The notes beneath the pieces were generated by a model. It was not told the origin of the DNA. It worked only from the letters and a program-made list of their open reading frames with translations, and searched no databases. Source: Clostridium sp. 1001271st1 H5 (GTDB taxonomy: Bacteria > Bacillota > Clostridia > Lachnospirales > Lachnospiraceae). From it: a DNA stretch of 64,000 bases. Shown here in pieces: positions 1 through 64,000 of the stretch; positions within the stretch are counted from its first letter, which is position 1, and every line of letters starts with the position of its first letter. The translations under genes were made by a program, and so were the position numbers. Location of the stretch: NCBI RefSeq assembly GCF_005845215.1, contig NZ_SPHO01000003.1:248001-312000 (forward strand), read 5' to 3'.

Positions 1-19
1 TCATTATGGAGGGAACATT

Positions 20-1165
20 ATGGATTTTGGCAATATAATTAATAACCTGCTGAATCAGATGGCCTTTTTCCATCTGGAAGCAGGCAACTATGTAATGATA
101 GCAGTGGCCCTGGTGTTCTTATACCTTGCTATCAGAAAGGGATTTGAACCCCTGCTGCTGATTCCGATTGCATTCGGTATGCTGCTGGTTAATATTTATC
201 CGGATATCATGTATTCTCCGGAGCAGACGTCCAACGGAACCGGCGGACTTCTGTGGTACTTTTTCCAGCTGGATGAGTGGAGTATCTTACCATCCCTTAT
301 CTTCCTGGGCGTTGGAGCCATGACAGACTTTGGCCCCCTTATCGCAAACCCAATCAGTTTCCTCATGGGCGCTGCGGCACAGCTGGGCATTTATTCCGCA
401 TATTTCCTGGCTATCCTGCTGGGATTCTCAGGCAAGGAGTCTGCCGCCATCTCCATTATCGGCGGTGCAGATGGCCCTACATCCCTGTTCCTGTGCAGTA
501 AGCTGGGGCAGACCCAGATTATGGGCCCCATTGCAGTTGCAGCTTATTCCTACATGGCGCTGGTGCCCATTATCCAGCCGCCGTTCATGAAGCTGCTGAC
601 AACTGAAAAAGAGCGCAAGATTAAGATGGAGCAGCTTCGTCCCGTATCCAAGCTGGAGAAGATTCTGTTCCCCATCATCGTAACCATCGTGGTTTGTCTG
701 ATTCTGCCGTCCACAGCGCCCCTTGTAGGTATGCTGATGTTAGGCAACCTGTTCCGCGAGAGCGGTGTTGTAAAGCAGCTGGCTGATACGGCAAGCAACG
801 CCCTGATGTATATCGTGGTTATCCTGCTGGGTACATCCGTAGGCGCCACCACCAGTGCGGATGCATTCTTAAATGTGACTACCATCAAGATTGTTGCCCT
901 GGGCCTGACTGCATTCATCTTCGGAACCATTGGCGGCGTTCTTTTAGGCAAGCTCCTCTGCAAGATTACCGGAGGAAAGATTAATCCGCTTATCGGTTCT
1001 GCCGGCGTGTCCGCAGTTCCTATGGCAGCCCGTGTATCCCAGAAAGTGGGAGCTGAAGCAGACCCCACCAACTTCCTGCTGATGCACGCAATGGGACCAA
1101 ACGTTGCAGGCGTTATCGGCACAGCAGTTGCGGCCGGTACTTTCATGGCAATCTTTGGGGTATAA
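20..1165 (+). CDS. oadB: Na+-translocating decarboxylase, beta subunit (oxaloacetate decarboxylase type)
   Basis: A 381-residue, very hydrophobic protein with about nine to eleven membrane segments. The conserved block IIGGADGPTS (about residues 144-153) is the family signature of the beta subunit, which couples decarboxylation of carboxybiotin to Na+ export across the cytoplasmic membrane. GGAGGG at 8-13 places the ATG. The carboxyltransferase follows after 34 bp, so the two form an operon. Gamma and biotin-carrier subunits are not in the window and could lie upstream. The substrate (oxaloacetate rather than methylmalonyl-CoA or glutaconyl-CoA) is inferred from the partner at 1200. Confidence 0.93.
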   Translation: MDFGNIINNLLNQMAFFHLEAGNYVMIAVALVFLYLAIRKGFEPLLLIPIAFGMLLVNIYPDIMYSPEQTSNGTGGLLWYFFQLDEWSILPSLIFLGVGAMTDFGPLIANPISFLMGAAAQLGIYSAYFLAILLGFSGKESAAISIIGGADGPTSLFLCSKLGQTQIMGPIAVAAYSYMALVPIIQPPFMKLLTTEKERKIKMEQLRPVSKLEKILFPIIVTIVVCLILPSTAPLVGMLMLGNLFRESGVVKQLADTASNALMYIVVILLGTSVGATTSADAFLNVTTIKIVALGLTAFIFGTIGGVLLGKLLCKITGGKINPLIGSAGVSAVPMAARVSQKVGAEADPTNFLLMHAMGPNVAGVIGTAVAAGTFMAIFGV

Positions 1166-1199
1166 TGACATTAGATTTTAAACGAGGAGGATTAGAACT

Positions 1200-2612
1200 A
1201 TGGCAGAGATAGAGAAGAGGCCAGTGAAGATTGTGGAAACCGTCCTTCGTGACGCCCACCAGTCTTTGCTTGCGACCAGAATGTCCACTGAGCAGATGCT
1301 GCCCATTATTGATAAGATGGACAAGGTAGGCTACCATGCGGTTGAGTGCTGGGGCGGAGCTACCTTTGATTCCTGCCTCCGTTTCCTGAAGGAAGACCCA
1401 TGGGAGAGACTGAGGAAACTGAGAGACGGATTTAAGAACACCAAGCTGCAGATGCTGTTCCGCGGACAGAACATCCTGGGATATAACCATTATGCAGACG
1501 ATGTTGTGGAGTACTTTGTACAGAAGTCCATTTCCAACGGTATTGATATTATCCGTATCTTTGACTGTCTGAATGATATCCGCAACCTGGAGACAGCTGT
1601 AAAGGCCACCAACAGGGAAAAAGGACATGCGCAGATTGCACTGTGCTACACCCTGGGCGATGCCTACACCCTGGACTACTGGAAGGATATTGCCAAGAGG
1701 ATTGAGGACATGGGCGCTGATTCCCTGTGTATCAAGGACATGGCAGGACTGCTGACTCCATATGCGGCGGCAGAGCTGGTACAGGCCCTGAAGGAAGGAA
1801 CAAAGCTTCCAATCGACCTGCATACCCACTACACATCAGGCGTTGCTTCAATGACCTACTTAAAGGCAGTGGAGGCAGGATGTGAAATCATTGACTGCGC
1901 CATGTCGCCTCTGGCCCTGGGAACCAGCCAGCCGGCTACCGAGGTTATGGTGGAGACTTTCCGCGGCACACCATATGATACGGGCTATGACCAGTCACTG
2001 CTGGCCGAGATTGCAGACCACTTCCAGCCCATACGTGAGCAGGCCCTTAAGAGCGGCCTTCTGAACCCGAAGGTACTGGGCGTTAATATCAAGACCCTCC
2101 AGTATCAGGTGCCGGGCGGCATGCTTTCCAACCTGGTAAGCCAGTTAAAAGAGGCTGGACAGGAAGACAAGTACCGTCAGGTTCTGGAGGAGATTCCGAG
2201 AGTGCGTAAGGACTTTGGAGAGCCTCCGTTAGTTACCCCGTCTTCCCAGATTGTGGGTACCCAGGCTGTTATGAACGTTATCATGGGCGAGCGCTATAAG
2301 ATGGTTCCCAAGGAATCCAAGAAAATCATGCTGGGTGAATTCGGCCAGACTGTTAAGCCCTTTAATCCGGAAGTACAGAAAAAGATTATCGGAGACGAGA
2401 CGCCGATTACCTGCCGTCCGGCAGACCTGCTTGCTCCGCAGCTTCCTCAGTTTGAGAAGGAATGCGCACAGTGGAAGCAGCAGGATGAGGATGTCCTCAG
2501 CTATGCGCTGTTCCCGGCAGTGGCCAAGGATTTCTTCGAGTACAGGGCTGCCCAGCAGACCAAGGTGGATGGCAGTGTGGCCGACAAGGACAGCAAGGCT
2601 TATCCGGTTTAA
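1200..2612 (+). CDS. oadA: Oxaloacetate decarboxylase alpha subunit / pyruvate carboxyltransferase domain protein
   Basis: 470 residues with the HMGL-like TIM barrel. Near the N-terminus is the DAHQSL motif, at mid-barrel is CIKDMAGL with the catalytic lysine, and HTHYTSG carries metal-binding histidines. The C-terminal half is the conserved carboxylase domain of OadA/PycB. It transfers the carboxyl group of oxaloacetate (or a similar acid) to biotin. The protein ends just after this domain and lacks the C-terminal biotinyl domain with its MKM motif, so the biotin carrier must be a separate protein. AGGAGG at 1185-1190 sets the start. It is the last gene of the operon and is followed by a strong terminator. 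Confidence 0.93.
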   Translation: MAEIEKRPVKIVETVLRDAHQSLLATRMSTEQMLPIIDKMDKVGYHAVECWGGATFDSCLRFLKEDPWERLRKLRDGFKNTKLQMLFRGQNILGYNHYADDVVEYFVQKSISNGIDIIRIFDCLNDIRNLETAVKATNREKGHAQIALCYTLGDAYTLDYWKDIAKRIEDMGADSLCIKDMAGLLTPYAAAELVQALKEGTKLPIDLHTHYTSGVASMTYLKAVEAGCEIIDCAMSPLALGTSQPATEVMVETFRGTPYDTGYDQSLLAEIADHFQPIREQALKSGLLNPKVLGVNIKTLQYQVPGGMLSNLVSQLKEAGQEDKYRQVLEEIPRVRKDFGEPPLVTPSSQIVGTQAVMNVIMGERYKMVPKESKKIMLGEFGQTVKPFNPEVQKKIIGDETPITCRPADLLAPQLPQFEKECAQWKQQDEDVLSYALFPAVAKDFFEYRAAQQTKVDGSVADKDSKAYPV

Positions 2613-2687
2613 TTGTGCAGAAGAACCATGGTGGAGAAGTAAGAAGAAATACACAGCGGTACAGATGAAATAGAAGAAATAGAAGAA

Positions 2688-2730
2688 GGCAGCTTTCATA
2701 TCTGTTGCAGATATGGGGGCTGCCTTTTTA
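2688..2730 (+). terminator. Intrinsic terminator of the decarboxylase operon
   Basis: GGCAGC and an inner TCATATCTG pair with CAGATATG and GGCTGCC, giving a long hairpin followed by TTTTTA. It lies between the convergent oadA and subtilase genes and may serve both. Confidence 0.85.
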
Positions 2731-2752
2731 TATAGCCTGTGTGTTATGAGCC

Positions 2753-4006
2753 TTACTGCCGTCCCCACTGCATAGCCCCGCCCGCATCCAGCATTCCGCC
2801 GCATAATACCTTGCCATTCAGACTGTCCATCTTGCGGGCTGAGGCCAGGATTATGTTTTTGATGTCCGTCAGGCTTAATTCCGGCCTGGATGTATAGAGC
2901 ATGGCAGCAACGCCGGTGACCATGGGGGCTGCCATGGAGGTGCCGCTCATAAAAGCATATCCATTGTCAGGCGTAATCCCCAGGATGAAGGTGCCGGGAG
3001 CAGCGATATCCACGCTGCCGGGGCCGAAGTTGGAACTCTCATCCAGGGTGCCGTCAAACATCAGGTTGGCTACGGTTATCACGTTGTCAAAGGGAAGGGA
3101 GGCAGGGTAAATGGGGGAGGCGTCTATGTTGTAGCCGATGCCGTTGTCATCCCCGTTGCCTGCAGCCACAATGAACAGCATGCCGGAGTCCCGGATGGCT
3201 GCCCTGAACTCTTCCGTACAGTTCTGGGAGCCGAAGCTCAGATTGCATATCTGGGCTCCGTTGGCTTCCGCGTATTTGATGGCCGCAATCACATTTTCGG
3301 GGGAGCCCTTTCCCTCTGTTCCGCCCAGGGCCTTTACCGGCATGATTTTCACATAATGATTGTCAGCGATGCCCACAATGCCGCCGTTATCCCTGGGCGC
3401 CGCAATGGTGCCTGCCGCATGGGTGCCGTGGACATCCTCCGCGCCTTCATATACCTGGCCGTTGTTGCTGTAAAAGTTCCAGCCGTTTACATCGTCCACA
3501 AACCCGTTGCCGTCATTGTCAATGCCGTCTCCGGGAATCTCATCCTCGTTGACCCATATGGAGCCCTGTAAATCCGGATGGGAGATATCCACCCCGGTGT
3601 CAATGACCGCCACGGTCAGGGGACGCTTTGTCTCTGTCCGGGCGTAGGCCTGCCATGCAGGCTGGATATTGATGTCAATCCCGGGGACGGCGTCAATGGC
3701 GCTGGTCAGGATATTGGCCGGTTCCAGCGGGGGAAGGGCGATGGCGTCCACCTTTCCGCGTTTGTTTCTGTGAACATAGGCCGGGTCCAGGGAGTCGATA
3801 TCCAGTTCCTGGACTATTTTTTGTGCCTGGCCGTCATTTTTCAGAGCCCACTGGTAGGATGCCTTGTCATCCTTGACGGACAGGTTGTTGAGGCCGGGGC
3901 CTACTGCAAAGGCGGAGAAAGAGTTATCTGCCGCATTATAGGGGACGGCCCCGGACGCTGTGGCAATTGCCAGGAAAAGCGCCGTGGCCGTAATCAGTTT
4001 TTTCAT
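2753..4006 (-). CDS. Secreted S8 family serine protease (subtilase)
   Basis: 417 residues. Residues 1-20 are a Sec signal peptide (MKK, hydrophobic core, then SGA). The catalytic triad is readable: Asp136 in AVIDTGVD, His193 in DVHGTHAAG and Ser357 in SGTSMAAP, with the oxyanion Asn284 in AAGNG. An Asp/Gly/Asn-rich insertion after the Asp motif (about 153-176) resembles the calcium-binding loops of extracellular subtilases. The first 100 or so residues may be a propeptide. It stands alone, convergent with oadA. The product is probably exported and acts on extracellular protein. Confidence 0.93.
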   Translation of the reverse strand: MKKLITATALFLAIATASGAVPYNAADNSFSAFAVGPGLNNLSVKDDKASYQWALKNDGQAQKIVQELDIDSLDPAYVHRNKRGKVDAIALPPLEPANILTSAIDAVPGIDINIQPAWQAYARTETKRPLTVAVIDTGVDISHPDLQGSIWVNEDEIPGDGIDNDGNGFVDDVNGWNFYSNNGQVYEGAEDVHGTHAAGTIAAPRDNGGIVGIADNHYVKIMPVKALGGTEGKGSPENVIAAIKYAEANGAQICNLSFGSQNCTEEFRAAIRDSGMLFIVAAGNGDDNGIGYNIDASPIYPASLPFDNVITVANLMFDGTLDESSNFGPGSVDIAAPGTFILGITPDNGYAFMSGTSMAAPMVTGVAAMLYTSRPELSLTDIKNIILASARKMDSLNGKVLCGGMLDAGGAMQWGRQ

Positions 4007-4030
4007 GATTATGCTCCTTCTTCATGTTTC

Positions 4031-4060
4031 ATTATACCATTGTACTAGTATAACACATAA
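4031..4060 (-). promoter_or_regulatory. Candidate sigma-70 promoter of the subtilase
   Basis: On the minus strand, TTATGT (4055-4060), an 18-bp spacer and TATAAT (4031-4036) with an extended TGG before it. It lies just upstream of the subtilase start. Confidence 0.6.
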
Positions 4061-4113
4061 GATAGCATAAGACTTTGAACATTTTATGAAAATCCTTCCG
4101 ATTTTATTACAAA

Positions 4114-6402
4114 TTATGGTACAAGCCCTGTGTCCAGCTTCCATATATCCCGGTTGTACTCTTCAATGGTACGGTCAGATGAGAAATAACCGGCCCTGCT
4201 GATATTGATTAGCATTTTCCTGGCCCAGGCAGTCCGGTTCTCATAGTCGCAGTAGGCCTGTTCCCTGGTCTGGCAGTAGGCTTTAAAGTCAGGGAAGGTC
4301 ATGAACCAGTCTTTGCTTAGCAGCTCGCTGTACAGGCGCTCCAAATGCTCCCTGGAACCAACAGACAGCATGGCCGGGCCGACGATGAAGTCAACGGCTT
4401 TCTTAAGGTCCGGGTCTGCCTCATAGTAGGAACGTGAGCAGTAGCTGCCTTCTGCGTACCGCCGGATGACTGTCTCGCTGGATTCGCCGAATATATAGAT
4501 GTTGCCGTCGCCCACCAGCTGGTGGATTTCCACATTGGCTCCGTCGTCCGTACCCAGGGTCACGGCTCCGTTGAGCATGAATTTCATGTTGCTGGTGCCG
4601 CTGGCTTCCTTGGAGGCCAGGGATATCTGCTCTGAGATATCGCAGGCAGGAATCAGCTTTTCAGCCAGGCTTACATTGTAGTTGTTTACCATTACCACCT
4701 TCAGCCAGGGATTTACGTCCGGGTCCTGGTCAATGACCTGCTGGAGGCAGAGTATCATGTGGATGATATCCTTTGCAATGGTATACGCAGGCGCTGCCTT
4801 GGCTCCGAAAATGGCTGTGATGGGAGTGGTGGGCCTGCTGCCCCCCTTGATTTCCAGGTATTTGTGTATCAGGTAAAGGGCGTTCATCTGCTGGCGCTTG
4901 TATTCGTGAAGCCGCTTTACCTGGATGTCAAAAATGGATTTGGGGTCAATGTCCAGGCCCTGGGTATCCTTCAGGTAGTCTGCCAGCTCCTGCTTTTTAC
5001 TGTCCTTGATGGCTAAGAGACGGTGCAGGGTCTTTATGTTGGCTGTAAATGCCTTGTCATCCAGTTTCTTAAGTTCAAATGCATCCTTCTTAAAACCATC
5101 GCCAATGAGTTCCGACACATAGCCTGCCAGCTGGGGGTTGCAGTGAAGCAGCCACCGGCGGAAGGTGATGCCGTTTGTCTTGTTATTGAATTTCTCCGGG
5201 TAGAGCCTGTAAAAATGATTCAGTTCATTGTTCTTCAGTATATCCGTGTGAAGGGCAGCCACGCCGTTGACGCTGAAACCGTAGTGGATGTCAATGTGGG
5301 CCATGTGAACCCGGTCGCCCTTGTCAATGATATATACGGATGGGTCCTCAAATTTCCTGCGCACCTTGTCATCCAGTATTTCCATAATGGGTATCAGCTG
5401 GGGAACCGCTTCCTTAAAATAGTCCATGGGCCAGGTCTCCAGGGCTTCCGCCAGGATGGTGTGGTTGGTGTAAGCGCAGGTATTCATCACCACCTGGATG
5501 GCGTCATCCATTTCCATGCCATGCTCCGTGGTGAGAAGACGAATCAGTTCGGGAATGACCATGGTGGGGTGGGTGTCATTGATTTGGATAACAGCATAGT
5601 CGGGCAGGTCGTAAAGGGTGGAGCCCTTTGCCGCTGCCTCGTCCAGTATGAGGCGGGCAGCGTTGCTTACCATGAAGTACTGCTGGTAAATGCGCAGTAT
5701 CTGGCCTGCCCTGTCGCTGTCGTCCGGGTAGAGGAACAGGGTCAGGTTCTTCCTGATATCGGTCTTGTCAAAGGAAATCCCTTCCTCCACAAGGGATTCA
5801 TCCACGGTCTCCACGTCAAATAAATGGAGCTTGTTGGTGCGGCTGCCATAGCCGGTGACCTCAATGTCATACATCCGTGAGGTAAGGGTAAAGTTCCTGT
5901 ATGGAATCTGGTAGGTGACATTAGTCCTGTTGAGCCAGGAGGTATGTTCCATCCATGGATTCGGTTCCTCGATCTGGAGATTGTCCCTGAATAACTGCCT
6001 GAACAGGCCGAAATGGTAGTTCAGCCCGATACCGTCCCCGTTCAGCCCCAGGGTGGCGATGGAGTCCAGGAAACAGGCTGCCAGCCTGCCCAGCCCGCCG
6101 TTGCCCAGGGATGGTTCCGGCTCCAGCTCCTCCAGGACGCAGAGGTCCCTGCCGTGGCCTGCCAGAATGGATTTCACCTGGCTGTAGATGCCCAGGTTTA
6201 TCATATTGTTGGATAACAGCTTTCCTATGAGGAATTCAGCGGAAATGTAGTATAATTTCTTTTTGCCCTGGGCGGATTCCCGGTCCCCGGACAGTTTATT
6301 TACCAGACAGAGCAGTCCGGTGTACAGCTCTTTGTCGGTACAGCTTGAAATATCTTTTTTGCATGCTTCTGTCAGCATTTGTTCCAATTGGTTTTGATTC
6401 AT
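4114..6402 (-). CDS. glgP: Glycogen/starch/alpha-glucan phosphorylase
   Basis: 762 residues from the chosen start. It releases glucose-1-phosphate from glycogen or maltodextrin. The PLP-binding region reads [15 protein letters not shown], with the Schiff-base lysine in NMK, and the N-terminal [15 protein letters not shown] block is typical of the family. A second in-frame ATG lies 9 bp upstream at 6409-6411, but the GGGAAAGGA Shine-Dalgarno abuts that codon and sits at ideal distance from the ATG at 6400-6402, so the inner start is preferred. It is divergent from an AraC gene and close to malQ, which makes a glucan-degradation locus. Confidence 0.95.
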
Positions 6403-6460
6403 GATTTGCATTCCTTTCCCTAAGGTGCGCCCGTTGCGGCATGATTGTACGTTTGTCTGT

Positions 6461-6466
6461 ATTATA
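6461..6466 (-). promoter_or_regulatory. Candidate -10 box for glgP
   Basis: TATAAT on the minus strand about 60 bp before glgP. No good -35 box is visible, which fits activator-dependent expression. The divergent AraC protein is the obvious candidate activator, by inference. Confidence 0.4.
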
Positions 6467-6487
6467 ATGGGATGGAAAAAGAAAATC

Positions 6488-6517
6488 TTGCATAATTATG
6501 TGATGATATAGTACAAT
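6488..6517 (+). promoter_or_regulatory. Candidate promoter of the AraC-type regulator
   Basis: TTGCAT (6488-6493), an 18-bp spacer and TACAAT (6512-6517), ending about 30 bp before the regulator start. Confidence 0.5.
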
Positions 6518-6549
6518 ACTATCAAAAATGCGAAAAAGGTGGTTTACAA

Positions 6550-7545
6550 ATGCAGGACGTCCTTAAAATGGGGAGCGGATATCAGGGGGATGGCAGGGCT
6601 GGAGCTCAGGGGGAAGATGCATGGGAGCAGGACAGAAGCAGCCGGCGCGGGGATTATGGGAATCGCCGGCACGGGGAATATGGCTACCATGAGGTAAAAG
6701 AACATGCGGGAAAGGATTTCCCTTTTAACATTTACCCCTGTTCCATTCCTGCGGATTTCAGGCAGGTCCCGGTTCACTGGCATGAGGATATGGAGATTAT
6801 TGCTGTAAAAAAGGGGCGCGGCATGGTGACTGTGGATATGGAGCCCTATGAAGCGCGGGAGGGGGAGGCTGTGGTGGTTTTTCCTGGGCAGCTTCACGGC
6901 ATCAGCCGGTGCGGTTCTGAGGTGATGGAGTATGAAAATATTATTTTCCTCCCTTCCATGCTCATGACGGATGAATCAGACCTGTGCACCTATGATTTTC
7001 TGCGGCCCATGACAGAGGGGGGAATAGGGGAGCCCCTTCATATTACAGACAGGCTGCCGGATTATGCGGCCTTTATGGAATGTATCAGGAAAATGGACCA
7101 GCTGTGCGGTCAAAAGAGCTATGCCTACCAGATGGGGGTAAAGGGGGCCCTGTTCTGGTTTCTGGGCCTGATTGCAGGTATCCGGGGACCGGGAGCAGCG
7201 GGGCAGCCGCGCAAATCCAGGGAGAGGATGAAGCGGCTGCTGGAGTACATGGAGGAACACTACGGGGAGAGAATAACCGTGGAGGACGGGGCGCAGCTCT
7301 GCTTTTACAGTAATTCACATTTTATGAAGTATTTTAAACAATATATGGGGGTGCCGTTTACACAGTATCTCAATGAATTCCGTCTGGAAAAAGCAGCGGG
7401 AATGCTGCTTACCACCACGGAGCCGGTGACGGCCGTGGCCCAGAGATGCGGGTTTGATAATATATCCTATTTTAACAGGCTGTTTCGGAGAAAGTACGGT
7501 AAGACGCCGGGGGAATACCGGAAGAAAGGGGATAATTACTTGTAG
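6550..7545 (+). CDS. AraC family transcriptional regulator
   Basis: 331 residues. After a Gly/Arg-rich, probably disordered N-terminus of about 50 residues comes a cupin-like sensing domain (VHWHEDMEIIAV to VVVFPGQLHGI). The C-terminal 100 residues are a double helix-turn-helix with the conserved ending CGFDNISYFNRLFRRKYG. AAAGGTGG precedes the ATG. It sits between divergent glgP and co-directional malQ, so it probably controls alpha-glucan use. The effector is unknown. Confidence 0.9.
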   Translation: MQDVLKMGSGYQGDGRAGAQGEDAWEQDRSSRRGDYGNRRHGEYGYHEVKEHAGKDFPFNIYPCSIPADFRQVPVHWHEDMEIIAVKKGRGMVTVDMEPYEAREGEAVVVFPGQLHGISRCGSEVMEYENIIFLPSMLMTDESDLCTYDFLRPMTEGGIGEPLHITDRLPDYAAFMECIRKMDQLCGQKSYAYQMGVKGALFWFLGLIAGIRGPGAAGQPRKSRERMKRLLEYMEEHYGERITVEDGAQLCFYSNSHFMKYFKQYMGVPFTQYLNEFRLEKAAGMLLTTTEPVTAVAQRCGFDNISYFNRLFRRKYGKTPGEYRKKGDNYL

Positions 7546-7568
7546 GTGCTGTGAAAGTGTGATAAAAT
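7540..7568 (+). promoter_or_regulatory. Candidate promoter of malQ
   Basis: TTGTAG (7540-7545), a 17-bp spacer and TAAAAT (7563-7568), overlapping the stop of the AraC gene. It leaves a leader of about 50 bases before the malQ start chosen here. Confidence 0.45.
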
Positions 7569-7623
7569 GAAGCGGTATTTTCCGGAGCCAACGGGTGCGC
7601 CGGACATAAAGGAGATTATCATT

Positions 7624-9123
7624 ATGCGGGAATGCGGTATGCTGCTTCCGGTTGCCAGCCTGCCTTCGCGGTATGGCATCGGGGCATTTTCTAAGGAAGC
7701 ATATGATTTTATTGATACATTGAAGGCAGCGGGCCAGAGCTGGTGGCAGATTCTGCCCCTGGGTCCCACCGGGTTTGGGGATTCGCCCTATCAGTCCTTT
7801 TCGGCCTTTGCAGGCAATCCTTATTTCATTGACCTGGAAAAGCTGACAGAGGAAGGGCTTCTCACAAAGGAGGAGTGCCGGGATGTGGATTTTGGAAGTA
7901 ATGAAAGGGACATTGATTATAAGAAGATATACGATGGAAGGTTTCCCCTTTTGAGAAAAGCCTATGAGCGCTGGAAGGACGGACGGGCCGCGGAGCAGGT
8001 CCATGGCCTGGCAGTCCAAAAGCTGGGGCATGAGACCAGGGAGTATTGTTTCTATATGGCGGTAAAGAACCACTTTGATTCCTGCAGCTGGAACCTGTGG
8101 GATGAAGGAATCCGCCTGAGAAAGCCGGAGGCGCTGGAGGCATACAGGGCCAAGCTGACGGATGAGATTGGATTTTATGAATTCCAGCAGATGAAATTTG
8201 AGGAACAGTGGGATGCGCTTAAGGGATATGCCCATGAGCAGGGAATCCGGATTATAGGGGATATCCCTATTTACGTTGCATTTGACAGTGCCGACAGCTG
8301 GTCGCATCCTGAACTGTTCCAGTTTGACGGCAATAATATGCCCGGAGCAGTGGCAGGCTGTCCGCCGGACGGTTTTTCGGCCACAGGACAGCTGTGGGGG
8401 AATCCACTGTATAACTGGGATTACCACAGGAATACGGAATTTGCCTGGTGGATGCGGAGAATGGAGTACTGTTTCCGCATGTATGATTTGGTGCGGGTGG
8501 ACCATTTCCGGGGATTTGACGAGTATTACGCCATTCCTTACGGCGATGCCACAGCGGAGTTTGGCCGCTGGGAAAAGGGGCCGGGAATTGAAATCTTCCG
8601 GAAGATGCAGGAACATTTCGGCGGGGACAAGCTGCCCATCGTTGCAGAGGACCTGGGATTCCTTACGCCTACTGTAAGGCAGCTGCTGAGGGATACCGGA
8701 TTTCCTGGGATGAAGGTGCTGGAGTTTGCTTTTGACGCAGGTGAGGACAGTGATTACCTGCCCCATAAGTACGGGACCAACTGTGTGGTGTACACAGGCA
8801 CCCACGACAATGACACCGCAGAGGGCTGGTATGCATCCCTGGATGAACATGACAGGCATTTTGTCAGGGAGTACATAGGCTCCGGCTGCACGCCGGAGGG
8901 GGAAATGCACTGGGATTTAATCAGGGCTGCCCTTGGAAGCGTGGCTGACCTGGCTGTGATTCCGGTCCAGGATTATCTGGGATTGGATACCGCTGCCAGA
9001 ATCAATGAGCCCTCTACCCTGGGAAAGAACTGGCGGTGGAGGATGAGAGCGGAAGATTTGGATGAGGATATTGTGAAACGCTGCAGGCGGATGGCCGGGA
9101 TATATGGGCGGCTGGGGAAGTAG
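7624..9123 (+). CDS. malQ: 4-alpha-glucanotransferase (amylomaltase, GH77)
   Basis: 499 residues. It disproportionates maltodextrins and feeds linear chains to the phosphorylase. It has the GH77 opening LLPVASLPSRYGIG, the nucleophile Asp in VRVDHFRGFDEYY, the acid/base Glu in PIVAEDLGFLTP, and the third acid in YTGTHDNDT. The ATG at 7624 is chosen because AAGGAG lies about 9 bp before it. An upstream ATG at 7567 would add 19 residues not usual for the family and overlaps a likely -10 box. The stop codon falls inside a 19-bp tandem duplication. Confidence 0.95.
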   Translation: MRECGMLLPVASLPSRYGIGAFSKEAYDFIDTLKAAGQSWWQILPLGPTGFGDSPYQSFSAFAGNPYFIDLEKLTEEGLLTKEECRDVDFGSNERDIDYKKIYDGRFPLLRKAYERWKDGRAAEQVHGLAVQKLGHETREYCFYMAVKNHFDSCSWNLWDEGIRLRKPEALEAYRAKLTDEIGFYEFQQMKFEEQWDALKGYAHEQGIRIIGDIPIYVAFDSADSWSHPELFQFDGNNMPGAVAGCPPDGFSATGQLWGNPLYNWDYHRNTEFAWWMRRMEYCFRMYDLVRVDHFRGFDEYYAIPYGDATAEFGRWEKGPGIEIFRKMQEHFGGDKLPIVAEDLGFLTPTVRQLLRDTGFPGMKVLEFAFDAGEDSDYLPHKYGTNCVVYTGTHDNDTAEGWYASLDEHDRHFVREYIGSGCTPEGEMHWDLIRAALGSVADLAVIPVQDYLGLDTAARINEPSTLGKNWRWRMRAEDLDEDIVKRCRRMAGIYGRLGK

Positions 9124-9151
9124 CGGGCGGCCGGGGAAGTAGCGGGCGGCC
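9114..9151 (+). repeat. 19-bp tandem duplication over the malQ stop codon
   Basis: Two identical 19-bp copies (9114-9132 and 9133-9151), each starting GGGGAAGTAG. The first copy carries the malQ stop and the second is non-coding. Confidence 0.9.
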
Positions 9152-9186
9152 GGACGCCTGGGAGGCAAAACCGAATTAAGCAGGCA

Positions 9187-9735
9187 CTAAAGCCTGTCCG
9201 CCGGTATAAACGGCTCCGGCTGCGCCGGATGGGGGCCCAGCATTTTTTCCATCCATACCATATCCCACCACCGGCCCAGTTTATAACCGCATTTGGTGAA
9301 ATGTCCTACGGTGCGGTAGCCATGTTTTTCGTGGAAGGCAATGCTGCCGGGATTGGGGTAGGCGATACAGGCATTGACATTGATGACATTCTGACGTTTC
9401 AGACAGTCCTCCAATGCCTCATAGAGAAGGGAGCCAGCGCCGGTGCGCCGTGCGTCCTCCGACACATAGACAGAGGTCTCCACAGCCCAGTCATAGGCAG
9501 CCCTTTCCTTAAATTCGGATGCATAGGCATACCCCAGGATGCGTCCATCCCGGACAGCGGCCAGATAGGGGTACCGCTTCAGGGTGGAGGCGATGCGGTT
9601 TTTAAATTCCCGGACCGTGGGGACCTCATATTCAAAGGTAATGGCGGTTTTTTCCACATAGGGTGCATATATGGACAGAAGGGCGGCAGCGTCTGCTTCC
9701 TCTGCCGTACGGATGGTGACAGCTGTGTCTGGCAT
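9187..9735 (-). CDS. GNAT N-acetyltransferase, phosphinothricin acetyltransferase-like
   Basis: 182 residues. The order of motifs is that of the Pat/Bar subgroup of GNAT enzymes: IRTAEEADAAALLSIYAPYV at the N-terminus, the acetyl-CoA loop SEDARRTGAGSLLYEAL in the middle, then IAYPNPGSIAFHEKHGYRTVG and the late WWDMVWME. It would acetylate a small amine with acetyl-CoA in the cytoplasm. The substrate cannot be read from the sequence. AAAGGAG eight bases before the ATG supports the start. Confidence 0.88.
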   Translation of the reverse strand: MPDTAVTIRTAEEADAAALLSIYAPYVEKTAITFEYEVPTVREFKNRIASTLKRYPYLAAVRDGRILGYAYASEFKERAAYDWAVETSVYVSEDARRTGAGSLLYEALEDCLKRQNVINVNACIAYPNPGSIAFHEKHGYRTVGHFTKCGYKLGRWWDMVWMEKMLGPHPAQPEPFIPADRL

Positions 9736-9967
9736 TTGGGTGACTCCTTTCTAAACGGGTATTTCTTCTTATTTTGATTTCTGCGGGACTGAATCGTAAC
9801 ATACATTTTAGCACTGATTTCACATTTTTTCCATCGGGTGTTCATATAATTTTCAATCTTTGCCTGATAAATAAAAATTAAGTAATTCTTACATAATTTT
9901 TCCCCTTTCTCATCCTGTTATTTCCCTCCGTTATCTGATAAAATGATACTATAAGGAGGTGGAGGAT

Positions 9968-11422
9968 ATGACCAGACGAAGGATGCTGACAGGATGGGCC
10001 ATAGGATTACTGATGGGGATAATGGCTGCCGGTACTGCTTTGGGAGCGGAATCCGGGTGGAAGACAGAAGACGGAGTCCTCAAATTCGTGGATACCAAGG
10101 GAAATTATGTGACAAATGAATGGAGGACCCGGGACGGAAAATCATACTTCCTGGGAAGCGACGGGGAGATTGAAAAGAGTACCTGGATTGAGAATACATA
10201 TTATGTGGATGACAAGGGAGTCATGGTGAAGAATTCCTGGGTCCATACAGACGGAAGGGACGGCCTGAAGGAAGAGGGCTGGTATTTCCTGGGCAGGAAC
10301 GGCAAGACAGAGGAAGGCTGGAAGAACGTGGGAGACGGCCGCTATAATTTTGACAGCGACGGTAAGATGCGCACGGGCTGGTTTTATGAGGGCGATCATA
10401 TCTATTATCTGGGCGGCAAGGACGACGGGGCCATGAGACGGGGATGGGTATGCCTGGAATTTGATGAGGATAACCTGCCTGAGATTGGTGATATATCCAA
10501 GGAGTATAAGAAGGCGGATGAGAATTCCCGTTGGTTTTTCTTCCAGAATAACGGCAAGGCCAAGCGTTCCCTGACCGGCAGCTATGACCAGGAGACAATC
10601 CACGGAGAAAAGTTTTATTTTGACCGGAATGGAGTCATGCTCACTGGCTGGCATGCTGTGAAGGAAAAAGCGGACAGTGACGATGCCACGGGCATCAGCC
10701 GCTTTGTGTATCTGGGCGGTAAGGACGACGGAGCCATTGCAAAGGGACAGTGGAAACAGCTATCTGAACATCCGGGTGATTCCGGCGACGGGGCAGCCAT
10801 CTCCAGGAAAGGGGAAGAGGAGCTTCCTAAGGAAGGGGATAAGGAGTGGTATTACTTTGAGAAAAACGGCACTCCCGCATACCTTAAGACCGGTATCGCC
10901 ACCATGAATGCGGCCACAATCCGGGTGGACGGTGAGAATTATTTTGTGAATCAGTATGGATGCAGAAGGAACGGTCTGGTTAAGATTGTTTCCGGCGGCC
11001 GTGTGATGGTGGGGTATTTTGGAGAGAAAGGGTCTGACGGCAGGATGCGCACCGGCAGGAATACCGGCATTGCGGATGACGACGGCAAGCGCTGCACCTT
11101 CTACTTCAACACTTCCGGGTCCAATAAGGGCGCTGGCTTCAGCGGAGAAAAGGATGGATTCCTGTACTATAACGGACTGCTGGTGACAGCGGACGGGGAT
11201 TCCCGGTATGAGGTTTACAAGGTGGAGGGAACGTATTATCTGGTCAATGAATCAGGTAAGGTACAGACCGATGAAAAGGCCTACAAGATTGACGGTGATT
11301 ATGCCTATTATGTGGAGGACAGGGAAGTGTTTTATACGGATGAAGGCGGAAAGAAGACGAAAAAGGCAGACAGCAGTTCCTCACTTCCGGATTTCACCTG
11401 TGACCAGGTATATGAGCTTTGA
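9968..11422 (+). CDS. Secreted cell-wall-binding repeat protein
   Basis: 484 residues: a signal peptide (about 1-26, ending GTALGAES), then aromatic/Gly repeats of the choline/cell-wall-binding type almost to the end, for example GWYFLGRNGKTEEGW and YNFDSDGKMRTGWFYEG. Insertions rich in Lys, Glu and Asp separate some repeats. No enzymatic domain is visible, so it is a surface-associated binding protein of unknown role. An in-frame GTG at 9959 lies inside the AAGGAGG Shine-Dalgarno. The ATG at 9968, eight bases downstream, is the better start. It is a single-gene unit followed by a terminator. Confidence 0.88.
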   Translation: MTRRRMLTGWAIGLLMGIMAAGTALGAESGWKTEDGVLKFVDTKGNYVTNEWRTRDGKSYFLGSDGEIEKSTWIENTYYVDDKGVMVKNSWVHTDGRDGLKEEGWYFLGRNGKTEEGWKNVGDGRYNFDSDGKMRTGWFYEGDHIYYLGGKDDGAMRRGWVCLEFDEDNLPEIGDISKEYKKADENSRWFFFQNNGKAKRSLTGSYDQETIHGEKFYFDRNGVMLTGWHAVKEKADSDDATGISRFVYLGGKDDGAIAKGQWKQLSEHPGDSGDGAAISRKGEEELPKEGDKEWYYFEKNGTPAYLKTGIATMNAATIRVDGENYFVNQYGCRRNGLVKIVSGGRVMVGYFGEKGSDGRMRTGRNTGIADDDGKRCTFYFNTSGSNKGAGFSGEKDGFLYYNGLLVTADGDSRYEVYKVEGTYYLVNESGKVQTDEKAYKIDGDYAYYVEDREVFYTDEGGKKTKKADSSSSLPDFTCDQVYEL

Positions 11423-11473
11423 TGAGATACGGGCTTTGAAAGCATATGAGCTTAAGCGGCCCGCAGAGGTTGG

Positions 11474-11517
11474 AAAGGGACGGCTTCCGCCATGGTGGCG
11501 GAGGGGACGTCCCTTTT
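11474..11517 (+). terminator. Terminator after the cell-wall-binding protein
   Basis: AAAGGGACG pairs with CGTCCCTTT around a nested TCCGCCATGGTGGCGGA hairpin, followed by a short T-run. Confidence 0.8.
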
Positions 11518-11648
11518 AGGTTGTAGTTGAAAAAAGAAATACGGTCTGATATACTGAAATGGCGGGAAGTATCTTGTATACAGTATAAAGATAAGCCGGG
11601 GGCTTTCAGCCTCATGGCAGCTTGAAAACGCCTTATAAAATGAGGAGA

Positions 11649-11671
11649 CCCCGATTGTATAACAACCGGGG
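11649..11671 (+). other. Short GC-clamped hairpin without T-run
   Basis: CCCCG-A-TTGT, loop ATA, then ACAA-C-CGGGG. The stem has one mismatch. It lies in an otherwise A+T-rich stretch about 105 bp before the promoter of the next gene. The function is unknown. Confidence 0.5.
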
Positions 11672-11776
11672 CAATTATGAAAAATCTATGTGCAATTTTA
11701 CTATTTATCATTTGTAAATGTAACTTGTTCTTATGAAAATAGTATAAAAAATAAATGTGAACGAAATGTGAATTTG

Positions 11777-11806
11777 TTGTAAACAGATTATGAAACATTA
11801 TATATT
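11777..11806 (+). promoter_or_regulatory. Candidate promoter of the pyrophosphatase
   Basis: TTGTAA (11777-11782), an 18-bp spacer and TATATT (11801-11806), ending 29 bp before the start codon. Confidence 0.6.
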
Positions 11807-11835
11807 ACCATAGATGCAGAATCGAGGGAGAGAAA

Positions 11836-13506
11836 ATGGAACAGGAATTAAAGAGAAAGACAACGGTCATCGGACACAGGAATCCTGACACGGATTCCAT
11901 TTGTTCGGCCATCTGTTATGCCAACTTAAAGAGGGCAATTACAGGGGATGCCTATGTTCCGGCCAGGGCAGGCCATGTGAACGGGGAGACTAAGTTTGTC
12001 CTGGACTACTTTGGCATGGAGGAGCCCAAGCTGGTGGAGGATGTGAGGACCCAGGTAAAGGACATTGAAATCAGGAAGACCAGAGGGGTGGCGGACAATA
12101 TTTCCCTAAAAAAAGCATGGAATATCATGCAGGAAAACAATGTGGTGACCATTCCTTCGGTCAGGCCCGACGGCACCCTGGTGGGACTTATCACGGTGGG
12201 CGATATCACAAAGACCTATATGAATATTTACGACAGCAGCATCCTGTCTAAAGCCAATACCCAGTATTCCAATATTATTGAGACGCTGGAAGCCGACCTG
12301 GTGGTGGGAAATGCGGACGTGTATTTTGACAGGGGAAAGGTGCTGATTGCAGCCGCCAATCCTGACCTGATGGAATTTTACATTGAACCCCATGACCTGG
12401 TCATACTGGGCAACCGCTATGAGTCACAGCTCTGCGCCATTGAGATGGGGGCTGACTGCATTATTGTGTGTGAGGGAGCAGGCGTGTCCATGACCATTAA
12501 GAAGATTGCCCAGGACAGGGGATGCACGGTTATTGCCACCACCTATGACACGTATACGGCGGCCCGTCTGATTAACCAGAGCATGCCCATCAGCTATTTC
12601 ATGACCAGGGAGCATCTGATTACCTTTAACAGCGATGATTACACGGATGAAATCCGGGAGGTCATGGCCAGCAAGCGGTACCGGGATTTCCCCATCCTGG
12701 ACAAGGAGGGAAGGTATCTGGGCATGATTTCACGCAGGAACCTGCTGGGCGCCAAGGGCAAGCAGGTAATCCTGGTGGACCACAATGAGAAGAGCCAGGC
12801 AGTGGCAGGCATTGAGAGCGCTGAAATCATGGAAATCATCGACCACCACAGGCTGGGAACCGTCCAGACCATGGCTCCGGTGTTTTTCCGCAACCAGCCC
12901 CTGGGCTGTACGGCCACCATCATTTACCAGATGTACCTGGAAAATAAGGTGGAGATTGAGCCGAAGATTGCCGGACTGCTGTGCAGCGCCATTGTGTCGG
13001 ATACCCTGCTGTTCCGCTCTCCGACCTGTACCCCGGTGGATGAGATGGCAGCCAGGTCCCTGGCCTCCATTGCGGGCCTGGATATTGAGAAATATGCCAT
13101 GGAGATGTTCGGAGCCGGCAGTAATCTGAAGGATAAGTCCGACGAGGAGATATTTTACCAGGATTTTAAGAAATTCTCAGTTGGCAAGGCGCTGATTGGC
13201 GTGGGACAGATTACGTCCTTAAATGACATAGAGCTGGATACCCTGAAGGCGAAGATGCTGGGATATATGGAAAAGGCAAAGGAGAGCAACAGCCTGGATA
13301 TGGTGTTTTTCATGCTGACCAACATACTGATGGAATCCACAAATCTGATTTGCCACGGGCAGGGCGCGGTGCAGCTGGCGGCCAAGGCATTTCACCTGGA
13401 TATGGAGGAGGCAACACAACAGCAGGAACCGGTGCTGGGTCTGCCCGGAGTGGTATCGCGCAAGAAGCAGCTGATTCCGGAGCTGATGCTGGCAGAGCAG
13501 GATTAG
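11836..13506 (+). CDS. ppaC: Manganese-dependent inorganic pyrophosphatase with CBS and DRTGG domains (family II)
   Basis: 556 residues. The N-terminal DHH motifs GHRNPDTDSICSAI and later EIIDHHRLG are the Mn2+/Co2+ ligands of family II pyrophosphatases. Between them (about 70-310) lie two CBS repeats, for example FPILDKEGRYLGMISRRNLLG, flanking a DRTGG-like domain. This arrangement is known for nucleotide-regulated pyrophosphatases of clostridia (AMP inhibits, ATP or diadenosine polyphosphates activate). It hydrolyses PPi to phosphate in the cytoplasm. GAGGGAGAG precedes the ATG. The flavin reductase starts 17 bp after the stop, so they may be co-transcribed. Confidence 0.93.
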   Translation: MEQELKRKTTVIGHRNPDTDSICSAICYANLKRAITGDAYVPARAGHVNGETKFVLDYFGMEEPKLVEDVRTQVKDIEIRKTRGVADNISLKKAWNIMQENNVVTIPSVRPDGTLVGLITVGDITKTYMNIYDSSILSKANTQYSNIIETLEADLVVGNADVYFDRGKVLIAAANPDLMEFYIEPHDLVILGNRYESQLCAIEMGADCIIVCEGAGVSMTIKKIAQDRGCTVIATTYDTYTAARLINQSMPISYFMTREHLITFNSDDYTDEIREVMASKRYRDFPILDKEGRYLGMISRRNLLGAKGKQVILVDHNEKSQAVAGIESAEIMEIIDHHRLGTVQTMAPVFFRNQPLGCTATIIYQMYLENKVEIEPKIAGLLCSAIVSDTLLFRSPTCTPVDEMAARSLASIAGLDIEKYAMEMFGAGSNLKDKSDEEIFYQDFKKFSVGKALIGVGQITSLNDIELDTLKAKMLGYMEKAKESNSLDMVFFMLTNILMESTNLICHGQGAVQLAAKAFHLDMEEATQQQEPVLGLPGVVSRKKQLIPELMLAEQD

Positions 13507-13523
13507 GGCAGGAGGAATATGAT

Positions 13524-14114
13524 ATGTCAAAGGAATACTGGAAACCAGGGAACATGCTCTACCCGGTGCCGGCCGTTATGGTCAGCTGCGGCAGAGAGGG
13601 GGAGACTCCTAATATCATCACAGTGGCCTGGGCGGGCACCATATGTTCAGACCCGGCCATGGTGTCCATATCCGTGCGCAAAGAGCGCTTTTCCCACAGC
13701 ATCATCAAGGATACCGGAGAATTTGTAATCAATCTGGTGAATAAACGGCTGGTACGGGCCACGGATTACTGCGGCGTCAGGTCCGGCAGGGATGTGGATA
13801 AGTTTAAGGAGACAAGGCTTACACCGCAGGCATCCAGGTATGTGAAGGCGCCGGGGGTGGAGGAAAGTCCGGTGAACATTGAGTGCAGAGTGGTGGAAGT
13901 AAAGGAACTGGGAAGTCATGATATGTTCATTGCCCAGGTGCTGGGAGTGACCATTGACAACCAGTATATGGACGACAGGGGGAAATTTAATCTCAATGCA
14001 TCAGGGCTGGTGAGCTATTCCCACGGTGAGTATTTTGAGTTGGGAAAGAAGCTGGGAAGCTTTGGATATTCGGTGAAGAAGCCGATTAAAAAGAAGACTG
14101 CAAGGAGGAAATAA
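13524..14114 (+). CDS. Flavin reductase-like FMN-binding protein
   Basis: 196 residues with the flavin-reductase-like split-barrel pattern: PAVMVSC, NIITVAWAGTICSDPAMVSISV and SHSIIKDTGEFVINL near the N-terminus. It probably binds FMN. Whether it is a reductase for an acceptor or a stand-alone flavoprotein cannot be told. The AGGAGG in GGCAGGAGGAATATG sits nine bases before the ATG at 13524. The C-terminus is Lys/Arg-rich (PIKKKTARRK). The next gene starts two bases after the stop, so the two are translationally linked. Confidence 0.88.
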   Translation: MSKEYWKPGNMLYPVPAVMVSCGREGETPNIITVAWAGTICSDPAMVSISVRKERFSHSIIKDTGEFVINLVNKRLVRATDYCGVRSGRDVDKFKETRLTPQASRYVKAPGVEESPVNIECRVVEVKELGSHDMFIAQVLGVTIDNQYMDDRGKFNLNASGLVSYSHGEYFELGKKLGSFGYSVKKPIKKKTARRK

Positions 14115-14116
14115 AC

Positions 14117-14761
14117 GTGAAACCGAATATTACCATGATAGGCATGCCGTCCTCGGGCAAGAGCACCATTGGGGTCCTGTTGGCCAAAAGGCTGGGATTT
14201 TCCTTTGTGGACGTGGACATTGTGATACAGGAAAAGGAAGGCAAGCTTTTAAAGGAAATCATTGCGGAAGAGGGCATGGACGGATTCCTGAAGGTGGAGG
14301 AGAGGATTAATGCCGGACTGGATGTGGCCCTCTCTGTCATTGCCCCCGGCGGCAGTGTCATATACGGGGAAAAGGCCATGGAGCATCTGAAGGAAATCAG
14401 CGAAGTAGTTTATCTGAAGATGAGCTATGAGGAGATGGAAAAGCGCATTGGCAATGTGGTGGACCGCGGCGTTGCCCTGAAGCCGGGTTTTACCCTTCGG
14501 GACCTTTACAATGAGCGTGTGCCCTATTATGAGAAATATGCGGACATTACCATTGATGAGGAGGGAAAGACTCCGGGCGACACAGTGGATGCTCTGAGGG
14601 ACATCATAGAGGGTATGATGGACCGCAATATGATTGAGCGCATTGTGGAGGAACAGAAGAAGATTCTGGAGGAAAAAGACCGCAGGATAGAAGCTTATGA
14701 AGCTGAGATTGCGGCCCTTAAGGAGGAGCTTGCGCTTCTCAGGTCTGCCGGGACAGTATAA
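14117..14761 (+). CDS. Shikimate kinase-like P-loop kinase with C-terminal coiled coil
   Basis: 214 residues with a GTG start preceded by AAGGAGG. The Walker A loop GMPSSGKST (about 9-17), VDVDIVIQ, the Gly-rich APGGSVIYG and the late ERVPYYEKYADI follow the shikimate kinase fold. The shikimate-binding residues are not conserved well enough to name the substrate. The last 45 or so residues (from ERIVEEQKKILEEKDRR) form a charged coiled coil absent from ordinary AroK. It has no aro gene neighbours and is paired with the flavin reductase. I treat it as a paralogous kinase of unknown substrate. Confidence 0.8.
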   Translation: MKPNITMIGMPSSGKSTIGVLLAKRLGFSFVDVDIVIQEKEGKLLKEIIAEEGMDGFLKVEERINAGLDVALSVIAPGGSVIYGEKAMEHLKEISEVVYLKMSYEEMEKRIGNVVDRGVALKPGFTLRDLYNERVPYYEKYADITIDEEGKTPGDTVDALRDIIEGMMDRNMIERIVEEQKKILEEKDRRIEAYEAEIAALKEELALLRSAGTV

Positions 14762-14773
14762 GCGGAGGATAGA

Positions 14774-14828
14774 AAAAGGTCCTTTCTGCTCTTTGGAATA
14801 TCCAAAGATTCAGAAAGAACCTTTTTTT
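14774..14828 (+). terminator. Strong intrinsic terminator
   Basis: AAAAAGGT and CTTTCTG pair with CAGAAAG and ACCTTTTTTT around an inner CTTTGGATATTCCAAAG-like loop. It separates the kinase operon from the convergent membrane-protein gene. Confidence 0.85.
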
Positions 14829-14859
14829 GTTTTAATGGATACGGGATGTAAACCCGGTA

Positions 14860-15153
14860 CTACAGCATTTCCATATAAGCCAGAAGCTTGTCGGCCAGGT
14901 CCAGCCCCACGTATACCAGAATTCCCAGGATAACCAGAGCTGCCGCCAGGAATACCAGCTTATAAACCAGATAAGCCTTGGCAAAGTCACGCAGCTGGTT
15001 TTCCTTTTTACCAAAGGCCAGGCAGAGCAGGTAAATCCACCCGGCGATGGGGATGTTCATGCACATGAATGTGAGGAACCAGCGCCTGGGCGGCATGCGG
15101 TAGGGATTGGTATCAGCCTGTCCTGTTTTTTTGTGTGAATCAGTTTTCATCAT
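14860..15153 (-). CDS. Small two-TM membrane protein
   Basis: 97 residues with a polar N-terminus (about 1-22) and two hydrophobic helices (about 27-46 and 64-85). I do not recognise the family. It begins inside the last codons of the penicillin-binding protein gene (14-bp overlap), with GGAGGC eight bases before the ATG, so it is translationally coupled to the PBP. It may be a partner or regulator of that enzyme, but nothing in its sequence proves this. Confidence 0.7.
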   Translation of the reverse strand: MMKTDSHKKTGQADTNPYRMPPRRWFLTFMCMNIPIAGWIYLLCLAFGKKENQLRDFAKAYLVYKLVFLAAALVILGILVYVGLDLADKLLAYMEML

Positions 15154-17959
15154 CCGGTCTGCCTCCTGGTCCGTAGTATTCCATGTTGTTCCACTTGAAT
15201 TTCTCGCTGTTTAAGGAGGAGCGCAGCTGGTTCTGCTGCACCTGTACCTGCTGTTCAGCCTGCTTCATGGCTGCCTCCTCGGCAGCCCTGCTCTCTGCCT
15301 GGGATGCATTCCACTGGTCCTCTGTGGGCAGGGCGGAAATCCGTGTGATGGCTGCCTGGAGCCGGTCGGAAAGCGCCTGCTGTTCCGGGTCCCCGGCCAC
15401 CAGGGAAAGCTTGCCGATGGCATCCTGTACCAGGTCCTGGGCGTCCCGTTTCTGGTATTCCAGTTCCTCCACAGCCTGAAGGGCCTGTAGGAATTCGTTT
15501 TTCCTTGTATCCTTCTCAGCCTGTTTCCGGTTTTCCTCAGCCTGCTTTTCAGCCTCTTCCCTGGCTCTGGCATCGTCAATGGCCTTCTGTTTCTCGTACA
15601 GGGCAATGGTGTCTCCCATCTGGCTGATGATTCCTGCAAAATAGTCGTATCGGTCTTCCACCTGCTCCAGCATACCGGCCCTCAGCTCCCCGTCGTCCAG
15701 AAGGGGCAGGCGGGAGGTAATGTCCTGGTATTGGCTCTTAACCGCATAGGTATCCTCCACAGAACTGATTTCCCTTGTGGTGAATTCCAGGATATCCTGC
15801 TCCAGCTGCCTGGTCAGCTGTTCCTGCTCCTTTTGGTGGAGGCTTTGCTGGGCGCGGAACTCAGCCGTGGTACTGAAATAATCTTCAATTCCTGTCCTGG
15901 GGTCAGCCTTCCGTTCCACGCTTTCAGGCTGCTCCCAATCCCAGGGCTCTAATCCCTCATGAATCTGGTTCATGATATTTTTCCATATCTTCCCGGCGTA
16001 GGTGCTGCCGTAGATACCGGGCATCCTGCGGGGAATGTCGTAGCCCACCCACACAGCCGTGGTGTAGTAGCGGGTGTAGCCGCAGAACCAGGTGTCCTTA
16101 CTGCTGTTGGTGGTTCCTGTTTTGCCGGCTGCCGGCATGCCGTTATCCAGTTCCAGTCCCCGTCCGGTGCCGTAGGGGGAGGTCATGGTGCCTTTCAGGA
16201 TATCGGTGAGCATGAAGGCGGAATCATCCCGGTAAACCTGTCTGGCGGCAGGCGTCAAATCCTTGGTCAGGTCGCCGTCGTGCTCATGGATGATTTGGGT
16301 GATGCAGGTGCGGTCGTTGTAAACCCCGTAATTGGCCAGGGCGCTGTAGCCCTTTGCCATATCCACTACACGGACGCCGTTGGTAAAGCCTCCGATACTG
16401 AGGGAGGGTACGCCGTTGTCAACATATGTAAGCTTCTGGAACTCCATTTCACCCAGATAGCTGAGTCCGTAATTTACACCGATGTCCTCCAGAATCTGCC
16501 AGGCCACTGTGTTGAGGCTGCGGTTCAGGGCTTCCCGGACCGTAACGTTTCCATGGTAATTGCCGCCGCTGTTGGAGGGCCCGTCCTCCCATTTGTGGTC
16601 GTCAACCATGCGGGTGGGATAATACTCCCCGGTGTCGAAAGCAGGGCCGTAATCAATCAGGGGTTTAATGGTGCTGCCCGGCTGTCTGGCGCTTAGGTAG
16701 GCCCGGTTGAACTGGTCCTCATTTCCCCGGCCGCCCACAATGGCCACCACATAGTTGGACTGGTTGTCCACAATGACGCCTGCGCCCTGGAGGGCGTACT
16801 TGCCGTTGTCCTGCAGTTCTGTGTAGGAGGCCAGACCCTGGTCAATGTCTGCCTGAAGCATGTCCTGAAGACTGCTGTCCAGGGAAGTATATATCTTGAA
16901 GCCGCCTGCGCGGATCAGGTCCGACTTTTCCGTATAGGCAGTGGTATACCGTTCCATGTAGGAATTGTAGTCATCCTTGTCCTCAAAGGTGTAGCGGAAC
17001 TCGAAGCCGTCCTTTTTTAACAGCTCCAGGGCAGCGCAGTGAATGGCGTAGCTGCTCTGATAGTTCTCATCCGTGCCTTCGGATTCCTGTTTGACCACAG
17101 TTAGAGGCTTTGACAGGGCTTTTTCGTAATCCTCATCGGACAGTTCGCCTATTTCATTCATGCTCTTTAACACGTCGTTGCGCTTTTCAAGGGAAGCTTT
17201 TGGATGGGCTACCGGGTCGTAGGCCGAGGGACTGTTGCTGATGCCTACCAGGACAGCTGCTTCCTCCACGGTCAGGTCAGCTGCATGCTTGCCGAAATAA
17301 TAGCGGCTGGCAGCTTCCACGCCATAGCACTGGTGGCCATAGAAATTGGTATTGCAGTAAAACTCCATGATATCTGCCTTGGAGTATTTTTTCTCAATCT
17401 CAGGGGCCAGCAGCATTTCCACAATCTTACGGGTGAAGGTCTGTTCCTGGGTCAGGTATGTATTTTTAATAACCTGCTGGGTGATGGTGCTCCCTCCCTG
17501 GGTAACCTGGCCCCTGTGCTTCACCAGAGCCAGACCGGCACGGAAGGTGGCAATCCAGTCCACGCCTGTATGGCTTTTAAAGCGCCGGTCCTCCTGGGCA
17601 ATGTATGCATTCTGAATGTTCATGCTGATGCCGTTTATGCCCACATACTGGTAGTGGCCGGCATTGATAAGTCCTATCTGCCTGCCGTCCTTGTCGTAGA
17701 TTACCGTGTCGGACAGCTGTGAGAAATCCGTGCGTTCCATCTGGGCCAGCTTGTCATACGCCAGTTCGCGGCATTGGTCCAGGTCCGGCCTGACCTTGGC
17801 ATAGATAAGCAGGCACAGGATGGCTCCCAATATGAACCCGGTTGTAATCACGGCCAGAAGGGCGTGGAACAGCCAGCCTGTGATGCCCAGGAGGCTGACC
17901 GCAATGTCGCGGACCACCAGCAGGATTTTTCGTGCAGCCTGTTTCAGTGTATCTTTCAT
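15140..17959 (-). CDS. Class A penicillin-binding protein (glycosyltransferase/transpeptidase, PBP1A type)
   Basis: 939 residues. A cytoplasmic tail and one membrane helix (about 28-52) precede a GT51 domain with catalytic Glu123 in AQEDRRF and GGSTITQQ. The transpeptidase domain has Ser429-x-x-Lys432 in PGSTIKP, the SLN motif in NRSLNT, and KTGT in AAGKTGTTNSS. It polymerises and crosslinks peptidoglycan outside the membrane. After about residue 690 comes an unusual 240-residue tail rich in Glu, Gln, Lys and Ala, predicted coiled coil, ending in a Gly/Pro/Asp-rich tip. A TATAAT on the minus strand at 18066-18071 may be its -10 box. Confidence 0.95.
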   Translation of the reverse strand: MKDTLKQAARKILLVVRDIAVSLLGITGWLFHALLAVITTGFILGAILCLLIYAKVRPDLDQCRELAYDKLAQMERTDFSQLSDTVIYDKDGRQIGLINAGHYQYVGINGISMNIQNAYIAQEDRRFKSHTGVDWIATFRAGLALVKHRGQVTQGGSTITQQVIKNTYLTQEQTFTRKIVEMLLAPEIEKKYSKADIMEFYCNTNFYGHQCYGVEAASRYYFGKHAADLTVEEAAVLVGISNSPSAYDPVAHPKASLEKRNDVLKSMNEIGELSDEDYEKALSKPLTVVKQESEGTDENYQSSYAIHCAALELLKKDGFEFRYTFEDKDDYNSYMERYTTAYTEKSDLIRAGGFKIYTSLDSSLQDMLQADIDQGLASYTELQDNGKYALQGAGVIVDNQSNYVVAIVGGRGNEDQFNRAYLSARQPGSTIKPLIDYGPAFDTGEYYPTRMVDDHKWEDGPSNSGGNYHGNVTVREALNRSLNTVAWQILEDIGVNYGLSYLGEMEFQKLTYVDNGVPSLSIGGFTNGVRVVDMAKGYSALANYGVYNDRTCITQIIHEHDGDLTKDLTPAARQVYRDDSAFMLTDILKGTMTSPYGTGRGLELDNGMPAAGKTGTTNSSKDTWFCGYTRYYTTAVWVGYDIPRRMPGIYGSTYAGKIWKNIMNQIHEGLEPWDWEQPESVERKADPRTGIEDYFSTTAEFRAQQSLHQKEQEQLTRQLEQDILEFTTREISSVEDTYAVKSQYQDITSRLPLLDDGELRAGMLEQVEDRYDYFAGIISQMGDTIALYEKQKAIDDARAREEAEKQAEENRKQAEKDTRKNEFLQALQAVEELEYQKRDAQDLVQDAIGKLSLVAGDPEQQALSDRLQAAITRISALPTEDQWNASQAESRAAEEAAMKQAEQQVQVQQNQLRSSLNSEKFKWNNMEYYGPGGRPDDEN

Positions 17960-18103
17960 AGTCCTCTCTATCCTCTCTGCGCCCGGAACCTGTGGATGAA
18001 TATAAAAATGGGCGCTGATATCTCAATAGGGCTGGAAACATCTGCCAGCCCGTTAAACCATTGATATTATAAGACAGAATGGGAAAAAAGGATAGGGAAA
18101 AGT

Positions 18104-18150
18104 AGAAAAATAAGGACTTTTTCCGCCCAAAGTGGGAGAAAAGCCCTTTT
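18104..18150 (-). terminator. Terminator of the TetR gene
   Basis: On the minus strand AAGGGCTTTTC and CCC pair with GGG and GGAAAAAGTCCTT, followed by ATTTTT. The plus strand also ends in TTTT, so it could act in both directions. Confidence 0.75.
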
Positions 18151-18164
18151 ATTGGAGATAAGAG

Positions 18165-18782
18165 TCAGATTTTGCGCATCAGGAACTGCAGGGTGTGGCA
18201 AGGGATTCCCATGCCCTTTTCCTGCATCTCTGTAAAGGCAGCCAGAATCCGGCCGATTTCCGCCTCGTCCGAGGGTATCAGATGATTGTCCAGGGTGATG
18301 GTCAGCACGGTCAGTACGATTTGGGCTGTTTCCTCCGGAAAGCTGCACTGGATGCTGCCCTCCCGTACGCCCTGCCGGATGATGTCTGCCAGTATGGGCT
18401 TCAGCTTGGTAATGATGATGCGGGAAAACTTCTGGTGTATGAAGGCGCTTTCTTGCTGCTCGTTAAAGGTGCGTATCTCCTCGCGGCGCCTTAATTCCAT
18501 AGAGGAATCCAGACAGGCGTGATATATGATTTCCAGTTTCTGGAAGGCATCCAGGCGGGAGGATGCAGCCAGCTCCCTGCCTTTGTCCAGGACGCGGGAG
18601 TAGTTCCTCTCAATCACTGCATCTATGATATCGTTCTTGGAAGAAAAATAGTAATAGATACTTCCTTTCCCGATACCGGCTTTTTGGGCAATATCACTGA
18701 CGGAAATGGCCTGGACATTGGAGGAACCCATAAGTTCCTGCATGGCATCCAGTATCATCTCCTTTTTATTATGGTTTTGCAT
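18165..18782 (-). CDS. TetR/AcrR family transcriptional regulator
   Basis: 205 residues. The N-terminal HTH reads ISVSDIAQKAGIGKGSIYYYFSSKNDII, a textbook TetR DNA-binding domain. The C-terminal ligand domain is not recognisable further. It is transcribed away from the PPTase-to-ligase operon, and the shared 208-bp gap contains two palindromic sites typical of TetR operators. It is therefore the likely repressor of that operon and of itself. GAGGA seven bases before the ATG supports the start. Confidence 0.92.
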   Translation of the reverse strand: MQNHNKKEMILDAMQELMGSSNVQAISVSDIAQKAGIGKGSIYYYFSSKNDIIDAVIERNYSRVLDKGRELAASSRLDAFQKLEIIYHACLDSSMELRRREEIRTFNEQQESAFIHQKFSRIIITKLKPILADIIRQGVREGSIQCSFPEETAQIVLTVLTITLDNHLIPSDEAEIGRILAAFTEMQEKGMGIPCHTLQFLMRKI

Positions 18783-18817
18783 AAAAAATCCTCGGTATTT
18801 TCTTTAGAATACATCCA

Positions 18818-18826
18818 AGTATAGCA
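18818..18826 (-). promoter_or_regulatory. Extended -10 promoter of the TetR gene
   Basis: TGCTATACT on the minus strand. The expected -35 region (about 18841-18846) directly abuts the upstream operator, so operator binding could shut off this promoter too. Confidence 0.5.
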
Positions 18827-18848
18827 GAATATAAATGAAAACGCTAGA

Positions 18849-18865
18849 CTTGACTGGCGGTCGAA
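18849..18865 (+). promoter_or_regulatory. TetR operator O1 (imperfect palindrome)
   Basis: CTTGACTGGCGGTCGAA shares the right half GGTCGAA and the GAC of the left half with O2. It covers the -35 box of the operon promoter. Confidence 0.65.
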
Positions 18866-18878
18866 AACATGTTATGTT
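18850..18878 (+). promoter_or_regulatory. Promoter of the PPTase/condensation operon
   Basis: TTGACT (18850-18855), exactly 17 bp, then TATGTT (18873-18878). It is embedded between and within the two operator palindromes. Confidence 0.7.
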
Positions 18879-18892
18879 TAATTTAATTCCGG

Positions 18893-18909
18893 TTCGACCA
18901 CTGGTCGAA
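18893..18909 (+). promoter_or_regulatory. TetR operator O2 (perfect palindrome)
   Basis: TTCGACC-ACT-GGTCGAA is a perfect 7-bp inverted repeat with a 3-bp centre. Its centre is 44 bp (about four helical turns) from that of O1. It lies just after the predicted transcription start. Confidence 0.75.
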
Positions 18910-18990
18910 ATATTGGAAAACAAGGAATTCAATGGCATGGGGCAGGACCCCGCCGGAAATGCGCTGAATGGAACCTCAGGAGGAAACCTC

Positions 18991-19542
18991 ATGATTTATC
19001 TGGCTTCATACGAGCCCGGCGGCACTCTTTATAACCGGGAGCGGGAACATTTACTGGGCAGGAGTCTGCTGAACTTCGGTCTTTTGAAGGAGTACGGACG
19101 GACCTGGGAGGTAATGGCCCAGGCAGGTACAAAGCCGTATCTTGAAGGGGCCGGGGGCGTGGAATTTAATATCAGCCATACAGAGGGGCTGGTAGTCTGT
19201 GCCATTGGGGACAGCGTGCTGGGCGTGGATACGGAACGGATTCGTCCGTTTAAAGGGAGTCTGATGCGGCGCATGTGTTCCGAAGCTGAGCGCAGCTTTG
19301 TAATGTCGGCAGCCTCTGAGACAGAGCGGCAGGAACGGTTCTTCCGCCTGTGGACGCTTAAGGAGAGCTTTGCCAAGGCCATTGGCCGGGGGCTGGCCTT
19401 CCCTCTGGGGGATATCACATTTTACCTGGAAAAGGGCGGCGTAAAAGGGAGTATTCCTGGCTGGAGGTTTTACCAGTCCAGGGTTTACCAGTCATATATC
19501 ATATCCGTCTGTGCGGCGGATGAAAAAGGAGAGGCAGTATGA
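18991..19542 (+). CDS. Sfp-type 4'-phosphopantetheinyl transferase
   Basis: 183 residues. The Mg2+/CoA-binding motif GVDTE (Asp80, Glu82) and the W121-T-L-K124-E125-SFAK128 motif define the Sfp family, which attaches phosphopantetheine from CoA to carrier proteins. The ATG at 18991 follows AGGAGG by eight bases. The open frame extends upstream, but those codons overlap the promoter and operator. It is the first gene of the operon. The carrier protein encoded at 22301 is its probable substrate. It overlaps the next gene by 4 bp. Confidence 0.93.
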   Translation: MIYLASYEPGGTLYNREREHLLGRSLLNFGLLKEYGRTWEVMAQAGTKPYLEGAGGVEFNISHTEGLVVCAIGDSVLGVDTERIRPFKGSLMRRMCSEAERSFVMSAASETERQERFFRLWTLKESFAKAIGRGLAFPLGDITFYLEKGGVKGSIPGWRFYQSRVYQSYIISVCAADEKGEAV

Positions 19543-19856
19543 GCTACGAAGAAGTATTTGTAAAGGTAAAGGAAATTTTCATGAAAGCGGATGTGAGCAG
19601 GGTGGAGGAGCATCTGGCGTTTCAGTTTAATATTACAGGCGAGGGCGCGGGCGCGTTTTATGCAGAGGTAAAGGACGGCAGTCTCAGTGTGGAGCCATAT
19701 GAGTATTACGACAGGGACGCAACGTTTATCTGTTCCGCAGATACACTTATCAGACTGGCATCGGGAAAGCTGGACCCGGTCTTTGCATTTACAACAGGAA
19801 AGCTGAAGGTTGAGGGAAGTCTGGAAAAGGCATTGATGTTACAGAAGTTTGTATAG
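19539..19856 (+). CDS. SCP2 sterol-carrier-like lipid-binding protein
   Basis: 105 residues, close to the size of a single SCP2 domain. The C-terminal part, LIRLASGKLDPVFAFTTGKL then KVEGSLEKA, is the conserved SCP2 pattern of a hydrophobic pocket for fatty acyl chains. Its ATG overlaps the PPTase stop (ATGA). In this context it may hold or present an acyl substrate or lipid product for the other operon enzymes. This is inference from neighbours. Confidence 0.88.
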   Translation: MSYEEVFVKVKEIFMKADVSRVEEHLAFQFNITGEGAGAFYAEVKDGSLSVEPYEYYDRDATFICSADTLIRLASGKLDPVFAFTTGKLKVEGSLEKALMLQKFV

Positions 19857-19881
19857 GCGGAAGCATTAAGGAGTGAAGCAT

Positions 19882-20841
19882 ATGGGAATCAAAGGATGGA
19901 TACTGGGACTGGCAACAGCAGGAGCGGCGGGGGAATACGGCATTGCCCGATATTTCTTCCATCGGACCGTGGTCCGGGGAAATGCAAAGCGCGACAGGAC
20001 CCGGAAAATGGCGGGTACGGACTGGGACGCCTATATACCGGGTATCCGCGCCAGCAGGGAATGGCTGGCAGGACAGCCTCAGGAAGAGGTGTACATAACA
20101 TCCGGGGACGGGCTCAGGCTCCATGGCACCTTTTTTGGCTGTGAAGGTTCCAGGAAGGCGGCGGTGTGTTTCCACGGCTATACCAGCGAAGGACTCAATG
20201 ACTACACGTCCATTGCAAGATTTTATCTGAATCACGGCTTTAATCTGCTGGTGGTGGATGAGCGGGCCCACGGCAAAAGCGAGGGCACCTATATTGGCTT
20301 TGGATGTCTGGACCGCCATGACGCCAGGCAATGGATGGAGTACGTGGTGGGGCGTTTGGGTGAGGACTGCGAGCTGATGCTGCACGGCATTTCCATGGGA
20401 GCAGCAACCGTGCTGATGTCCACGGGATTAAACCTTCCAAGGCAGGTCCGGGGGGCTGTGTCCGACTGCGCCTTCACATCTGCCTGGGAAGTGTTCAGCC
20501 ATGTGCTGAGGAGCATGTACCACATGCCGGCCTTTCCCGTGATGCAGATTGCGGACCGCATGGCCAGAAGCGAGGCAGGATACGGGCTGGATGAATGCAA
20601 TGCCAGGGAAGAGGTAAAGAAGGCGCACATTCCCATCCTGTTCATACACGGGGATGGGGACACCTTTGTGCCATGTTCCATGGTGTATGAGCTGTACGGG
20701 GCCTGCGGGTCGCCCAAGGAGCTGCTGGTTATACCGGGAGCCAGCCATGCAGAGGCTTACTATAAGGATAGGGACCGCTATGAAGCTGCAGTTGAGAAAC
20801 TGATTGCCCGTGCTTTTGGAAAAGAGGAGAACGAAGTATGA
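19882..20841 (+). CDS. Alpha/beta hydrolase with N-terminal membrane anchor
   Basis: 319 residues from the ATG at 19882, about 8 bases after AAGGAG. A GTG nine bases upstream overlaps that site and is less likely. A short hydrophobic N-terminus (about 5-26) is followed by an alpha/beta hydrolase fold with Ser171 in HGISMG, Asp260 in HGDGDTFVP and His289 in GASHAE. CFHGYTSEG forms the oxyanion region. It overlaps the condensation gene by 4 bp (ATGA). In this operon a thioesterase or product-releasing role at the membrane is plausible but unproven. Confidence 0.88.
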   Translation: MGIKGWILGLATAGAAGEYGIARYFFHRTVVRGNAKRDRTRKMAGTDWDAYIPGIRASREWLAGQPQEEVYITSGDGLRLHGTFFGCEGSRKAAVCFHGYTSEGLNDYTSIARFYLNHGFNLLVVDERAHGKSEGTYIGFGCLDRHDARQWMEYVVGRLGEDCELMLHGISMGAATVLMSTGLNLPRQVRGAVSDCAFTSAWEVFSHVLRSMYHMPAFPVMQIADRMARSEAGYGLDECNAREEVKKAHIPILFIHGDGDTFVPCSMVYELYGACGSPKELLVIPGASHAEAYYKDRDRYEAAVEKLIARAFGKEENEV

Positions 20842-22244
20842 AGACAAGGAAAGGCTACAAGGTATACCCGCTGACATCAGCGCAGAAGCTTCACTTTTAC
20901 TGCCTGAAATACTGTCCTAAAAAACAGGTGCTGAACATCGGGTCCAGCCTGACCATCCAGGTGGACCTGGACTGGGAGGTGCTTAAAAGCTGCATTAAAG
21001 AGGCCATTGCCCGCTGCGATACCATGCGTCTGCGCTTTACCCATGACAAGGAGGGTAATATCTACCAGTATGTGGTGAAGGAGGAGACAAAGGAAATCGA
21101 GCACTTTGACTTCACCGGCTGGAGGGAGGAGGACGCGGAGCAAAAGCTCAGGGAGTGGACTGAGATTCCCTTTGAGCGCTACGATTCCCCCATGCACCAC
21201 ATTGTGATGATTAAAATGCCGGATGGGTATCAGGGCTTATACATCTGCGTGGACCACATGACCATGGATGCCCAGTCCCTGATTCTGTTCTTCCGGGATG
21301 TGATTGAGCTGTATGCCAGCAGGTTCTATGAGGAAGTGGACCATCCAAAGGAGATGTCTTCCTATATCAGGCAGCTGGAAAAGGACCTGGCCTATGAGGC
21401 CGGAAGCAGGGCCAGCGAAAAGGACAGGGAGTTTTTCCAGGAGCTGATTGCTTCCTCCGAACCCATTTTCACGGATATATACGGTCCGGGGAAGCTGCTG
21501 GATGAGAGAAAGGCCGTCCGCAACCCCGGGCTGCGGGCAGCTACCAACACCTCGGATAATGTGGAGGCCAATATCACTAACTTCCACCTGGAAGGGGAAC
21601 CCTCCGGCCATCTGCTGGATTTCTGCGAGAAATACAGTATTTCCATGACCTGTCTTCTGCTAATGGGCCTTCGGACCTATCTCCAGAAGGAAAATGACCA
21701 GGATGATGTCTCCATCACAACCACCATTTCCAGACGGGCAACCCTGTCGGAGAAGCGCTGCGGCGGAAGCAGGATTCACTGTTTCCCCTTCAGGACCATT
21801 GTGCCCAGGGAGGACACCTTCATGGAGGGTCTGCTTAAGATAAGGGATGCCCAGAACCAGTACTTCCGCCATGCCAATTACAGTCCGTCGGAGTATTTCA
21901 ACTACAGGCATGATTATTATAACCTTAAGGACGGGCAGACCTATGAGCCGCTGAGCCTTACCTATCAGCCGCTGGCCATGAAGTACGACGGGCCCGGCCT
22001 GGACAAGCTGGGGGACATCAAGTACAAGACCGCCCGCTATTCCAACGGCGTGGCTGCCCACACCCTGTATCTTACGGTGAGCCACAGGGCGGAGGACAAC
22101 GGACTGGACTTTGGTTTTGAGTACCAGACCGGCGTGGTGACGCCGGAGAAGCTGGAGTACATCTATTACTACCTTTGCAGGATTATCTTCCGGGGCGTGG
22201 AAGACCCGGAGCGCACGGTGGGGGAAATCCTGGAGATGGTGTAA
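20838..22244 (+). CDS. Stand-alone condensation-domain protein (NRPS C-domain/acyltransferase superfamily)
   Basis: 468 residues, the size of one free condensation domain. The active-site motif reads VDH140MTMD144A, so the second His and the Asp of HHxxxDG are kept while the first His is Asp and the Gly is Ala. Later blocks (SITTTISRRA, FPFRTIVPRED and the C-terminal VSHRAEDNGLDFGFEYQTGVV) match the superfamily. Such enzymes join an acyl chain held on a carrier protein to an amine or alcohol. With the free ACP and ligase downstream, it probably makes an N- or O-acylated product. The acceptor is unknown. Confidence 0.85.
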   Translation: MKTRKGYKVYPLTSAQKLHFYCLKYCPKKQVLNIGSSLTIQVDLDWEVLKSCIKEAIARCDTMRLRFTHDKEGNIYQYVVKEETKEIEHFDFTGWREEDAEQKLREWTEIPFERYDSPMHHIVMIKMPDGYQGLYICVDHMTMDAQSLILFFRDVIELYASRFYEEVDHPKEMSSYIRQLEKDLAYEAGSRASEKDREFFQELIASSEPIFTDIYGPGKLLDERKAVRNPGLRAATNTSDNVEANITNFHLEGEPSGHLLDFCEKYSISMTCLLLMGLRTYLQKENDQDDVSITTTISRRATLSEKRCGGSRIHCFPFRTIVPREDTFMEGLLKIRDAQNQYFRHANYSPSEYFNYRHDYYNLKDGQTYEPLSLTYQPLAMKYDGPGLDKLGDIKYKTARYSNGVAAHTLYLTVSHRAEDNGLDFGFEYQTGVVTPEKLEYIYYYLCRIIFRGVEDPERTVGEILEMV

Positions 22245-22300
22245 GCCGGTATATATTTGGAACAGAAAACGGAAAATAACAATAAGGAGGATACAAGGAT

Positions 22301-22531
22301 ATGTTTGAAGAATTAAAGGAAATCATCTGTGAATATGTGGATGTGGCGCCGGAGACCATTGGGGAGGACTCCAGGTTCATCGAGGACCTGGGTTTCAACT
22401 CCTATGATTTCATGAGCATGGTGGGAGAGATTGAGGAGAAATTCGACGTGGAAGTAGAGGAACGGGAAGTGGTCAACGTAAAGACCGTAAAGGATGCAGC
22501 GGATTATATCCAGTCCCTGCAGGCAGAGTAG
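22301..22531 (+). CDS. Acyl carrier protein
   Basis: 76 residues, acidic, with DLGFNSYDFMSMV around Ser34, the phosphopantetheine attachment site (usual LGxDS, here LGFNS). AAGGAGG precedes the ATG by about nine bases. It is clearly a dedicated carrier rather than housekeeping AcpP, because it is embedded between the condensation protein and the ligase and no fab genes are nearby. It should be activated by the PPTase and loaded by the ligase. Confidence 0.93.
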   Translation: MFEELKEIICEYVDVAPETIGEDSRFIEDLGFNSYDFMSMVGEIEEKFDVEVEEREVVNVKTVKDAADYIQSLQAE

Positions 22532-22553
22532 GCCGTAAGGGCAGGAGGAAGAT

Positions 22554-24062
22554 ATGGCAGCAGAGACATTAAGGGATGTAATCCGGCACGGCGCAGAGGC
22601 TTATGGAGAGCAGACAGCATTCCGGTACAAGGTAAAGAAGGAAATCATTGATAAGTCATACAATGAGGTGAACCTGGATTCCATGGCCGTAAGCCGCGCT
22701 CTGGAAGCCCTTGGAATGAAGGGCAGGCACGTTGCCGTCATAGGCGCAACCACCTACCAGTGGATTGTCACCTATTTTGGAATCGTGAACAGCGGCAGCG
22801 TGGCAGTGCCAATCGACTCCCAGCTTCCGGCGGAAGCCATTTATGAGCTCTTAAACAGGGCGGATGTGGAAATGCTGGTGTACGATGAACTGCGGGCCGA
22901 CGTGGCAGAGGCTGTTCAGGAAAAATGCCCGGGTATCAGGCATGTGGTTTCCATGCAGGCCTGTGAGCAGACGGGAGATGTGCTGTCGCTGTCCTGCCTC
23001 ATAGCGGAAAATGCCGGTGCATACGAGACAGAGCCTGTCCCGGACCAGCTCTGCACCATACTCTTTACCTCAGGCACCACCGGGAAGAGCAAGGGAGTCA
23101 TGCTGAGCCACAGGAATCTGACTGACAATGCGGTCTGCCTGGACATGAAGATACCTGCAGGTACCGTGTCCATGACCCTGCTGCCTATCAACCATGTGTA
23201 CTGCCTGACCATGGACATCATAAAGGGACTTTACATAGGAATGATTATCTGCATCAATGATTCCATCATGCATGTACAGCGCAACATGAAACTGTTTAAG
23301 CCGGAAATTGTGCTGCTGGTCCCCCTTGTCATTGAGTCCATTTACGGTAAGCTTAAGGATGCCGGAAACCTGATACCCAAAAAGATGGTGGCAAAGGCTG
23401 CCTTTGGAGGCAATCTGAGAATCATTTGCAGCGGCGGGGCCTATCTGGACCCGGACTATATAGACCGTTTTAAGGAATACGGCATTACCATCCTTCAGGG
23501 CTACGGAATGACTGAGTGTTCTCCTGTCATCAGCACCAACCTGGAATGGGAGAATAAAACGGGCTCAGTGGGAAAACTTCTTCCCAACTGCCAGGCCAGG
23601 GTTGTGGACGAGGAAATCTGGGTAAGGGGCTCCAGCGTCATGCAGGGCTATTACAAGATGCCTGAACAGACAGCCGAGACATTGGAGGACGGATGGCTTA
23701 AGACAGGGGACTTAGGGTATGTGGACGAGGATAATTTTGTCTATATCACAGGCCGCCGCAAAAACCTGATTATCCTGGCCAACGGTGAGAATGTGTCTCC
23801 GGAGGAGCTGGAAAATGAGCTGAGCCGTTCGGAACTGGTGAAGGAAATTCTGGTACGGGAAAAGGATAAGATAATCGAGGCGGAGATATTCCCGGATTAC
23901 GAGTATGCGAAGAAAAAGCATATTAAGGATATACGGGGAAAGCTTCAGGAATTGATTGACGGGTTTAATAAGGATATGCCGGTTTATAAGAGAATCTACA
24001 GCCTGATTGTCAGGGAAACGGAGTTTGAGAAGACGCCGTCTAAGAAAATTAAGAGATTTTAG
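22554..24062 (+). CDS. AMP-dependent acyl ligase (fatty acyl-CoA/ACP synthetase family)
   Basis: 502 residues. The adenylate-forming motifs are complete: LFTSGTTGKSKGVM (about 170-183), GYGMTECSP, TGDLGY, then GRRKNLIILANGENVSPEE, and a C-terminal catalytic lysine in TPSKKIKRF. It resembles FadD-like ligases more than NRPS amino-acid adenylation domains. It would activate a carboxylic acid, probably fatty, and pass it to the ACP at 22301, which lies 22 bp upstream. It is the last gene of the operon and is followed by a strong terminator. Confidence 0.92.
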   Translation: MAAETLRDVIRHGAEAYGEQTAFRYKVKKEIIDKSYNEVNLDSMAVSRALEALGMKGRHVAVIGATTYQWIVTYFGIVNSGSVAVPIDSQLPAEAIYELLNRADVEMLVYDELRADVAEAVQEKCPGIRHVVSMQACEQTGDVLSLSCLIAENAGAYETEPVPDQLCTILFTSGTTGKSKGVMLSHRNLTDNAVCLDMKIPAGTVSMTLLPINHVYCLTMDIIKGLYIGMIICINDSIMHVQRNMKLFKPEIVLLVPLVIESIYGKLKDAGNLIPKKMVAKAAFGGNLRIICSGGAYLDPDYIDRFKEYGITILQGYGMTECSPVISTNLEWENKTGSVGKLLPNCQARVVDEEIWVRGSSVMQGYYKMPEQTAETLEDGWLKTGDLGYVDEDNFVYITGRRKNLIILANGENVSPEELENELSRSELVKEILVREKDKIIEAEIFPDYEYAKKKHIKDIRGKLQELIDGFNKDMPVYKRIYSLIVRETEFEKTPSKKIKRF

Positions 24063-24070
24063 AAAGAGAG

Positions 24071-24120
24071 CTGACTCCTGGCGGGAAATAATGGGTTTTC
24101 CGGCCGGGAGGCAGTTTTTT
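24071..24120 (+). terminator. Terminator of the condensation/ACP operon
   Basis: CTGACTCCTGGC and GGAAA pair with TTTTCC, GGCC and GGGAGGCAG, followed by TTTTTT. Confidence 0.88.
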
Positions 24121-24158
24121 GATTCATTGTCTGGAAACGGATGCGGGAGGAATTTTTG

Positions 24159-24187
24159 TTGTAAATCATCTTCAGAACGGCTATAAT
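24159..24187 (+). promoter_or_regulatory. Promoter of the AAA/PD-(D/E)XK gene
   Basis: TTGTAA (24159-24164), 17 bp, TATAAT (24182-24187): near-consensus sigma-70 spacing, ending about 35 bp before the start codon. Confidence 0.75.
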
Positions 24188-24222
24188 TTTATATAAGAAA
24201 GCAGGAAAGGCTGGAAGTCATA

Positions 24223-25857
24223 ATGAAAAAACTGCCTATTGGAAATGATGAATTCAGGGAATTGCGTGAGAACGGCTATTATTATGTGGATAAGACCATG
24301 ATAATTAAGGATTTTCTTGACAGCGGTGATAAAGTTACATTAATTGCAAGGCCGCGCAGATTTGGCAAAACATTGAATATGACAATGATGCGGGAATTTT
24401 TTGATGTAAACGCAGACAGCAGGGCTATTTTTCAGGGACTTGATATCATGGATACCGATTATGCGTCAAAGCTTAACAGCTGTCCGGTCATTTTTTTATC
24501 GCTCAGAAATTGCAAGGGAAAGAACATGGATTTCCTGACCTATCAGATTCGCGCGGAATTGGCCCGTGAATTTAACCGTTTTGCAGAGCTGTTTGATTTG
24601 GATGATACAGCGCAGAAAAAGCCCTATTCGGTCCGCCAGTTTGAGCAGATGTTAGGAATGCTGGAGAACCGTGATTTGTCAGCCATGTACATGACAACTG
24701 CGCTTGCGGATTTAACCCGGATGATTCATGAATTTTATGGAATTCCACCATTATTGATTATCGACGAGTACGACCAGCCAATAATCAGCAGCTATGAACA
24801 TGGATATCATGATGATATGGGGGACTTTTTCTCTGCATTTTATGGGGCAGGATTAAAAGGCAACCCTGATTTGGGGCAGGCTATTTTGACGGGCATACAA
24901 AGAGTTGCCAAAGAAAGTATATTTTCGCAGCTGAATAATCCTAAAATATATACAGTTATGAATGGACGGTATTCAAGATATTTTGGGCTTACCAGCAGGG
25001 AGGCAGACACACTTTTAAGGTATTATGGCAGAAGTCTGGATGACGGTGTGAAACGGATGTATGATGGATACCGGTTTGGAGAGGATGAGATATATAATCC
25101 ATGGTCCATACTTAATTATGCGGACAGTGGATTTTTAGACCACTATTGGGTCAATACACCCTCTAATTATCTTGTACGGCAGGCACTTGAAAAAGCCAGC
25201 AGAAGCTTTTGGGAGGATTTTGATGTATTGGCTGCAGGAGGTTCTTCGTCTGTTTGGCTCAATCTGGATACTTCGTATACGGAACGTGAGAGTAATTATA
25301 GTTTGTGGGGACTTCTTGTCAATGCCGGGTATGTGACAGTGGAGAAGCGCATCGACGCAAATTCAGCAGTTATCCGTATTCCCAATGAAGAGGTGATGTC
25401 GGAATTTTTGGTATTGGTAACGGAAATCGCAGGTATCGAAGGCCAGGGATTGCAGGAAATGTTTCAGGCACTGACACATAAAGACATAAATCGTTTTTTG
25501 GATATATACAGGAACCTGGTTATTACCTGTACGAGCTTTATGGATGCCAGAGAGAATGCGTATCATATGCTTTTCCTGGGAATGTGCATGACGCTAAGGG
25601 GGGTGTATCAGGTCAGCAGTAATCTGGAATCCGGAACAGGAAGAAGCGATATCATTTTAAAATCATTGAAAGTATCTCTGCCCCATGTGATTATTGAGTT
25701 TAAACAAGGAAATAATATTGAAAAGCTGCAGAATGAAGCTCTGAAGCAGATAGAAGACCAGAAATATTTTGCCGGGTTGTCCGGTGAGGTGGTGTGCATT
25801 GGAATTGCCCATGACGGAAAGCGGTGTACTGCAGCATATAAAATCCTGACACAATGA
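24223..25857 (+). CDS. AAA-ATPase-like protein with C-terminal PD-(D/E)XK nuclease domain
   Basis: 544 residues. It opens with PIGNDEFRELRENGYYYVDKT, then a modified Walker A IARPRRFGKT (41-50) and a Walker B LLIIDEYDQPI. The C-terminus has GRSDIILKS and IIEFKQG, matching the D and ExK of the nuclease fold. This two-domain family is common, often in many copies, in gut Firmicutes and Bacteroidetes, and its function is not established. Base composition is visibly richer in A+T and more TTA/ATA-using than its neighbours, and the gene sits alone between its own promoter and terminator, which suggests horizontal acquisition. Confidence 0.88.
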   Translation: MKKLPIGNDEFRELRENGYYYVDKTMIIKDFLDSGDKVTLIARPRRFGKTLNMTMMREFFDVNADSRAIFQGLDIMDTDYASKLNSCPVIFLSLRNCKGKNMDFLTYQIRAELAREFNRFAELFDLDDTAQKKPYSVRQFEQMLGMLENRDLSAMYMTTALADLTRMIHEFYGIPPLLIIDEYDQPIISSYEHGYHDDMGDFFSAFYGAGLKGNPDLGQAILTGIQRVAKESIFSQLNNPKIYTVMNGRYSRYFGLTSREADTLLRYYGRSLDDGVKRMYDGYRFGEDEIYNPWSILNYADSGFLDHYWVNTPSNYLVRQALEKASRSFWEDFDVLAAGGSSSVWLNLDTSYTERESNYSLWGLLVNAGYVTVEKRIDANSAVIRIPNEEVMSEFLVLVTEIAGIEGQGLQEMFQALTHKDINRFLDIYRNLVITCTSFMDARENAYHMLFLGMCMTLRGVYQVSSNLESGTGRSDIILKSLKVSLPHVIIEFKQGNNIEKLQNEALKQIEDQKYFAGLSGEVVCIGIAHDGKRCTAAYKILTQ

Positions 25858-25885
25858 AGAAACGGCTGGACAGTGTGTTATGAGG

Positions 25886-25934
25886 GGGTTAGCGGAATTC
25901 AGAAGAAGATTCTGATTTCCGCTAACCCTTTTTT
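25886..25934 (+). terminator. Terminator of the AAA/nuclease gene
   Basis: GGGTTAGCGGAA pairs with TTTCCGCTAACCC, followed by TTTTTT. The rest of the gap to 26152 holds only an A+T-rich stretch and a -10 box. Confidence 0.9.
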
Positions 25935-26118
25935 GATGATTAAAGGCGGCCTAAAACATACAGTGGTAAAAAGATTACTATAAAAAGTCAAAGATATCCA
26001 TTCTAAAAACCATTTCTACCCTATCTCCGACATCCGGAACAAAAATCCGGGTGTAATTCAGTCAAAATCATACAGTTTTCCATCAATTTATTTTATTCAT
26101 CCGCGACCTGAAAAAAGA

Positions 26119-26124
26119 TATAAT
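26119..26124 (+). promoter_or_regulatory. Candidate -10 box of the M42 peptidase
   Basis: TATAAT 28 bp before the start codon. The -35 region (TTCATC at 26096-26101) is poor. Confidence 0.45.
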
Positions 26125-26152
26125 CAAAAGCGTATTCAGATGGGGGGATGAA

Positions 26153-27190
26153 ATGGAACAGGAGTTTTTGTACCGGCTGCTCTCCTCACAGGGAGTGTCG
26201 GGCAGAGAGACAGAAATCCAGAAAATAGCAGCGGATTATATGGAAGGCTTTGCGGATACGGTTAGGTGTGAGGTAAACGGCAATGTGACCGGCATACTGA
26301 ACCCGGACAGCGGATTTAAGATTCTGCTGGCAGGCCACATGGATGAAATTGGGCTCATGGTTACGGCCCATACAGAGGAAGGCTTCCTGCGGGCAGCCAA
26401 GGTGGGAGGAATCACTCCGCGGATGTATCTGGGACAGAAGGTGCGGATTGATACGGGAAAGGAACTGATATACGGCTCTGTGGCAAGCACGGCTGAATTG
26501 CAGAAAAAGGAAGAACTGCTGGATACGGACCTTTTTATCGACATCGGGGCCAGGGACCGGGAGGAGGCCGGGACATATGCACCTGTGGGTTCCGGCATTG
26601 TGTTTGATACGGACTGGAGGCCCCTTCTGGGGAACTGCATCACCTCCAGGGCTCTGGATGACCGTTCCGGCGCTTTCGTTGTTATGGAGGCATTGAGGCG
26701 TGCAAAGGAAAAGGGATGCAGGAATGGAGTCTATGCCGTCACAACCGTGGGTGAGGAGACTGGATTTGGCGGCGGCGCCTGGGCCGGGGCCAGTATCAGG
26801 CCGGACATGGCCATTGTGGTGGATGTGACCTTTGCCAGCGACGGGCCGGGTGGAAATGATGCTGTACGCGGAAGAGTGGCCCTGGGAGGCGGCCCCGGAA
26901 TCTGTGTGGGGACTATGGGCCATCTGGTGATGAACCGGATGCTGGAACAGGCGGCCGGTCGGTTGGGTATCCGTACACAGCCGGTCATTACGCCGGGAAG
27001 GACTCTTACAGATACGGACGCCATACATATCAGCGGGCATGGCGTGCCTGCAACTCTGGTGAACCTGCCGCTGCGGTATATGCATACGCCGGCTGAGGTG
27101 TGCTCCCTGAACGATGTGGAGGACTGTATTGAGTTAATCAGCGAGTTTGTGTGTATGGTGGACAGACACACAGATTTACGCCCATTTTAG
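26153..27190 (+). CDS. M42 family metallo-aminopeptidase
   Basis: 345 residues. The co-catalytic metal ligands of the family are readable in order: His in LAGHMDEIG, Asp in ALDDRSG, Glu-Glu in TVGEETG, Asp in VVDVTFASD and His in MHTPAE. M42 enzymes are cytoplasmic, usually multimeric, aminopeptidases removing N-terminal residues from short peptides, and older annotations call them endoglucanases. It directly precedes the ABC transporter operon (69 bp) but has no evident functional link with it. Confidence 0.92.
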   Translation: MEQEFLYRLLSSQGVSGRETEIQKIAADYMEGFADTVRCEVNGNVTGILNPDSGFKILLAGHMDEIGLMVTAHTEEGFLRAAKVGGITPRMYLGQKVRIDTGKELIYGSVASTAELQKKEELLDTDLFIDIGARDREEAGTYAPVGSGIVFDTDWRPLLGNCITSRALDDRSGAFVVMEALRRAKEKGCRNGVYAVTTVGEETGFGGGAWAGASIRPDMAIVVDVTFASDGPGGNDAVRGRVALGGGPGICVGTMGHLVMNRMLEQAAGRLGIRTQPVITPGRTLTDTDAIHISGHGVPATLVNLPLRYMHTPAEVCSLNDVEDCIELISEFVCMVDRHTDLRPF

Positions 27191-27259
27191 ATGTATCAGG
27201 AGAAAGGCAGCAACATTCCGGGAAAATCCACGGAATGCAGAATAGAAAGGGGAATTATC

Positions 27260-28669
27260 ATGAAAAAAAGACCATTAGCTTTATTGACAACAGCGGCACT
27301 GCTGGCAGGTACGCTGACAGGATGCGGTTCTTCAGCGCCTGCGCCGACAGAGGCAGCTTCGAAGACAGAGGCGCCTGCCAAAGAATCCTCACAGTCAGCG
27401 GAGGGAAAGACAGGGGCTTCGGACCAGGGCGCGGCTGACGTGGATGTGTCCGGAGCCACCGGGGAAATCAATGTGTGGACCAACCTGAGCCAGAGCGAGA
27501 TGAACTTCTACGTGGAGGAATTCAATAAGCGTGTTCCGGGCGTAAAGGTGACTGTCACTGTCATGCCGGGCAACGAGTACCGCACAAAGCTTCAGAATGC
27601 ATTCCGAACAGGCACCAATGCACCGGATGTAGCTACCTTTGAGATTTCGGATTTTGGCATGTACAAGAATACCGACCTTCTGGAGAACCTGAGTACGGAA
27701 AATTACGACGCAGAGGCATTGTCCAAAGACATGATTCCCTATGTGGACGAGCTGTCCAGGGATGCGGGCGGAAATTTGAGGGGACTGTCCTACCAGGCCA
27801 CACCAGGCGGCTTCTGGTACAAGAAGGCTCTGGCAAGAGAATATCTGGGAACAGATAATCCAGAAGAATTACATGAGATGTTAAAGGACTGGGATTCCAT
27901 CATCGAAGCGGGAAAGCAGGTGTATGAGAAATCCGGCGGCAAGATAGGGCTGTTGGATGATATTGAGACGGTTGAGCAGATTTACTGCTCCTACAAAGGC
28001 GCTCCGTGGGTGGATGAGAACAACCATATTATTTCCGACGATTTCCTGATGGAACAGCTCAACCTGATGCAGCGCGTGGTTGACAACAATGTGGATGCCA
28101 GGGCAGACCAGTGGTCGGCAGGCTGGACCTCAGGCATGTATTCACAGGATATGTTCATCCTCATTGGTCTGCCGAGCTGGGCTCTTAATTTCTGTATCAA
28201 ACCGGGCATCCCTGAGGGAGAGATGGAGAAGGCAGCAGATACATGGGGCTATATGGAAGCTCCTGCGCCTTACCAGAACGGAGGTACCTGGTACGGTATA
28301 TACTCCGGTTCCAAAAACAAGGAAGCAGCCTATGCGTGGGTGAAGACAATGACCGCTGACAAGGATTACCTGGTCAATGGCCTGGCAGGACAGTTAGGCG
28401 ATTTCCCGGCTTACATACCGGCAATCGAGCAGTGTATTGAAGAAGGACATACGGACATTGTCACAGGCGACCAGCAGTATTTCCAGAGCTTCTATGACAC
28501 GGCCATGAATGTGAAGGCAGACCCTATGACCAAATATGACCGCCAGGCATGGACCAGCATGACTGCCCAGATGGATTTACTGGCAGGCGGCGGCGCAACC
28601 CCGGAGGAGGCGTGCCAGGGATTCAAGGAAGACATGCAGCGTATTTATCCTGAGATTGTAATTGACTAG
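27260..28669 (+). CDS. ABC transporter extracellular solute-binding lipoprotein (carbohydrate family)
   Basis: 469 residues from the ATG at 27260, preceded by GAAAGGGGAA. MKKRP, a hydrophobic core and the lipobox LTGC (Cys about 22) show a lipid-anchored exported protein, followed by an Ala/Glu/Ser linker. The mature part starts GEINVWTNLSQSEMNFY, typical of family 1 sugar-binding proteins. It is the first gene of an importer with two permeases and a second binding protein. The substrate is not identifiable. The sialic acid genes downstream suggest a glycan sugar. Confidence 0.9.
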   Translation: MKKRPLALLTTAALLAGTLTGCGSSAPAPTEAASKTEAPAKESSQSAEGKTGASDQGAADVDVSGATGEINVWTNLSQSEMNFYVEEFNKRVPGVKVTVTVMPGNEYRTKLQNAFRTGTNAPDVATFEISDFGMYKNTDLLENLSTENYDAEALSKDMIPYVDELSRDAGGNLRGLSYQATPGGFWYKKALAREYLGTDNPEELHEMLKDWDSIIEAGKQVYEKSGGKIGLLDDIETVEQIYCSYKGAPWVDENNHIISDDFLMEQLNLMQRVVDNNVDARADQWSAGWTSGMYSQDMFILIGLPSWALNFCIKPGIPEGEMEKAADTWGYMEAPAPYQNGGTWYGIYSGSKNKEAAYAWVKTMTADKDYLVNGLAGQLGDFPAYIPAIEQCIEEGHTDIVTGDQQYFQSFYDTAMNVKADPMTKYDRQAWTSMTAQMDLLAGGGATPEEACQGFKEDMQRIYPEIVID

Positions 28670-28723
28670 CGTGCCGGATAATGGCATACCGGATTGTGAC
28701 TGACTAATTTGTAAATAACCAGA

Positions 28724-28763
28724 AGATGCAGGGTGTGAGCTGATTCATATCCTGCATCTGTTT
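28724..28763 (+). other. Hairpin between binding-protein and permease genes
   Basis: AGATGCAGG (28724-28732) and CCTGCATCT (28751-28759) form a perfect 9-bp stem with an 18-nt loop, followed by only GTTTC. It may lower downstream expression or stabilise the upstream message, as is common in binding-protein operons. Confidence 0.5.
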
Positions 28764-28825
28764 CACGAAAAGATGGGACGGGGCCTGCAAAAGACCTTTG
28801 ACCTGCCTTTGGATGGGAGGATTTC

Positions 28826-29749
28826 ATGACGGAGAAGGGTAAGAGTATACAACCCTCTAAAAAGAGAAGCCTGGATAAGAGCAATCGGGGATTGCTTTTT
28901 ATCCTGCCGTATTTTATTATATTTTTATGCTTTACACTGTATCCCATACTGTACACGTTCAAACTCAGCTTTCACAGCTGGGACGGCCTGGGGGCATCTG
29001 TCTTTACCGGCCTTGCGAATTACAGGCGCCTTTTAAATGATACAGTGTTTTTTAAATCCATTTTCAATACAGTATTCATCGCCCTGCTGGCCATGGCGCC
29101 CCAGATGATATTCGGCCTGATTCTGGCCTTCTTGCTGAATCAGCACCGGTTCAGGGGCGGGAACATGTTTAAGACCATCTTTTATTTTCCGAACCTGGTG
29201 ACCGCTGTGTCCCTGGGCGTCCTGTTCAGCCTGCTGTTTGACTTTAAGGCGGGAAGCGTAAACAAGCTTTTGATGGCCCTGCATATCATAGGAGAGCCTG
29301 TCAACTGGAAGATGAACGGGCTGTTTACCCAGCTGATAGTTGCTTTTGTGCTGTTCTGGCAGTATTTCGGCTATTACACCATCATATTTACAGCCGGAAT
29401 CAAGGGCATACCGTATGATATTATGGAGGCGGCCGAGGTGGATGGGGCCAATAAGTTTCAGACCTTTTTCCATATTGTGCTGCCTCAGCTGCGAAATATT
29501 ATGACCTACGCCTTTGTCACATCCATTATTGGAGGACTCCAGCTTTTCGACCTGCCCTTCACCTTTGCGGGGGCAACAGGCGGACCAAGCAAATCCGTGC
29601 TGACCATGGTCATGTATATGTACAACATTGCATTCCAGAATTATGATTATGGATATGGCTCCGCTATTTCGTACGGCCTGTTTGTCATCATCATTGTATT
29701 TTCGCTTATATTTATGAAATATACGGCAGGGAAGGAGAGGAATTTTTAG
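28826..29749 (+). CDS. ABC sugar transporter permease (MalF/UgpA type)
   Basis: 307 residues with six membrane helices. The cytoplasmic EAA loop reads MEAAEVDGANKFQTFFHIVLP, the docking site for the ATPase. GGGAGG precedes the ATG. The following permease starts immediately after the stop codon. Confidence 0.92.
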   Translation: MTEKGKSIQPSKKRSLDKSNRGLLFILPYFIIFLCFTLYPILYTFKLSFHSWDGLGASVFTGLANYRRLLNDTVFFKSIFNTVFIALLAMAPQMIFGLILAFLLNQHRFRGGNMFKTIFYFPNLVTAVSLGVLFSLLFDFKAGSVNKLLMALHIIGEPVNWKMNGLFTQLIVAFVLFWQYFGYYTIIFTAGIKGIPYDIMEAAEVDGANKFQTFFHIVLPQLRNIMTYAFVTSIIGGLQLFDLPFTFAGATGGPSKSVLTMVMYMYNIAFQNYDYGYGSAISYGLFVIIIVFSLIFMKYTAGKERNF

Positions 29750-30601
29750 ATGGAAGAAAAGAAACTTAAGACGTACAGTGTAAAAACGAAATGTTTCCGG
29801 GCATTGACCTATGGGGTTCTGGTCCTGCTGGCAGTAATCTGCATTGTGCCCTTTTACAACATGATTATCAACTGTACCCATGACAACGCTGCACTGGCCA
29901 CCTCCTTTCAGATGCTGCCGGGAAAATCTCTAAAGACCAATTACCAGCACCTGGCTGCCAATGTAAACATATGGAAGGGGCTTCTTAACAGTCTTTTCAT
30001 TTCCCTTGCCAGCACAATAATTACGGTTTACGTAGGCGCGCTGACCGCCTACGGCTTTGCTAAATATAAATTTAAGTACAACAAGCAGTTATTCTGGCTG
30101 GTGCTGGCCACCATGATGCTTCCGGGCCAGCTGGGCATCATCGGGTATTTCCAGCTTATGAACAACATACATCTGCTGGACAATTACGCAGCCCTTCTTA
30201 TCACCTGTTTTGCACCGCCGGCCATGGTATTTTGGAACAGGCAGTACATTGATTCCTATGTACCGGACGAGTTGATTGAGAGCGCACGCATAGACGGGTG
30301 CGGGGAGTTCCGTATCTTCAATGAAATCATTTTTCCAATTATCATGCCGGGGGTGGCAACCCAGGCCATTTTCACCTTTGTGGAATCCTGGAATGCCTTT
30401 GTGAAGCCGTCCATCCTTTTGTTCTCACAGGACAAATTCACGCTGCCCATTCTGGTGCAGCAGATGCAGGGCGTATATAAGAATGATTATGGAACCGTAT
30501 ACATAGGAGTTGCACTGTCGGTTATTCCTATTCTTATCATGTTCGTCCTCTGTTCCAGGCGAATACTGGAAGGAGCTACTGCCGGGGCAGTGAAGGGATA
30601 G
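29750..30601 (+). CDS. ABC sugar transporter permease (MalG/UgpE type)
   Basis: 283 residues with six membrane helices. The EAA loop is ESARIDGCGEFRIFNEIIFP, with Ser in place of the first Ala. It pairs with the preceding permease, with no intergenic gap. No ATP-binding subunit is encoded in this operon, so a shared MsmX-like ATPase elsewhere must energise it. That is established for many Firmicute carbohydrate importers. Confidence 0.92.
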   Translation: MEEKKLKTYSVKTKCFRALTYGVLVLLAVICIVPFYNMIINCTHDNAALATSFQMLPGKSLKTNYQHLAANVNIWKGLLNSLFISLASTIITVYVGALTAYGFAKYKFKYNKQLFWLVLATMMLPGQLGIIGYFQLMNNIHLLDNYAALLITCFAPPAMVFWNRQYIDSYVPDELIESARIDGCGEFRIFNEIIFPIIMPGVATQAIFTFVESWNAFVKPSILLFSQDKFTLPILVQQMQGVYKNDYGTVYIGVALSVIPILIMFVLCSRRILEGATAGAVKG

Positions 30602-30631
30602 AGTGTGTCTGAGAAGGCTGTGAGGGAAGGT

Positions 30632-31963
30632 ATGAGGGGTTTGAGATATTCAGCAATATGGATTTTGGTTTTGGCCGCTGTCTTTGGAATAGGGGCGTGC
30701 AGCAGGTCGGAAAAGGACTGGGATGTCCGGGCGGAGATTCCGCCGGAAGTTCCGGCTGCTGCAGAGGGCGTGCCGGGGGACAGACCAGTTATACGGCTGT
30801 GGCATATCTATGGAAGCGATGACGACCAGGCAGCGCGTATCATGGAGCAGCTGACCAGGGAGGCAGAGGAAAAATTCAATGTTGTTATACAGGTGGATAC
30901 AGCTGAAAATGAAGGGTATAAGACGAAGATTAAGGCAGCGGCTGCTGCCAATGAGCTTCCGGATATCTTTTATACCTGGAGCCATGAGTTTCTGAAACCC
31001 ATGGTGGACGCGGGCAAGGTGCTGGAGGTAAGCCGGTATTACAGCGATGATTTCCAGAGTCATCTGAACGATGCCATGATGAAGGGAATTCAGTTTGACG
31101 GCGGGACATATGCGCTGCCGCTGGACAGTTCCGTGGCCATGATGTATTACAACATGGAGATGATGGATTGTTTTGGTTTGGAAATACCTGTGACCTGGGA
31201 CGAATTTGTCCAGGTATGCCAGACATTTGTGGATAACGGCATAACGCCTATGCCCGTGGGGGGCAATGAGCCATGGACCATTGCCATGTACTATGACCTT
31301 CTGGCACTGAGGGAAGTGGGTCCTGAAAAGGTTGCGGATGCAGCTGCAAAGCGGACGGATTACAGCGACCCGGGATTTCTGGAGGCTGCCAGAAAACTGC
31401 GGCAACTGGTGGATATGGGGGCATTTACAGCTGATTCCGCCACTGCGCTCCGGGAGGAGGCGGAGGCCCTGTTCATGCAGGGACAGACCCCCATGTATCT
31501 CAACGGCAGCTGGACCTCATCCCGTGTCTACCGGGAGACATCCAGGGTGGCCGGCAAGGTGAAGGCCGCACCCTTTCCTGAAACCGGGTCCGGGAAATCC
31601 ACCATATATGATTTCACCGGAGGGCCGGACAGCGCTTTCGCAGTGAGCAGCCGGACAGAGGACCCGGATCTCACCGTGGACCTGGCGGAGTATCTGGCCA
31701 TGGGGCTGGCTGTGGAGCTTTACAAATGCAAGTCAAACGACCTTCCCTATATCAATGTGGACACCGGGGACGCCGGACTGAACCCGCTTATGCAGGAGAT
31801 TCATGAGTATACGGACCACGCCCGCAGCTATACCATATGGTGGGATAATCTTCTGGAGGGAACCGATGCAGCCAGATACCTGGACAGCCTGGAGCTTCTC
31901 TTCAGGGGGGATATTACACCCGGGGAATTCATAGACAGGATGAACGGGTTAAAGGAAGAGTGA
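30632..31963 (+). CDS. Second ABC solute-binding lipoprotein
   Basis: 443 residues from the ATG at 30632. A GTG at 30605 is an alternative that would add nine residues, but the ATG gives a normal signal peptide (MRGLRYS, then a hydrophobic stretch) and has GAGG seven bases upstream. The lipobox is GIGAC. The mature protein begins PVIRLWHIYGSDDDQAARI and has the family 1 sugar-binding pattern (DIFYTWSHEFL, later MYLNGSWTSSRV). It differs strongly from the binding protein at 27260, so the operon carries two receptors or one receptor plus a sensor-coupled protein. Confidence 0.87.
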   Translation: MRGLRYSAIWILVLAAVFGIGACSRSEKDWDVRAEIPPEVPAAAEGVPGDRPVIRLWHIYGSDDDQAARIMEQLTREAEEKFNVVIQVDTAENEGYKTKIKAAAAANELPDIFYTWSHEFLKPMVDAGKVLEVSRYYSDDFQSHLNDAMMKGIQFDGGTYALPLDSSVAMMYYNMEMMDCFGLEIPVTWDEFVQVCQTFVDNGITPMPVGGNEPWTIAMYYDLLALREVGPEKVADAAAKRTDYSDPGFLEAARKLRQLVDMGAFTADSATALREEAEALFMQGQTPMYLNGSWTSSRVYRETSRVAGKVKAAPFPETGSGKSTIYDFTGGPDSAFAVSSRTEDPDLTVDLAEYLAMGLAVELYKCKSNDLPYINVDTGDAGLNPLMQEIHEYTDHARSYTIWWDNLLEGTDAARYLDSLELLFRGDITPGEFIDRMNGLKEE

Positions 31964-31986
31964 GCAGATGACAGGAGGGAAACAGG

Positions 31987-33144
31987 ATGGAAGTAAGATA
32001 TGTAACGGACCGGTATGACACTCTTTGTGCTAAATACAGACAGGATTATAAAGACAATCCGGCGTATTTGTACTGCGGGGTGGCGGACATGGACCTGGCG
32101 CCGCCAAAGCAGATTCTGGATGCCATGAAAAGAAGACTGGACCATGGCGTCTTTGGCTATACCGAACTGCCGGACGAATATGAGAAGCTGATTGCAGGCT
32201 GGATGAAAGAGCAGTACCATTGTGAGGCAGAGCCGGAGTGGGTGCTGTTTTCCCCCAGAATCAACATGGCCCTTAACATGGCGGTAGATACCTTTACGGA
32301 GCCGGGGGATTCTATTATTGTGAACACGCCGGCCTATCCCGCCCTGACAGGGGCGGTGGAAAAATGGGGCCGGATTTTAAAGGAAAGTCCCCTGATTTTC
32401 GAAGGCGGGCGGTTTACCATTGATTTTGACGGTCTGGAGCGTCTGGCGGACCAGGGAACCAGGGCATACATCCTCTGCAATCCCCATAACCCCACGGGCA
32501 GAGTGTGGGAGGAAGAGGAGCTGTCAGGCATTATTTCCTTTTGCAGACGCCATGACCTGCTTCTGCTGTCAGACGATATACACGGGGATTTTGTGTGGCC
32601 GGGCCATGTGTATACGCCCCTCTTGAAGATGTATGATAATCCGGAACAGGAAAAGGCCATTGTGTTCAATTCCCTGACAAAAACCTTCAATGTCCCGGGA
32701 CTGATTTTTTCCAACATCATTCTGCCGAATCCGGAAATGCGCCGCGCCATGGCAAAAACCATAGACCGGTGGGGGCTTCACAACCCCAATGTGTTTGCGG
32801 CCGACATCCTTAAACCGGCTTACAGGGAATGCGGGGAGTGGATGAGCGGGATGCGGGCGCAGATTTATGAAAACATTAAGGCGGCCCAGTCATTCATCAG
32901 CCGGGAACTGCCCTGGCTGGACGCCTATGTGCCTGACGGCACCTATCTCATGTGGATTGGATACGGACGCACCGGCTTATCCGAGGAGGATATGCAGGGT
33001 CTGCTGGAAGAAAAGGGCCGCCTGATACCGCTTATGGGCACTCATTTTAAGGAGGCCGGCAGAGGGTATTTCAGACTGAACATGGGGACCTGCGGGGAAC
33101 AGGTAAACAATATACTTGAGAGACTGAGACTGTGCTGGACGTAG
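31987..33144 (+). CDS. MalY/PatB family PLP-dependent aminotransferase/C-S lyase
   Basis: 385 residues of fold-type I PLP enzyme: CNPHNPTGRVW, LLSDDIHGDFVWPGH and the lysine-containing SLTKTFNVPGL. Members cleave cystathionine-like substrates or act as regulators (MalY). It follows the ABC operon by 23 bp with a good AGGAGG, so it is likely co-transcribed. Its connection with sugar import is unclear. Confidence 0.88.
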   Translation: MEVRYVTDRYDTLCAKYRQDYKDNPAYLYCGVADMDLAPPKQILDAMKRRLDHGVFGYTELPDEYEKLIAGWMKEQYHCEAEPEWVLFSPRINMALNMAVDTFTEPGDSIIVNTPAYPALTGAVEKWGRILKESPLIFEGGRFTIDFDGLERLADQGTRAYILCNPHNPTGRVWEEEELSGIISFCRRHDLLLLSDDIHGDFVWPGHVYTPLLKMYDNPEQEKAIVFNSLTKTFNVPGLIFSNIILPNPEMRRAMAKTIDRWGLHNPNVFAADILKPAYRECGEWMSGMRAQIYENIKAAQSFISRELPWLDAYVPDGTYLMWIGYGRTGLSEEDMQGLLEEKGRLIPLMGTHFKEAGRGYFRLNMGTCGEQVNNILERLRLCWT

Positions 33145-33197
33145 GGCTGGGTGAAACCGGTTTTAGCGTCCGGCATTAGCCGGTTATGGGGACGTAT

Positions 33198-35009
33198 ATG
33201 AAAGGATTATGTGAGAACATAAAAGGGGCCGGTGACTGGTTGTTCCATGAGCATATTTCACGAAGAATCATGGCTGTATTCGTGTTTTTTTTCCTAATCA
33301 GTTTTTTTCTGACCTATTCCCTGTATTCATGGGCAGCCGGCAAACAGGAGGATTCCATGATGGAGCAGTCCTCGGTGCAGATGGTGACCGCGGTCAGGAA
33401 CAATCTGGACGAGATGGTCCTCAATGTGAATGATGATTTTAACATGCTGTTAAAGGGAGGCACCCTGGATGTGGTAAATCATCTTCCAAGACCTGAGGAC
33501 AGAAAGACATATGACAATATGCTGTTTACCGCCCTTGACAGCAACCACTATCTGGAGTCCATTTATCTTCTGGATTTTTCGGCCCATCTGTATGGCGTTG
33601 ATAAGCATGACATGAAGAGGCTCAGCGTGGATTCCACATTAAAGTGTCCGTGGTACAAACGGGCCCTGGAAGCAGGGGGAAGCTATATACTGGAGTATGA
33701 GGCGGGCGGCATTTTCTATAAAAGATATAATTCCAGATTTGTATCCGTCATCCGGGCCATAAACAGCCTGGAGACCCAGAAGCCCCAGGGATTCATCATC
33801 ATGAATATTCCCACGGACGCCATAGCGGACATCTGCGGCGCGGCAGCTTATGGCAGCCAGGCTATGATAGGACTGATGGACCAGGATGGAAACCTGATTG
33901 CAGGCACGTCCGGTTTCGAATACCATGATTCCCTCAAGCAGCTGGCCGGAACCTGCAATAGGGAGAACCTTCTGGTGAGCCGGAAGGGGGATGGGGAGTA
34001 TACCACCGCCCTTTACCTGCCGGATTATGGATGGCGCCTGATTGCCAGGATACCTTATCAGGTAAACCGGAGCACCTTTGGGGACCTGTTTCTGATTGCC
34101 ACCCTTATTTTCCTGGTGAATGTGGTGCTGATGCTTTTTGGGTCCCTTTATATATCCAAGTCCGTATCCAATCCTATCTATGCGCTGATTGGCGTGATGA
34201 ACACGGTGAAGGACCGGAATTTCAAGAAGATACCCGTAAAATATCCAAAAAGCGAGATTGGGATTTTACAGACAAATTATAACAACATGGTGGATGAGAT
34301 ATCCTCCCTGCTCTCCAGGCTGGTGGAGGAGCAGAAAATCAAGGAAAAGGCAGAGCTCCATGCATTGTTTGAACAGGTAAAGCCCCATTTCCTTTACAAT
34401 ACACTGGATGCCATCGGTTATATGGCCCTGACTGAGGAGCCATCCCAGACCTATGAGGCCATAGAAACCCTGGGCAGCTTTTACCGGCAGAGCCTGAGCC
34501 AGGGAGAGCAGATGATTTCTGTTGAAAAGGAGACCGCTATTGTAAGTGATTATGTAACGCTTTTGAGGCTCAGGTACGGGGATTTGTTTGACGTGGAATA
34601 CCAGGTGGATGAAAGCTGCCTCAGGGTACTGGTGCCCCACCTGATTCTCCAGCCCCTGGTGGAAAATGCCGTGTATCACGGAATCAAACCAATGGGCGGA
34701 AACGGGCGTATCCGTATCCGGATTGGGCCGGAGGAGGGGAGCCGGATGAAAATACAGGTTCAGGACAACGGAGTGGGCATAGATGGGCTTACCTTGTCAA
34801 AACTTCAGGACTATCATAAAATATGGAATATTGACATTGACGTGTCGGGAACCGGGATTGGCCTGATTGGCACCATACAGAGAATCGTACTGATATACGG
34901 TGAGCAGGCATCCTACCAGATTAGAAGCGTGCCGGAGGGCGGGACGGAAGTCACATTCCTTCTGCCGGTGACTTACGGGGGAGAAGAGGACCATGGAGAC
35001 AGAATATGA
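33198..35009 (+). CDS. YesM-type sensor histidine kinase
   Basis: 603 residues from the ATG at 33198 (GGGGA eight bases before it, while the in-frame ATG at 33186 has no ribosome site). It has a membrane helix at about 25-47, a large extracellular sensor domain (about 50-295), a second helix near 300 and a HAMP region. The His_kinase block EQVKPHFLYNTLDAI carries the phospho-acceptor His, and HATPase motifs PLVENAVYHGIKP and GTGIGL follow. Kinases of this class usually sit beside sugar ABC importers and sense their ligand, as here. It overlaps the regulator by 17 bp. Confidence 0.93.
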   Translation: MKGLCENIKGAGDWLFHEHISRRIMAVFVFFFLISFFLTYSLYSWAAGKQEDSMMEQSSVQMVTAVRNNLDEMVLNVNDDFNMLLKGGTLDVVNHLPRPEDRKTYDNMLFTALDSNHYLESIYLLDFSAHLYGVDKHDMKRLSVDSTLKCPWYKRALEAGGSYILEYEAGGIFYKRYNSRFVSVIRAINSLETQKPQGFIIMNIPTDAIADICGAAAYGSQAMIGLMDQDGNLIAGTSGFEYHDSLKQLAGTCNRENLLVSRKGDGEYTTALYLPDYGWRLIARIPYQVNRSTFGDLFLIATLIFLVNVVLMLFGSLYISKSVSNPIYALIGVMNTVKDRNFKKIPVKYPKSEIGILQTNYNNMVDEISSLLSRLVEEQKIKEKAELHALFEQVKPHFLYNTLDAIGYMALTEEPSQTYEAIETLGSFYRQSLSQGEQMISVEKETAIVSDYVTLLRLRYGDLFDVEYQVDESCLRVLVPHLILQPLVENAVYHGIKPMGGNGRIRIRIGPEEGSRMKIQVQDNGVGIDGLTLSKLQDYHKIWNIDIDVSGTGIGLIGTIQRIVLIYGEQASYQIRSVPEGGTEVTFLLPVTYGGEEDHGDRI

Positions 35010-36606
35010 CCAGCTTTTAAAAGTAATGTTTGTGGATGACGAGGAGAAGACCAGGAAACTTCTCAGGGTGTTTGTGGACTGGCAGTCCATCGGATACCAG
35101 CCCGTGGGGGACGCGGCCAGCGCCAACCAGGCCATGGAGCTCATAGGGGAGGAACATCCCGATGTGGTTATCACCGACATTGAGATGCCTTATATCAATG
35201 GTCTGGAGTTTGCGCAGATGCTGTCCGAGGAATACCCCCAGATAGTGGTCATTGTGCTGACTGCCCATGACCTGTTCCAGTATGCGCAGAAGTCCGTGGA
35301 GCTTGGGATTAAGAGCTTCCTGCTAAAGCCCATACGGAGGGCGGAGCTGATTGAGGTCATGAAGGACGTACGGGCGGATATCATGGAGGAGCGCAGGGCT
35401 GTCTTTGAGTTCGAGGGGCTTAAGAGGAGGATTGCGGAGTCCAGGATGCTGATTGTCCAGAATTTCCTGAACAATCTGCTTCTAAACAAGGCGGACCAGG
35501 AAAATCTGTGGGAAACTATCCGGTACTATGACATCCCTCTGAGCCGGGAGGCAGGATACTACAATGTGATGGTACTGATGCCGGAGAAGCACAATGACCC
35601 GGAGGAGGACGAGCTGAGAAGGCAGCAGTGCATGGAAATCCTGTCCGCAGCAGTAAGCCGCCTAACGGATGTGATGCTGCTAAAGGACATACACCAGAAC
35701 CTGATTCTCCTGAGCCAGAATAAAAAAATCAGCCTTATGTCCTACGGAGCCCATTTCACTGTCCTGATTAAGGAAAAACTGTCCATGGGAATCTATGCCG
35801 GCTGCGGGAATCCCGTGGATGCCCTGGAGGAAATACGATGTAGCTATAAGCAGGCCTACAAAAACGCTATGATTGCCAGCTACAGCCACAACCAGGCCTT
35901 TCTCTCATCAGGCAGTGAATCCGACATGGGAGGTCTGCAGGAGCTGATTCAGACCCTGACAGAGGAACTTCCCCTGTATCTGGGGATACCTGCCGGGGAT
36001 AAGGTGCGGCAGTTGGTGGATACGGCCTATGGGACACTTAAGGGTTTGCCTGAGAGCAGTCTTTCAGACTATCTTGTCATATCCTATTCCATTGTCAACG
36101 TGACCCTGTCCACTCTTAGCGACAATGGAATCCCTTATATAGAGATATACAGTACGGACCACCTTCCCTATGAGAAGATACTCCGACTGACCGGGGCAGG
36201 GGAGATTGAAACGTATATAAGGCAGTTTACGGACTTTACGGTCTGCCAGATAGAAGAATACATGAATAAGAAGAACACCATGCTGGTCCACCGGATTGTC
36301 CAGTACATGAACGAGCATATGGATGATTCCACCTTATCACTGGCCAAGATTTCCAAGATTAACTATATTAATAACTCCTATCTCAGCAGGACGTTTAAGT
36401 CTGTCATGGGAATTAATTTCATGGATTATCTGGTGTCCATCCGCATAGAGGCTGCCAAAAAGCTTCTGGAGGGCACGGACCAGAGGATATACGAGGTGGC
36501 CCGCAGTGTGGGCATTGAGGACCCCAACTATTTTTCCAAGTTTTTTAAAAAGCATACCCAGGAAACGCCGGCCCAGTACCGGGAGCGCTGTCAGGAAGCC
36601 TTGTAG
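34993..36606 (+). CDS. AraC-type response regulator (YesN family)
   Basis: 537 residues. Receiver domain 1-125 with phospho-acceptor Asp62 in VVITDIEMP and Lys in FLLKPI. The long middle region has no recognised domain. The C-terminal AraC double HTH ends SVGIEDPNYFSKFFKKHTQETPAQ in the genome-typical manner. It is the partner of the kinase at 33198 and the likely activator of the ABC operon, perhaps also of the nan operon that starts 250 bp downstream. Confidence 0.93.
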   Translation: METEYDQLLKVMFVDDEEKTRKLLRVFVDWQSIGYQPVGDAASANQAMELIGEEHPDVVITDIEMPYINGLEFAQMLSEEYPQIVVIVLTAHDLFQYAQKSVELGIKSFLLKPIRRAELIEVMKDVRADIMEERRAVFEFEGLKRRIAESRMLIVQNFLNNLLLNKADQENLWETIRYYDIPLSREAGYYNVMVLMPEKHNDPEEDELRRQQCMEILSAAVSRLTDVMLLKDIHQNLILLSQNKKISLMSYGAHFTVLIKEKLSMGIYAGCGNPVDALEEIRCSYKQAYKNAMIASYSHNQAFLSSGSESDMGGLQELIQTLTEELPLYLGIPAGDKVRQLVDTAYGTLKGLPESSLSDYLVISYSIVNVTLSTLSDNGIPYIEIYSTDHLPYEKILRLTGAGEIETYIRQFTDFTVCQIEEYMNKKNTMLVHRIVQYMNEHMDDSTLSLAKISKINYINNSYLSRTFKSVMGINFMDYLVSIRIEAAKKLLEGTDQRIYEVARSVGIEDPNYFSKFFKKHTQETPAQYRERCQEAL

Positions 36607-36617
36607 GCTTCCTTTTT
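36593..36617 (+). terminator. Terminator overlapping the response regulator stop
   Basis: AGGAAGCC-TTGTA-GGCTTCC followed by TTTTTG. The stop codon lies in the loop. Confidence 0.82.
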
Positions 36618-36741
36618 GTATTTATGAAGAAACAAGGAACGTTTTATTGTGCATAATATCCAAATCAACTGTTGAAAACTTGTATAATATGGCACCCTGA
36701 TTTAAAAATAATGAAAGAACTTTCTGAACAATCCAAGTCTA

Positions 36742-36769
36742 TTGAAAATAAAATCAAACCTGCTATACT
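36742..36769 (+). promoter_or_regulatory. Promoter of the nan operon
   Basis: TTGAAA (36742-36747), a 16-bp spacer ending in TGC, then TATACT (36764-36769): an extended -10 promoter. The leader of about 80 bases contains a hairpin (AGCGGC at 36786, GCCGCT at 36805) and a 15-bp direct repeat (36812-36826 and 36830-36844). Confidence 0.65.
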
Positions 36770-36855
36770 AAGGCTACAAGAGATAAGCGGCCGGAACAAA
36801 CAGAGCCGCTCAGTACTGATAACAAGCTAAGTGCTCATAACAAGGAGGAACGCAT

Positions 36856-37542
36856 ATGAACGAAAAAGTAGAGAGCCTGAAGGGGAAACTGATTGTATCC
36901 TGCCAGGCCCTGCCCCATGAGCCGCTTCATTCGTCCTTTATCATGGGCCGGATGGCCCTGGCAGCAAAGGAGGGCGGAGCATTCGGCATCCGTGCCAACA
37001 CCAAGGAGGACATCGCTGAAATCCGGACCCAGGTTGACCTGCCTGTCATTGGCATTGTGAAACGGGACTACGAGGACAGCAAGGTATACATCACGCCTAC
37101 CATGAAGGAAATCAACGAGCTGATGGAAGTCAAACCGGAAATCATTGCCCTGGACGCCACGGTGGACCTGCGGCCGGGCGGCAGGACCCTGGATGAATTT
37201 TACAGTGAAATCCGGAAAACCTATCCGGACCAGCTGCTGATGGCGGACTGCTCCACGGTGGAGGAAGCCCTTCATGCCGACCAGCTGGGATTTGATTTTA
37301 TCGGAACCACACTGGTGGGATATACGGACCAGAGCAGAAACCTGAAAATCGAATCCAATGATTTTGAAATTATCCGTGAGATTGTGGCAAAGGTAAAACA
37401 CCGCGTCATTGCGGAGGGGAACATCAATACGCCGGAAAAGGCAAAGAGGGTCATTGAGCTGGGGGCCTTCAGCGTGGTGGTAGGTTCCATCATCACCAGG
37501 CCGCAGCTGATTACAAAGTCCTTTGCACAGGCGCTGGATTAG
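36856..37542 (+). CDS. nanE: N-acetylmannosamine-6-phosphate 2-epimerase
   Basis: 228 residues, the usual size. It interconverts ManNAc-6-P and GlcNAc-6-P, the last dedicated step of sialic acid breakdown. Family features include SCQALPHEPLHSSFIMGRMA at the N-terminus, GIVKRDYEDSKVYITPT, MADCSTVEEA, and the TIM-barrel phosphate site VVVGSIITRP near the end. AAGGAGG lies before the ATG. It is the first gene of the nan operon. Confidence 0.95.
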   Translation: MNEKVESLKGKLIVSCQALPHEPLHSSFIMGRMALAAKEGGAFGIRANTKEDIAEIRTQVDLPVIGIVKRDYEDSKVYITPTMKEINELMEVKPEIIALDATVDLRPGGRTLDEFYSEIRKTYPDQLLMADCSTVEEALHADQLGFDFIGTTLVGYTDQSRNLKIESNDFEIIREIVAKVKHRVIAEGNINTPEKAKRVIELGAFSVVVGSIITRPQLITKSFAQALD

Positions 37543-37607
37543 TACAAACATGTTAACCATTTTATATAAAGGGGACCGAACGGGTCATTGAAAGGAGAAG
37601 TAAGATT

Positions 37608-38525
37608 ATGGCAAACTTAGAAAAGTACAAAGGTGTTATTCCTGCATTCTACGCATGCTACGACGAGGAGGGGAATGTAAGCCCGGAGAGGGTAAGGGCA
37701 CTGACCGAGTACCACATCAGAAAAGGCGTAAAGGGTGTTTATGTCAATGGTTCTTCAGGAGAGTGCATCTACCAGAGTCTGGAAGACCGCAAGATTACGC
37801 TGGAGAATGTGATGGCAGCCGCCAAGGGCAGGCTGACCGTGATTGCTCATGTGGGCTGCAATAATACAAAGGACAGCGTGGAGCTGGCAAAGCATGCTGA
37901 AAGCCTTGGCGTTGATGCCATTGCATCCATCCCGCCCATTTACTTCCACCTGCCGGAGTATGCCATTGCCGCTTACTGGAATGCCATGAGCGAGGCAGCT
38001 CCCAACACGGATTTTATTATCTACAACATACCGCAGCTGGCAGGCGTGGCCCTGACACAGAGCCTGTTTGCCGAGATGAGGAAGAACCCAAGGGTCATCG
38101 GCGTCAAGAATTCTTCCATGCCTGTGCAGGATATCCAGATGTTCAAGCTGGCAGGCGGGGATGACTACATCATTTTCAACGGTCCGGACGAGCAGTTCAT
38201 CAGCGGCCGTGTCATCGGCGCAGAGGCCGGAATCGGCGGAACCTACGGCGCCATGCCTGAGCTGTTCCTTAAGATGGATGAGCTGGTAAAGGCAGGAAAG
38301 ATGGAAGAGGCCATGAAGGTGCAGTACGCTGCCAACGACATCATCTATAAGATGTGTTCCGGACACGGCAACATGTACGGCATGATTAAAGAGATGCTGC
38401 GCATCAATGAGTCCCTGGACCTGGGCGGAGTCAGGGAGCCGCTTCCGCAGCTCATTGAGTCTGACCTTGCCATTGCCAAGGAGGCAGCCCGCATGGTGAA
38501 GGAAGCAGTTGCAGCATACTGCTAA
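37608..38525 (+). CDS. nanA: N-acetylneuraminate lyase (DapA/NAL family)
   Basis: 305 residues. It cleaves N-acetylneuraminate into ManNAc and pyruvate. The Schiff-base Lys167 (VIGVKNSS), Tyr139 in IYNIP and the substrate loop GSSGE (48-52) are all present. Position between nanE and a Na+/solute symporter, with a ROK kinase downstream, favours the sialate lyase over dihydrodipicolinate synthase. AAAGGAG precedes the ATG. Confidence 0.92.
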   Translation: MANLEKYKGVIPAFYACYDEEGNVSPERVRALTEYHIRKGVKGVYVNGSSGECIYQSLEDRKITLENVMAAAKGRLTVIAHVGCNNTKDSVELAKHAESLGVDAIASIPPIYFHLPEYAIAAYWNAMSEAAPNTDFIIYNIPQLAGVALTQSLFAEMRKNPRVIGVKNSSMPVQDIQMFKLAGGDDYIIFNGPDEQFISGRVIGAEAGIGGTYGAMPELFLKMDELVKAGKMEEAMKVQYAANDIIYKMCSGHGNMYGMIKEMLRINESLDLGGVREPLPQLIESDLAIAKEAARMVKEAVAAYC

Positions 38526-38604
38526 GACCGGGCATGCTCCTGGGGCAGACGCCGGACCCGCGGTTCACAGCTGCTGACACAGTGGGGCGCCGGAGATAAA
38601 AGTA

Positions 38605-38664
38605 AATGGTCCGCGGTCCTTTCTGGAGGGAGAAAGGACCGGCGCCGGACCGGAAACCATTGGG
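38605..38664 (+). other. Large multi-part hairpin between nanA and the symporter
   Basis: AATGG/CCATT at the base, GGTCC/GGACC, then GGTCCTTTCT/AGAAAGGACC around a GGAGGG loop. There is no T-run, so it is not a classic terminator. The loop GGAGGG resembles a ribosome site but no start codon follows it. It may stabilise or separate the two halves of the message. Confidence 0.6.
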
Positions 38665-38718
38665 ATAAGGAGGATATTTCCCGGGGTTTTCCGTATAGTA
38701 AAGAAGGGAGATTAATTT

Positions 38719-40221
38719 ATGCAGGGTTTTACTACAATTGATTTGATTATCCTGGTTGTTTATCTTGCGGCTGTATTATTTGCCGGACTCTTCTTCTCCA
38801 AAAAGGAGATGAAGGGGAAAGAGTTCTTTAAGGGAGACGGCACCATTCCGTGGTGGGTTACCTCCGTTTCCATATTCGCAACATTGTTAAGTCCCATTTC
38901 CTTCCTGTCCCTGGCAGGAAACTCCTATGCAGGAACATGGATTATGTGGTTCGCACAGCTGGGCATGATTGTGGCCATCCCCATTACCATTAAATTCTTC
39001 CTGCCAATCTACAGCAAGCTGGACATTGACACTGCCTACCATTATCTTGAAATCCGTTTCGGAAGCAAGGGCCTGCGTGTCCTGGGCGCTGTCATGTTCA
39101 TCGTATACCAGGTGGGCCGTATGTCCATCATCATGTATCTTCCGTCCATGGTACTTTCCAAGCTTACCGGCATCAATGTAAATATTCTGATTATTGCCAT
39201 GGGTGTGATTGCCATTATTTACTCCTACACAGGCGGACTTAAATCCGTTCTCTGGACCGACTTTATCCAGGGCAGCGTTCTTCTGGTAGGCGTTACCTTT
39301 GCCCTGTTCTATCTGGCCAATGGAATTAACGGCGGATTCGGAGCCATTTTCCAGTCCATGGCAGGAGGCAAGTTCCTGGCAGCCGACCAGCCTATTTTCA
39401 ATGCGAATATACTGAAGGACAGTGTATTCCTGCTGATTGTGGGAGCGGGTCTTAACACCTGTTCCTCCTATGTATCCAGCCAGGACATTGTTCAGCGTTT
39501 CACCACCACCACAGACATGAAGAAACTGAACAAGATGATGCTGACCAACGGCGCGCTGTCCATCTTCATTGCAACCGTATTTTACCTCATCGGCACAGGC
39601 CTGTATGTGTTCTACAGCCAGAACGCGCTTCCGCCTGCAGCACAGCAGGACCAGATTTTCGCTTCCTATATTGCATATGAGCTTCCGGTAGGCATCACAG
39701 GACTGCTTTTGGCAGCCATCTATGCAGCATCCCAGTCCACTCTGTCCACAGGACTTAACTCCGTGGCAACCAGCTGGACCCTGGATATCCAGGAGCGTCT
39801 TTCCAAGAAGGAAATGAGCTTTGCCCTTCAGACAAAGATTGCACAGTACGTATCCCTGGGAGTGGGCATTGTGGCTATCCTGGTGTCCATGGTACTGGCT
39901 AACGGTGAAATCAAGTCAGCATATGAGTGGTTCAACGGTTTCATGGGACTGGTACTGGGCGTGCTGGGCGGTACATTTGCCCTGGGCACATTCACAAAGG
40001 TGGCCAATGCAAAGGGCGCTTACGTGGCATTCTTTGTGGCAGCCGTCACCATGGTCTGCATCAAGTACATGGCTCCCGCAGGTTCCGTATCCATCTGGTC
40101 CTATTCCATCATCTCCATCGCCATCTCCCTGGTAGTGGGAATTCCGGTGAGCATGATTACAAGAAAGATGGACGGGGATACATCCAAACCAGTAAAAGAC
40201 GCAACGATTTACCACAATTAA
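38719..40221 (+). CDS. Sodium/solute symporter (SSS family), probable sialic acid transporter
   Basis: 500 residues with about 13 membrane helices. The SSS features are SPISFLSLAGNSYAGTW near helix 2, SYTGGLKSVLWTDFIQG, and the Na+-site region AAIYAASQSTLSTGLNS. It imports its substrate with Na+. Placement inside the nan operon implies N-acetylneuraminate or a related sugar acid, as in other SSS-type sialate importers. Confidence 0.9.
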   Translation: MQGFTTIDLIILVVYLAAVLFAGLFFSKKEMKGKEFFKGDGTIPWWVTSVSIFATLLSPISFLSLAGNSYAGTWIMWFAQLGMIVAIPITIKFFLPIYSKLDIDTAYHYLEIRFGSKGLRVLGAVMFIVYQVGRMSIIMYLPSMVLSKLTGINVNILIIAMGVIAIIYSYTGGLKSVLWTDFIQGSVLLVGVTFALFYLANGINGGFGAIFQSMAGGKFLAADQPIFNANILKDSVFLLIVGAGLNTCSSYVSSQDIVQRFTTTTDMKKLNKMMLTNGALSIFIATVFYLIGTGLYVFYSQNALPPAAQQDQIFASYIAYELPVGITGLLLAAIYAASQSTLSTGLNSVATSWTLDIQERLSKKEMSFALQTKIAQYVSLGVGIVAILVSMVLANGEIKSAYEWFNGFMGLVLGVLGGTFALGTFTKVANAKGAYVAFFVAAVTMVCIKYMAPAGSVSIWSYSIISIAISLVVGIPVSMITRKMDGDTSKPVKDATIYHN

Positions 40222-40244
40222 TGATTCATTAACAGGAGGTAATC

Positions 40245-40700
40245 ATGATATTTGGAAACATCACCCAGGAAAAGACCTATGCCTTTCTTCCTGAAAATTT
40301 AAAGGAATGCTTTGCCTATGCTAAGGAGCATGATTTGGCGTCCTATGAAAAGGGCAGCCATCCCATTGACGGCGGGCGGCTGTTTGTCAATGTGGTGGAA
40401 TATGAGACGACCCGGCCGGAGAACCGTTTCTGGGAAGCCCACAGGAATTACCTGGATGTGCATTTAATGCTTGACGGGCAGGAGCAGATTGATTTAAACT
40501 TTATAGAGAACATGGAGCAGAAAGAATTTGTGGAGAAGGATGACTTTCTTCCCATGGACGGTGAGCCCAACAGCCATGTGGTGCTGCGGGCAGGGGATTT
40601 CCTGATTTGCTACCCGGAGGACGGGCACCGCACAGCTGTGGCTGTAAATGAATCTGAAAAAATCAAGAAGGCCATATTTAAGGTGCGGATTGACAATTAA
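40245..40700 (+). CDS. YhcH/YjgK/YiaL family protein, probable N-acetylneuraminate anomerase
   Basis: 151 residues, a complete small cupin-like protein of the YhcH family. Readable family elements are ENRFWEAHRNYLDVHLMLDG, the central PMDGEPNSHVVL and the end CYPEDGHRTAV, which carry likely metal ligands. E. coli YhcH (NanQ) accelerates anomer conversion of sialic acid after lyase or transport steps. The same role is inferred here from operon position. AGGAGG lies before the ATG. Confidence 0.9.
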   Translation: MIFGNITQEKTYAFLPENLKECFAYAKEHDLASYEKGSHPIDGGRLFVNVVEYETTRPENRFWEAHRNYLDVHLMLDGQEQIDLNFIENMEQKEFVEKDDFLPMDGEPNSHVVLRAGDFLICYPEDGHRTAVAVNESEKIKKAIFKVRIDN

Positions 40701-40722
40701 AAACATATAGAACCGGAGACAG

Positions 40723-40787
40723 AGGCAAACCAAAGACCCTGAGCGCAGCGGACCATCCAACTGTGCCCCGGGGCAGGTTTGCCTTTT
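40723..40787 (+). other. Long-loop inverted repeat with T-run before the ROK kinase
   Basis: AGGCAAACC (40723-40731) pairs with GGTTTGCCT (40776-40784), followed by TTT. The 44-nt loop contains its own GC-rich pairs (CCCCGGGG). It could be a partial terminator or attenuator inside the operon. Confidence 0.5.
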
Positions 40788-40838
40788 GCGGCAGGATAGT
40801 GACAGGACAAAAAGAAGGTTAAAAGGAGCGGTGCCGGA

Positions 40839-41735
40839 ATGAAACAGTATATTTGCATTGATATCGGAGGAACGGAAATCAAGCACGGAGTGCTGGATGA
40901 AAATGAAACATTTCTTGCAAAGGATAAGACGCCAACCGAGGCATGGAAGGGCGGACCGGCCCTTTTGGAGAAGGTCCTGGGGATTGCGGCGGATTACCTG
41001 AAGTATTGGAAGGCAGAGGGAATCTGTGTGTCCACTGCCGGTATGGTGGATGTGGAGAAGGGGGAGATATTCTATGCAGCTCCCCTGATTCCCGGATATG
41101 CGGGAACGAAAATCAAGGCCGGCATGGAGGCGGAATTCGGTATTCCCTGCGAGGTGGAAAATGATGTGAACTGCGCAGGTCTGGCCGAGGCTGTGTCCGG
41201 GGCAGCGGCAGGGGCCCGGTCAGCCCTGTGTCTGACGGTTGGAACCGGAATCGGCGGCTGCATTATCCTCGGCGGCAGGGTATACCACGGGTGGAGCAAC
41301 AGCGCCTGCGAGGTGGGCTACATGCACATGGACGGAAGCGATTTCCAGACACTGGGAGCTGCCAGCATACTGGTAAAGCGGGTGGCTGCCGCCAAGGGAG
41401 AGTCTGAGTCACAGTGGAACGGCTACCGCATCTTCCAGCTGGCCGGGGAAGGGGACACGGTATGCGGGGAAGCCATTGACCAGATGTGCGATGTGCTGGG
41501 CAGAGGCATTTCCAATATATGCTATGTGCTGAACCCACAGATTGTGGTGCTGGGAGGAGGAATCATGGCCCAGGAGGAATATCTGCGGCCCAGACTGGAA
41601 AAGGCCCTTGCACGGTATCTGGTTGCCAGCATATATGAGAAGACGGAGCTGGCCTTTGCAAAGCACCAGAACGACGCAGGGATGCGGGGGGCCTACTATC
41701 ATTTCCTGGAGAGACAGGGAAAGAACCGGAGCTGA
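40839..41735 (+). CDS. nanK: ROK family sugar kinase, probable N-acetylmannosamine kinase
   Basis: 298 residues. The N-terminal ATP-binding motif DIGGTEIKHGV, CEVENDVNCAGLAE with the catalytic Asp, and TVGTGIGGCII are normal ROK motifs. The zinc-binding cysteine cluster CxCGxxGC that usually follows GExGH is absent: here the region reads ACEVGYMHMDG then SDFQTLGAAS, with Tyr replacing the zinc His. It would phosphorylate ManNAc, supplying NanE. Some Firmicute ROK kinases are known to lack the zinc site. Confidence 0.88.
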   Translation: MKQYICIDIGGTEIKHGVLDENETFLAKDKTPTEAWKGGPALLEKVLGIAADYLKYWKAEGICVSTAGMVDVEKGEIFYAAPLIPGYAGTKIKAGMEAEFGIPCEVENDVNCAGLAEAVSGAAAGARSALCLTVGTGIGGCIILGGRVYHGWSNSACEVGYMHMDGSDFQTLGAASILVKRVAAAKGESESQWNGYRIFQLAGEGDTVCGEAIDQMCDVLGRGISNICYVLNPQIVVLGGGIMAQEEYLRPRLEKALARYLVASIYEKTELAFAKHQNDAGMRGAYYHFLERQGKNRS

Positions 41736-41783
41736 CCTGCATTTATTTCAGACAGGCTTTCGGCTGAGCCAGGAGGAGGTATT

Positions 41784-42614
41784 ATGGAATATCTGAAATC
41801 AGTGATACCGGTTATAGAATCCAATTATGTGAATTTTACTACGGTGGAGCGCAGCATTGCGGATTTTTTCATCTATAACAGGGAGCAGATGGATTTCTCG
41901 GCCAAGTCAGTGGCCGGCCGTCTGTTTGTGTCGGAGGCGTCCCTGTCACGGTTTGCCAAGAAGTGCGGATTCAGAGGCTACAGGGAATTCATCTACCAGT
42001 ACGAGGAGAACTTTGTGGTCAGGCAGGATTCCATGACAGGCAACACCAGGACTGTGCTCAATGCTTACCAGGAGCTTCTCAATAAGACTTATAACCTGGT
42101 AAATGAAAAGCAGATAGAACGGGTGTGCCGGTACATGGCCAAGGCAGGCCGCGTGTTTGTCTGCGGAACAGGAAGCTCAGGCCTGGCTGCCAGGGAGATG
42201 GAGCTGCGCTTTATGCGGATTGGCCTGGACATCACCTCCATGGACCACAGCGATATGATGCGCATGAGGGGTGTGTTCCAGGACGAGAACTGCCTTGTAT
42301 TCGGCGTCAGCATCAGCGGCGAGAAGGAGGAGGTATTATACCTTCTGGAGGAGGCCCACAAGCGGGGGGCCAGGACTGTGCTGCTCACAGCCAGGAACAA
42401 GCCTGATTTTGATGCTTTCTGCGACGAGGTGGTGCTTCTTCCCTCCCTGCTCCACCTGAATCATGGCAATGTGATTTCTCCCCAGTTCCCTATTCTCCTT
42501 ATGACGGATATCCTCTATTCCTACTATCTGTCCCAGGACCAGTATAAGAAGGAGGTGCTTCATGACAGCACGCTGAGGGCTTTGGAGAAGGGGAGGAGGG
42601 AGATGGGGCTGTGA
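41784..42614 (+). CDS. RpiR/MurR family transcriptional regulator with SIS domain
   Basis: 276 residues. The N-terminal HTH (about 20-80) contains SVAGRLFVSEASLSRFAKKCGF. The C-terminal SIS domain (about 120-255) has CGTGSSGLAAREME, and VSISGEKEE contacts sugar phosphates. It closes the nan operon with AGGAGG before the ATG. A sugar phosphate of this pathway, such as ManNAc-6-P or GlcNAc-6-P, is the likely effector, by analogy with NanR-type RpiR proteins. A 15-bp tandem duplication covers its stop codon. Confidence 0.92.
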   Translation: MEYLKSVIPVIESNYVNFTTVERSIADFFIYNREQMDFSAKSVAGRLFVSEASLSRFAKKCGFRGYREFIYQYEENFVVRQDSMTGNTRTVLNAYQELLNKTYNLVNEKQIERVCRYMAKAGRVFVCGTGSSGLAAREMELRFMRIGLDITSMDHSDMMRMRGVFQDENCLVFGVSISGEKEEVLYLLEEAHKRGARTVLLTARNKPDFDAFCDEVVLLPSLLHLNHGNVISPQFPILLMTDILYSYYLSQDQYKKEVLHDSTLRALEKGRREMGL

Positions 42615-42632
42615 ATGATGGGGCTGTGAATG
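42603..42632 (+). repeat. 15-bp tandem duplication over the RpiR stop codon
   Basis: Two identical copies of ATGGGGCTGTGAATG (42603-42617 and 42618-42632). The first contains the stop codon of the regulator. The large inverted-repeat element starts 18 bp later. Confidence 0.9.
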
Positions 42633-42649
42633 GCTGGGGGGTCGCGTTC

Positions 42650-42891
42650 GTGAGAGCCGGGAATGCAGGGCGGGAGGTGACCGTTTCCGCAGTGGGAGAG
42701 ACTAAGGCGCAAGGGACAGGAAAACCCGGGGACCGCAAAAATTACGCCGAACTCCTGATGAGTTCGGCTCCATGTTTGCTTTGCTCCGGGCGTGGAGCGC
42801 CCTGCGCAACCCCGGCTTTTCCCGCCCCTTGCGCCTAAGTCTCTCCGAACTGCTCCAAAGCCACCTCCCGCCCTGCATTCCCGGCTCTCAC
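42650..42891. repeat. 242-bp near-palindromic element with two apical hairpins
   Basis: The outer arms 42650-42678 and 42863-42891 are perfectly complementary over 29 bp (starting GTGAGAGCCGGGAATG). After small internal loops the pairing continues: 42689-42693 with 42849-42853, 42695-42703 with 42838-42846, 42705-42715 with 42826-42836, 42719-42724 with 42817-42822, and 42726-42731 with 42810-42815. The apex carries a perfect 9-bp hairpin (42746-42768, GCCGAACTC/GAGTTCGGC) and a 5-bp hairpin (42788-42802, GGGCG/CGCCC). It could be a MITE-like mobile element, a structured RNA, or a large transcription barrier. No open frame is supported inside. Confidence 0.85.
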
Positions 42892-43001
42892 CCACTGCAT
42901 ATCCCAGACATACACTGGATATTTACATCCGGGGAAGGGAAATAATAGCTCTGGCTAATGTTAATGATAATCAGATAATGGAGTCCTCCGTAACTAACGG
43001 T

Positions 43002-43031
43002 ATGCCATCTGTCCTGGCATGCTGTTTTTTT
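43002..43031 (+). terminator. Terminator-like hairpin with long T-run
   Basis: ATGCCA-TCTGTCC-TGGCAT, then GCTG and a run of seven T followed by GTTTTTG. It probably ends transcription from the nan operon or from the palindromic element. Confidence 0.65.
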
Positions 43032-43099
43032 GTTTTTGTCGGTGATATGTGGAGGGATTTTATATGGCGTTTTTTATGTTCACTTACTTTGTTGGACGA

Positions 43100-43113
43100 G
43101 CTGATATATTAGT
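43100..43113 (+). promoter_or_regulatory. Operator copy 1 (upstream)
   Basis: GCTGATATATTAGT, the reverse complement of the ACTAATATATCAG(C/T) type. It shares the motif with the two copies at 43244-43271, 144 bp downstream. Confidence 0.6.
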
Positions 43114-43243
43114 TTGAATTATTTGGGAGAATGATGTGTTAAAAGAACGCTAAAAAGGTGTAAAAACCATGTGTAAAAACTGATATTTTTGTATAAAATG
43201 TATAAAAATAAAAGAAAAAACAGTGGAAAATGACTCTATACAA

Positions 43244-43271
43244 ACTAATATATCAGTACTAATATATTAGT
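43244..43271 (+). promoter_or_regulatory. Tandem operator copies 2 and 3 at the permease promoter
   Basis: ACTAATATATCAGT (43244-43257) directly joined to the perfect palindrome ACTAATATATTAGT (43258-43271). A candidate promoter TGGAAA (43224-43229), 16 bp, TAATAT (43246-43251) lies across copy 2, so binding would block it. The GntR/FCD regulator at 47730 is the likely ligand-responsive binder, by inference. Confidence 0.7.
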
Positions 43272-43292
43272 ATCAGAAACAAGGGAGAGATA

Positions 43293-43415
43293 ATGAATTT
43301 GAGGTGCGGATGTAACCGGAGGGCTGGGTGGCCCGGACGTTATGCAGTCAGGGGAGTGTCCGAAGCTTCATTGCTGTTATCCCCGCGCTCCGGTACAGAA
43401 AAAGCAGAGGCATAA
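43293..43415 (+). CDS. Possible 40-residue leader peptide
   Basis: ATG at 43293 preceded by AAGGGAGAG at good distance, immediately downstream of the operators, with 40 codons rich in Arg, Gly and Ser and three early Cys/Arg (MNLRCGCNRR). It matches no family known to me and may be chance. If translated it would lie in the leader of the permease message. Confidence 0.25.
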   Translation: MNLRCGCNRRAGWPGRYAVRGVSEASLLLSPRSGTEKAEA

Positions 43416-43466
43416 GGGAGTTTCTGCAGGGGAGCGTTTAACTATTTTCATCAAAGGAGGGTTCGT

Positions 43467-44810
43467 ATGAACATCAATGTAATTATCGGTATTATCATGA
43501 TTCTGTCCTTCTTAGGCATGGTCTGGTACTGTGTGAAGGGGTTCAACCTGATGGTGGGATTTGCGGTCATGGCAACGTTCTGGACTGCCCTGGCAGTCAT
43601 CGGTAATGTATTTTCACCCACATCGGCCATGGAAGGCAAAACATTCATCCAGGTGCTGGAGTATGTATATGCGGAAGGTCCTGCCGGATATGCAAAGTCC
43701 ATTCTGGTTAATGTATTCTTTGGCGCGTTCTTCGGAAGGGTACTGGTGGACACCGGCATAGCGGCTACCCTGATTCGCAAGGTGGTTGAGCTGGGAGGCG
43801 ATAAGCCCAGAATCACCATGGCGCTTCTGTGTATCGTTACAGCCATTATCTTTATGTCCATGACCGGTATCGGACCTGTTATTTCCATCGCGGTCATTGT
43901 ACTGCCCATCCTGCTTTCACTGGGCATCCCTGCTCCTGTGGCCATGTTCAGCTTTATGGGCTCCATTATGGCAGGCATCTTTGGAAATATCGTCAATTTC
44001 CAGCAGTATCAGACCATATATGCGGGCTTTAATGCGGCAGCGGCGGATTACACTTACAATGATTATTTTAAGATTGGCGTTACCTGCATGGTGGTTGCCA
44101 TTGTGGTAGTGCTGGTGGTGGCTAACCTTTCCATGAACAAAAAGGCAGCCCATGCCTGGGCGGCAACTGCTTCCTCAGCAGGCGACAATGCTCCGGCCAT
44201 TTCCTGGATTTCCGTTATCCTTCCTGTACTGGGCGTGGTGCTTTTCAAGATTCCTATTATTTTGGGATTCTGCCTCTCCGGTATCTATGCACTGATTACA
44301 ACAGGGAAGATGAAGGGCAGCTATTCTGAAATCTGCCGTCTCTTTGCAAAGCTGTTTACCGATGGTTCCATTGATGTGGCTCCCATGGTGGGCTTCCTGC
44401 TTACCCTGGCCATGTTCAATAACGCGGCAACCTATGCAGCGCCTTACTTTACCGCAATCCTGGGCGGATTTGTACCTACCACAGCCATTACCCTGGCCAT
44501 TGTGTTTGCTGTGCTGACACCTCTTGGCTTCTTCCGCGGCCCCATGAACCTGGTTGGATGCGGAACCGCAATTCTGGCAGTTGTAGTGGCAACCCTTCCC
44601 AATGCACCGGTGGCTTTCCTGTACCCGCTGTTTGCAGTGACTACCATTGCTCCCCAGCATCTGGATATCACCCAGTCCTGGGTTGCATGGGGATTTGGAT
44701 ATACCAAGGTTTCCACCAAGGACTACATGAAGATGTCCATTCCTACCGGATGGATTGTAGGCATTATCTGCTGTGCGGCAGTATTCGTATTGTACGGCGG
44801 CCTGATGTAG
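43467..44810 (+). CDS. Ion-transporter-superfamily permease (CitMHS/GntP/DcuC-like)
   Basis: 447 residues with about 11-12 membrane helices. FFGAFFGRVLVDTGIAATLIR and MSMTGIGPVISIAVIVLPILL resemble the re-entrant regions of organic-anion permeases of the GntP/CitMHS type. It probably imports a carboxylate or cyclic amide. Next to a hydantoinase/oxoprolinase-like gene, the likely cargo is that enzyme's substrate, but this is inference. AAAGGAGGG precedes the ATG. First structural gene of the operon behind the ACTAATATAT operators. Confidence 0.8.
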   Translation: MNINVIIGIIMILSFLGMVWYCVKGFNLMVGFAVMATFWTALAVIGNVFSPTSAMEGKTFIQVLEYVYAEGPAGYAKSILVNVFFGAFFGRVLVDTGIAATLIRKVVELGGDKPRITMALLCIVTAIIFMSMTGIGPVISIAVIVLPILLSLGIPAPVAMFSFMGSIMAGIFGNIVNFQQYQTIYAGFNAAAADYTYNDYFKIGVTCMVVAIVVVLVVANLSMNKKAAHAWAATASSAGDNAPAISWISVILPVLGVVLFKIPIILGFCLSGIYALITTGKMKGSYSEICRLFAKLFTDGSIDVAPMVGFLLTLAMFNNAATYAAPYFTAILGGFVPTTAITLAIVFAVLTPLGFFRGPMNLVGCGTAILAVVVATLPNAPVAFLYPLFAVTTIAPQHLDITQSWVAWGFGYTKVSTKDYMKMSIPTGWIVGIICCAAVFVLYGGLM

Positions 44811-44818
44811 ATGTAAGC

Positions 44819-44850
44819 GGGAGCCGGCAGATTTTATGCCGGCTCCCCTT
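44819..44850 (+). terminator. GC-rich hairpin between permease and HyuA-like gene
   Basis: GGGAGCCGGCA-GATTTTA-TGCCGGCTCCC, a perfect 11-bp stem followed only by CTT and AAAT. It is probably a leaky terminator or an mRNA 3'-end stabiliser. Confidence 0.6.
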
Positions 44851-44889
44851 AAATAACGGTTTAATGATTTGAGATAAGGAGGTTTTAGG

Positions 44890-47019
44890 ATGGGTAAATC
44901 AGTTAGAATGGGTATAGACGTGGGCGGTACCCACACAAAGGCAGTGGCAATTGACAATGCCACCCATGAGATTATCGGAAAATCTTCCGTCAAGACCACC
45001 CACGACGACCCCAGAGGCGTGGCTGCAGGTGTGGTCAGGTCCTTTGAGAACTGCCTGAATGAAAATGGAATCAGCCCGGACGATGTGGTATTCGTGGCCC
45101 ACTCCACCACCCAGGCAACCAATGCCCTCATTGAGGGCGATGTGGCAACGGTGGGTGTTATCGGTATGGCAAAGGGAGGCCTGGAAGGTTTCCTGGCAAA
45201 GAAACAGACAAAGCTGGATGATATCGACCTGGGAAACCAGAAGAAAATTAAAATTGTAAATGACTTCATCAACGTGAAAAAAATGAACAAGGCCGTTGTT
45301 GAAGATACCATAAATAACATGCAGCAGGCAGGGGCCCAGGTCTTGGTGTCCTCCATGGCCTTCGGCGTGGACGACGGAGGCCCCGAGGCAGAGGTGTATG
45401 AGGCTGCCAGCGCAAAGGGAATCCCCACCACCATGGCCAGCGACATCACCAAGCTCTACGGCCTTACTAGAAGGACCAGGACCGCTGCCATCAATGCATC
45501 CATTCTTCCGAAGATGCTGGATACAGCCAATTCCACGGAAGGCTCTGTCCGGGAAGCAGGCGTCCATGTGCCCCTGATGATTATGAGAGGCGACGGCGGA
45601 GTCATGGAGATTACGGAAATGAAGAAGCGGCCCGTGCTCACCATGCTGTCAGGCCCGGCTGCCTCTGTCATGGGCTCCCTTATGTATCTGAGGGCTTCCA
45701 ACGGAGTGTACTTTGAGGTGGGCGGAACCACCACCAACATCGGCGTCATCAAGAACGGGCGTCCGGCCATTGACTATTCCATTGTAGGCGGTCACGCCAC
45801 CTATATCTCATCCCTGGATGTGCGGGTTCTGGGCGTGGCAGGCGGTTCCATGGTCAGGGCCAATAAGCAGGGCGTGGTGGACGTGGGACCGCGTTCCGCC
45901 CACATTGCGGGACTGGACTATGCCGTGTTCACGGATACGGATAAAATCAGGGGGCCAAAGGTGGAATTCTTCTCACCCAAGCAGGGGGACCCGGACGACT
46001 ATGTGAGAATCCGGATGGAGGACGGTTCCGCTGTGACCATTACCAACTCCTGCGCCGCCAATGTACTGGGACTGGTAAAACCGGAGCATTTCTCCTACGG
46101 CAACGTGGAATCAGCCAGAAAGGCCATGAAGGCGCTGGCGGACTACTGCGGCACCTCCGTGGAGGAAATTGCAAAGCAAATCATGGAGAAGGCCTATGCC
46201 AAGATTGAACCTGTGATTCTGGAACTGGCTGAGAAATATAAGCTGGAAAAGGACCAGATATCCCTGGTGGGCGTTGGCGGCGGAGCAGCTTCCCTGATTG
46301 TATATTTCAGCAACAAGATGGGCGTAAAGTATTCCATACCGGAGAACGCAGAGGTCATTTCATCCATCGGCGTGGCCCTGTCCATGGTCCGGGACGTGGT
46401 GGAGCGTATTATGCCGTCCCCATCCAAGGACGATATACGGGCCATTAAGAATGAGGCCCTTAACAAAGCCATTGAGTCAGGCGCAACAGCAGAATCCGTT
46501 GAGATTCACATAGAAATAGACCCTCAGACATCCAAGGTGACAGCCATTGCCACCGGCTCCACAGAAGTAAAGACAGCGGACCTGTTAAAGGAATGCGATG
46601 AGTCCGAGGCAAGGCACCTGGCAGCAGAGGATATGAGGCTGGCGGATGGGGATACGGAGCTTCTGGCAACATCGCCCTACTTCTATGTGTACGGTGAAAA
46701 AACAGAGCCGGGAACCCCTGGGGCTGTCCGCATTGTGGATAAGAAGGGATTCATAAAGGTACAGAGAGGAAGGGCCATGTGCTTAAAGACCACGGCCGCA
46801 GCCTATCTGGACGCACTGAAGCAGCTCTGGGACGATATGGCAGTATACCAGACAGAACTGATTGCCAGACCGGATTACTACCTGTGCATGGGCGCCAGGG
46901 TTATGGACTTTACGGCCCAGGACTTTGAACAGCTGGAGCTGCTGACGGACCTGGAGGTATCCTCCCTGGAACCGGATGAGGAAATCCTGGTGGTGGCTGC
47001 CAACATTAAGCAGAATTAA
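44890..47019 (+). CDS. Hydantoinase/oxoprolinase (HyuA-like) family protein
   Basis: 709 residues. The N-terminal actin-like ATPase motif GIDVGGTHTKAVAID and VFVAHSTTQATNALIEGD define the Hydant_A_N/HyuA family. The central FEVGGTTTNIG and late GVGGGAASLIVYFSNK complete it. HyuA enzymes use ATP to open cyclic amides such as hydantoins or 5-oxoproline, or to carboxylate ketones, usually together with a HyuB subunit. No HyuB gene is present here. The exact reaction is therefore open. AAGGAGG precedes the ATG. Confidence 0.87.
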   Translation: MGKSVRMGIDVGGTHTKAVAIDNATHEIIGKSSVKTTHDDPRGVAAGVVRSFENCLNENGISPDDVVFVAHSTTQATNALIEGDVATVGVIGMAKGGLEGFLAKKQTKLDDIDLGNQKKIKIVNDFINVKKMNKAVVEDTINNMQQAGAQVLVSSMAFGVDDGGPEAEVYEAASAKGIPTTMASDITKLYGLTRRTRTAAINASILPKMLDTANSTEGSVREAGVHVPLMIMRGDGGVMEITEMKKRPVLTMLSGPAASVMGSLMYLRASNGVYFEVGGTTTNIGVIKNGRPAIDYSIVGGHATYISSLDVRVLGVAGGSMVRANKQGVVDVGPRSAHIAGLDYAVFTDTDKIRGPKVEFFSPKQGDPDDYVRIRMEDGSAVTITNSCAANVLGLVKPEHFSYGNVESARKAMKALADYCGTSVEEIAKQIMEKAYAKIEPVILELAEKYKLEKDQISLVGVGGGAASLIVYFSNKMGVKYSIPENAEVISSIGVALSMVRDVVERIMPSPSKDDIRAIKNEALNKAIESGATAESVEIHIEIDPQTSKVTAIATGSTEVKTADLLKECDESEARHLAAEDMRLADGDTELLATSPYFYVYGEKTEPGTPGAVRIVDKKGFIKVQRGRAMCLKTTAAAYLDALKQLWDDMAVYQTELIARPDYYLCMGARVMDFTAQDFEQLELLTDLEVSSLEPDEEILVVAANIKQN

Positions 47020-47068
47020 GGCGCGGACCCGCTGAACAGACAATGGGCCCGGACGGGAGGTCGAATGT

Positions 47069-47716
47069 ATGGAAGCGATGAGCCTGCGGGAAATGATGAA
47101 GGGGCTGTCTGCGGTGGACGACATGACCTGGGGAATGTACGCATTCTCCAGGGATGTGCTCCGGGATAAGGTGGACTGCGCCCGGAAAAAGGAAATGATA
47201 GAAAAGGCTGTTTGCTGCGGCTGTGAGACAGCGGACAAAATCATGGACCAGATGGGAACTTCGAATCCCCGGGAGATTGCCGGAAGACTGGGACTTAGGG
47301 TGGAATACCTGGAAAAGGGGCAGATAGCGGACAGGGTGCTATTTGCCCTTTTCACCCCTCCTGACCTGATACAGATTATGAGGGAACCGCTGGATAAGGC
47401 AGTGGAGGGCGGTTCCCTGGACGGGTTTTCCACCCGCGGGCAGCTGGAGGACCTGATTCTGGGCCATGAGATTTTCCACTATCTGGAAGAGGAGGATGAG
47501 GCCATTTATACCAGGACCGAGAAGATACGGCTGTGGAAAATCCTTGGATTTGAGAACCGTTCCACCATCAGAGCCCTGTCGGAAATAGCCGGAATGTATT
47601 TTTCTAAAAAATTAAATGGTTTTCCCTATTCCCCATTTGCCTTAGATATCCTTTTGTACTATAATTATAATTCAGAGACAGCCCTGAACATGTACAGGGA
47701 GGTAGCAGAAATTTGA
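47069..47716 (+). CDS. HExxH protein of the ImmA/IrrE (M78-like) type
   Basis: 215 residues. His133-Glu134-x-x-His137 in LGHEIFHYLEE plus Glu172 in RALSEIAGMYFSKKL form the zinc-peptidase pattern of ImmA/IrrE proteins. There is no HTH domain. Such proteases often cleave a repressor. Here it sits between HyuA and a GntR regulator, with GGGAGG before the ATG and 13 bp to the next gene, so it belongs to the operon. A regulatory or housekeeping proteolytic role cannot be decided. Confidence 0.72.
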   Translation: MEAMSLREMMKGLSAVDDMTWGMYAFSRDVLRDKVDCARKKEMIEKAVCCGCETADKIMDQMGTSNPREIAGRLGLRVEYLEKGQIADRVLFALFTPPDLIQIMREPLDKAVEGGSLDGFSTRGQLEDLILGHEIFHYLEEEDEAIYTRTEKIRLWKILGFENRSTIRALSEIAGMYFSKKLNGFPYSPFALDILLYYNYNSETALNMYREVAEI

Positions 47717-47729
47717 CAGGAGGAGTTCT

Positions 47730-48479
47730 ATGGGCAGCACAGACAGCAGGAATCCGGAAGACAACATATATGACGTACTGCGCACTGACATTCTGAACCT
47801 GAAGCTGCGTCCCGGGATGATATTCAGCATTAAGGACATCAGCGAGTCATATCAGGTGGGAAGGACACCGGTGAGGGACGCCCTCATAAGCCTTTCCAAG
47901 GAAGGACTTATCACCTTTCTCCCCCAGCGGGGAACTATGATATCCAAGATTAACTATGACAAGGTACTCAACGAACGCTTTCTCAGGACATGCGTGGAGG
48001 AGAAGGTGATACTGGAGTTTATGGCAGTGTGTAACTTAAAGGCCATCACTGAGCTGGAGATGTCCCTGGACCGTCAGGAGCGGATTGTGGAGGAGGAGGA
48101 CATACGGGCGTTTCTGGCGGAGGATATGTACTTTCATTCCATTTTTTATGTGGGGGTCAACAAGGGATACTGCAATGATATCATATCCGCCAACTCAGGC
48201 CATTACATGCGGATCCGCCTGCTGGCCATGGCGGACCAGGGTATTGACAGGGAGGCCCTTAAACAGCATAAGGAGATAACGGACGCCATCCTGGCCAAGG
48301 ACTGGGAACGGCTTCACGCCATACTGAATTTCCATCTGAACCGCCTTGTGAACCAGGAGCGGTCCCTGCTGTCCAAGTATCCGGACCTCTTTGAACGGGA
48401 AAATACAGAGGTGAGGAGAGAGCCTGATGAACTGGGCGTGGATTTCCTGGTGGAGACAAAACTTAAATATCATGCGTGA
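47730..48479 (+). CDS. GntR family regulator, FCD (FadR) subfamily
   Basis: 249 residues. The N-terminal winged helix reads LRPGMIFSIKDISESYQVGRTPVRDALISL and the C-terminal all-helical FCD domain has DMYFHSIFYVGVNKGY and a HKEITDAI helix with likely metal/ligand residues. It closes the permease-HyuA-protease operon. FCD regulators bind palindromes with A+T-rich centres, fitting the ACTAATATATYAGT sites at 43100-43271. The ligand would be a carboxylate taken up by this system. Confidence 0.93.
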   Translation: MGSTDSRNPEDNIYDVLRTDILNLKLRPGMIFSIKDISESYQVGRTPVRDALISLSKEGLITFLPQRGTMISKINYDKVLNERFLRTCVEEKVILEFMAVCNLKAITELEMSLDRQERIVEEEDIRAFLAEDMYFHSIFYVGVNKGYCNDIISANSGHYMRIRLLAMADQGIDREALKQHKEITDAILAKDWERLHAILNFHLNRLVNQERSLLSKYPDLFERENTEVRREPDELGVDFLVETKLKYHA

Positions 48480-48481
48480 CA

Positions 48482-48533
48482 AAAGGGGCCTCCCGGCCTG
48501 CGGTTCATACCAGCAGGCGGGAGGCCCCTTTCA
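48482..48533. terminator. Bidirectional terminator between GntR and YeiH genes
   Basis: AAAGGGGCCTCCCG and CCTGC pair with GCAGG and CGGGAGGCCCCTTT. The A-run before and T-run after let it serve both convergent genes. Confidence 0.88.
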
Positions 48534-48548
48534 ATGCTTTTATGTATT

Positions 48549-49589
48549 TTACCAGATTCCCAGCGCACTCTGAAGCCCCAGGCTCACTGCAGTGATTCCC
48601 ACCCAGCAGCAGGCTCCCATGAGGATGGGTTTGCCGCCGGTGCGGATGAGCTTCACCAGGTCCGTGTTCAGCCCGATGGCTGCCATGGCCAGGATGATGA
48701 AGAACTTGCTCAGCTCCTTGACAGGGGAAAAGACCGAGGCGGGAACCCCTGCGCCCATGGCCAGGGTGGTGATGACGGAGGCGCCGATAAAGTAGAGGAT
48801 GAAAAACGGGAAGATATCCTTAAAGCTTACGGACTGGCCGAGGGCCTGGTCTGTCTTTTCCTCCTTCCTGGTCCGGATGAATGCCAGGCACAGGGTGATG
48901 GGGATTATGGCCAGTGTTCTGGTCAGCTTTACCGTAACCGCCTTATCCAGGGTGGCCGCCCCAAGGTTCCACATGCTGTCCCAGGTAGCTGCGGCTGCAG
49001 TGACCGAGGATGTATCATTGATGGCTGTTCCGGCGAAGATGCCAAAGGCATTGCCGGATGCAGTGTCAAAGCCCAGGAACTTACCAAAGGTGGGGAACAG
49101 GATGGCCGCCAGTACATTGAAGAAGAAAATCACGGATATGGCCTGGGCCACCTCCTCGTCATCCGCATTGATTACAGGCGCCGTGGCCGCGATGGCAGAG
49201 CCGCCGCAGATGGAAGAGCCCACCCCCACCAGGGTGGAGATATTGGATGGTATGTGCATGAGCTTATGGAGCACAAAGGCTATTGCCAGGGATGTGGTGA
49301 TGGTGCACACGATGATGGGCAGGGACTGCTTTCCCGTCTCCAGAACCACGTTCAGGTTCATGCCAAAGCCAAGAAGAATGACAGCCCACTGCAGTATTTT
49401 TTTGGAGGTAAACTTGATGCCGTCCTCCAGCCCGTCTTTCTGTTTCATGAATACGGCTATGACCATGCCTGCAATGATGGCAATGACAGCGCCTCCTATG
49501 ATGGGGAACATTTTCCCTAAAAACCAGGAAGGGACAGCCAACAGCATGCAGAATGCCAGTCCTTTCCATTTCTTTTGTAATGATGCCAT
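48549..49589 (-). CDS. YeiH family putative sulfate/sulfite exporter
   Basis: 346 residues with about 10 membrane helices. The conserved core VGVGSSICGGSAIAATAPVI and GIFAGTAINDTSSVTAA identify the UPF0324/YeiH family, whose members are thought to export inorganic sulfur oxyanions. It is divergent from a LysR gene, the usual arrangement (compare YeiE-YeiH). GAGGAGGAAAAA precedes the ATG on the minus strand. Confidence 0.9.
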   Translation of the reverse strand: MASLQKKWKGLAFCMLLAVPSWFLGKMFPIIGGAVIAIIAGMVIAVFMKQKDGLEDGIKFTSKKILQWAVILLGFGMNLNVVLETGKQSLPIIVCTITTSLAIAFVLHKLMHIPSNISTLVGVGSSICGGSAIAATAPVINADDEEVAQAISVIFFFNVLAAILFPTFGKFLGFDTASGNAFGIFAGTAINDTSSVTAAAATWDSMWNLGAATLDKAVTVKLTRTLAIIPITLCLAFIRTRKEEKTDQALGQSVSFKDIFPFFILYFIGASVITTLAMGAGVPASVFSPVKELSKFFIILAMAAIGLNTDLVKLIRTGGKPILMGACCWVGITAVSLGLQSALGIW

Positions 49590-49670
49590 TTCTTTTTCCT
49601 CCTCATATTCCCTATAACTTAATCATGGATGTGTGCCGTATATGGAGCGCAGCACACGGTTTATATGGTA

Positions 49671-49690
49671 ACTTATGGAAAGCATAAAGT
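49671..49690. promoter_or_regulatory. Candidate LysR-binding inverted repeat
   Basis: ACTTATG-GAAAG-CATAAAGT, an interrupted dyad with a T-N11-A-like layout in the gap between yeiH and lysR. Confidence 0.4.
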
Positions 49691-49723
49691 AAAATTATAT
49701 ATATTTATATTTTAATAAGAATG

Positions 49724-49732
49724 TGTTATGAT
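49724..49732 (+). promoter_or_regulatory. Extended -10 box of the LysR gene
   Basis: TGTTATGAT, an extended -10, about 90 bp before the GTG start. There is no good -35. Confidence 0.35.
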
Positions 49733-49823
49733 TAGGGGAAATGAATAAAGACAAAAAAGAGGGGCCGGCGGCAGAATCAATAGGGAAGGCTGCACTGCCG
49801 GCGGAAACAAAGGAGGGAATCAG

Positions 49824-50699
49824 GTGCTGGATTTCAGGGTTTATACGTTTCTGGCTGTGTGCGAGCACATGAATTATACAAGGGCCGCGGAGGCGCTGCA
49901 CATTACGCAGCCGGCTGTGTCGCAGCATATACGGTATCTGGAAAATATGTATCAGGTCAAGCTGTTTCTGTCCGAGGGAAAGAAGATACACCTGTCACCG
50001 GCAGGAGAAAGGCTGCTCCACGCAGCCACCACCCTTAAGAACGACGAAGTCTTTCTGCGCAAACAGATGCTGGAGGGAGTGGGAAGAGGCCTGAGCCTTC
50101 GGTTCGGCACCACCAGGACCATTGGCGAGTCAGTGATATCAGCGCCCCTGGCCCGCTATATCCACCGCCACCCGGACGACCGTATCAGTGTGGTCATCAA
50201 TAACACGGACGAGCTTCTGCACAAGCTGGTTTCCGGTGAGATTCAGTTTGCCCTGGTTGAGGGGTATTATGATGATGTGGATTTTGATTCCATGGTTTTC
50301 AGGACAGAGCCGTTCATCCCTGTATGCGCTGCCGGACATGTGTTTAACAGGGAGCCGGTCCAGTTAAGGGACCTTTTGGAGGAGCATCTGCTCATAAGGG
50401 AGCCCGGGTCGGGAACCAGGGATATTCTGGAGAAGAATCTGGATATCAGGAACATCCGCCTGTCCGACTTTTCCCATATTACGGAAATCGGCAGCATGCA
50501 TGTGATTCTCCAGCTGCTGGAAAAGGACGCGGGAATCACCTTCCTGTACCGGACAGCGGTGGAGGAAGGGCTGAAGGAAGGGGCGTTCAGGGAGCTGGAC
50601 TTAAGAGACTTCCAGATGGAGCATGATTTTGCCTTTATATGGAATAAGGGAAGTATATATGGGGATACCTACAGGGAGATATGCAGGGAACTGCAGTAA
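49824..50699 (+). CDS. LysR family transcriptional regulator (YeiE/CysB-like)
   Basis: 291 residues, GTG start after AAAGGAGGG. The N-terminal winged HTH AVCEHMNYTRAAEALHITQP then AVSQHIRYLE is a clear LysR signature, and the rest is the two-lobed periplasmic-binding-like effector domain. It is divergent from the YeiH exporter and probably controls it in response to a sulfur compound. Its stop codon is 21 bp from the convergent kinase gene's stop. Confidence 0.93.
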   Translation: MLDFRVYTFLAVCEHMNYTRAAEALHITQPAVSQHIRYLENMYQVKLFLSEGKKIHLSPAGERLLHAATTLKNDEVFLRKQMLEGVGRGLSLRFGTTRTIGESVISAPLARYIHRHPDDRISVVINNTDELLHKLVSGEIQFALVEGYYDDVDFDSMVFRTEPFIPVCAAGHVFNREPVQLRDLLEEHLLIREPGSGTRDILEKNLDIRNIRLSDFSHITEIGSMHVILQLLEKDAGITFLYRTAVEEGLKEGAFRELDLRDFQMEHDFAFIWNKGSIYGDTYREICRELQ

Positions 50700-50724
50700 G
50701 GGAACGAAAGGGACCAGCCCTTAC
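50696..50724. other. Inverted repeat joining two convergent stop codons
   Basis: GTAAGGG (50696-50702) and CCCTTAC (50718-50724). Each arm contains the TAA stop of one gene. No T-run follows. Confidence 0.6.
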
Positions 50725-52025
50725 CTCTGTACCAGCGGCAGCATGACGGATACCGTAAACACATCGTTGTTGTGGCTGATTTTCATGTCGCCGTTATATT
50801 TATGGATGACCGTGGAAACGTTGGAAAGCCCAATTCCGCAGTACTGCTCCCCAATCTTCATACTCTCGTACCGGTTGCCTTCCATGCGCAGCTGGCCGTT
50901 GTAGGAATTGGAGATGCTGATAATCAGGAAAGCCTTCCGGCAGCGGATTTCCGTGTGGATGAACCGTTGGGCTCCTTTGCCCATGCGGCTGCAGGCCTCC
51001 AGCGCATTGTCCAGGAGATTGCCCAGGATGATGCACAGGTCCACGTTTTCAACCGGAAGTTCAGGAGGCACCATGATATTGGCTGTCAGCGGAACGTTAC
51101 AGGCCGCGGCCTGCTGTTCTGCGTTGTTTACCAGAATGTTTACCATACTGTTGCCGCCGGTGAGGGGCACCTTCATGCCGTTGGCAGACTCATAAATCTG
51201 TTCAATATACGTCAGGGCCTGGTCATACTGGCCTGCTTTTAAAAACACCACCAGGGAATGGAGGTGTTTTTTTAAATCATGGCGCAGGGAGGTGATTTCC
51301 CGCTGGGAATCCTCCACCTTCTGATAGTAGGAGGACTGCATGGTCAGGAGCTTGTCCGCAATCATGTTTTTCTGGCTTTCCTCATTTATAATGGCATAGT
51401 CGTCCACCAGGTAGAACAGGAACATGGAGGAGCAGAACAGGATTCCCGATATCTCCAGATAAAAGTGGGATACGCTGTCCTTCATGTGGAAAATCTGGAT
51501 GGTGATGAACAGAATCACAGAGGGTACCAGGAAGGAGATGGCATTGTAAAGGGTATCCTTATTGCTTTTCCTCATGTTGCGGCACAGGATGAACAGCAGG
51601 GTAAAGAAGAAAAACAGGACACAGGCCGTCATCTGGGCCAGCGGACTCTGAATCAGGAAGTTGGGCTCCGAGGGAAGGGGCTCGCCGTGCAGGGAGCGTA
51701 CCAGAACTGCGGACAGCAGCTTACAGGCGTAGTTGAGCACCACGAACAGATAGGCCACCAGCACCTTGGTTCTGAGGGAATCCGTGAAAAAAATACAGCT
51801 TACCAGCATTGTGAAGGCACAGTAAAAGATACACATGCTGAATAAAGGCGCATTGAACCAGTAGGTCATCCACTGGAATACGAAATAAATCAGGATGCCC
51901 ACGGTGTACTGTGATGCGGGACGCAGGTTACGGTGCAGGAAGTTGCTGCACAGCCAGTAAAGAATCAGGGTTTCGGCCACGGACAGCACGAAGCTGACCC
52001 AGGCATGCTGGAGGACGCTCATCAT
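50721..52025 (-). CDS. GHKL-type sensor histidine kinase (AgrC-like)
   Basis: 434 residues. About six membrane helices fill residues 1-200. The phospho-acceptor region reads SLRHDLKKHLHSLVVFLKAG and the ATPase domain has GNLLDNALEACSRM and GIGLSNV. It pairs with the LytTR regulator immediately upstream in the transcript. GGAGGGG precedes the ATG. There is no peptide-pheromone gene nearby, so the signal is unknown. Confidence 0.92.
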   Translation of the reverse strand: MMSVLQHAWVSFVLSVAETLILYWLCSNFLHRNLRPASQYTVGILIYFVFQWMTYWFNAPLFSMCIFYCAFTMLVSCIFFTDSLRTKVLVAYLFVVLNYACKLLSAVLVRSLHGEPLPSEPNFLIQSPLAQMTACVLFFFFTLLFILCRNMRKSNKDTLYNAISFLVPSVILFITIQIFHMKDSVSHFYLEISGILFCSSMFLFYLVDDYAIINEESQKNMIADKLLTMQSSYYQKVEDSQREITSLRHDLKKHLHSLVVFLKAGQYDQALTYIEQIYESANGMKVPLTGGNSMVNILVNNAEQQAAACNVPLTANIMVPPELPVENVDLCIILGNLLDNALEACSRMGKGAQRFIHTEIRCRKAFLIISISNSYNGQLRMEGNRYESMKIGEQYCGIGLSNVSTVIHKYNGDMKISHNNDVFTVSVMLPLVQR

Positions 52026-52074
52026 AGGTTCCCCTCCATGCAGATTGAGAAGTTTATCATAGGTTGGCCTCCAT
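52021..52074 (-). repeat. Imperfect 19-bp direct repeat at the regulator/kinase junction
   Basis: On the minus strand ATGGAGGCCAACCTATGAT (52056-52074) and ATGGAGGGGAACCTATGAT (52021-52039), 17 of 19 identical. The first copy encodes the regulator's last residues and stop, the second is the ribosome site and start of the kinase. Confidence 0.85.
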
Positions 52075-52767
52075 ATAGCTTAAGAACTCCTGGTTTACTT
52101 CCTTGCGTTTGTGTTTGCTCATGGGAAGCACGTCCTTGTTGTCCATGGTGACGGAATCTTTGAATATGTTGTAAATATGGCTTACATTCACCAGAAAGCT
52201 CTTGTGAATCCGGATAAAGCCGTCGGGGCGGAGCTGTTCCTCAAGGGAGCTGATGGTGCCTGTAAAGGTAAATGTGCCTTCCTTTGCAACCACGCGGATG
52301 GTCCTTAAATCCGACTCCAGATAATAGATATGGTCGGTCATCAGCTTTGTGGTGCCGCTGATGCTGGGAAAGGAGAAGATGGATGCCTGCTTTTTCTGCT
52401 GCCGGTCCAGAAGCTCTTCCACAGCAGACAGAAAGTCTTTTCGGTCCACCGGTTTTACGATATACCGGAAGGCACCCACCTTGTAGCCCTCCACCGCATA
52501 ATCCACGGTGGCTGTCACAATAAGGATGGGAACCTCGTCGTCCAGCTGGCGTATGTGCTTTGCCACCTCAATGCCGCCCATGGTCTCCATGCGCATGTCC
52601 AGCACCAGGATGTCGCAGAATCCCTTTTGTTTATAATCCTTAAGCAGGTCCAGGCCGTCTGTATAGGATATAATATCCACAGGCCGTTTTTCTTTTAATT
52701 GTTCCAGGTGTCCGCACAGCACCATCAGGTCTGCGGGACTGTCGTCGCAAAGTACAATTCTGAACAT
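52057..52767 (-). CDS. LytTR family response regulator
   Basis: 236 residues from the ATG at 52765-52767. A second ATG two codons upstream is possible, but the G-run upstream sits better for the inner one. Receiver domain 1-120 with VLCDDS, the Asp of ILVLDMRM and Lys in IVKPVDRKDF. The LytTR DNA-binding domain (about 140-236) contains DHIYYLESD and LRPDGFIRIHKSFLVNVSHI. It is partner of the kinase at 50721 and may regulate the divergent APC permease/amidohydrolase operon. Confidence 0.92.
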   Translation of the reverse strand: MFRIVLCDDSPADLMVLCGHLEQLKEKRPVDIISYTDGLDLLKDYKQKGFCDILVLDMRMETMGGIEVAKHIRQLDDEVPILIVTATVDYAVEGYKVGAFRYIVKPVDRKDFLSAVEELLDRQQKKQASIFSFPSISGTTKLMTDHIYYLESDLRTIRVVAKEGTFTFTGTISSLEEQLRPDGFIRIHKSFLVNVSHIYNIFKDSVTMDNKDVLPMSKHKRKEVNQEFLSYMEANL

Positions 52768-52905
52768 GACCATTTACCCCCCAAAAATTAGTTAAATGCA
52801 TAACGATTATACAATTCTTTCAGTGGTATTGTAAATAGGAGTTTTGGACGAAAAATACATTTTTGACCAATTATTACAGTGAAATTATCGATTGTGCACA
52901 AAGTA

Positions 52906-52933
52906 TTGTGTTATTTTTTTCCTTGTGTAAAAT
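52906..52933 (+). promoter_or_regulatory. Candidate promoter of the permease/amidohydrolase operon
   Basis: TTGTGT (52906-52911), 16 bp, TAAAAT (52928-52933). Upstream, TTTTGGAC (52842-52849) and TTTTTGAC (52860-52867) form a direct repeat that could be the LytTR regulator's site. Confidence 0.45.
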
Positions 52934-52989
52934 GGGGATATGAGTTGGAAAACAAAATGAAAAACAAGAAAAAGGGGGAAACGGATTTT

Positions 52990-54438
52990 ATGTCTGGACC
53001 AAATGGAAATGATGCAGGCGGAATGAAAAAGACCCTGTCCATATGGAATTTCTTTACCATTGGATTCGGGGCCATCATCGGTACCGGCTGGGTGCTTCTG
53101 GTAGGTGACTGGATGGTGATTGGAGGCGGACCCATAGCGGCCATGATTGCATTTGCCATCGGAGCCGTGTTCTTACTTCCCATTGGAGCCGTGTTCGGGG
53201 AGCTGACGGCGGCCATCCCCATATCCGGAGGAATCATCGAATACGTGGACAGGACTTATGGGCGGAATGTCTCATACATAACAGGATGGTTTCTGGCACT
53301 GGGAAACGGTATCCTCTGTCCATGGGAGGCCATCGCCATCTCCACGTTAGTATCCGATATGTTCGGGGGCCTGTTCCCCATTCTCAGGGCGGTAAAGCTC
53401 TATACCATCATGGGGGCGGATGTGTACCTGTTCCCCACTGTCATAGCGCTGGGATTTGCAGTCTATGTGATTCTCTTAAACTTCCGGGGGGCCAGCGCAG
53501 CCGCAAAGCTGCAGGCGTTCCTGACAAAGGCCCTTTTGGCGGGTATGCTTCTGGCAATGGGAATCTCCTTTGTCAAAGGCGGACCATCCAATATCCTTCC
53601 CTCCTTTACACAGGTGGAAGGACCATCCACAGTGACAAGCGCAAATAACATGTTTGCAGGCATTATCTCAGTCCTGGTCATGACGCCGTTCTTTTACGCC
53701 GGATTTGACACCATACCCCAGCAGGCTGAGGAAGCAGCGGAAGGCCTGGACTGGAATAAGTTCGGCAAGGTCATCAGCATGGCCCTTCTGGCAGCAGGCG
53801 GTTTCTACATGGTATGCATCTATTCCTTCGGAACCATTATACCGTGGACTGAATTCATAAAGAGCACGGTTCCGGCCCTGGCCTGTCTTAAGAATATCAA
53901 CATGGTTCTGTATGTGGCAATGCTGATAATAGCAACATTAGGCCCCATGGGCCCCATGAACTCCTTCTATGGAGCTACCAGCCGCATCATGCTGGCCATG
54001 GGACGCAAGGGACAGCTTCCGGACAGCTTTGCGGTCCTGGATGAAAAGAGCGGGGCGCCAAAGATGGCCAACACGGTACTGGCAGTCCTGACCATCATGG
54101 GTCCTTTCCTGGGAAAGAACATGCTGGTATCCCTGACCAATGTGTCGGCGCTGGCATTCATCTTCTCCTGCACCATGGTAAGCTTTGCCTGCCTTAAGAT
54201 GCGCTACACAGAGCCTGACCTTCCAAGACCCTACAAGGTTCCCGGCGGAAAAGCGGGCATCTGCATGGCATGTCTGGCCGGCACCATTATCATTGGCCTT
54301 ATGGTGGTTCCCTTCAGCCCTGCGGCTCTTAAGCCGGTAGAGTGGGCCATCGTGGTTGCCTGGCTGGTCATTGGACTGGGGCTGAGCGCTGTTACCAGGG
54401 CAAAGGGAAACAGTAAGGCGGCAGCCGCAGCAAAATAG
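52990..54438 (+). CDS. APC superfamily amino acid/amine permease
   Basis: 482 residues from the ATG at 52990, with about 12 membrane helices. The first helix FTIGFGAIIGTGWVLLVGDW is the APC substrate-binding unwound segment. The ATG at 52957 would add 11 Lys-rich residues and cannot be excluded. AGGGGG lies 12 bases before the chosen start. It is followed by an amidohydrolase 43 bp later, so uptake and hydrolysis of an amide or peptide-like compound is suggested. Confidence 0.88.
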   Translation: MSGPNGNDAGGMKKTLSIWNFFTIGFGAIIGTGWVLLVGDWMVIGGGPIAAMIAFAIGAVFLLPIGAVFGELTAAIPISGGIIEYVDRTYGRNVSYITGWFLALGNGILCPWEAIAISTLVSDMFGGLFPILRAVKLYTIMGADVYLFPTVIALGFAVYVILLNFRGASAAAKLQAFLTKALLAGMLLAMGISFVKGGPSNILPSFTQVEGPSTVTSANNMFAGIISVLVMTPFFYAGFDTIPQQAEEAAEGLDWNKFGKVISMALLAAGGFYMVCIYSFGTIIPWTEFIKSTVPALACLKNINMVLYVAMLIIATLGPMGPMNSFYGATSRIMLAMGRKGQLPDSFAVLDEKSGAPKMANTVLAVLTIMGPFLGKNMLVSLTNVSALAFIFSCTMVSFACLKMRYTEPDLPRPYKVPGGKAGICMACLAGTIIIGLMVVPFSPAALKPVEWAIVVAWLVIGLGLSAVTRAKGNSKAAAAAK

Positions 54439-54481
54439 CGGTTCAAACATCAATATACATAAAATAAAGGAGGATTATTTA

Positions 54482-55723
54482 ATGAAAAAGGTAGCTTTTA
54501 AAGGCGGTTTACTGATTGACGGTACCGGCGCAGAGCCAGTGGTGAACAGTCTGGTGCTGGTAGAGGATGACAAGATTGCATATGCCGGAGCAGACAGGGA
54601 AATCGGACCTGACTACGAGGTAAAGGATATTACAGGCAAGACCATCATGCCGGGTCTTATTGACTCTCATCTGCATTTCTCAGGAAACCTGACAGATGAT
54701 GACAGCGACTGGGTGCTGGAGGATGTGGTACAGAAAACAGTGGTGGCCGTACAGCAGGCCCATGAGTGTCTGGAGAACGGCCTTACAACCGTTGGCGAGA
54801 TTTCACGTTCCGGTATCCAAATCCGCAATATGGTGGAAGCCGGCGTCATGAAGGGCCCCAGAGTGGTTGCAACCGGACTTGGTTTCTGCCGTACCTGCGG
54901 TCACGGCGATTCCCACAAGCTCCCCAGCTACTATAACGATGAATCCCATCCATGGGCTGAGCGTGTGGACGGACCATGGGATTTGCGCAAGGCGGTGAGA
55001 AGAAGACTGCGCCAGAGTCCGGATGCAATCAAAATCTGGTCAACAGGCGGCGGCATCTGGCGCTGGGACCAGAAATTAGACCAGCATTACACACTGGAAG
55101 AGATTCAGGCAGTGGTGGATGAATGCAAGATGGTAGGCATCCCGGTATGGTCCCATGCAGAGGGCTACGGCGGCGCCCTGGATTCCGCAAGGGCAGGCGT
55201 GCATCTCATTATCCACGGCCAGACTTTAAACGACGAGTGTCTGGATATCATGGCAGAAAAAGGCATCTATTTCTGTCCTACCATCCAGTTCTTAAATGAG
55301 TGGTTCAAGACCTATGCTCCGCCATACATCCCGGAAGTACATGACCAGTATCCCGGCGAAACCGTGGCGGAGAAGGAGCTGAACCGCGTATACGCTAACC
55401 TGAGGAAAGCAAAAGCAAAGGGCATCGGCCTTACCATTGGTTCCGACTCCTTCTGCTCCAGCCTTACACCATATGGAACAACAGCCATCGGCGAGATGTA
55501 CTCCTTTGTGGAGAAGGCAGGCATCAGTGAGATGGATACCATTGTGGCAGCCACAAAGGTGGGCGCCGAGATGCTGAAGGTGGACAATGTGACCGGCTCC
55601 CTGACAGAGGGCAAGAGCGCGGACCTGTTAGTTATTAACGGCAACCCATTAGAGAATATCCGTGCAATTGCTGTTGAAAACATGGACGTAATCATGAAAG
55701 AGGGATATTTTGTAAAACGCTGA
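54482..55723 (+). CDS. Amidohydrolase superfamily enzyme (imidazolonepropionase/prolidase-like)
   Basis: 413 residues. The metal site starts with HxH in IDSHLHFSG, continues with the His in VWSHAEGYGG and LIIHGQTLND, and ends with Asp in TIGSDSF. The early GGLLIDGTGAEPVVNSLVLV and late GKSADLLVINGNPLENI are the usual composite-domain strands. The reaction is hydrolysis of a C-N bond in a cyclic or acylated amine. The substrate presumably enters through the APC permease. AAAGGAGG precedes the ATG. Confidence 0.9.
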   Translation: MKKVAFKGGLLIDGTGAEPVVNSLVLVEDDKIAYAGADREIGPDYEVKDITGKTIMPGLIDSHLHFSGNLTDDDSDWVLEDVVQKTVVAVQQAHECLENGLTTVGEISRSGIQIRNMVEAGVMKGPRVVATGLGFCRTCGHGDSHKLPSYYNDESHPWAERVDGPWDLRKAVRRRLRQSPDAIKIWSTGGGIWRWDQKLDQHYTLEEIQAVVDECKMVGIPVWSHAEGYGGALDSARAGVHLIIHGQTLNDECLDIMAEKGIYFCPTIQFLNEWFKTYAPPYIPEVHDQYPGETVAEKELNRVYANLRKAKAKGIGLTIGSDSFCSSLTPYGTTAIGEMYSFVEKAGISEMDTIVAATKVGAEMLKVDNVTGSLTEGKSADLLVINGNPLENIRAIAVENMDVIMKEGYFVKR

Positions 55724-55747
55724 CCGGCACTCCCGGATGAGAGGAAT

Positions 55748-55778
55748 GGGCTGCTGCTATAACAGGCGGCAGCCCTTT
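55748..55778 (+). terminator. Terminator after the amidohydrolase
   Basis: GGGCTGC-T-GC...GC-GGCAGCCC followed by TTT. It separates this operon from the Mrp cluster. Confidence 0.7.
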
Positions 55779-55811
55779 GCCGGTTTATAAGCCAAGGGGG
55801 AGGGAAAGGAA

Positions 55812-56276
55812 ATGTATCTGCTGCTGTATCTGCTGTGGATTCTTCTGAACGGCAGGGTCACGGCTGAGATTCTGGCATTGGGAATCCCGGTGGCCGGACT
55901 GATATACGGATTCGGGTATCTGGCTCTGGGCTACCGGCCCGCAGGGGACCTGCTTCTCCTGAAACGGCTGGGTCATGTTCTGGTATTTCTGGTCCTTGTG
56001 GCCTGGGAGGTGGTGAAAGCCAATGTGGCAATCATCCGTATCGTGCTGTCACCCCATATGGAAATCACGCCCTGTCTGGTACCTGTGAAAACAGACTTAA
56101 AGAGTGCCGGAGCCAGGGCCGCCCTGGCCAACGCCATTACCCTGACACCGGGTACCATTACGGTGGATGTGGAGGATGATGTGCTGTGGGTCCACGCCCT
56201 GACGGAACAAATGGCGGAAGGGCTTAAGGACTGGCATGTGGCAAGGCAGCTGGCCAGGATTGAGGAGATAAAGTGA
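55812..56276 (+). CDS. mrpE: Mrp/Mbh-type cation antiporter subunit E
   Basis: 154 residues with two to three N-terminal membrane helices. The family pattern VAWEVVKANVAIIRIVLSP then LANAITLTPGTITVDVEDD is clear. It is a membrane subunit of multi-subunit Na+/H+ antiporters and of related hydrogenase-type complexes. First gene of the cluster, with GGGAGGGAAAGGA before the ATG. The next gene follows after 13 bp. Confidence 0.92.
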   Translation: MYLLLYLLWILLNGRVTAEILALGIPVAGLIYGFGYLALGYRPAGDLLLLKRLGHVLVFLVLVAWEVVKANVAIIRIVLSPHMEITPCLVPVKTDLKSAGARAALANAITLTPGTITVDVEDDVLWVHALTEQMAEGLKDWHVARQLARIEEIK

Positions 56277-56289
56277 AGGAGGAAGGGAT

Positions 56290-56649
56290 ATGGGGGCATA
56301 TATGGCGGCGGCAGAAGGGATGTTTACAGGCATCCTGATTCTGGCGGTCATTATACTCAGCGTCAATATGGTATTATGCCTTGTGCGGGCCGTGCTGGGG
56401 CCGCGCTTCTCTGACCGGCTCATTGCCATCAATATGATAGGGACCAAGACCGTTCTCATAATCGCCCTGCTGATAAAGGTATTCCATGAAGACTACCTGG
56501 TGGATATCTGCCTTATATACGCCCTCATCAGCTTCCTGTCCTTTGTGGTGCTGACAAAGCTGCTGGACCAGCGGATGAACCGGGGAAAGGGGAATGCGGG
56601 AGAGAAACATGCAGGAAGGGAATATGCAGGAAAGGGGGCAAAATCATGA
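56290..56649 (+). CDS. mrpF: Mrp/Mbh-type antiporter subunit F
   Basis: 119 residues with three helices. It includes LCLVRAVLGPRFSDRLIAIN and VDICLIYALISFLSFVVLTK, standard for MrpF. The C-terminal 25 residues are a Gly/Lys/His-rich tail with repeated AG(K/R)-type units, not usual for the family. AAGGAGG precedes the ATG, and the gene overlaps mrpG by 4 bp (ATGA). Confidence 0.9.
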   Translation: MGAYMAAAEGMFTGILILAVIILSVNMVLCLVRAVLGPRFSDRLIAINMIGTKTVLIIALLIKVFHEDYLVDICLIYALISFLSFVVLTKLLDQRMNRGKGNAGEKHAGREYAGKGAKS

Positions 56650-56969
56650 TACGTCTGGCTGCAGGCGGAGTTTTCATTATATTGGGAGTGTTTGTGCTGT
56701 GTGTGGCGACCTTTGGCATATTCCGGTTTGAATATGCACTGAACCGGATTCATGTGGCTGCCAAATGCGATACCCTGGGAAGCATGCTTATACTGGCCGG
56801 CTTAATGCTCTCCAACGGGTGGAGCATGGAATCAGCTAAAATCGGATTGATTCTCCTGTTTATCTGGATTGGCAATCCCGCTGCCTCCCACATGGTGGCC
56901 AGGGCAGAGGCCAGGAGCAATCCGGACCTTGGGAAGGAATGCGGGGTGTCTGAATATGAAGGTGGTTGA
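56646..56969 (+). CDS. mrpG: Mrp/Mbh-type antiporter subunit G
   Basis: 107 residues with three helices. GVFVLCVATFGIFRFEYALN, RIHVAAKCDTLGSMLILAGL and NPAASHMVARA match MrpG (MnhG/PhaG). It overlaps both neighbours, by 4 bp with mrpF and 14 bp with the next gene. Confidence 0.92.
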   Translation: MIRLAAGGVFIILGVFVLCVATFGIFRFEYALNRIHVAAKCDTLGSMLILAGLMLSNGWSMESAKIGLILLFIWIGNPAASHMVARAEARSNPDLGKECGVSEYEGG

Positions 56970-57207
56970 AATCATTCTCCTGCTGTTTCTCATGGCCTGT
57001 TCCCTAAGCGTGTTCCTGTGCAGGAACTTACTGGTGGCAGCCATCCTGTTCATGGCCAACAGCCTTATCATGAGCATCATCTGGGTGATTCTGCAGTCCC
57101 CGGACCTGGCCATTACAGAGGCTGCCGTGGGCGCAGGGGTCACGGGAATCCTTCTTTTTATCACACTGTATAAGGTAAACGGGTTAAGGGGGGAAGACAG
57201 TGAGTGA
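56956..57207 (+). CDS. MbhD-like / DUF4040 membrane subunit
   Basis: 83 residues, three helices. IIWVILQSPDLAITEAAVGA then GVTGILLFITLYKV is the conserved hydrogenase-subunit MbhD/DUF4040 pattern, corresponding to part of MrpA in fused antiporters. A separate gene for this module is typical of Mbh/Mbx-like complexes and group of Mrp clusters with split MrpA. It overlaps the next gene by 8 bp. Confidence 0.87.
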   Translation: MKVVEIILLLFLMACSLSVFLCRNLLVAAILFMANSLIMSIIWVILQSPDLAITEAAVGAGVTGILLFITLYKVNGLRGEDSE

Positions 57208-58267
57208 GAGCAGCGGTAAGCGCGGGCTGCGCGCATTTGTGGACTGGGTGGAGAACGGAGCGGACCGTGATGAGGAAGCGGTTGCGTCCGGTATGGCAGG
57301 CCATGATGAGGAAGCGGTTGCGTCCGGTATGGCGGGCCATGATGAGGAAGCGGTTGCGTCCGGTATGGCAGGCCATGATAAAGAAGCGGGTGCATATAGT
57401 CCGTCCGGCCGCAAAATGGCCTGGGGACAGACTGCGGAGAAGGCGGCGGTCCGGACTGCAAAGCGGACCATGGGGCGCAGGTTGGCGGAATTTACAGAGG
57501 AACATGCCCTGCGTGTGTTCGGCAGCGTCTACCGGGCCGTGGCACAGGTAATCTGCCTGGCAGGAATGGCAGTACTCCTTATGATGGTTTCCCATCTGCC
57601 TGCCTTTGGGGCAGCGGACAATCCTGCCAATAATGAGGTGGTTGGACGTTACCTGGAAAACGGCCTGGCCGAGACAGGGGCTGTGAATACGGTTGCAGGC
57701 ATCATACTGGATTACCGGGCCTTTGATACATTTGGAGAATCAGTTGTGTTATTCCTGTCGGCTGCCAGCGTTATAGCGCTTATGCGGCGCAGACCTGCAG
57801 GCAGGCCCGCCGGGAAAACCGGCGGAGGCAAGGAGGGGGAGCAGGAAGCAGACCGGGATATCATACTGGAACAGGTGGCCAGACTGCTGGTTCCCTTTAT
57901 TCTCATGTTCGGCGTCTATGTGGTGCTCAACGGCCATCTGTCTCCGGGGGGCGGGTTCTCGGGAGGAACGGTTATGGGGGCGGGACTCATTCTGTATGCC
58001 AATGCATTTGGATACCAGCGGATTCACCGTTTGTTCAGCTTCAGGACCTTTACTGTGATGAGCAGCAGCGCTCTGATGGTATACGCCCTCTCCAAAGGCT
58101 ATTCCTTTTTCATGGGGGCCAACCACCTGGAATCCGGCATTCCTTTGGGCAAACCGGGGGATATACTCAGTGCAGGGCTGATACTGCCCCTGGATATCTG
58201 CGTGGGACTGGTGGTGGCCGGGACCATGTACTGCTTTTATTCCCTGTTCCGGGAAGGGGAGGTGTGA
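57200..58267 (+). CDS. MbhE-like + MnhB fusion subunit with internal tandem repeat
   Basis: 355 residues, GTG start after AAGGGGGG. Residues 23-60 are three and a part copies of a 12-residue repeat (DEEAVASGMAGH). From about 100, AVNTVAGIILDYRAFDTFGE matches the MbhE/MrpA C-terminal module, and from about 225 RLLVPFILMFGVYVVLNGHL then SPGGGFSGGTVMGAGLIL is the MnhB/MrpB domain. The long soluble N-terminal insertion is unusual for an otherwise membrane-embedded subunit. Confidence 0.88.
   Translation: MSESSGKRGLRAFVDWVENGADRDEEAVASGMAGHDEEAVASGMAGHDEEAVASGMAGHDKEAGAYSPSGRKMAWGQTAEKAAVRTAKRTMGRRLAEFTEEHALRVFGSVYRAVAQVICLAGMAVLLMMVSHLPAFGAADNPANNEVVGRYLENGLAETGAVNTVAGIILDYRAFDTFGESVVLFLSAASVIALMRRRPAGRPAGKTGGGKEGEQEADRDIILEQVARLLVPFILMFGVYVVLNGHLSPGGGFSGGTVMGAGLILYANAFGYQRIHRLFSFRTFTVMSSSALMVYALSKGYSFFMGANHLESGIPLGKPGDILSAGLILPLDICVGLVVAGTMYCFYSLFREGEV
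57269..57391 (+). repeat. 36-bp in-frame tandem repeat (3.4 copies)
   Basis: Copies at 57269-57304, 57305-57340 and 57341-57376 differ at a single base (GCA/GCG). A degenerate partial copy follows. Each encodes 12 residues within the MnhB-fusion protein. Confidence 0.95.
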
Positions 58268-58269
58268 CG

Positions 58270-58650
58270 ATGCAGGCACTTGTGACCAATTACTACGAGA
58301 CAGCGGCCATGATTCTGTTTTCCATTGGATTTACCATGCTGCTGCTCCAGAAAAACCTGATTAAGAAGGCCATCGGGCTGAACATCATGGATATGTCCGT
58401 GTATCTGTTTCTGGCGGCCAAGGGGTACATAACCGGCGGCAGGGCGCCGATTGCAGACGGGAGGACAGCTGCGGAAGGCTTCATCAATCCCCTTCCCAGC
58501 GGCCTGGTGCTGACGGGAATCGTGGTGTCGGTCAGTGTGTCGGCCTTTCTCTTTTCGCTGATTCAGAGATTCCACCACTATTATAAAACCCTGGATTTGG
58601 ACGACATGCTGTATGAAGGACAGGAGGACACAGACGGTGAGGCTGGTTGA
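58270..58650 (+). CDS. mrpC: Mrp/Mbh-type antiporter subunit C (NuoK-like)
   Basis: 126 residues with three helices. MLLLQKNLIKKAIGLNIMDM and the segment INPLPSGLVLTGIVVSVSVS, with its ALVLTAIVI-like core, are characteristic of MrpC/NuoK, which form part of the ion path. The ATG at 58270 lies eight bases after GGAGG. A GTG two codons earlier is too close to that site. It overlaps the following gene by 14 bp if that one starts at 58637. Confidence 0.92.
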   Translation: MQALVTNYYETAAMILFSIGFTMLLLQKNLIKKAIGLNIMDMSVYLFLAAKGYITGGRAPIADGRTAAEGFINPLPSGLVLTGIVVSVSVSAFLFSLIQRFHHYYKTLDLDDMLYEGQEDTDGEAG

Positions 58651-60169
58651 GAACATTCCATTTTTCAGTATCTTCATCATGATGGCAGGAGGAATTGTGA
58701 CACCCCTTCTGGGGGGCAAAAAAGGGGCCAGGATTCTCCACCTGGTTTTGGTGGGGACCGTGGCTGTGATGTCCGGCCTGCTGTTGGGATATACGTCTGA
58801 CGGAACCCGTTTCTGCTTCATGATGGGACATTTTCCGGCGCCCTGGGGCAATGAGGTCAGGGCAGGCGCTCTGGAAGCGCTTATGAGCCTGGTTTTTTCC
58901 ATTGTAATGTTCCTTACAGTGGCTGCCAATAAACGGTCACTGGAACATGACATACCTTCGGAGCGGGCCGGTCTGTACTATGTGATGATGAATCTCTTGT
59001 TCAGCTCCCTTCTGGCACTCATCTATACCAATGACCTTTTCACTGCTTATGTATTCATAGAAATCAATACCATTTCAGCCTGCGCTATTGTGTGCGCAAA
59101 GGAAAGCGGCGAGACAGCGGCGGCAGCCATACGCTATCTCATCATGAGCCTGGTGGGAAGCGGGCTCATCCTTATTTCCATTGCCCTTTTATACTGCCAG
59201 ACAGGCCATCTCCTTATGGAGCCCATGGCAGGGGCGGTGAGGGAGCTGGCGCTGTCAGGAAAGGATTTGTTTCCCCTTAAAATGGCCCTGGTGATGATGA
59301 CCTCGGGACTGGCGGTAAAAAGCGCCCTGTACCCTTTCAGTTCCTGGCTTCCCGGAGCCCATGCCAATGCAACGGCTGCATCCAGTTCTGTTTTGTCGGG
59401 TCTGGTCTTAAAGGGGTACATTATTCTTCTTCTCAAGGTGTATATGCGTATTATGGGAATGGACCTGATTATCCGGCTGCGGGTAAACGACCTGCTCTTT
59501 GTGTTTGGAATCCTGGCCATGGTCATTGGTTCCGTGAAGGCGCTGCAGCAGCACATGGTCAAGCGGGTCATTGCCTACTCCTCCATTGCCCAGATTGGAT
59601 ATATCTTCATGGGAATCGGCATGGGAACCATGGCTGGTCTGGCGGCGGCAGTACTCCATATGATTGTCCATGCAGTGACAAAACCCATGCTGTTTACAGC
59701 TGCAGGGGGACTTATGGACTGTTCCGGCCATCAAAGGGAGATAGCGGCCCTCAGGGGAAGTGCAAGGCGGAATCCGGCAGCCGGTATCGGACTTGTGGTA
59801 GGGAGCATGGCCATGATAGGAATTCCGTTTTTTTCAGGATTTATTTCCAAGATTTCCTTTGCAATGGCATCATTCCACGACCTGAACCGGGCTGTGGTGG
59901 TGCTGGGGGCCCTGGCTGTCAGTACGGTCCTTAATGCCATGTATTACATACCGCTTATCATCATCGTGTTTTCAGAACGCGGGCCGGAAAAAGCCGACTA
60001 TGAGGCGGCGGGTCTGGTGGATGCGGCTGTGCCTGAGGTGGGGGAACCTGTAAGGGATTTTCATTTTGCGGCGGCCATGGCATGTTTCATGGCCGGAAAT
60101 GTGCTGATTGGAACATGCTACGGCCCTGTGGTACGGATGATAGAGACAGGGCTTGCCAATTTTGGGTAA
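58637..60169 (+). CDS. mrpD: Antiporter-like subunit 1 (MrpD/NuoN-M family)
   Basis: 510 residues with about 14 helices. The conserved Glu of helix 5 (YVFIEINTISACAIV) and Lys of helix 7 (LAVKSALYPFSSWLPGAHA) of the proton-pumping family are present, as is VKRVIAYSSIAQIGYIFMG. The GTG at 58637, nine bases after AGGAGG, is preferred over an upstream ATG at 58613 without a ribosome site. It is the first of four related proteins in a row. Confidence 0.9.
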   Translation: MRLVENIPFFSIFIMMAGGIVTPLLGGKKGARILHLVLVGTVAVMSGLLLGYTSDGTRFCFMMGHFPAPWGNEVRAGALEALMSLVFSIVMFLTVAANKRSLEHDIPSERAGLYYVMMNLLFSSLLALIYTNDLFTAYVFIEINTISACAIVCAKESGETAAAAIRYLIMSLVGSGLILISIALLYCQTGHLLMEPMAGAVRELALSGKDLFPLKMALVMMTSGLAVKSALYPFSSWLPGAHANATAASSSVLSGLVLKGYIILLLKVYMRIMGMDLIIRLRVNDLLFVFGILAMVIGSVKALQQHMVKRVIAYSSIAQIGYIFMGIGMGTMAGLAAAVLHMIVHAVTKPMLFTAAGGLMDCSGHQREIAALRGSARRNPAAGIGLVVGSMAMIGIPFFSGFISKISFAMASFHDLNRAVVVLGALAVSTVLNAMYYIPLIIIVFSERGPEKADYEAAGLVDAAVPEVGEPVRDFHFAAAMACFMAGNVLIGTCYGPVVRMIETGLANFG

Positions 60170-60213
60170 CCCCGGCAGCAGGGGAACCATTGGAAAAGGA
60201 GAGGACATAGGAC

Positions 60214-61728
60214 ATGAGAGAAATGTGGATGCTGGCGCCGGTGCTGTTTCCTGTAATTTCCGGCGCTGCCCTTTGGATATGGAATCCGGGGCGGACCAGG
60301 ATGCGGGCAGCCGCAGCGGTCCTGTCCCTGGGGGAGGCGGTCTGTTCATGGCTTGCCATCCTGAACTGCATGGAAATGCGCCTGCCCCTGTGGAACATCG
60401 GGCCGGGCATGGAGCTGTGCTTTAAGCTGGACGGAATCGGGGCGCTGTTTTCCGGGCTGGCATCCCTTATATGGGTTCTGGTGGTTTTCTTTGCCTTTGA
60501 ATACATGGAACACGAAACAGAAGAGGCGCGTTTTTTCGGCTGTCTCATCATGTCCCTGGGAGCCCTGACCGGAGTTGCCTATGCAGGGAATTTCGTTACC
60601 CTGTACCTGTTTTTTGAAATGATGACATTTTTCAGTGTTCCGCTGGTGTTCCATTCCAGGAAACGGGAAGCCCTCCGGGCGGGAATGGTATATCTGGCCT
60701 ATTCCATGCTGGGCGCGTCCATTGCACTGGGAGGATACTTTTTTTTCCGCCGGTATGCCTTCGGAACGGACTTTAGGGCAGGCGGGATTTTGATGGGGGA
60801 GGCGGGGCCTGTTTTGCCGGCTGTTTTCTGTATGGCAGCCGGATTTTCCTGCAAGGCCGGGCTTATGCCCCTTCATCCATGGCTGCCCATCGCTCATCCG
60901 GTTGCGCCGGCGCCTGCCAGCGCCGTGTTGTCGGGCCTGATTACCAAGGCCGGGGTGGTGGCGGTTATCCGGGTGGTGTACCATATGGCCGGACCTGAAA
61001 TCCTGCGGGGGACGTGGGTGCAGTATGTCCTGCTGTCCATGGCTGTTCTTACCATATTTACCGGTTCTATGCTGGCTTATAAAGAAAAGAAACTGAAGAA
61101 GCGTCTGGCCTGTTCCTCCTTCAGTCAGGTGTCCTATGTGCTGTTCGGCGTATTCCTGCTGTCCATGGAGGGATTGTATGGTTCTTTGCTCCAGATGGTG
61201 TTCCACGCCCTGGCAAAGAACGCCCTGTTCCTCTGCGCCGGAGCTGTCATCTGCAAGACGGGCTGCACCAGGATAAAGGACCTGAAGGGAATGGGGAGGC
61301 GGATGCCGTCTGTAATGGTATGTTTCGCGTTGGCGTCCCTGTCCCTGGTGGGAATTCCGCCGGCAGGAGGCTTTCTGGCCAAATGGCATCTGGCTGTGGG
61401 GGCCATGAGGGCAGGGGCGGGCCTGTTCGTCTGGCTGGGTCCTGTGGTGCTTATGGTCAGCGCCCTCCTGACAGCCGGGTATCTGTTTCCGGTCATTGTG
61501 GAGGCATTTTTTCCGGGCAGGGATTGGCAGGATTCGGCCAAACCGAAAGCAGATAAACCAGAAGCAGGCAAATGGGGAGAGGGCGGATGGAGCGGTGCCG
61601 GTGCTGTGACGGTATCCCTGTTTATGGGGATGCCTCTGGCTGTGCTGGGGATATCTCTGCTGGTGCTTGGCGCTGTCGGGAATCCTGTGTTTGAATGTCT
61701 CAGGGGCATTGCCTCTGCAATGGTATGA
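60214..61728 (+). CDS. Antiporter-like subunit 2 (NuoL/M/N family)
   Basis: 504 residues, about 14 helices. Helix-5 Glu in LFFEMMTFFSVPLVF, helix-7 Lys in FSCKAGLMPLHPWLPIAHP, and the AYKEKKLKKRLACSSFSQVS loop before helix 10 are intact. The C-terminal part has a Lys/Asp/Gly-rich loop (about 445-465). AAAGGAGAGG precedes the ATG. It is clearly homologous to, but distinct from, its neighbours. Confidence 0.9.
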   Translation: MREMWMLAPVLFPVISGAALWIWNPGRTRMRAAAAVLSLGEAVCSWLAILNCMEMRLPLWNIGPGMELCFKLDGIGALFSGLASLIWVLVVFFAFEYMEHETEEARFFGCLIMSLGALTGVAYAGNFVTLYLFFEMMTFFSVPLVFHSRKREALRAGMVYLAYSMLGASIALGGYFFFRRYAFGTDFRAGGILMGEAGPVLPAVFCMAAGFSCKAGLMPLHPWLPIAHPVAPAPASAVLSGLITKAGVVAVIRVVYHMAGPEILRGTWVQYVLLSMAVLTIFTGSMLAYKEKKLKKRLACSSFSQVSYVLFGVFLLSMEGLYGSLLQMVFHALAKNALFLCAGAVICKTGCTRIKDLKGMGRRMPSVMVCFALASLSLVGIPPAGGFLAKWHLAVGAMRAGAGLFVWLGPVVLMVSALLTAGYLFPVIVEAFFPGRDWQDSAKPKADKPEAGKWGEGGWSGAGAVTVSLFMGMPLAVLGISLLVLGAVGNPVFECLRGIASAMV

Positions 61729-61742
61729 AAGGAGGGATGGGT

Positions 61743-63215
61743 GTGAATCCGTATTATCTGCTGGCGCCGGTGCTTCTTCCCATAGTGACTGGCGCAGCTG
61801 TACTTGGACTGCGTCCCCAGGAGCGCTGGAAACGGGAGGTGCTGGTTATGGGAGGAATCCTTTCTGCCTCGGTGCTGATTGGGGTGCTGGTGGCAAAGGG
61901 GCCAGTGCAGCCGTTGGTATTGTACCGTTTTGGCAGCAGGATGAACATATCATTGGGACTGGACGGCCTGTCCGGGGTATTTGCCTGTCTCATTGCAGTT
62001 CTGTGGCCGCTGACCACCCTTTACTCCTTTGAGTACATGAAGCATGAGGGAAAGGAAAATAAGTTTTTCGGATATTTTTCCATTACATATGGAGTGGTGG
62101 CAGGGGTGGCGCTGTCACACAGCCTCATTACCCTGTACTTTTTCTATGAGCTCATGACCCTGGCCACCCTGCCACTGGTCATGCACGCCATGGATACCAG
62201 GGCCATTTATGCGGGCAAGAAATACCTGCTTCTGTCCATGGCAGGAGCCGCCATGGTGTTTGTCAGCATTATCAGCCTTCATGAATACGGAGCCACCCTG
62301 GATTTTACCTGGGGCGGCGTGATTCCCCAGGGGCTGTCCCATGAGGAAAGGCGTCACCTGTACGGTGCATTTGTCCTGGCCTTCTTTGGTTTTGGGGTAA
62401 AGGCGGCGGTGGTTCCGTTCCACAGCTGGCTTCCGGCTGCATCGGTGGCCCCCACTCCTGTATCTGCCCTTCTGCATGCAGTGGCGGTGGTAAAGGGAGG
62501 CGTGTTTGCGCTGATACGGGTGGTGTACTGGTGCTTCGGGGCCGGATTCCTCATAGGCACAAAGGTTCAGGCAGCGGTTCTGTGCACCTGCTGCATTACC
62601 ATTCTCTATGGCTCCCTAAGGGCTCTTTGCACACAGCATTTGAAGCGCAGGCTGGCCTATTCCACGGTCAGCCAGCTGTCCTACATCCTTATGGGAGTCA
62701 TGCTCATGACTCCGGCGGGGCTGTCCGCAGGGCTGACCCACATGGTATGCCACGCCCTGATGAAGATTACTCTGTTCTTCTGTGCAGGCGCCATCCTGTA
62801 CAAGGGGGGACGGGAGTATGTGTATGAGCTGCGGGGCTCAGGAAGGGCTATGCCGGTCACCATGACCTGCTTTACCCTGGCCGGATTAGGGCTGGTGGGG
62901 GTTCCGCTCTTTGCGGGCTTTGTGAGCAAGTTTATGCTCGGGTCGGCTGCGGCCGGCGCTGGGGGAATGGGTGTGCTGGGAGTGGCAGCGCTGATTATAT
63001 CCGCCTTTTTCACCCTGTTTTATATGGTACTCATCATAGGGGCGGCCTGGTTTCCGGCAGAGGGGAAGGAGGACCCCCATTGGAACAACCGATGTGACCC
63101 TAACTGGAACATGAAGCTTCCGCTGGTTGTCATCACTGCCATGAGCATGGTGCTGGGCCTGTGGTCAGGTCCGCTGATTCATGTGTTTGACCGGATTGCG
63201 GCAGGAGGACTGTAG
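61743..63215 (+). CDS. Antiporter-like subunit 3 (NuoL/MrpA-N/MrpD family)
   Basis: 490 residues with a GTG start at 61743, seven bases after AAAGGAGG. The ATG at 61737 is only one base from that site. Helix-5 Glu in FFYELMTLATLPLV and helix-7 Lys in FGVKAAVVPFHSWLPAASV are conserved. SALLHAVAVVKGGVFALIRV resembles the NuoL/MrpA form more than the other three copies do. Confidence 0.9.
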   Translation: MNPYYLLAPVLLPIVTGAAVLGLRPQERWKREVLVMGGILSASVLIGVLVAKGPVQPLVLYRFGSRMNISLGLDGLSGVFACLIAVLWPLTTLYSFEYMKHEGKENKFFGYFSITYGVVAGVALSHSLITLYFFYELMTLATLPLVMHAMDTRAIYAGKKYLLLSMAGAAMVFVSIISLHEYGATLDFTWGGVIPQGLSHEERRHLYGAFVLAFFGFGVKAAVVPFHSWLPAASVAPTPVSALLHAVAVVKGGVFALIRVVYWCFGAGFLIGTKVQAAVLCTCCITILYGSLRALCTQHLKRRLAYSTVSQLSYILMGVMLMTPAGLSAGLTHMVCHALMKITLFFCAGAILYKGGREYVYELRGSGRAMPVTMTCFTLAGLGLVGVPLFAGFVSKFMLGSAAAGAGGMGVLGVAALIISAFFTLFYMVLIIGAAWFPAEGKEDPHWNNRCDPNWNMKLPLVVITAMSMVLGLWSGPLIHVFDRIAAGGL

Positions 63216-63238
63216 GAAGAACGGAGGAGGTAGCGGGA

Positions 63239-64000
63239 ATGGAAGGAAATGTATGGCTGTTTGGGGCTGTGGCCTGGCCTTTTCTGGCAGCATTTTTAAG
63301 CCTTTTGGCAGGAAAAGAAGAACGGCACAGGGATGTTTTTGCATCGGCTGCCATGGTTATTGAGTTTACAGGTATGCTCTGCCTTTATCCGGGGAACCGT
63401 GCGGCAGCTTTTTCATGGGCCGGATTTTGTGAGATGGGGATATGGCTGAGAGCGGATGGATTCAGATGGCTGTACGGCACCATCGCAGCCTTCATGTGGA
63501 TGATGACCACCCTGTTTTCCATGGAATATTTTGCACATCACGGCAACCGCGGGAGATACTGCCTTTTTTCCCTCTTAACCTGCGGGGCAGCCATGGGGGT
63601 GTTCCTGTCCGACAGTCTGTTCACACTGTTCCTGTTTTTTGAGATAATGGGCCTTACCTCTTTCGTCATGGTCATACAGGAGGAAACGGAGGCAGCGGGA
63701 AGGGCTGCCAGGACATATCTGGCCATAGCGGTTATAGGGGGCCTGTGCGCACTGTTTGGCATATTCATGATTGCGGCCGGTACAGGAACGCTTTCCATGG
63801 ATAGCCTGGAACAGTTCCGGAACATGACAGGCGGAACATGGCCCCTGTATCTGGCAGGAGGACTGCTGCTTACCGGATTCGGGGCAAAGGCGGGAATGTA
63901 TCCGCTGCATGTATGGCTGCCCAATGCCCATCCGGCTGCGCCTGCGCCTGCCAGCGCGCTTCTGTCGGGCATCCTGACCAAAACAGGTGTGTTCGGAATT
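63239..64000 (+). CDS. Antiporter-like subunit 4 (NuoL/M/N family), 3' end outside window
   Basis: Open from the ATG at 63239 (GGAGGAGG, eight-base spacing) to the window edge without a stop: 254 codons visible. Helix-5 Glu in FLFFEIMGLTSFVMV, helix-7 Lys in FGAKAGMYPLHVWLPNAHP and ASALLSGILTKTGVFGI show it is a fourth NuoL/M/N-type subunit, most similar by eye to the one at 60214. The first 60 residues have two or more helices, as in NuoM. It is truncated by the window only, with no sign of decay. Confidence 0.9.
   Translation, partial: MEGNVWLFGAVAWPFLAAFLSLLAGKEERHRDVFASAAMVIEFTGMLCLYPGNRAAAFSWAGFCEMGIWLRADGFRWLYGTIAAFMWMMTTLFSMEYFAHHGNRGRYCLFSLLTCGAAMGVFLSDSLFTLFLFFEIMGLTSFVMVIQEETEAAGRAARTYLAIAVIGGLCALFGIFMIAAGTGTLSMDSLEQFRNMTGGTWPLYLAGGLLLTGFGAKAGMYPLHVWLPNAHPAAPAPASALLSGILTKTGVFGI

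Follow-up and report, generated by a model that had tools for sequence, protein, structure and literature searches.

Chang et al. (2021) is reportedly the founding study of the CTA operon of gut Clostridia. Fatty acid amide (FAA) cassettes of this kind join fatty acids to small amines to give hormone-like lipids. According to the available text of PMC13142362, fatty acid amides of gut Clostridia act on human GPCRs, the nearest relatives of FAA C domains are the starter condensation domains of lipopeptide NRPSs, and the FAA motif is (D/H)HxxxD followed by S (42%), A (36%) or G (17%). In the same text, OaaC, a DHxxxD enzyme, is a homodimer opened by holo-ACP and forms fatty acid amides in vitro. 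In the available parts of PMC13060934, a CTA operon is recognized when its C protein is 70% identical to one reported by Chang et al.; the main text there presents the operon as three genes and mentions no hydrolase, SCP2, TetR or phosphopantetheinyl transferase (PPTase).

The analyzed window, a 64,000-nucleotide stretch of Clostridium sp. 1001271st1 H5, carries at positions 18165–24062 a TetR gene and six further genes, and the predicted proteins were assigned to Pfam families. The compact line for activation, loading and condensation described in the first-pass annotation was thus found, with its genes and families in place. Two junctions, PPTase/SCP2 and hydrolase/C, overlap by 4 bases, and the remaining intergenic gaps within the cassette are 16, 56 and 22 bases. 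The search for the same order in Lachnospiraceae, proposed earlier, found it repeatedly across the family when the loci of relatives were compared, and the arrangement is therefore beyond chance. Neither an NRPS module, whose absence had been noted before, nor an acceptor carrier module turned up when 10 proteins at the locus and nearby were scanned with Pfam. A search of the strain's own genome with the C protein returned only the C protein itself. We read the locus as a TetR-repressed fatty acid amide cassette, with a probability of about 0.78.

The free-standing condensation (C) protein of the FAA type (20838–22244, plus strand; PF00668, E = 1.2e-38) consists of 468 aa, with PF00668 spanning residues 8–464 and other Pfam families absent. 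Its closest PDB chain is OaaC (12KH; E = 2.5e-106, 359 bits), with which it shares 39% identity; the next best, a canonical NRPS domain, reached 2.4e-07, and no chain other than OaaC scored above 33 bits. Because of the OaaC match, the earlier view that no described pathway fits the locus was rejected: the C–ACP–ligase core is the one already published for fatty acid amide synthesis (CTA/Oaa). A fragment of a canonical NRPS was likewise ruled out, by the single PF00668 domain and by PDB scores favoring OaaC. In a tree made by a quick method without canonical C domains, separation from which rests on the PDB scores, the protein fell into clade I (107 loci, the window included), adjoining the clade of OaaC. 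Most likely, the C protein, the ACP and the ligase together constitute a fatty-acid-to-amide synthase, since these three form the published CTA operon. The acylated small molecule suggested by the first-pass annotation as the product agrees with this kinship.

The occurrence of DHxxxD rather than HHxxxD, pointed out earlier, was confirmed: the motif VDHMTMDA fits the FAA pattern, (D/H)HxxxD with S, A or G as the next residue, and DHxxxD with S or A is itself a published FAA motif. The first motif residue in clade I is D in 83, N in 15, H in 8 and S in 1 of the 107 proteins. An Asp in place of His at this position might indicate a non-catalytic C protein or a decayed locus, but HxxxDA is present in 107/107 members, with the catalytic His and Asp invariant, and OaaC with its DHxxxD is active (PMC13142362, available text), so that loss of function is very improbable. 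The two clades differ next to these residues: the Asp is followed by Ala in 107/107 clade-I proteins vs Ser in 16/17 of the OaaC clade, and the His is followed by Arg in 7/107 vs 16/17. Such differences in the active site, together with an SCP2 protein and a lipase-like hydrolase that suit lipid chemistry, would be in line with an ester or another acylated lipid, formed on an alcohol or lipid headgroup, instead of the amide of a free amine. However, Ala already accounts for 36% of the published FAA set (PMC13142362, available text), and we consider such a product unlikely.

The ACP (22301–22531, plus strand; PF00550), with its serine in DLGFNS, is nearest to type II (FAS) ACPs among PDB matches. 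The acyl AMP-forming ligase, or A protein (22554–24062, plus strand; PF00501, E = 1.1e-66), has a long-chain-fatty-acid ligase subfamily as its best NCBIfam match, scoring under the cut-off of that model. Downstream of the C gene, the ACP was found in 89/90 and the ligase in 90/90 clade-I loci. By homology to the Oaa and CTA systems, the ligase would adenylate a fatty acid and load it onto holo-ACP, and the free C protein would condense the acyl-ACP with a small amine that diffuses freely, releasing an N-acyl amide. A terminator-like hairpin lies 3' of the ligase gene (24095–24112, plus strand), identified by consensus only in a region with 8 such sites vs 6.0 expected by chance. Among ORFs of at least 110 aa within 8 kb of 69 non-redundant clade-I loci, no extra conserved partner, for example an amine-making enzyme, stood out; the commonest additional family was an ABC ATPase (13/69 loci, about 7 kb upstream in one example), and the next was present in 6/69. 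The near DNA search gave no plasmid match that would indicate a mobile locus, the protein search gave no phage match, and with PADLOC neither the C protein nor the downstream ATPase matched a defence system.

The longest frame of the Sfp-type 4'-phosphopantetheinyl transferase (plus strand; PF01648, E = 7.3e-16) starts at 18835, before the promoter predicted for the operon. The gene most likely occupies 18991–19542, because a 183-aa form is found in three close relatives (L031, L032 and L056) and AGGAGG stands before the ATG at 18991. This enzyme would make the holo-ACP, the only other PPTase of the genome being of the AcpS type. Eight of the 10 genomes with a cassette PPTase have otherwise only AcpS, and an Sfp-type enzyme elsewhere in the genome occurs in 1/10 of them vs 24/26 without a cassette PPTase (p = 5e-6, kinship uncorrected). 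The value of 24/26 by itself means little, since cassette-less Lachnospiraceae mostly have an Sfp-size frame (10/13); it is the contrast that counts. Cassette-less Enterocloster were AcpS-only in 8/9 cases (G009 judged by frame length). The exceptions were G110 and G010 (77% complete), where the cassette lacks a PPTase and only AcpS was found, and G005, with an extra Sfp-type enzyme beside that of the cassette; in G492, no PPTase was found besides the cassette's.

Upstream of the C gene, the 95 clade-I loci whose upstream sequence extends over 2.5 kb or more contained the hydrolase in 95/95, SCP2 in 82/95 and the divergent TetR in 74/95 cases. SCP2 had no match in the other 13/95 and is thus not always needed. 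The SCP2 lipid-binding-family protein of the window (19539–19856, plus strand; PF02036, E = 4.5e-15) is the only SCP2 match in its genome. Profile comparison linked it to SCP2 proteins and, at a weak E = 0.0017, also to a fatty-acid-binding protein. It may carry the hydrophobic fatty acid or the product.

The hydrolase (19873–20841, plus strand; PF12146) is an alpha/beta protein with an N-terminal helix. Ser174 (in GISMG), Asp263 and His292 are invariant among 19 aligned members. Esterase Pf2001 is both the best sequence profile match and the nearest fold of the predicted structure (pLDDT 87), with peptidase, thioesterase and lipase folds all ranking behind it. The protein belongs to a broad superfamily. 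Membrane anchoring had been asserted by the first-pass annotation; the helix is there, but the best N-terminal 19-mer is only mildly hydrophobic (mean hydropathy 0.84; at least 1.6 is reached in 25/104 hydrolases), so anchoring is possible and not firm. The enzyme, perhaps at the cytoplasmic side of the membrane, might free fatty acids from a lipid ester; alternatively, it might edit or unload acyl groups for the cassette line. In the latter role it would be a proofreading thioesterase for misloaded ACP and not a supplier of fatty acids. Type II thioesterases share its fold, the gene lies on the same strand as the C gene in 95/95 clade-I loci and, by longest frames, overlaps it or ends at most 50 bases away in 95/106, and the thioesterase DcsB (rank 14) precedes the first monoglyceride lipase (rank 18) in the fold search. 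Against this stand the first place of Pf2001 by both profile and fold and the N-terminal helix, which is untypical of editing thioesterases, and we hold the proofreading role to be conceivable but doubtful.

The TetR-family repressor gene (18165–18782, minus strand; PF00440/PF21303) is divergent from the cassette. The gap contains a predicted promoter (TTGACT-17-TATGTT with TG ahead of the -10 box; 18850–18878, plus strand) and, around it, two predicted operators: operator 1, CTTGACTGGCGGTCGAA (18849–18865), overlaps the -35 box, and operator 2, TTCGACCACTGGTCGAA (18893–18909), has perfect inverted half-sites. An even-length palindrome search of the TetR–cassette gaps missed these sites. With an odd-length model, written after those sequences had been read and controlled by 20 single-base shuffles per region, at least one candidate 17-bp operator was found in 73/74 gaps long enough to test and two in 59/74, the pairs being most often 44 bp apart and flanking a predicted promoter. 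The 6.5-Mb genome of the strain matches the pattern with at most one mismatch at these two sites only. As against 73/74 loci with TetR, 17 of the 21 clade-I loci without it (at least 2.5 kb upstream) have no operator; in the 85%-non-redundant set, the operator was present in 45/46 loci with TetR vs 3/16 without (Fisher p = 9e-10, with kinship handled by the 85% cut alone). TTGAC occurs in 65/65 operator pairs and TA...T 16–18 nt further in 65/65, preceded by T in 51/65 and G in 48/65, in a column view of the -10 region chosen after the sequences were seen. A strict -10 score was reached by 35/65 pairs vs 35% in shuffles, weak alone, and a generic promoter scan was not above chance (7 found vs 6.3 expected).

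Control of the cassette by TetR through twin operators around one promoter is predicted from these patterns. The repressor would block the promoter by binding both operators, and it probably senses a fatty acid, an acyl-ACP or acyl-CoA, or the amine or amide. Within NCBIfam it comes nearest to FadR (NF053878), which regulates fatty acid metabolism, but the score of 44.8 bits stays below the cut-off of 200. A cassette serving mainly fatty acid detoxification or salvage could be regulated similarly: free fatty acids would relieve TetR, amide formation would neutralize them, and the hydrolase would recycle amides or strip acyl groups. The FadR match points in this direction, although it fails the cut-off, as does the reported inhibition of Blautia wexlerae by long-chain fatty acids, with rescue by some amines and formation of acyl amines (PMC13060934, available text), although the operon concerned could be one of the other clade. 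We regard detoxification as a serious, if less than even, prospect.

The SCP2–hydrolase type could also be a branch of gut FAA synthesis that is distinct in function and complete in itself, a proposal we make tentatively and think rather unlikely to hold. A lipase would free acyl chains from lipids of the diet, the host or the bacterium itself, SCP2 would pass them to the ligase and ACP, TetR on its twin operators would open the cassette when lipids abound, and the acceptor would not be the omega-amino acid of OaaC; the last point follows from the near loss in clade I of the Arg beside the catalytic His. An attempt to link Blautia products to clade I failed: in genomes of the genus of Blautia sp. 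An249, 13 of 64 were clade-I-like and 12 clade-II-like by identity, and the products are not transferable because both kinds are present. No clade-I member could be tied to a measured product in this analysis. The branch makes two questions testable, namely the source of the fatty acid and the timing of gene expression, and the predicted operator together with the gene set provides a DNA signature for it.

In comparison with known systems, OaaA, OaaACP and OaaC of Coprococcus eutactus, which form oleoyl aminovaleric acid, are likewise a discrete ligase, an ACP and a free C protein with DHxxxD. In contrast to clade I with its DHxxxDA, the OaaC clade has DHRxxDS, and its loci (that of C. eutactus not among them) contained SCP2 in 0/14, this TetR in 0/14 and the operators in 0/15 cases, while 6/16 had another, weakly matching TetR nearby (22–28 bits). 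Starter condensation domains of lipopeptide NRPSs share the acyl donor with the C protein of the cassette, but their acceptor sits on a downstream carrier protein of the module, and none was found among the scanned neighbors. The hydrolase has its best counterpart in Pf2001 of Pyrococcus furiosus, but at 20–24% identity. The CTA operon, as in Blautia wexlerae and Coprococcus catus, likewise combines C, T and A in Lachnospiraceae hosts. A characterized product is already on record for the three-gene core of the family, and relative to the available text of PMC13142362 and PMC13060934, a comparison outside which Chang et al. (2021) stands, the SCP2, hydrolase and TetR–operator extension is new. 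The three-gene view of the FAA operon is thereby widened by a common branch in which the core is joined by a lipid carrier, a hydrolase and a repressor of its own, with a clear predicted operator.

Gene calls and family matches supported the TetR gene and the six genes of the cassette at the positions proposed by the first-pass annotation (18165..24062): a divergent TetR gene on the reverse strand, followed by genes for PPTase, SCP2, a hydrolase, the condensation (C) protein, ACP, and an acyl ligase. Neighboring genes of the operon overlap by 4 bases at two junctions, and the remaining gaps are 16, 56, and 22 bases. The PPTase gene most likely starts at 18991 rather than 18835, since a predicted promoter and two putative operators occupy 18849-18909, the 183-aa form is found in three close relatives (L031, L032, and L056), and AGGAGG lies upstream of ATG 18991. 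The window is on contig 33 of a 6.5 Mb genome. Among the best 80 of 581 places in a contig scan, the nearest named relatives by C protein were [Clostridium] clostridioforme AGR2157 (95% identity) and [Clostridium] citroniae WAL-17108 (88%), species currently placed in Enterocloster, Lachnospiraceae. Because their C proteins are the same as in genomes marked as belonging to the same genus (last 300 residues compared), the host is most likely an Enterocloster.

The C protein matched OaaC, the fatty acid amide (FAA) condensation enzyme of Coprococcus eutactus (PDB 12KH, E=2.5e-106); the second PDB sequence was a canonical NRPS domain (2.4e-07). OaaC is reported to couple acyl-ACP with a free small amine, and the published FAA motif is (D/H)HxxxD, with S (42%), A (36%), or G (17%) as the next residue (PMC13142362). 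The motif of the window's protein, DHMTMDA, fits it. PMC13060934, with reference to Chang et al. 2021, describes a C-T-A core in gut Clostridia, and the C protein, discrete ACP, and ligase of the window are recognizable by sequence as this core. Given the OaaC match, the FAA motif, and the C-T-A core, the initial proposal that no described pathway matches was not supported. The cassette is real, conserved, and of FAA type, and in this part it is firmly of a known kind.

C proteins were gathered from whole genomes and from contigs of named genomes; the 80 places used from the contig scan were all at least 58% identical, and the sample is therefore weighted heavily to the window's side. Removal of 17 duplicates and three sequences of unsuitable length (L055, L056, and L057) from 143 loci plus the window left 124, to which OaaC was added. 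The tree, obtained by a quick method with SH-aLRT support only and a midpoint root, contained two groups: 17 rows with OaaC (OaaC group, or clade II; support 99) and the window's group of 107 (clade I; support 88, or 98 for 106 without L047). One row on a very long branch, L053, fell outside both; this very divergent variant has the order C-ligase-ACP-PPTase (L053:7757-11717). In a different family of the order, genomes contained open frames of ~1330-1420 aa with an internal C-domain-like region (23-26% identity; L026, L027, L028, and L057).

Neighbors were called at E 1e-4 within 5.5 kb. Upstream of the C gene, the 95 clade I loci with at least 2.5 kb of sequence contained the hydrolase (95), SCP2 (82), divergent TetR (74), and PPTase (9), and among the 90 loci with 2.5 kb or more downstream, the ligase was found in 90 and ACP in 89. 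Clustering of clade I at 85% identity left 69 loci, and the 62 with sufficient upstream sequence contained hydrolase in 62, SCP2 in 53, TetR in 46, and PPTase in 7. Among the 82 loci whose sequence extended far enough in both directions, 51 had the order TetR<>SCP2-hydrolase-C-ACP-ligase, a further four had the window's order including PPTase, and 12 lacked TetR alone. The SCP2-hydrolase-TetR extension is well supported as an anatomical unit. Immediately 3' of the cassette, the window encodes an AAA-ATPase-like/PD-(D/E)XK_9 protein (24223-25857; PF09820, PF08011), which had no match to PADLOC models; block 24001-26000 has the lowest GC content in the window (41.8%). This gene may be a later insertion, since a homologue was found in only 2/27 relatives' stretches (right after the ligase in L055 and 3.8 kb on in L047).

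Two PPTases are encoded in the host genome, the Sfp-type enzyme of the cassette and one AcpS; at least 60 residues ahead of the domain defined the Sfp type, a rule set in this analysis. In eight of 10 genomes with a cassette PPTase, an AcpS-type enzyme was the only other PPTase (in G002, G011, and G013 by frame length only); G005 has a further Sfp-type enzyme, and no other PPTase was found in G492. Sfp-type enzymes were encoded elsewhere in 24 of 26 genomes with a PPTase-less cassette, the exceptions being G110 and G010 (77% complete). This contrast (p=5e-6, kinship ignored) suggests that the cassette ACP requires an Sfp-type PPTase and that the operon supplies one where the lineage otherwise has none. 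Among genomes without the cassette, 8/9 Enterocloster had AcpS only, and 10 of 13 other Lachnospiraceae had an Sfp-size frame. In two Clostridium loci, L100 and L121, the PPTase gene is flanked by ACP and ligase and does not head the operon, pointing to separate recruitment.

A predicted 17-bp operator (TTCGACCNNNGGTCGAA, score at least 11 of 14) occurred at least once in 73 and twice in 59 of the 74 long-enough gaps among 77 clade I TetR-cassette gaps, and single-base shuffles predicted 0.55 regions with an operator versus 73 observed. Paired sites start 42-45 bp apart (44 in 41/59), and at a threshold of 9 pairs were present in 65/77 gaps. The upstream copy reads TTGAC in 65/65 pairs, with TA...T 16-18 nt after it in all of them, and the downstream copy is mostly TCGAC (C there in 57/65), as if a -35 box constrained the upstream copy. 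Among loci with 2.5 kb upstream, the operator was found in 73/74 with TetR and was missing in 17/21 without it (Fisher p=9e-10, non-redundant set); four loci (L073, L124, L126, and L136) had an operator and no TetR match in the stretch fetched. In the host genome, TTGACYNNYGGTCGAA with at most one mismatch matched only the window's two sites, and a backward control pattern gave 18 matches. Since the sites track TetR across loci and, at this stringency, occur genome-wide only at these two positions, TetR is predicted to serve the window's cassette, perhaps only it; the comparative case for the cassette having its own switch is strong. Only L042 (G092) has TetR but gave no operator match; it carries two shifted-form sites ending GGTCAGA, which perhaps co-evolved with its repressor. 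Upstream of the TetR-less cassette of L084 are three ORFs (L084:3-4604), two of which start response-regulator-like; ORFs of these families turn up in 4-5 of the 69 non-redundant loci and perhaps represent different control.

SCP2 is the sole match to its family in the host genome; a profile comparison ties it to sterol carrier protein 2 and, at a weak E=0.0017, to a fatty-acid-binding protein. The hydrolase (model pLDDT 87) has Ser174, Asp263, and His292 kept in 19/19 aligned members. The alignment and model revealed an N-terminal helix followed by a basic stretch; helix hydropathy is mild (0.84 in the window; 1.6 was reached by 25/104 members). According to the positive-inside rule, a basic stretch after a helix faces the cytoplasm, and the hydrolase would be on the cytoplasmic side of the membrane if the helix anchors it. 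Its top match by both profile and fold was esterase Pf2001, behind which ranked the peptidase tricorn factor F1, then thioesterase DcsB (rank 14), and, from rank 18 on, monoglyceride lipases. Because all these enzymes match, the fold fits several jobs, and the hydrolase may supply fatty acid, edit ACP, or recycle amide. The precedence of DcsB over the first lipase in the fold search lends some weight to a proofreading thioesterase acting on wrongly loaded ACP, which we consider possible but doubtful. A more novel reading, less likely than not (probability of about 0.27), is that the SCP2-hydrolase type is a functionally distinct, self-contained gut FAA branch, in which the hydrolase as a lipase would free acyl chains, SCP2 would pass them to the ligase and ACP, and TetR would open the line when lipid is abundant.

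The residue after the catalytic His is Arg in 16/17 members of the OaaC group versus 7/107 of clade I (Met in 69, Leu in 24), and the residue after Asp is Ser in 16/17 versus Ala in 107/107. Since OaaC is reported to use aminovaleric acid, yielding oleoyl aminovaleric acid (PMC13142362), we guess that this Arg might hold the aminovaleric acid carboxylate. Lauroyl tryptamine is reported from gut Clostridia, among them Eubacterium rectale (PMC11561910); for Blautia, PMC13060934 names oleoyl dopamine and three ethanolamines (oleoyl, palmitoyl, and linoleoyl). None of these named products is assignable to clade I: in the genus of Blautia sp. An249, 64 genomes contain 13 C proteins that are clade-I-like (55-61%) and 12 that are clade-II-like (36-38%).

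The OaaC group differs from clade I in its surroundings. ACP and ligase were found in 11/15 of its loci and the operator in 0/15, while upstream, in 14 loci with enough sequence, SCP2 and window-type TetR were found in none and a related hydrolase in five (either strand), although distant homologues beside this group could escape profiles built from clade-I-rich matches. Four of its C genes are solitary (L051:7441-8829, L054:7812-9200, L180:6072-7475, and L182), with catalytic His and Asp kept and no ACP or ligase match within 5.5 kb. The group may have a regulator of its own, since a different TetR-like gene (22-28 bits) lies nearby in 6/16 loci. The main texts of PMC13142362 and PMC13060934 contain no mention of a hydrolase, SCP2/sterol carrier, or TetR; relative to these two texts, to which the comparison is bounded, with the founding work of Chang et al. 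2021 outside it, the SCP2-hydrolase-TetR extension is new.
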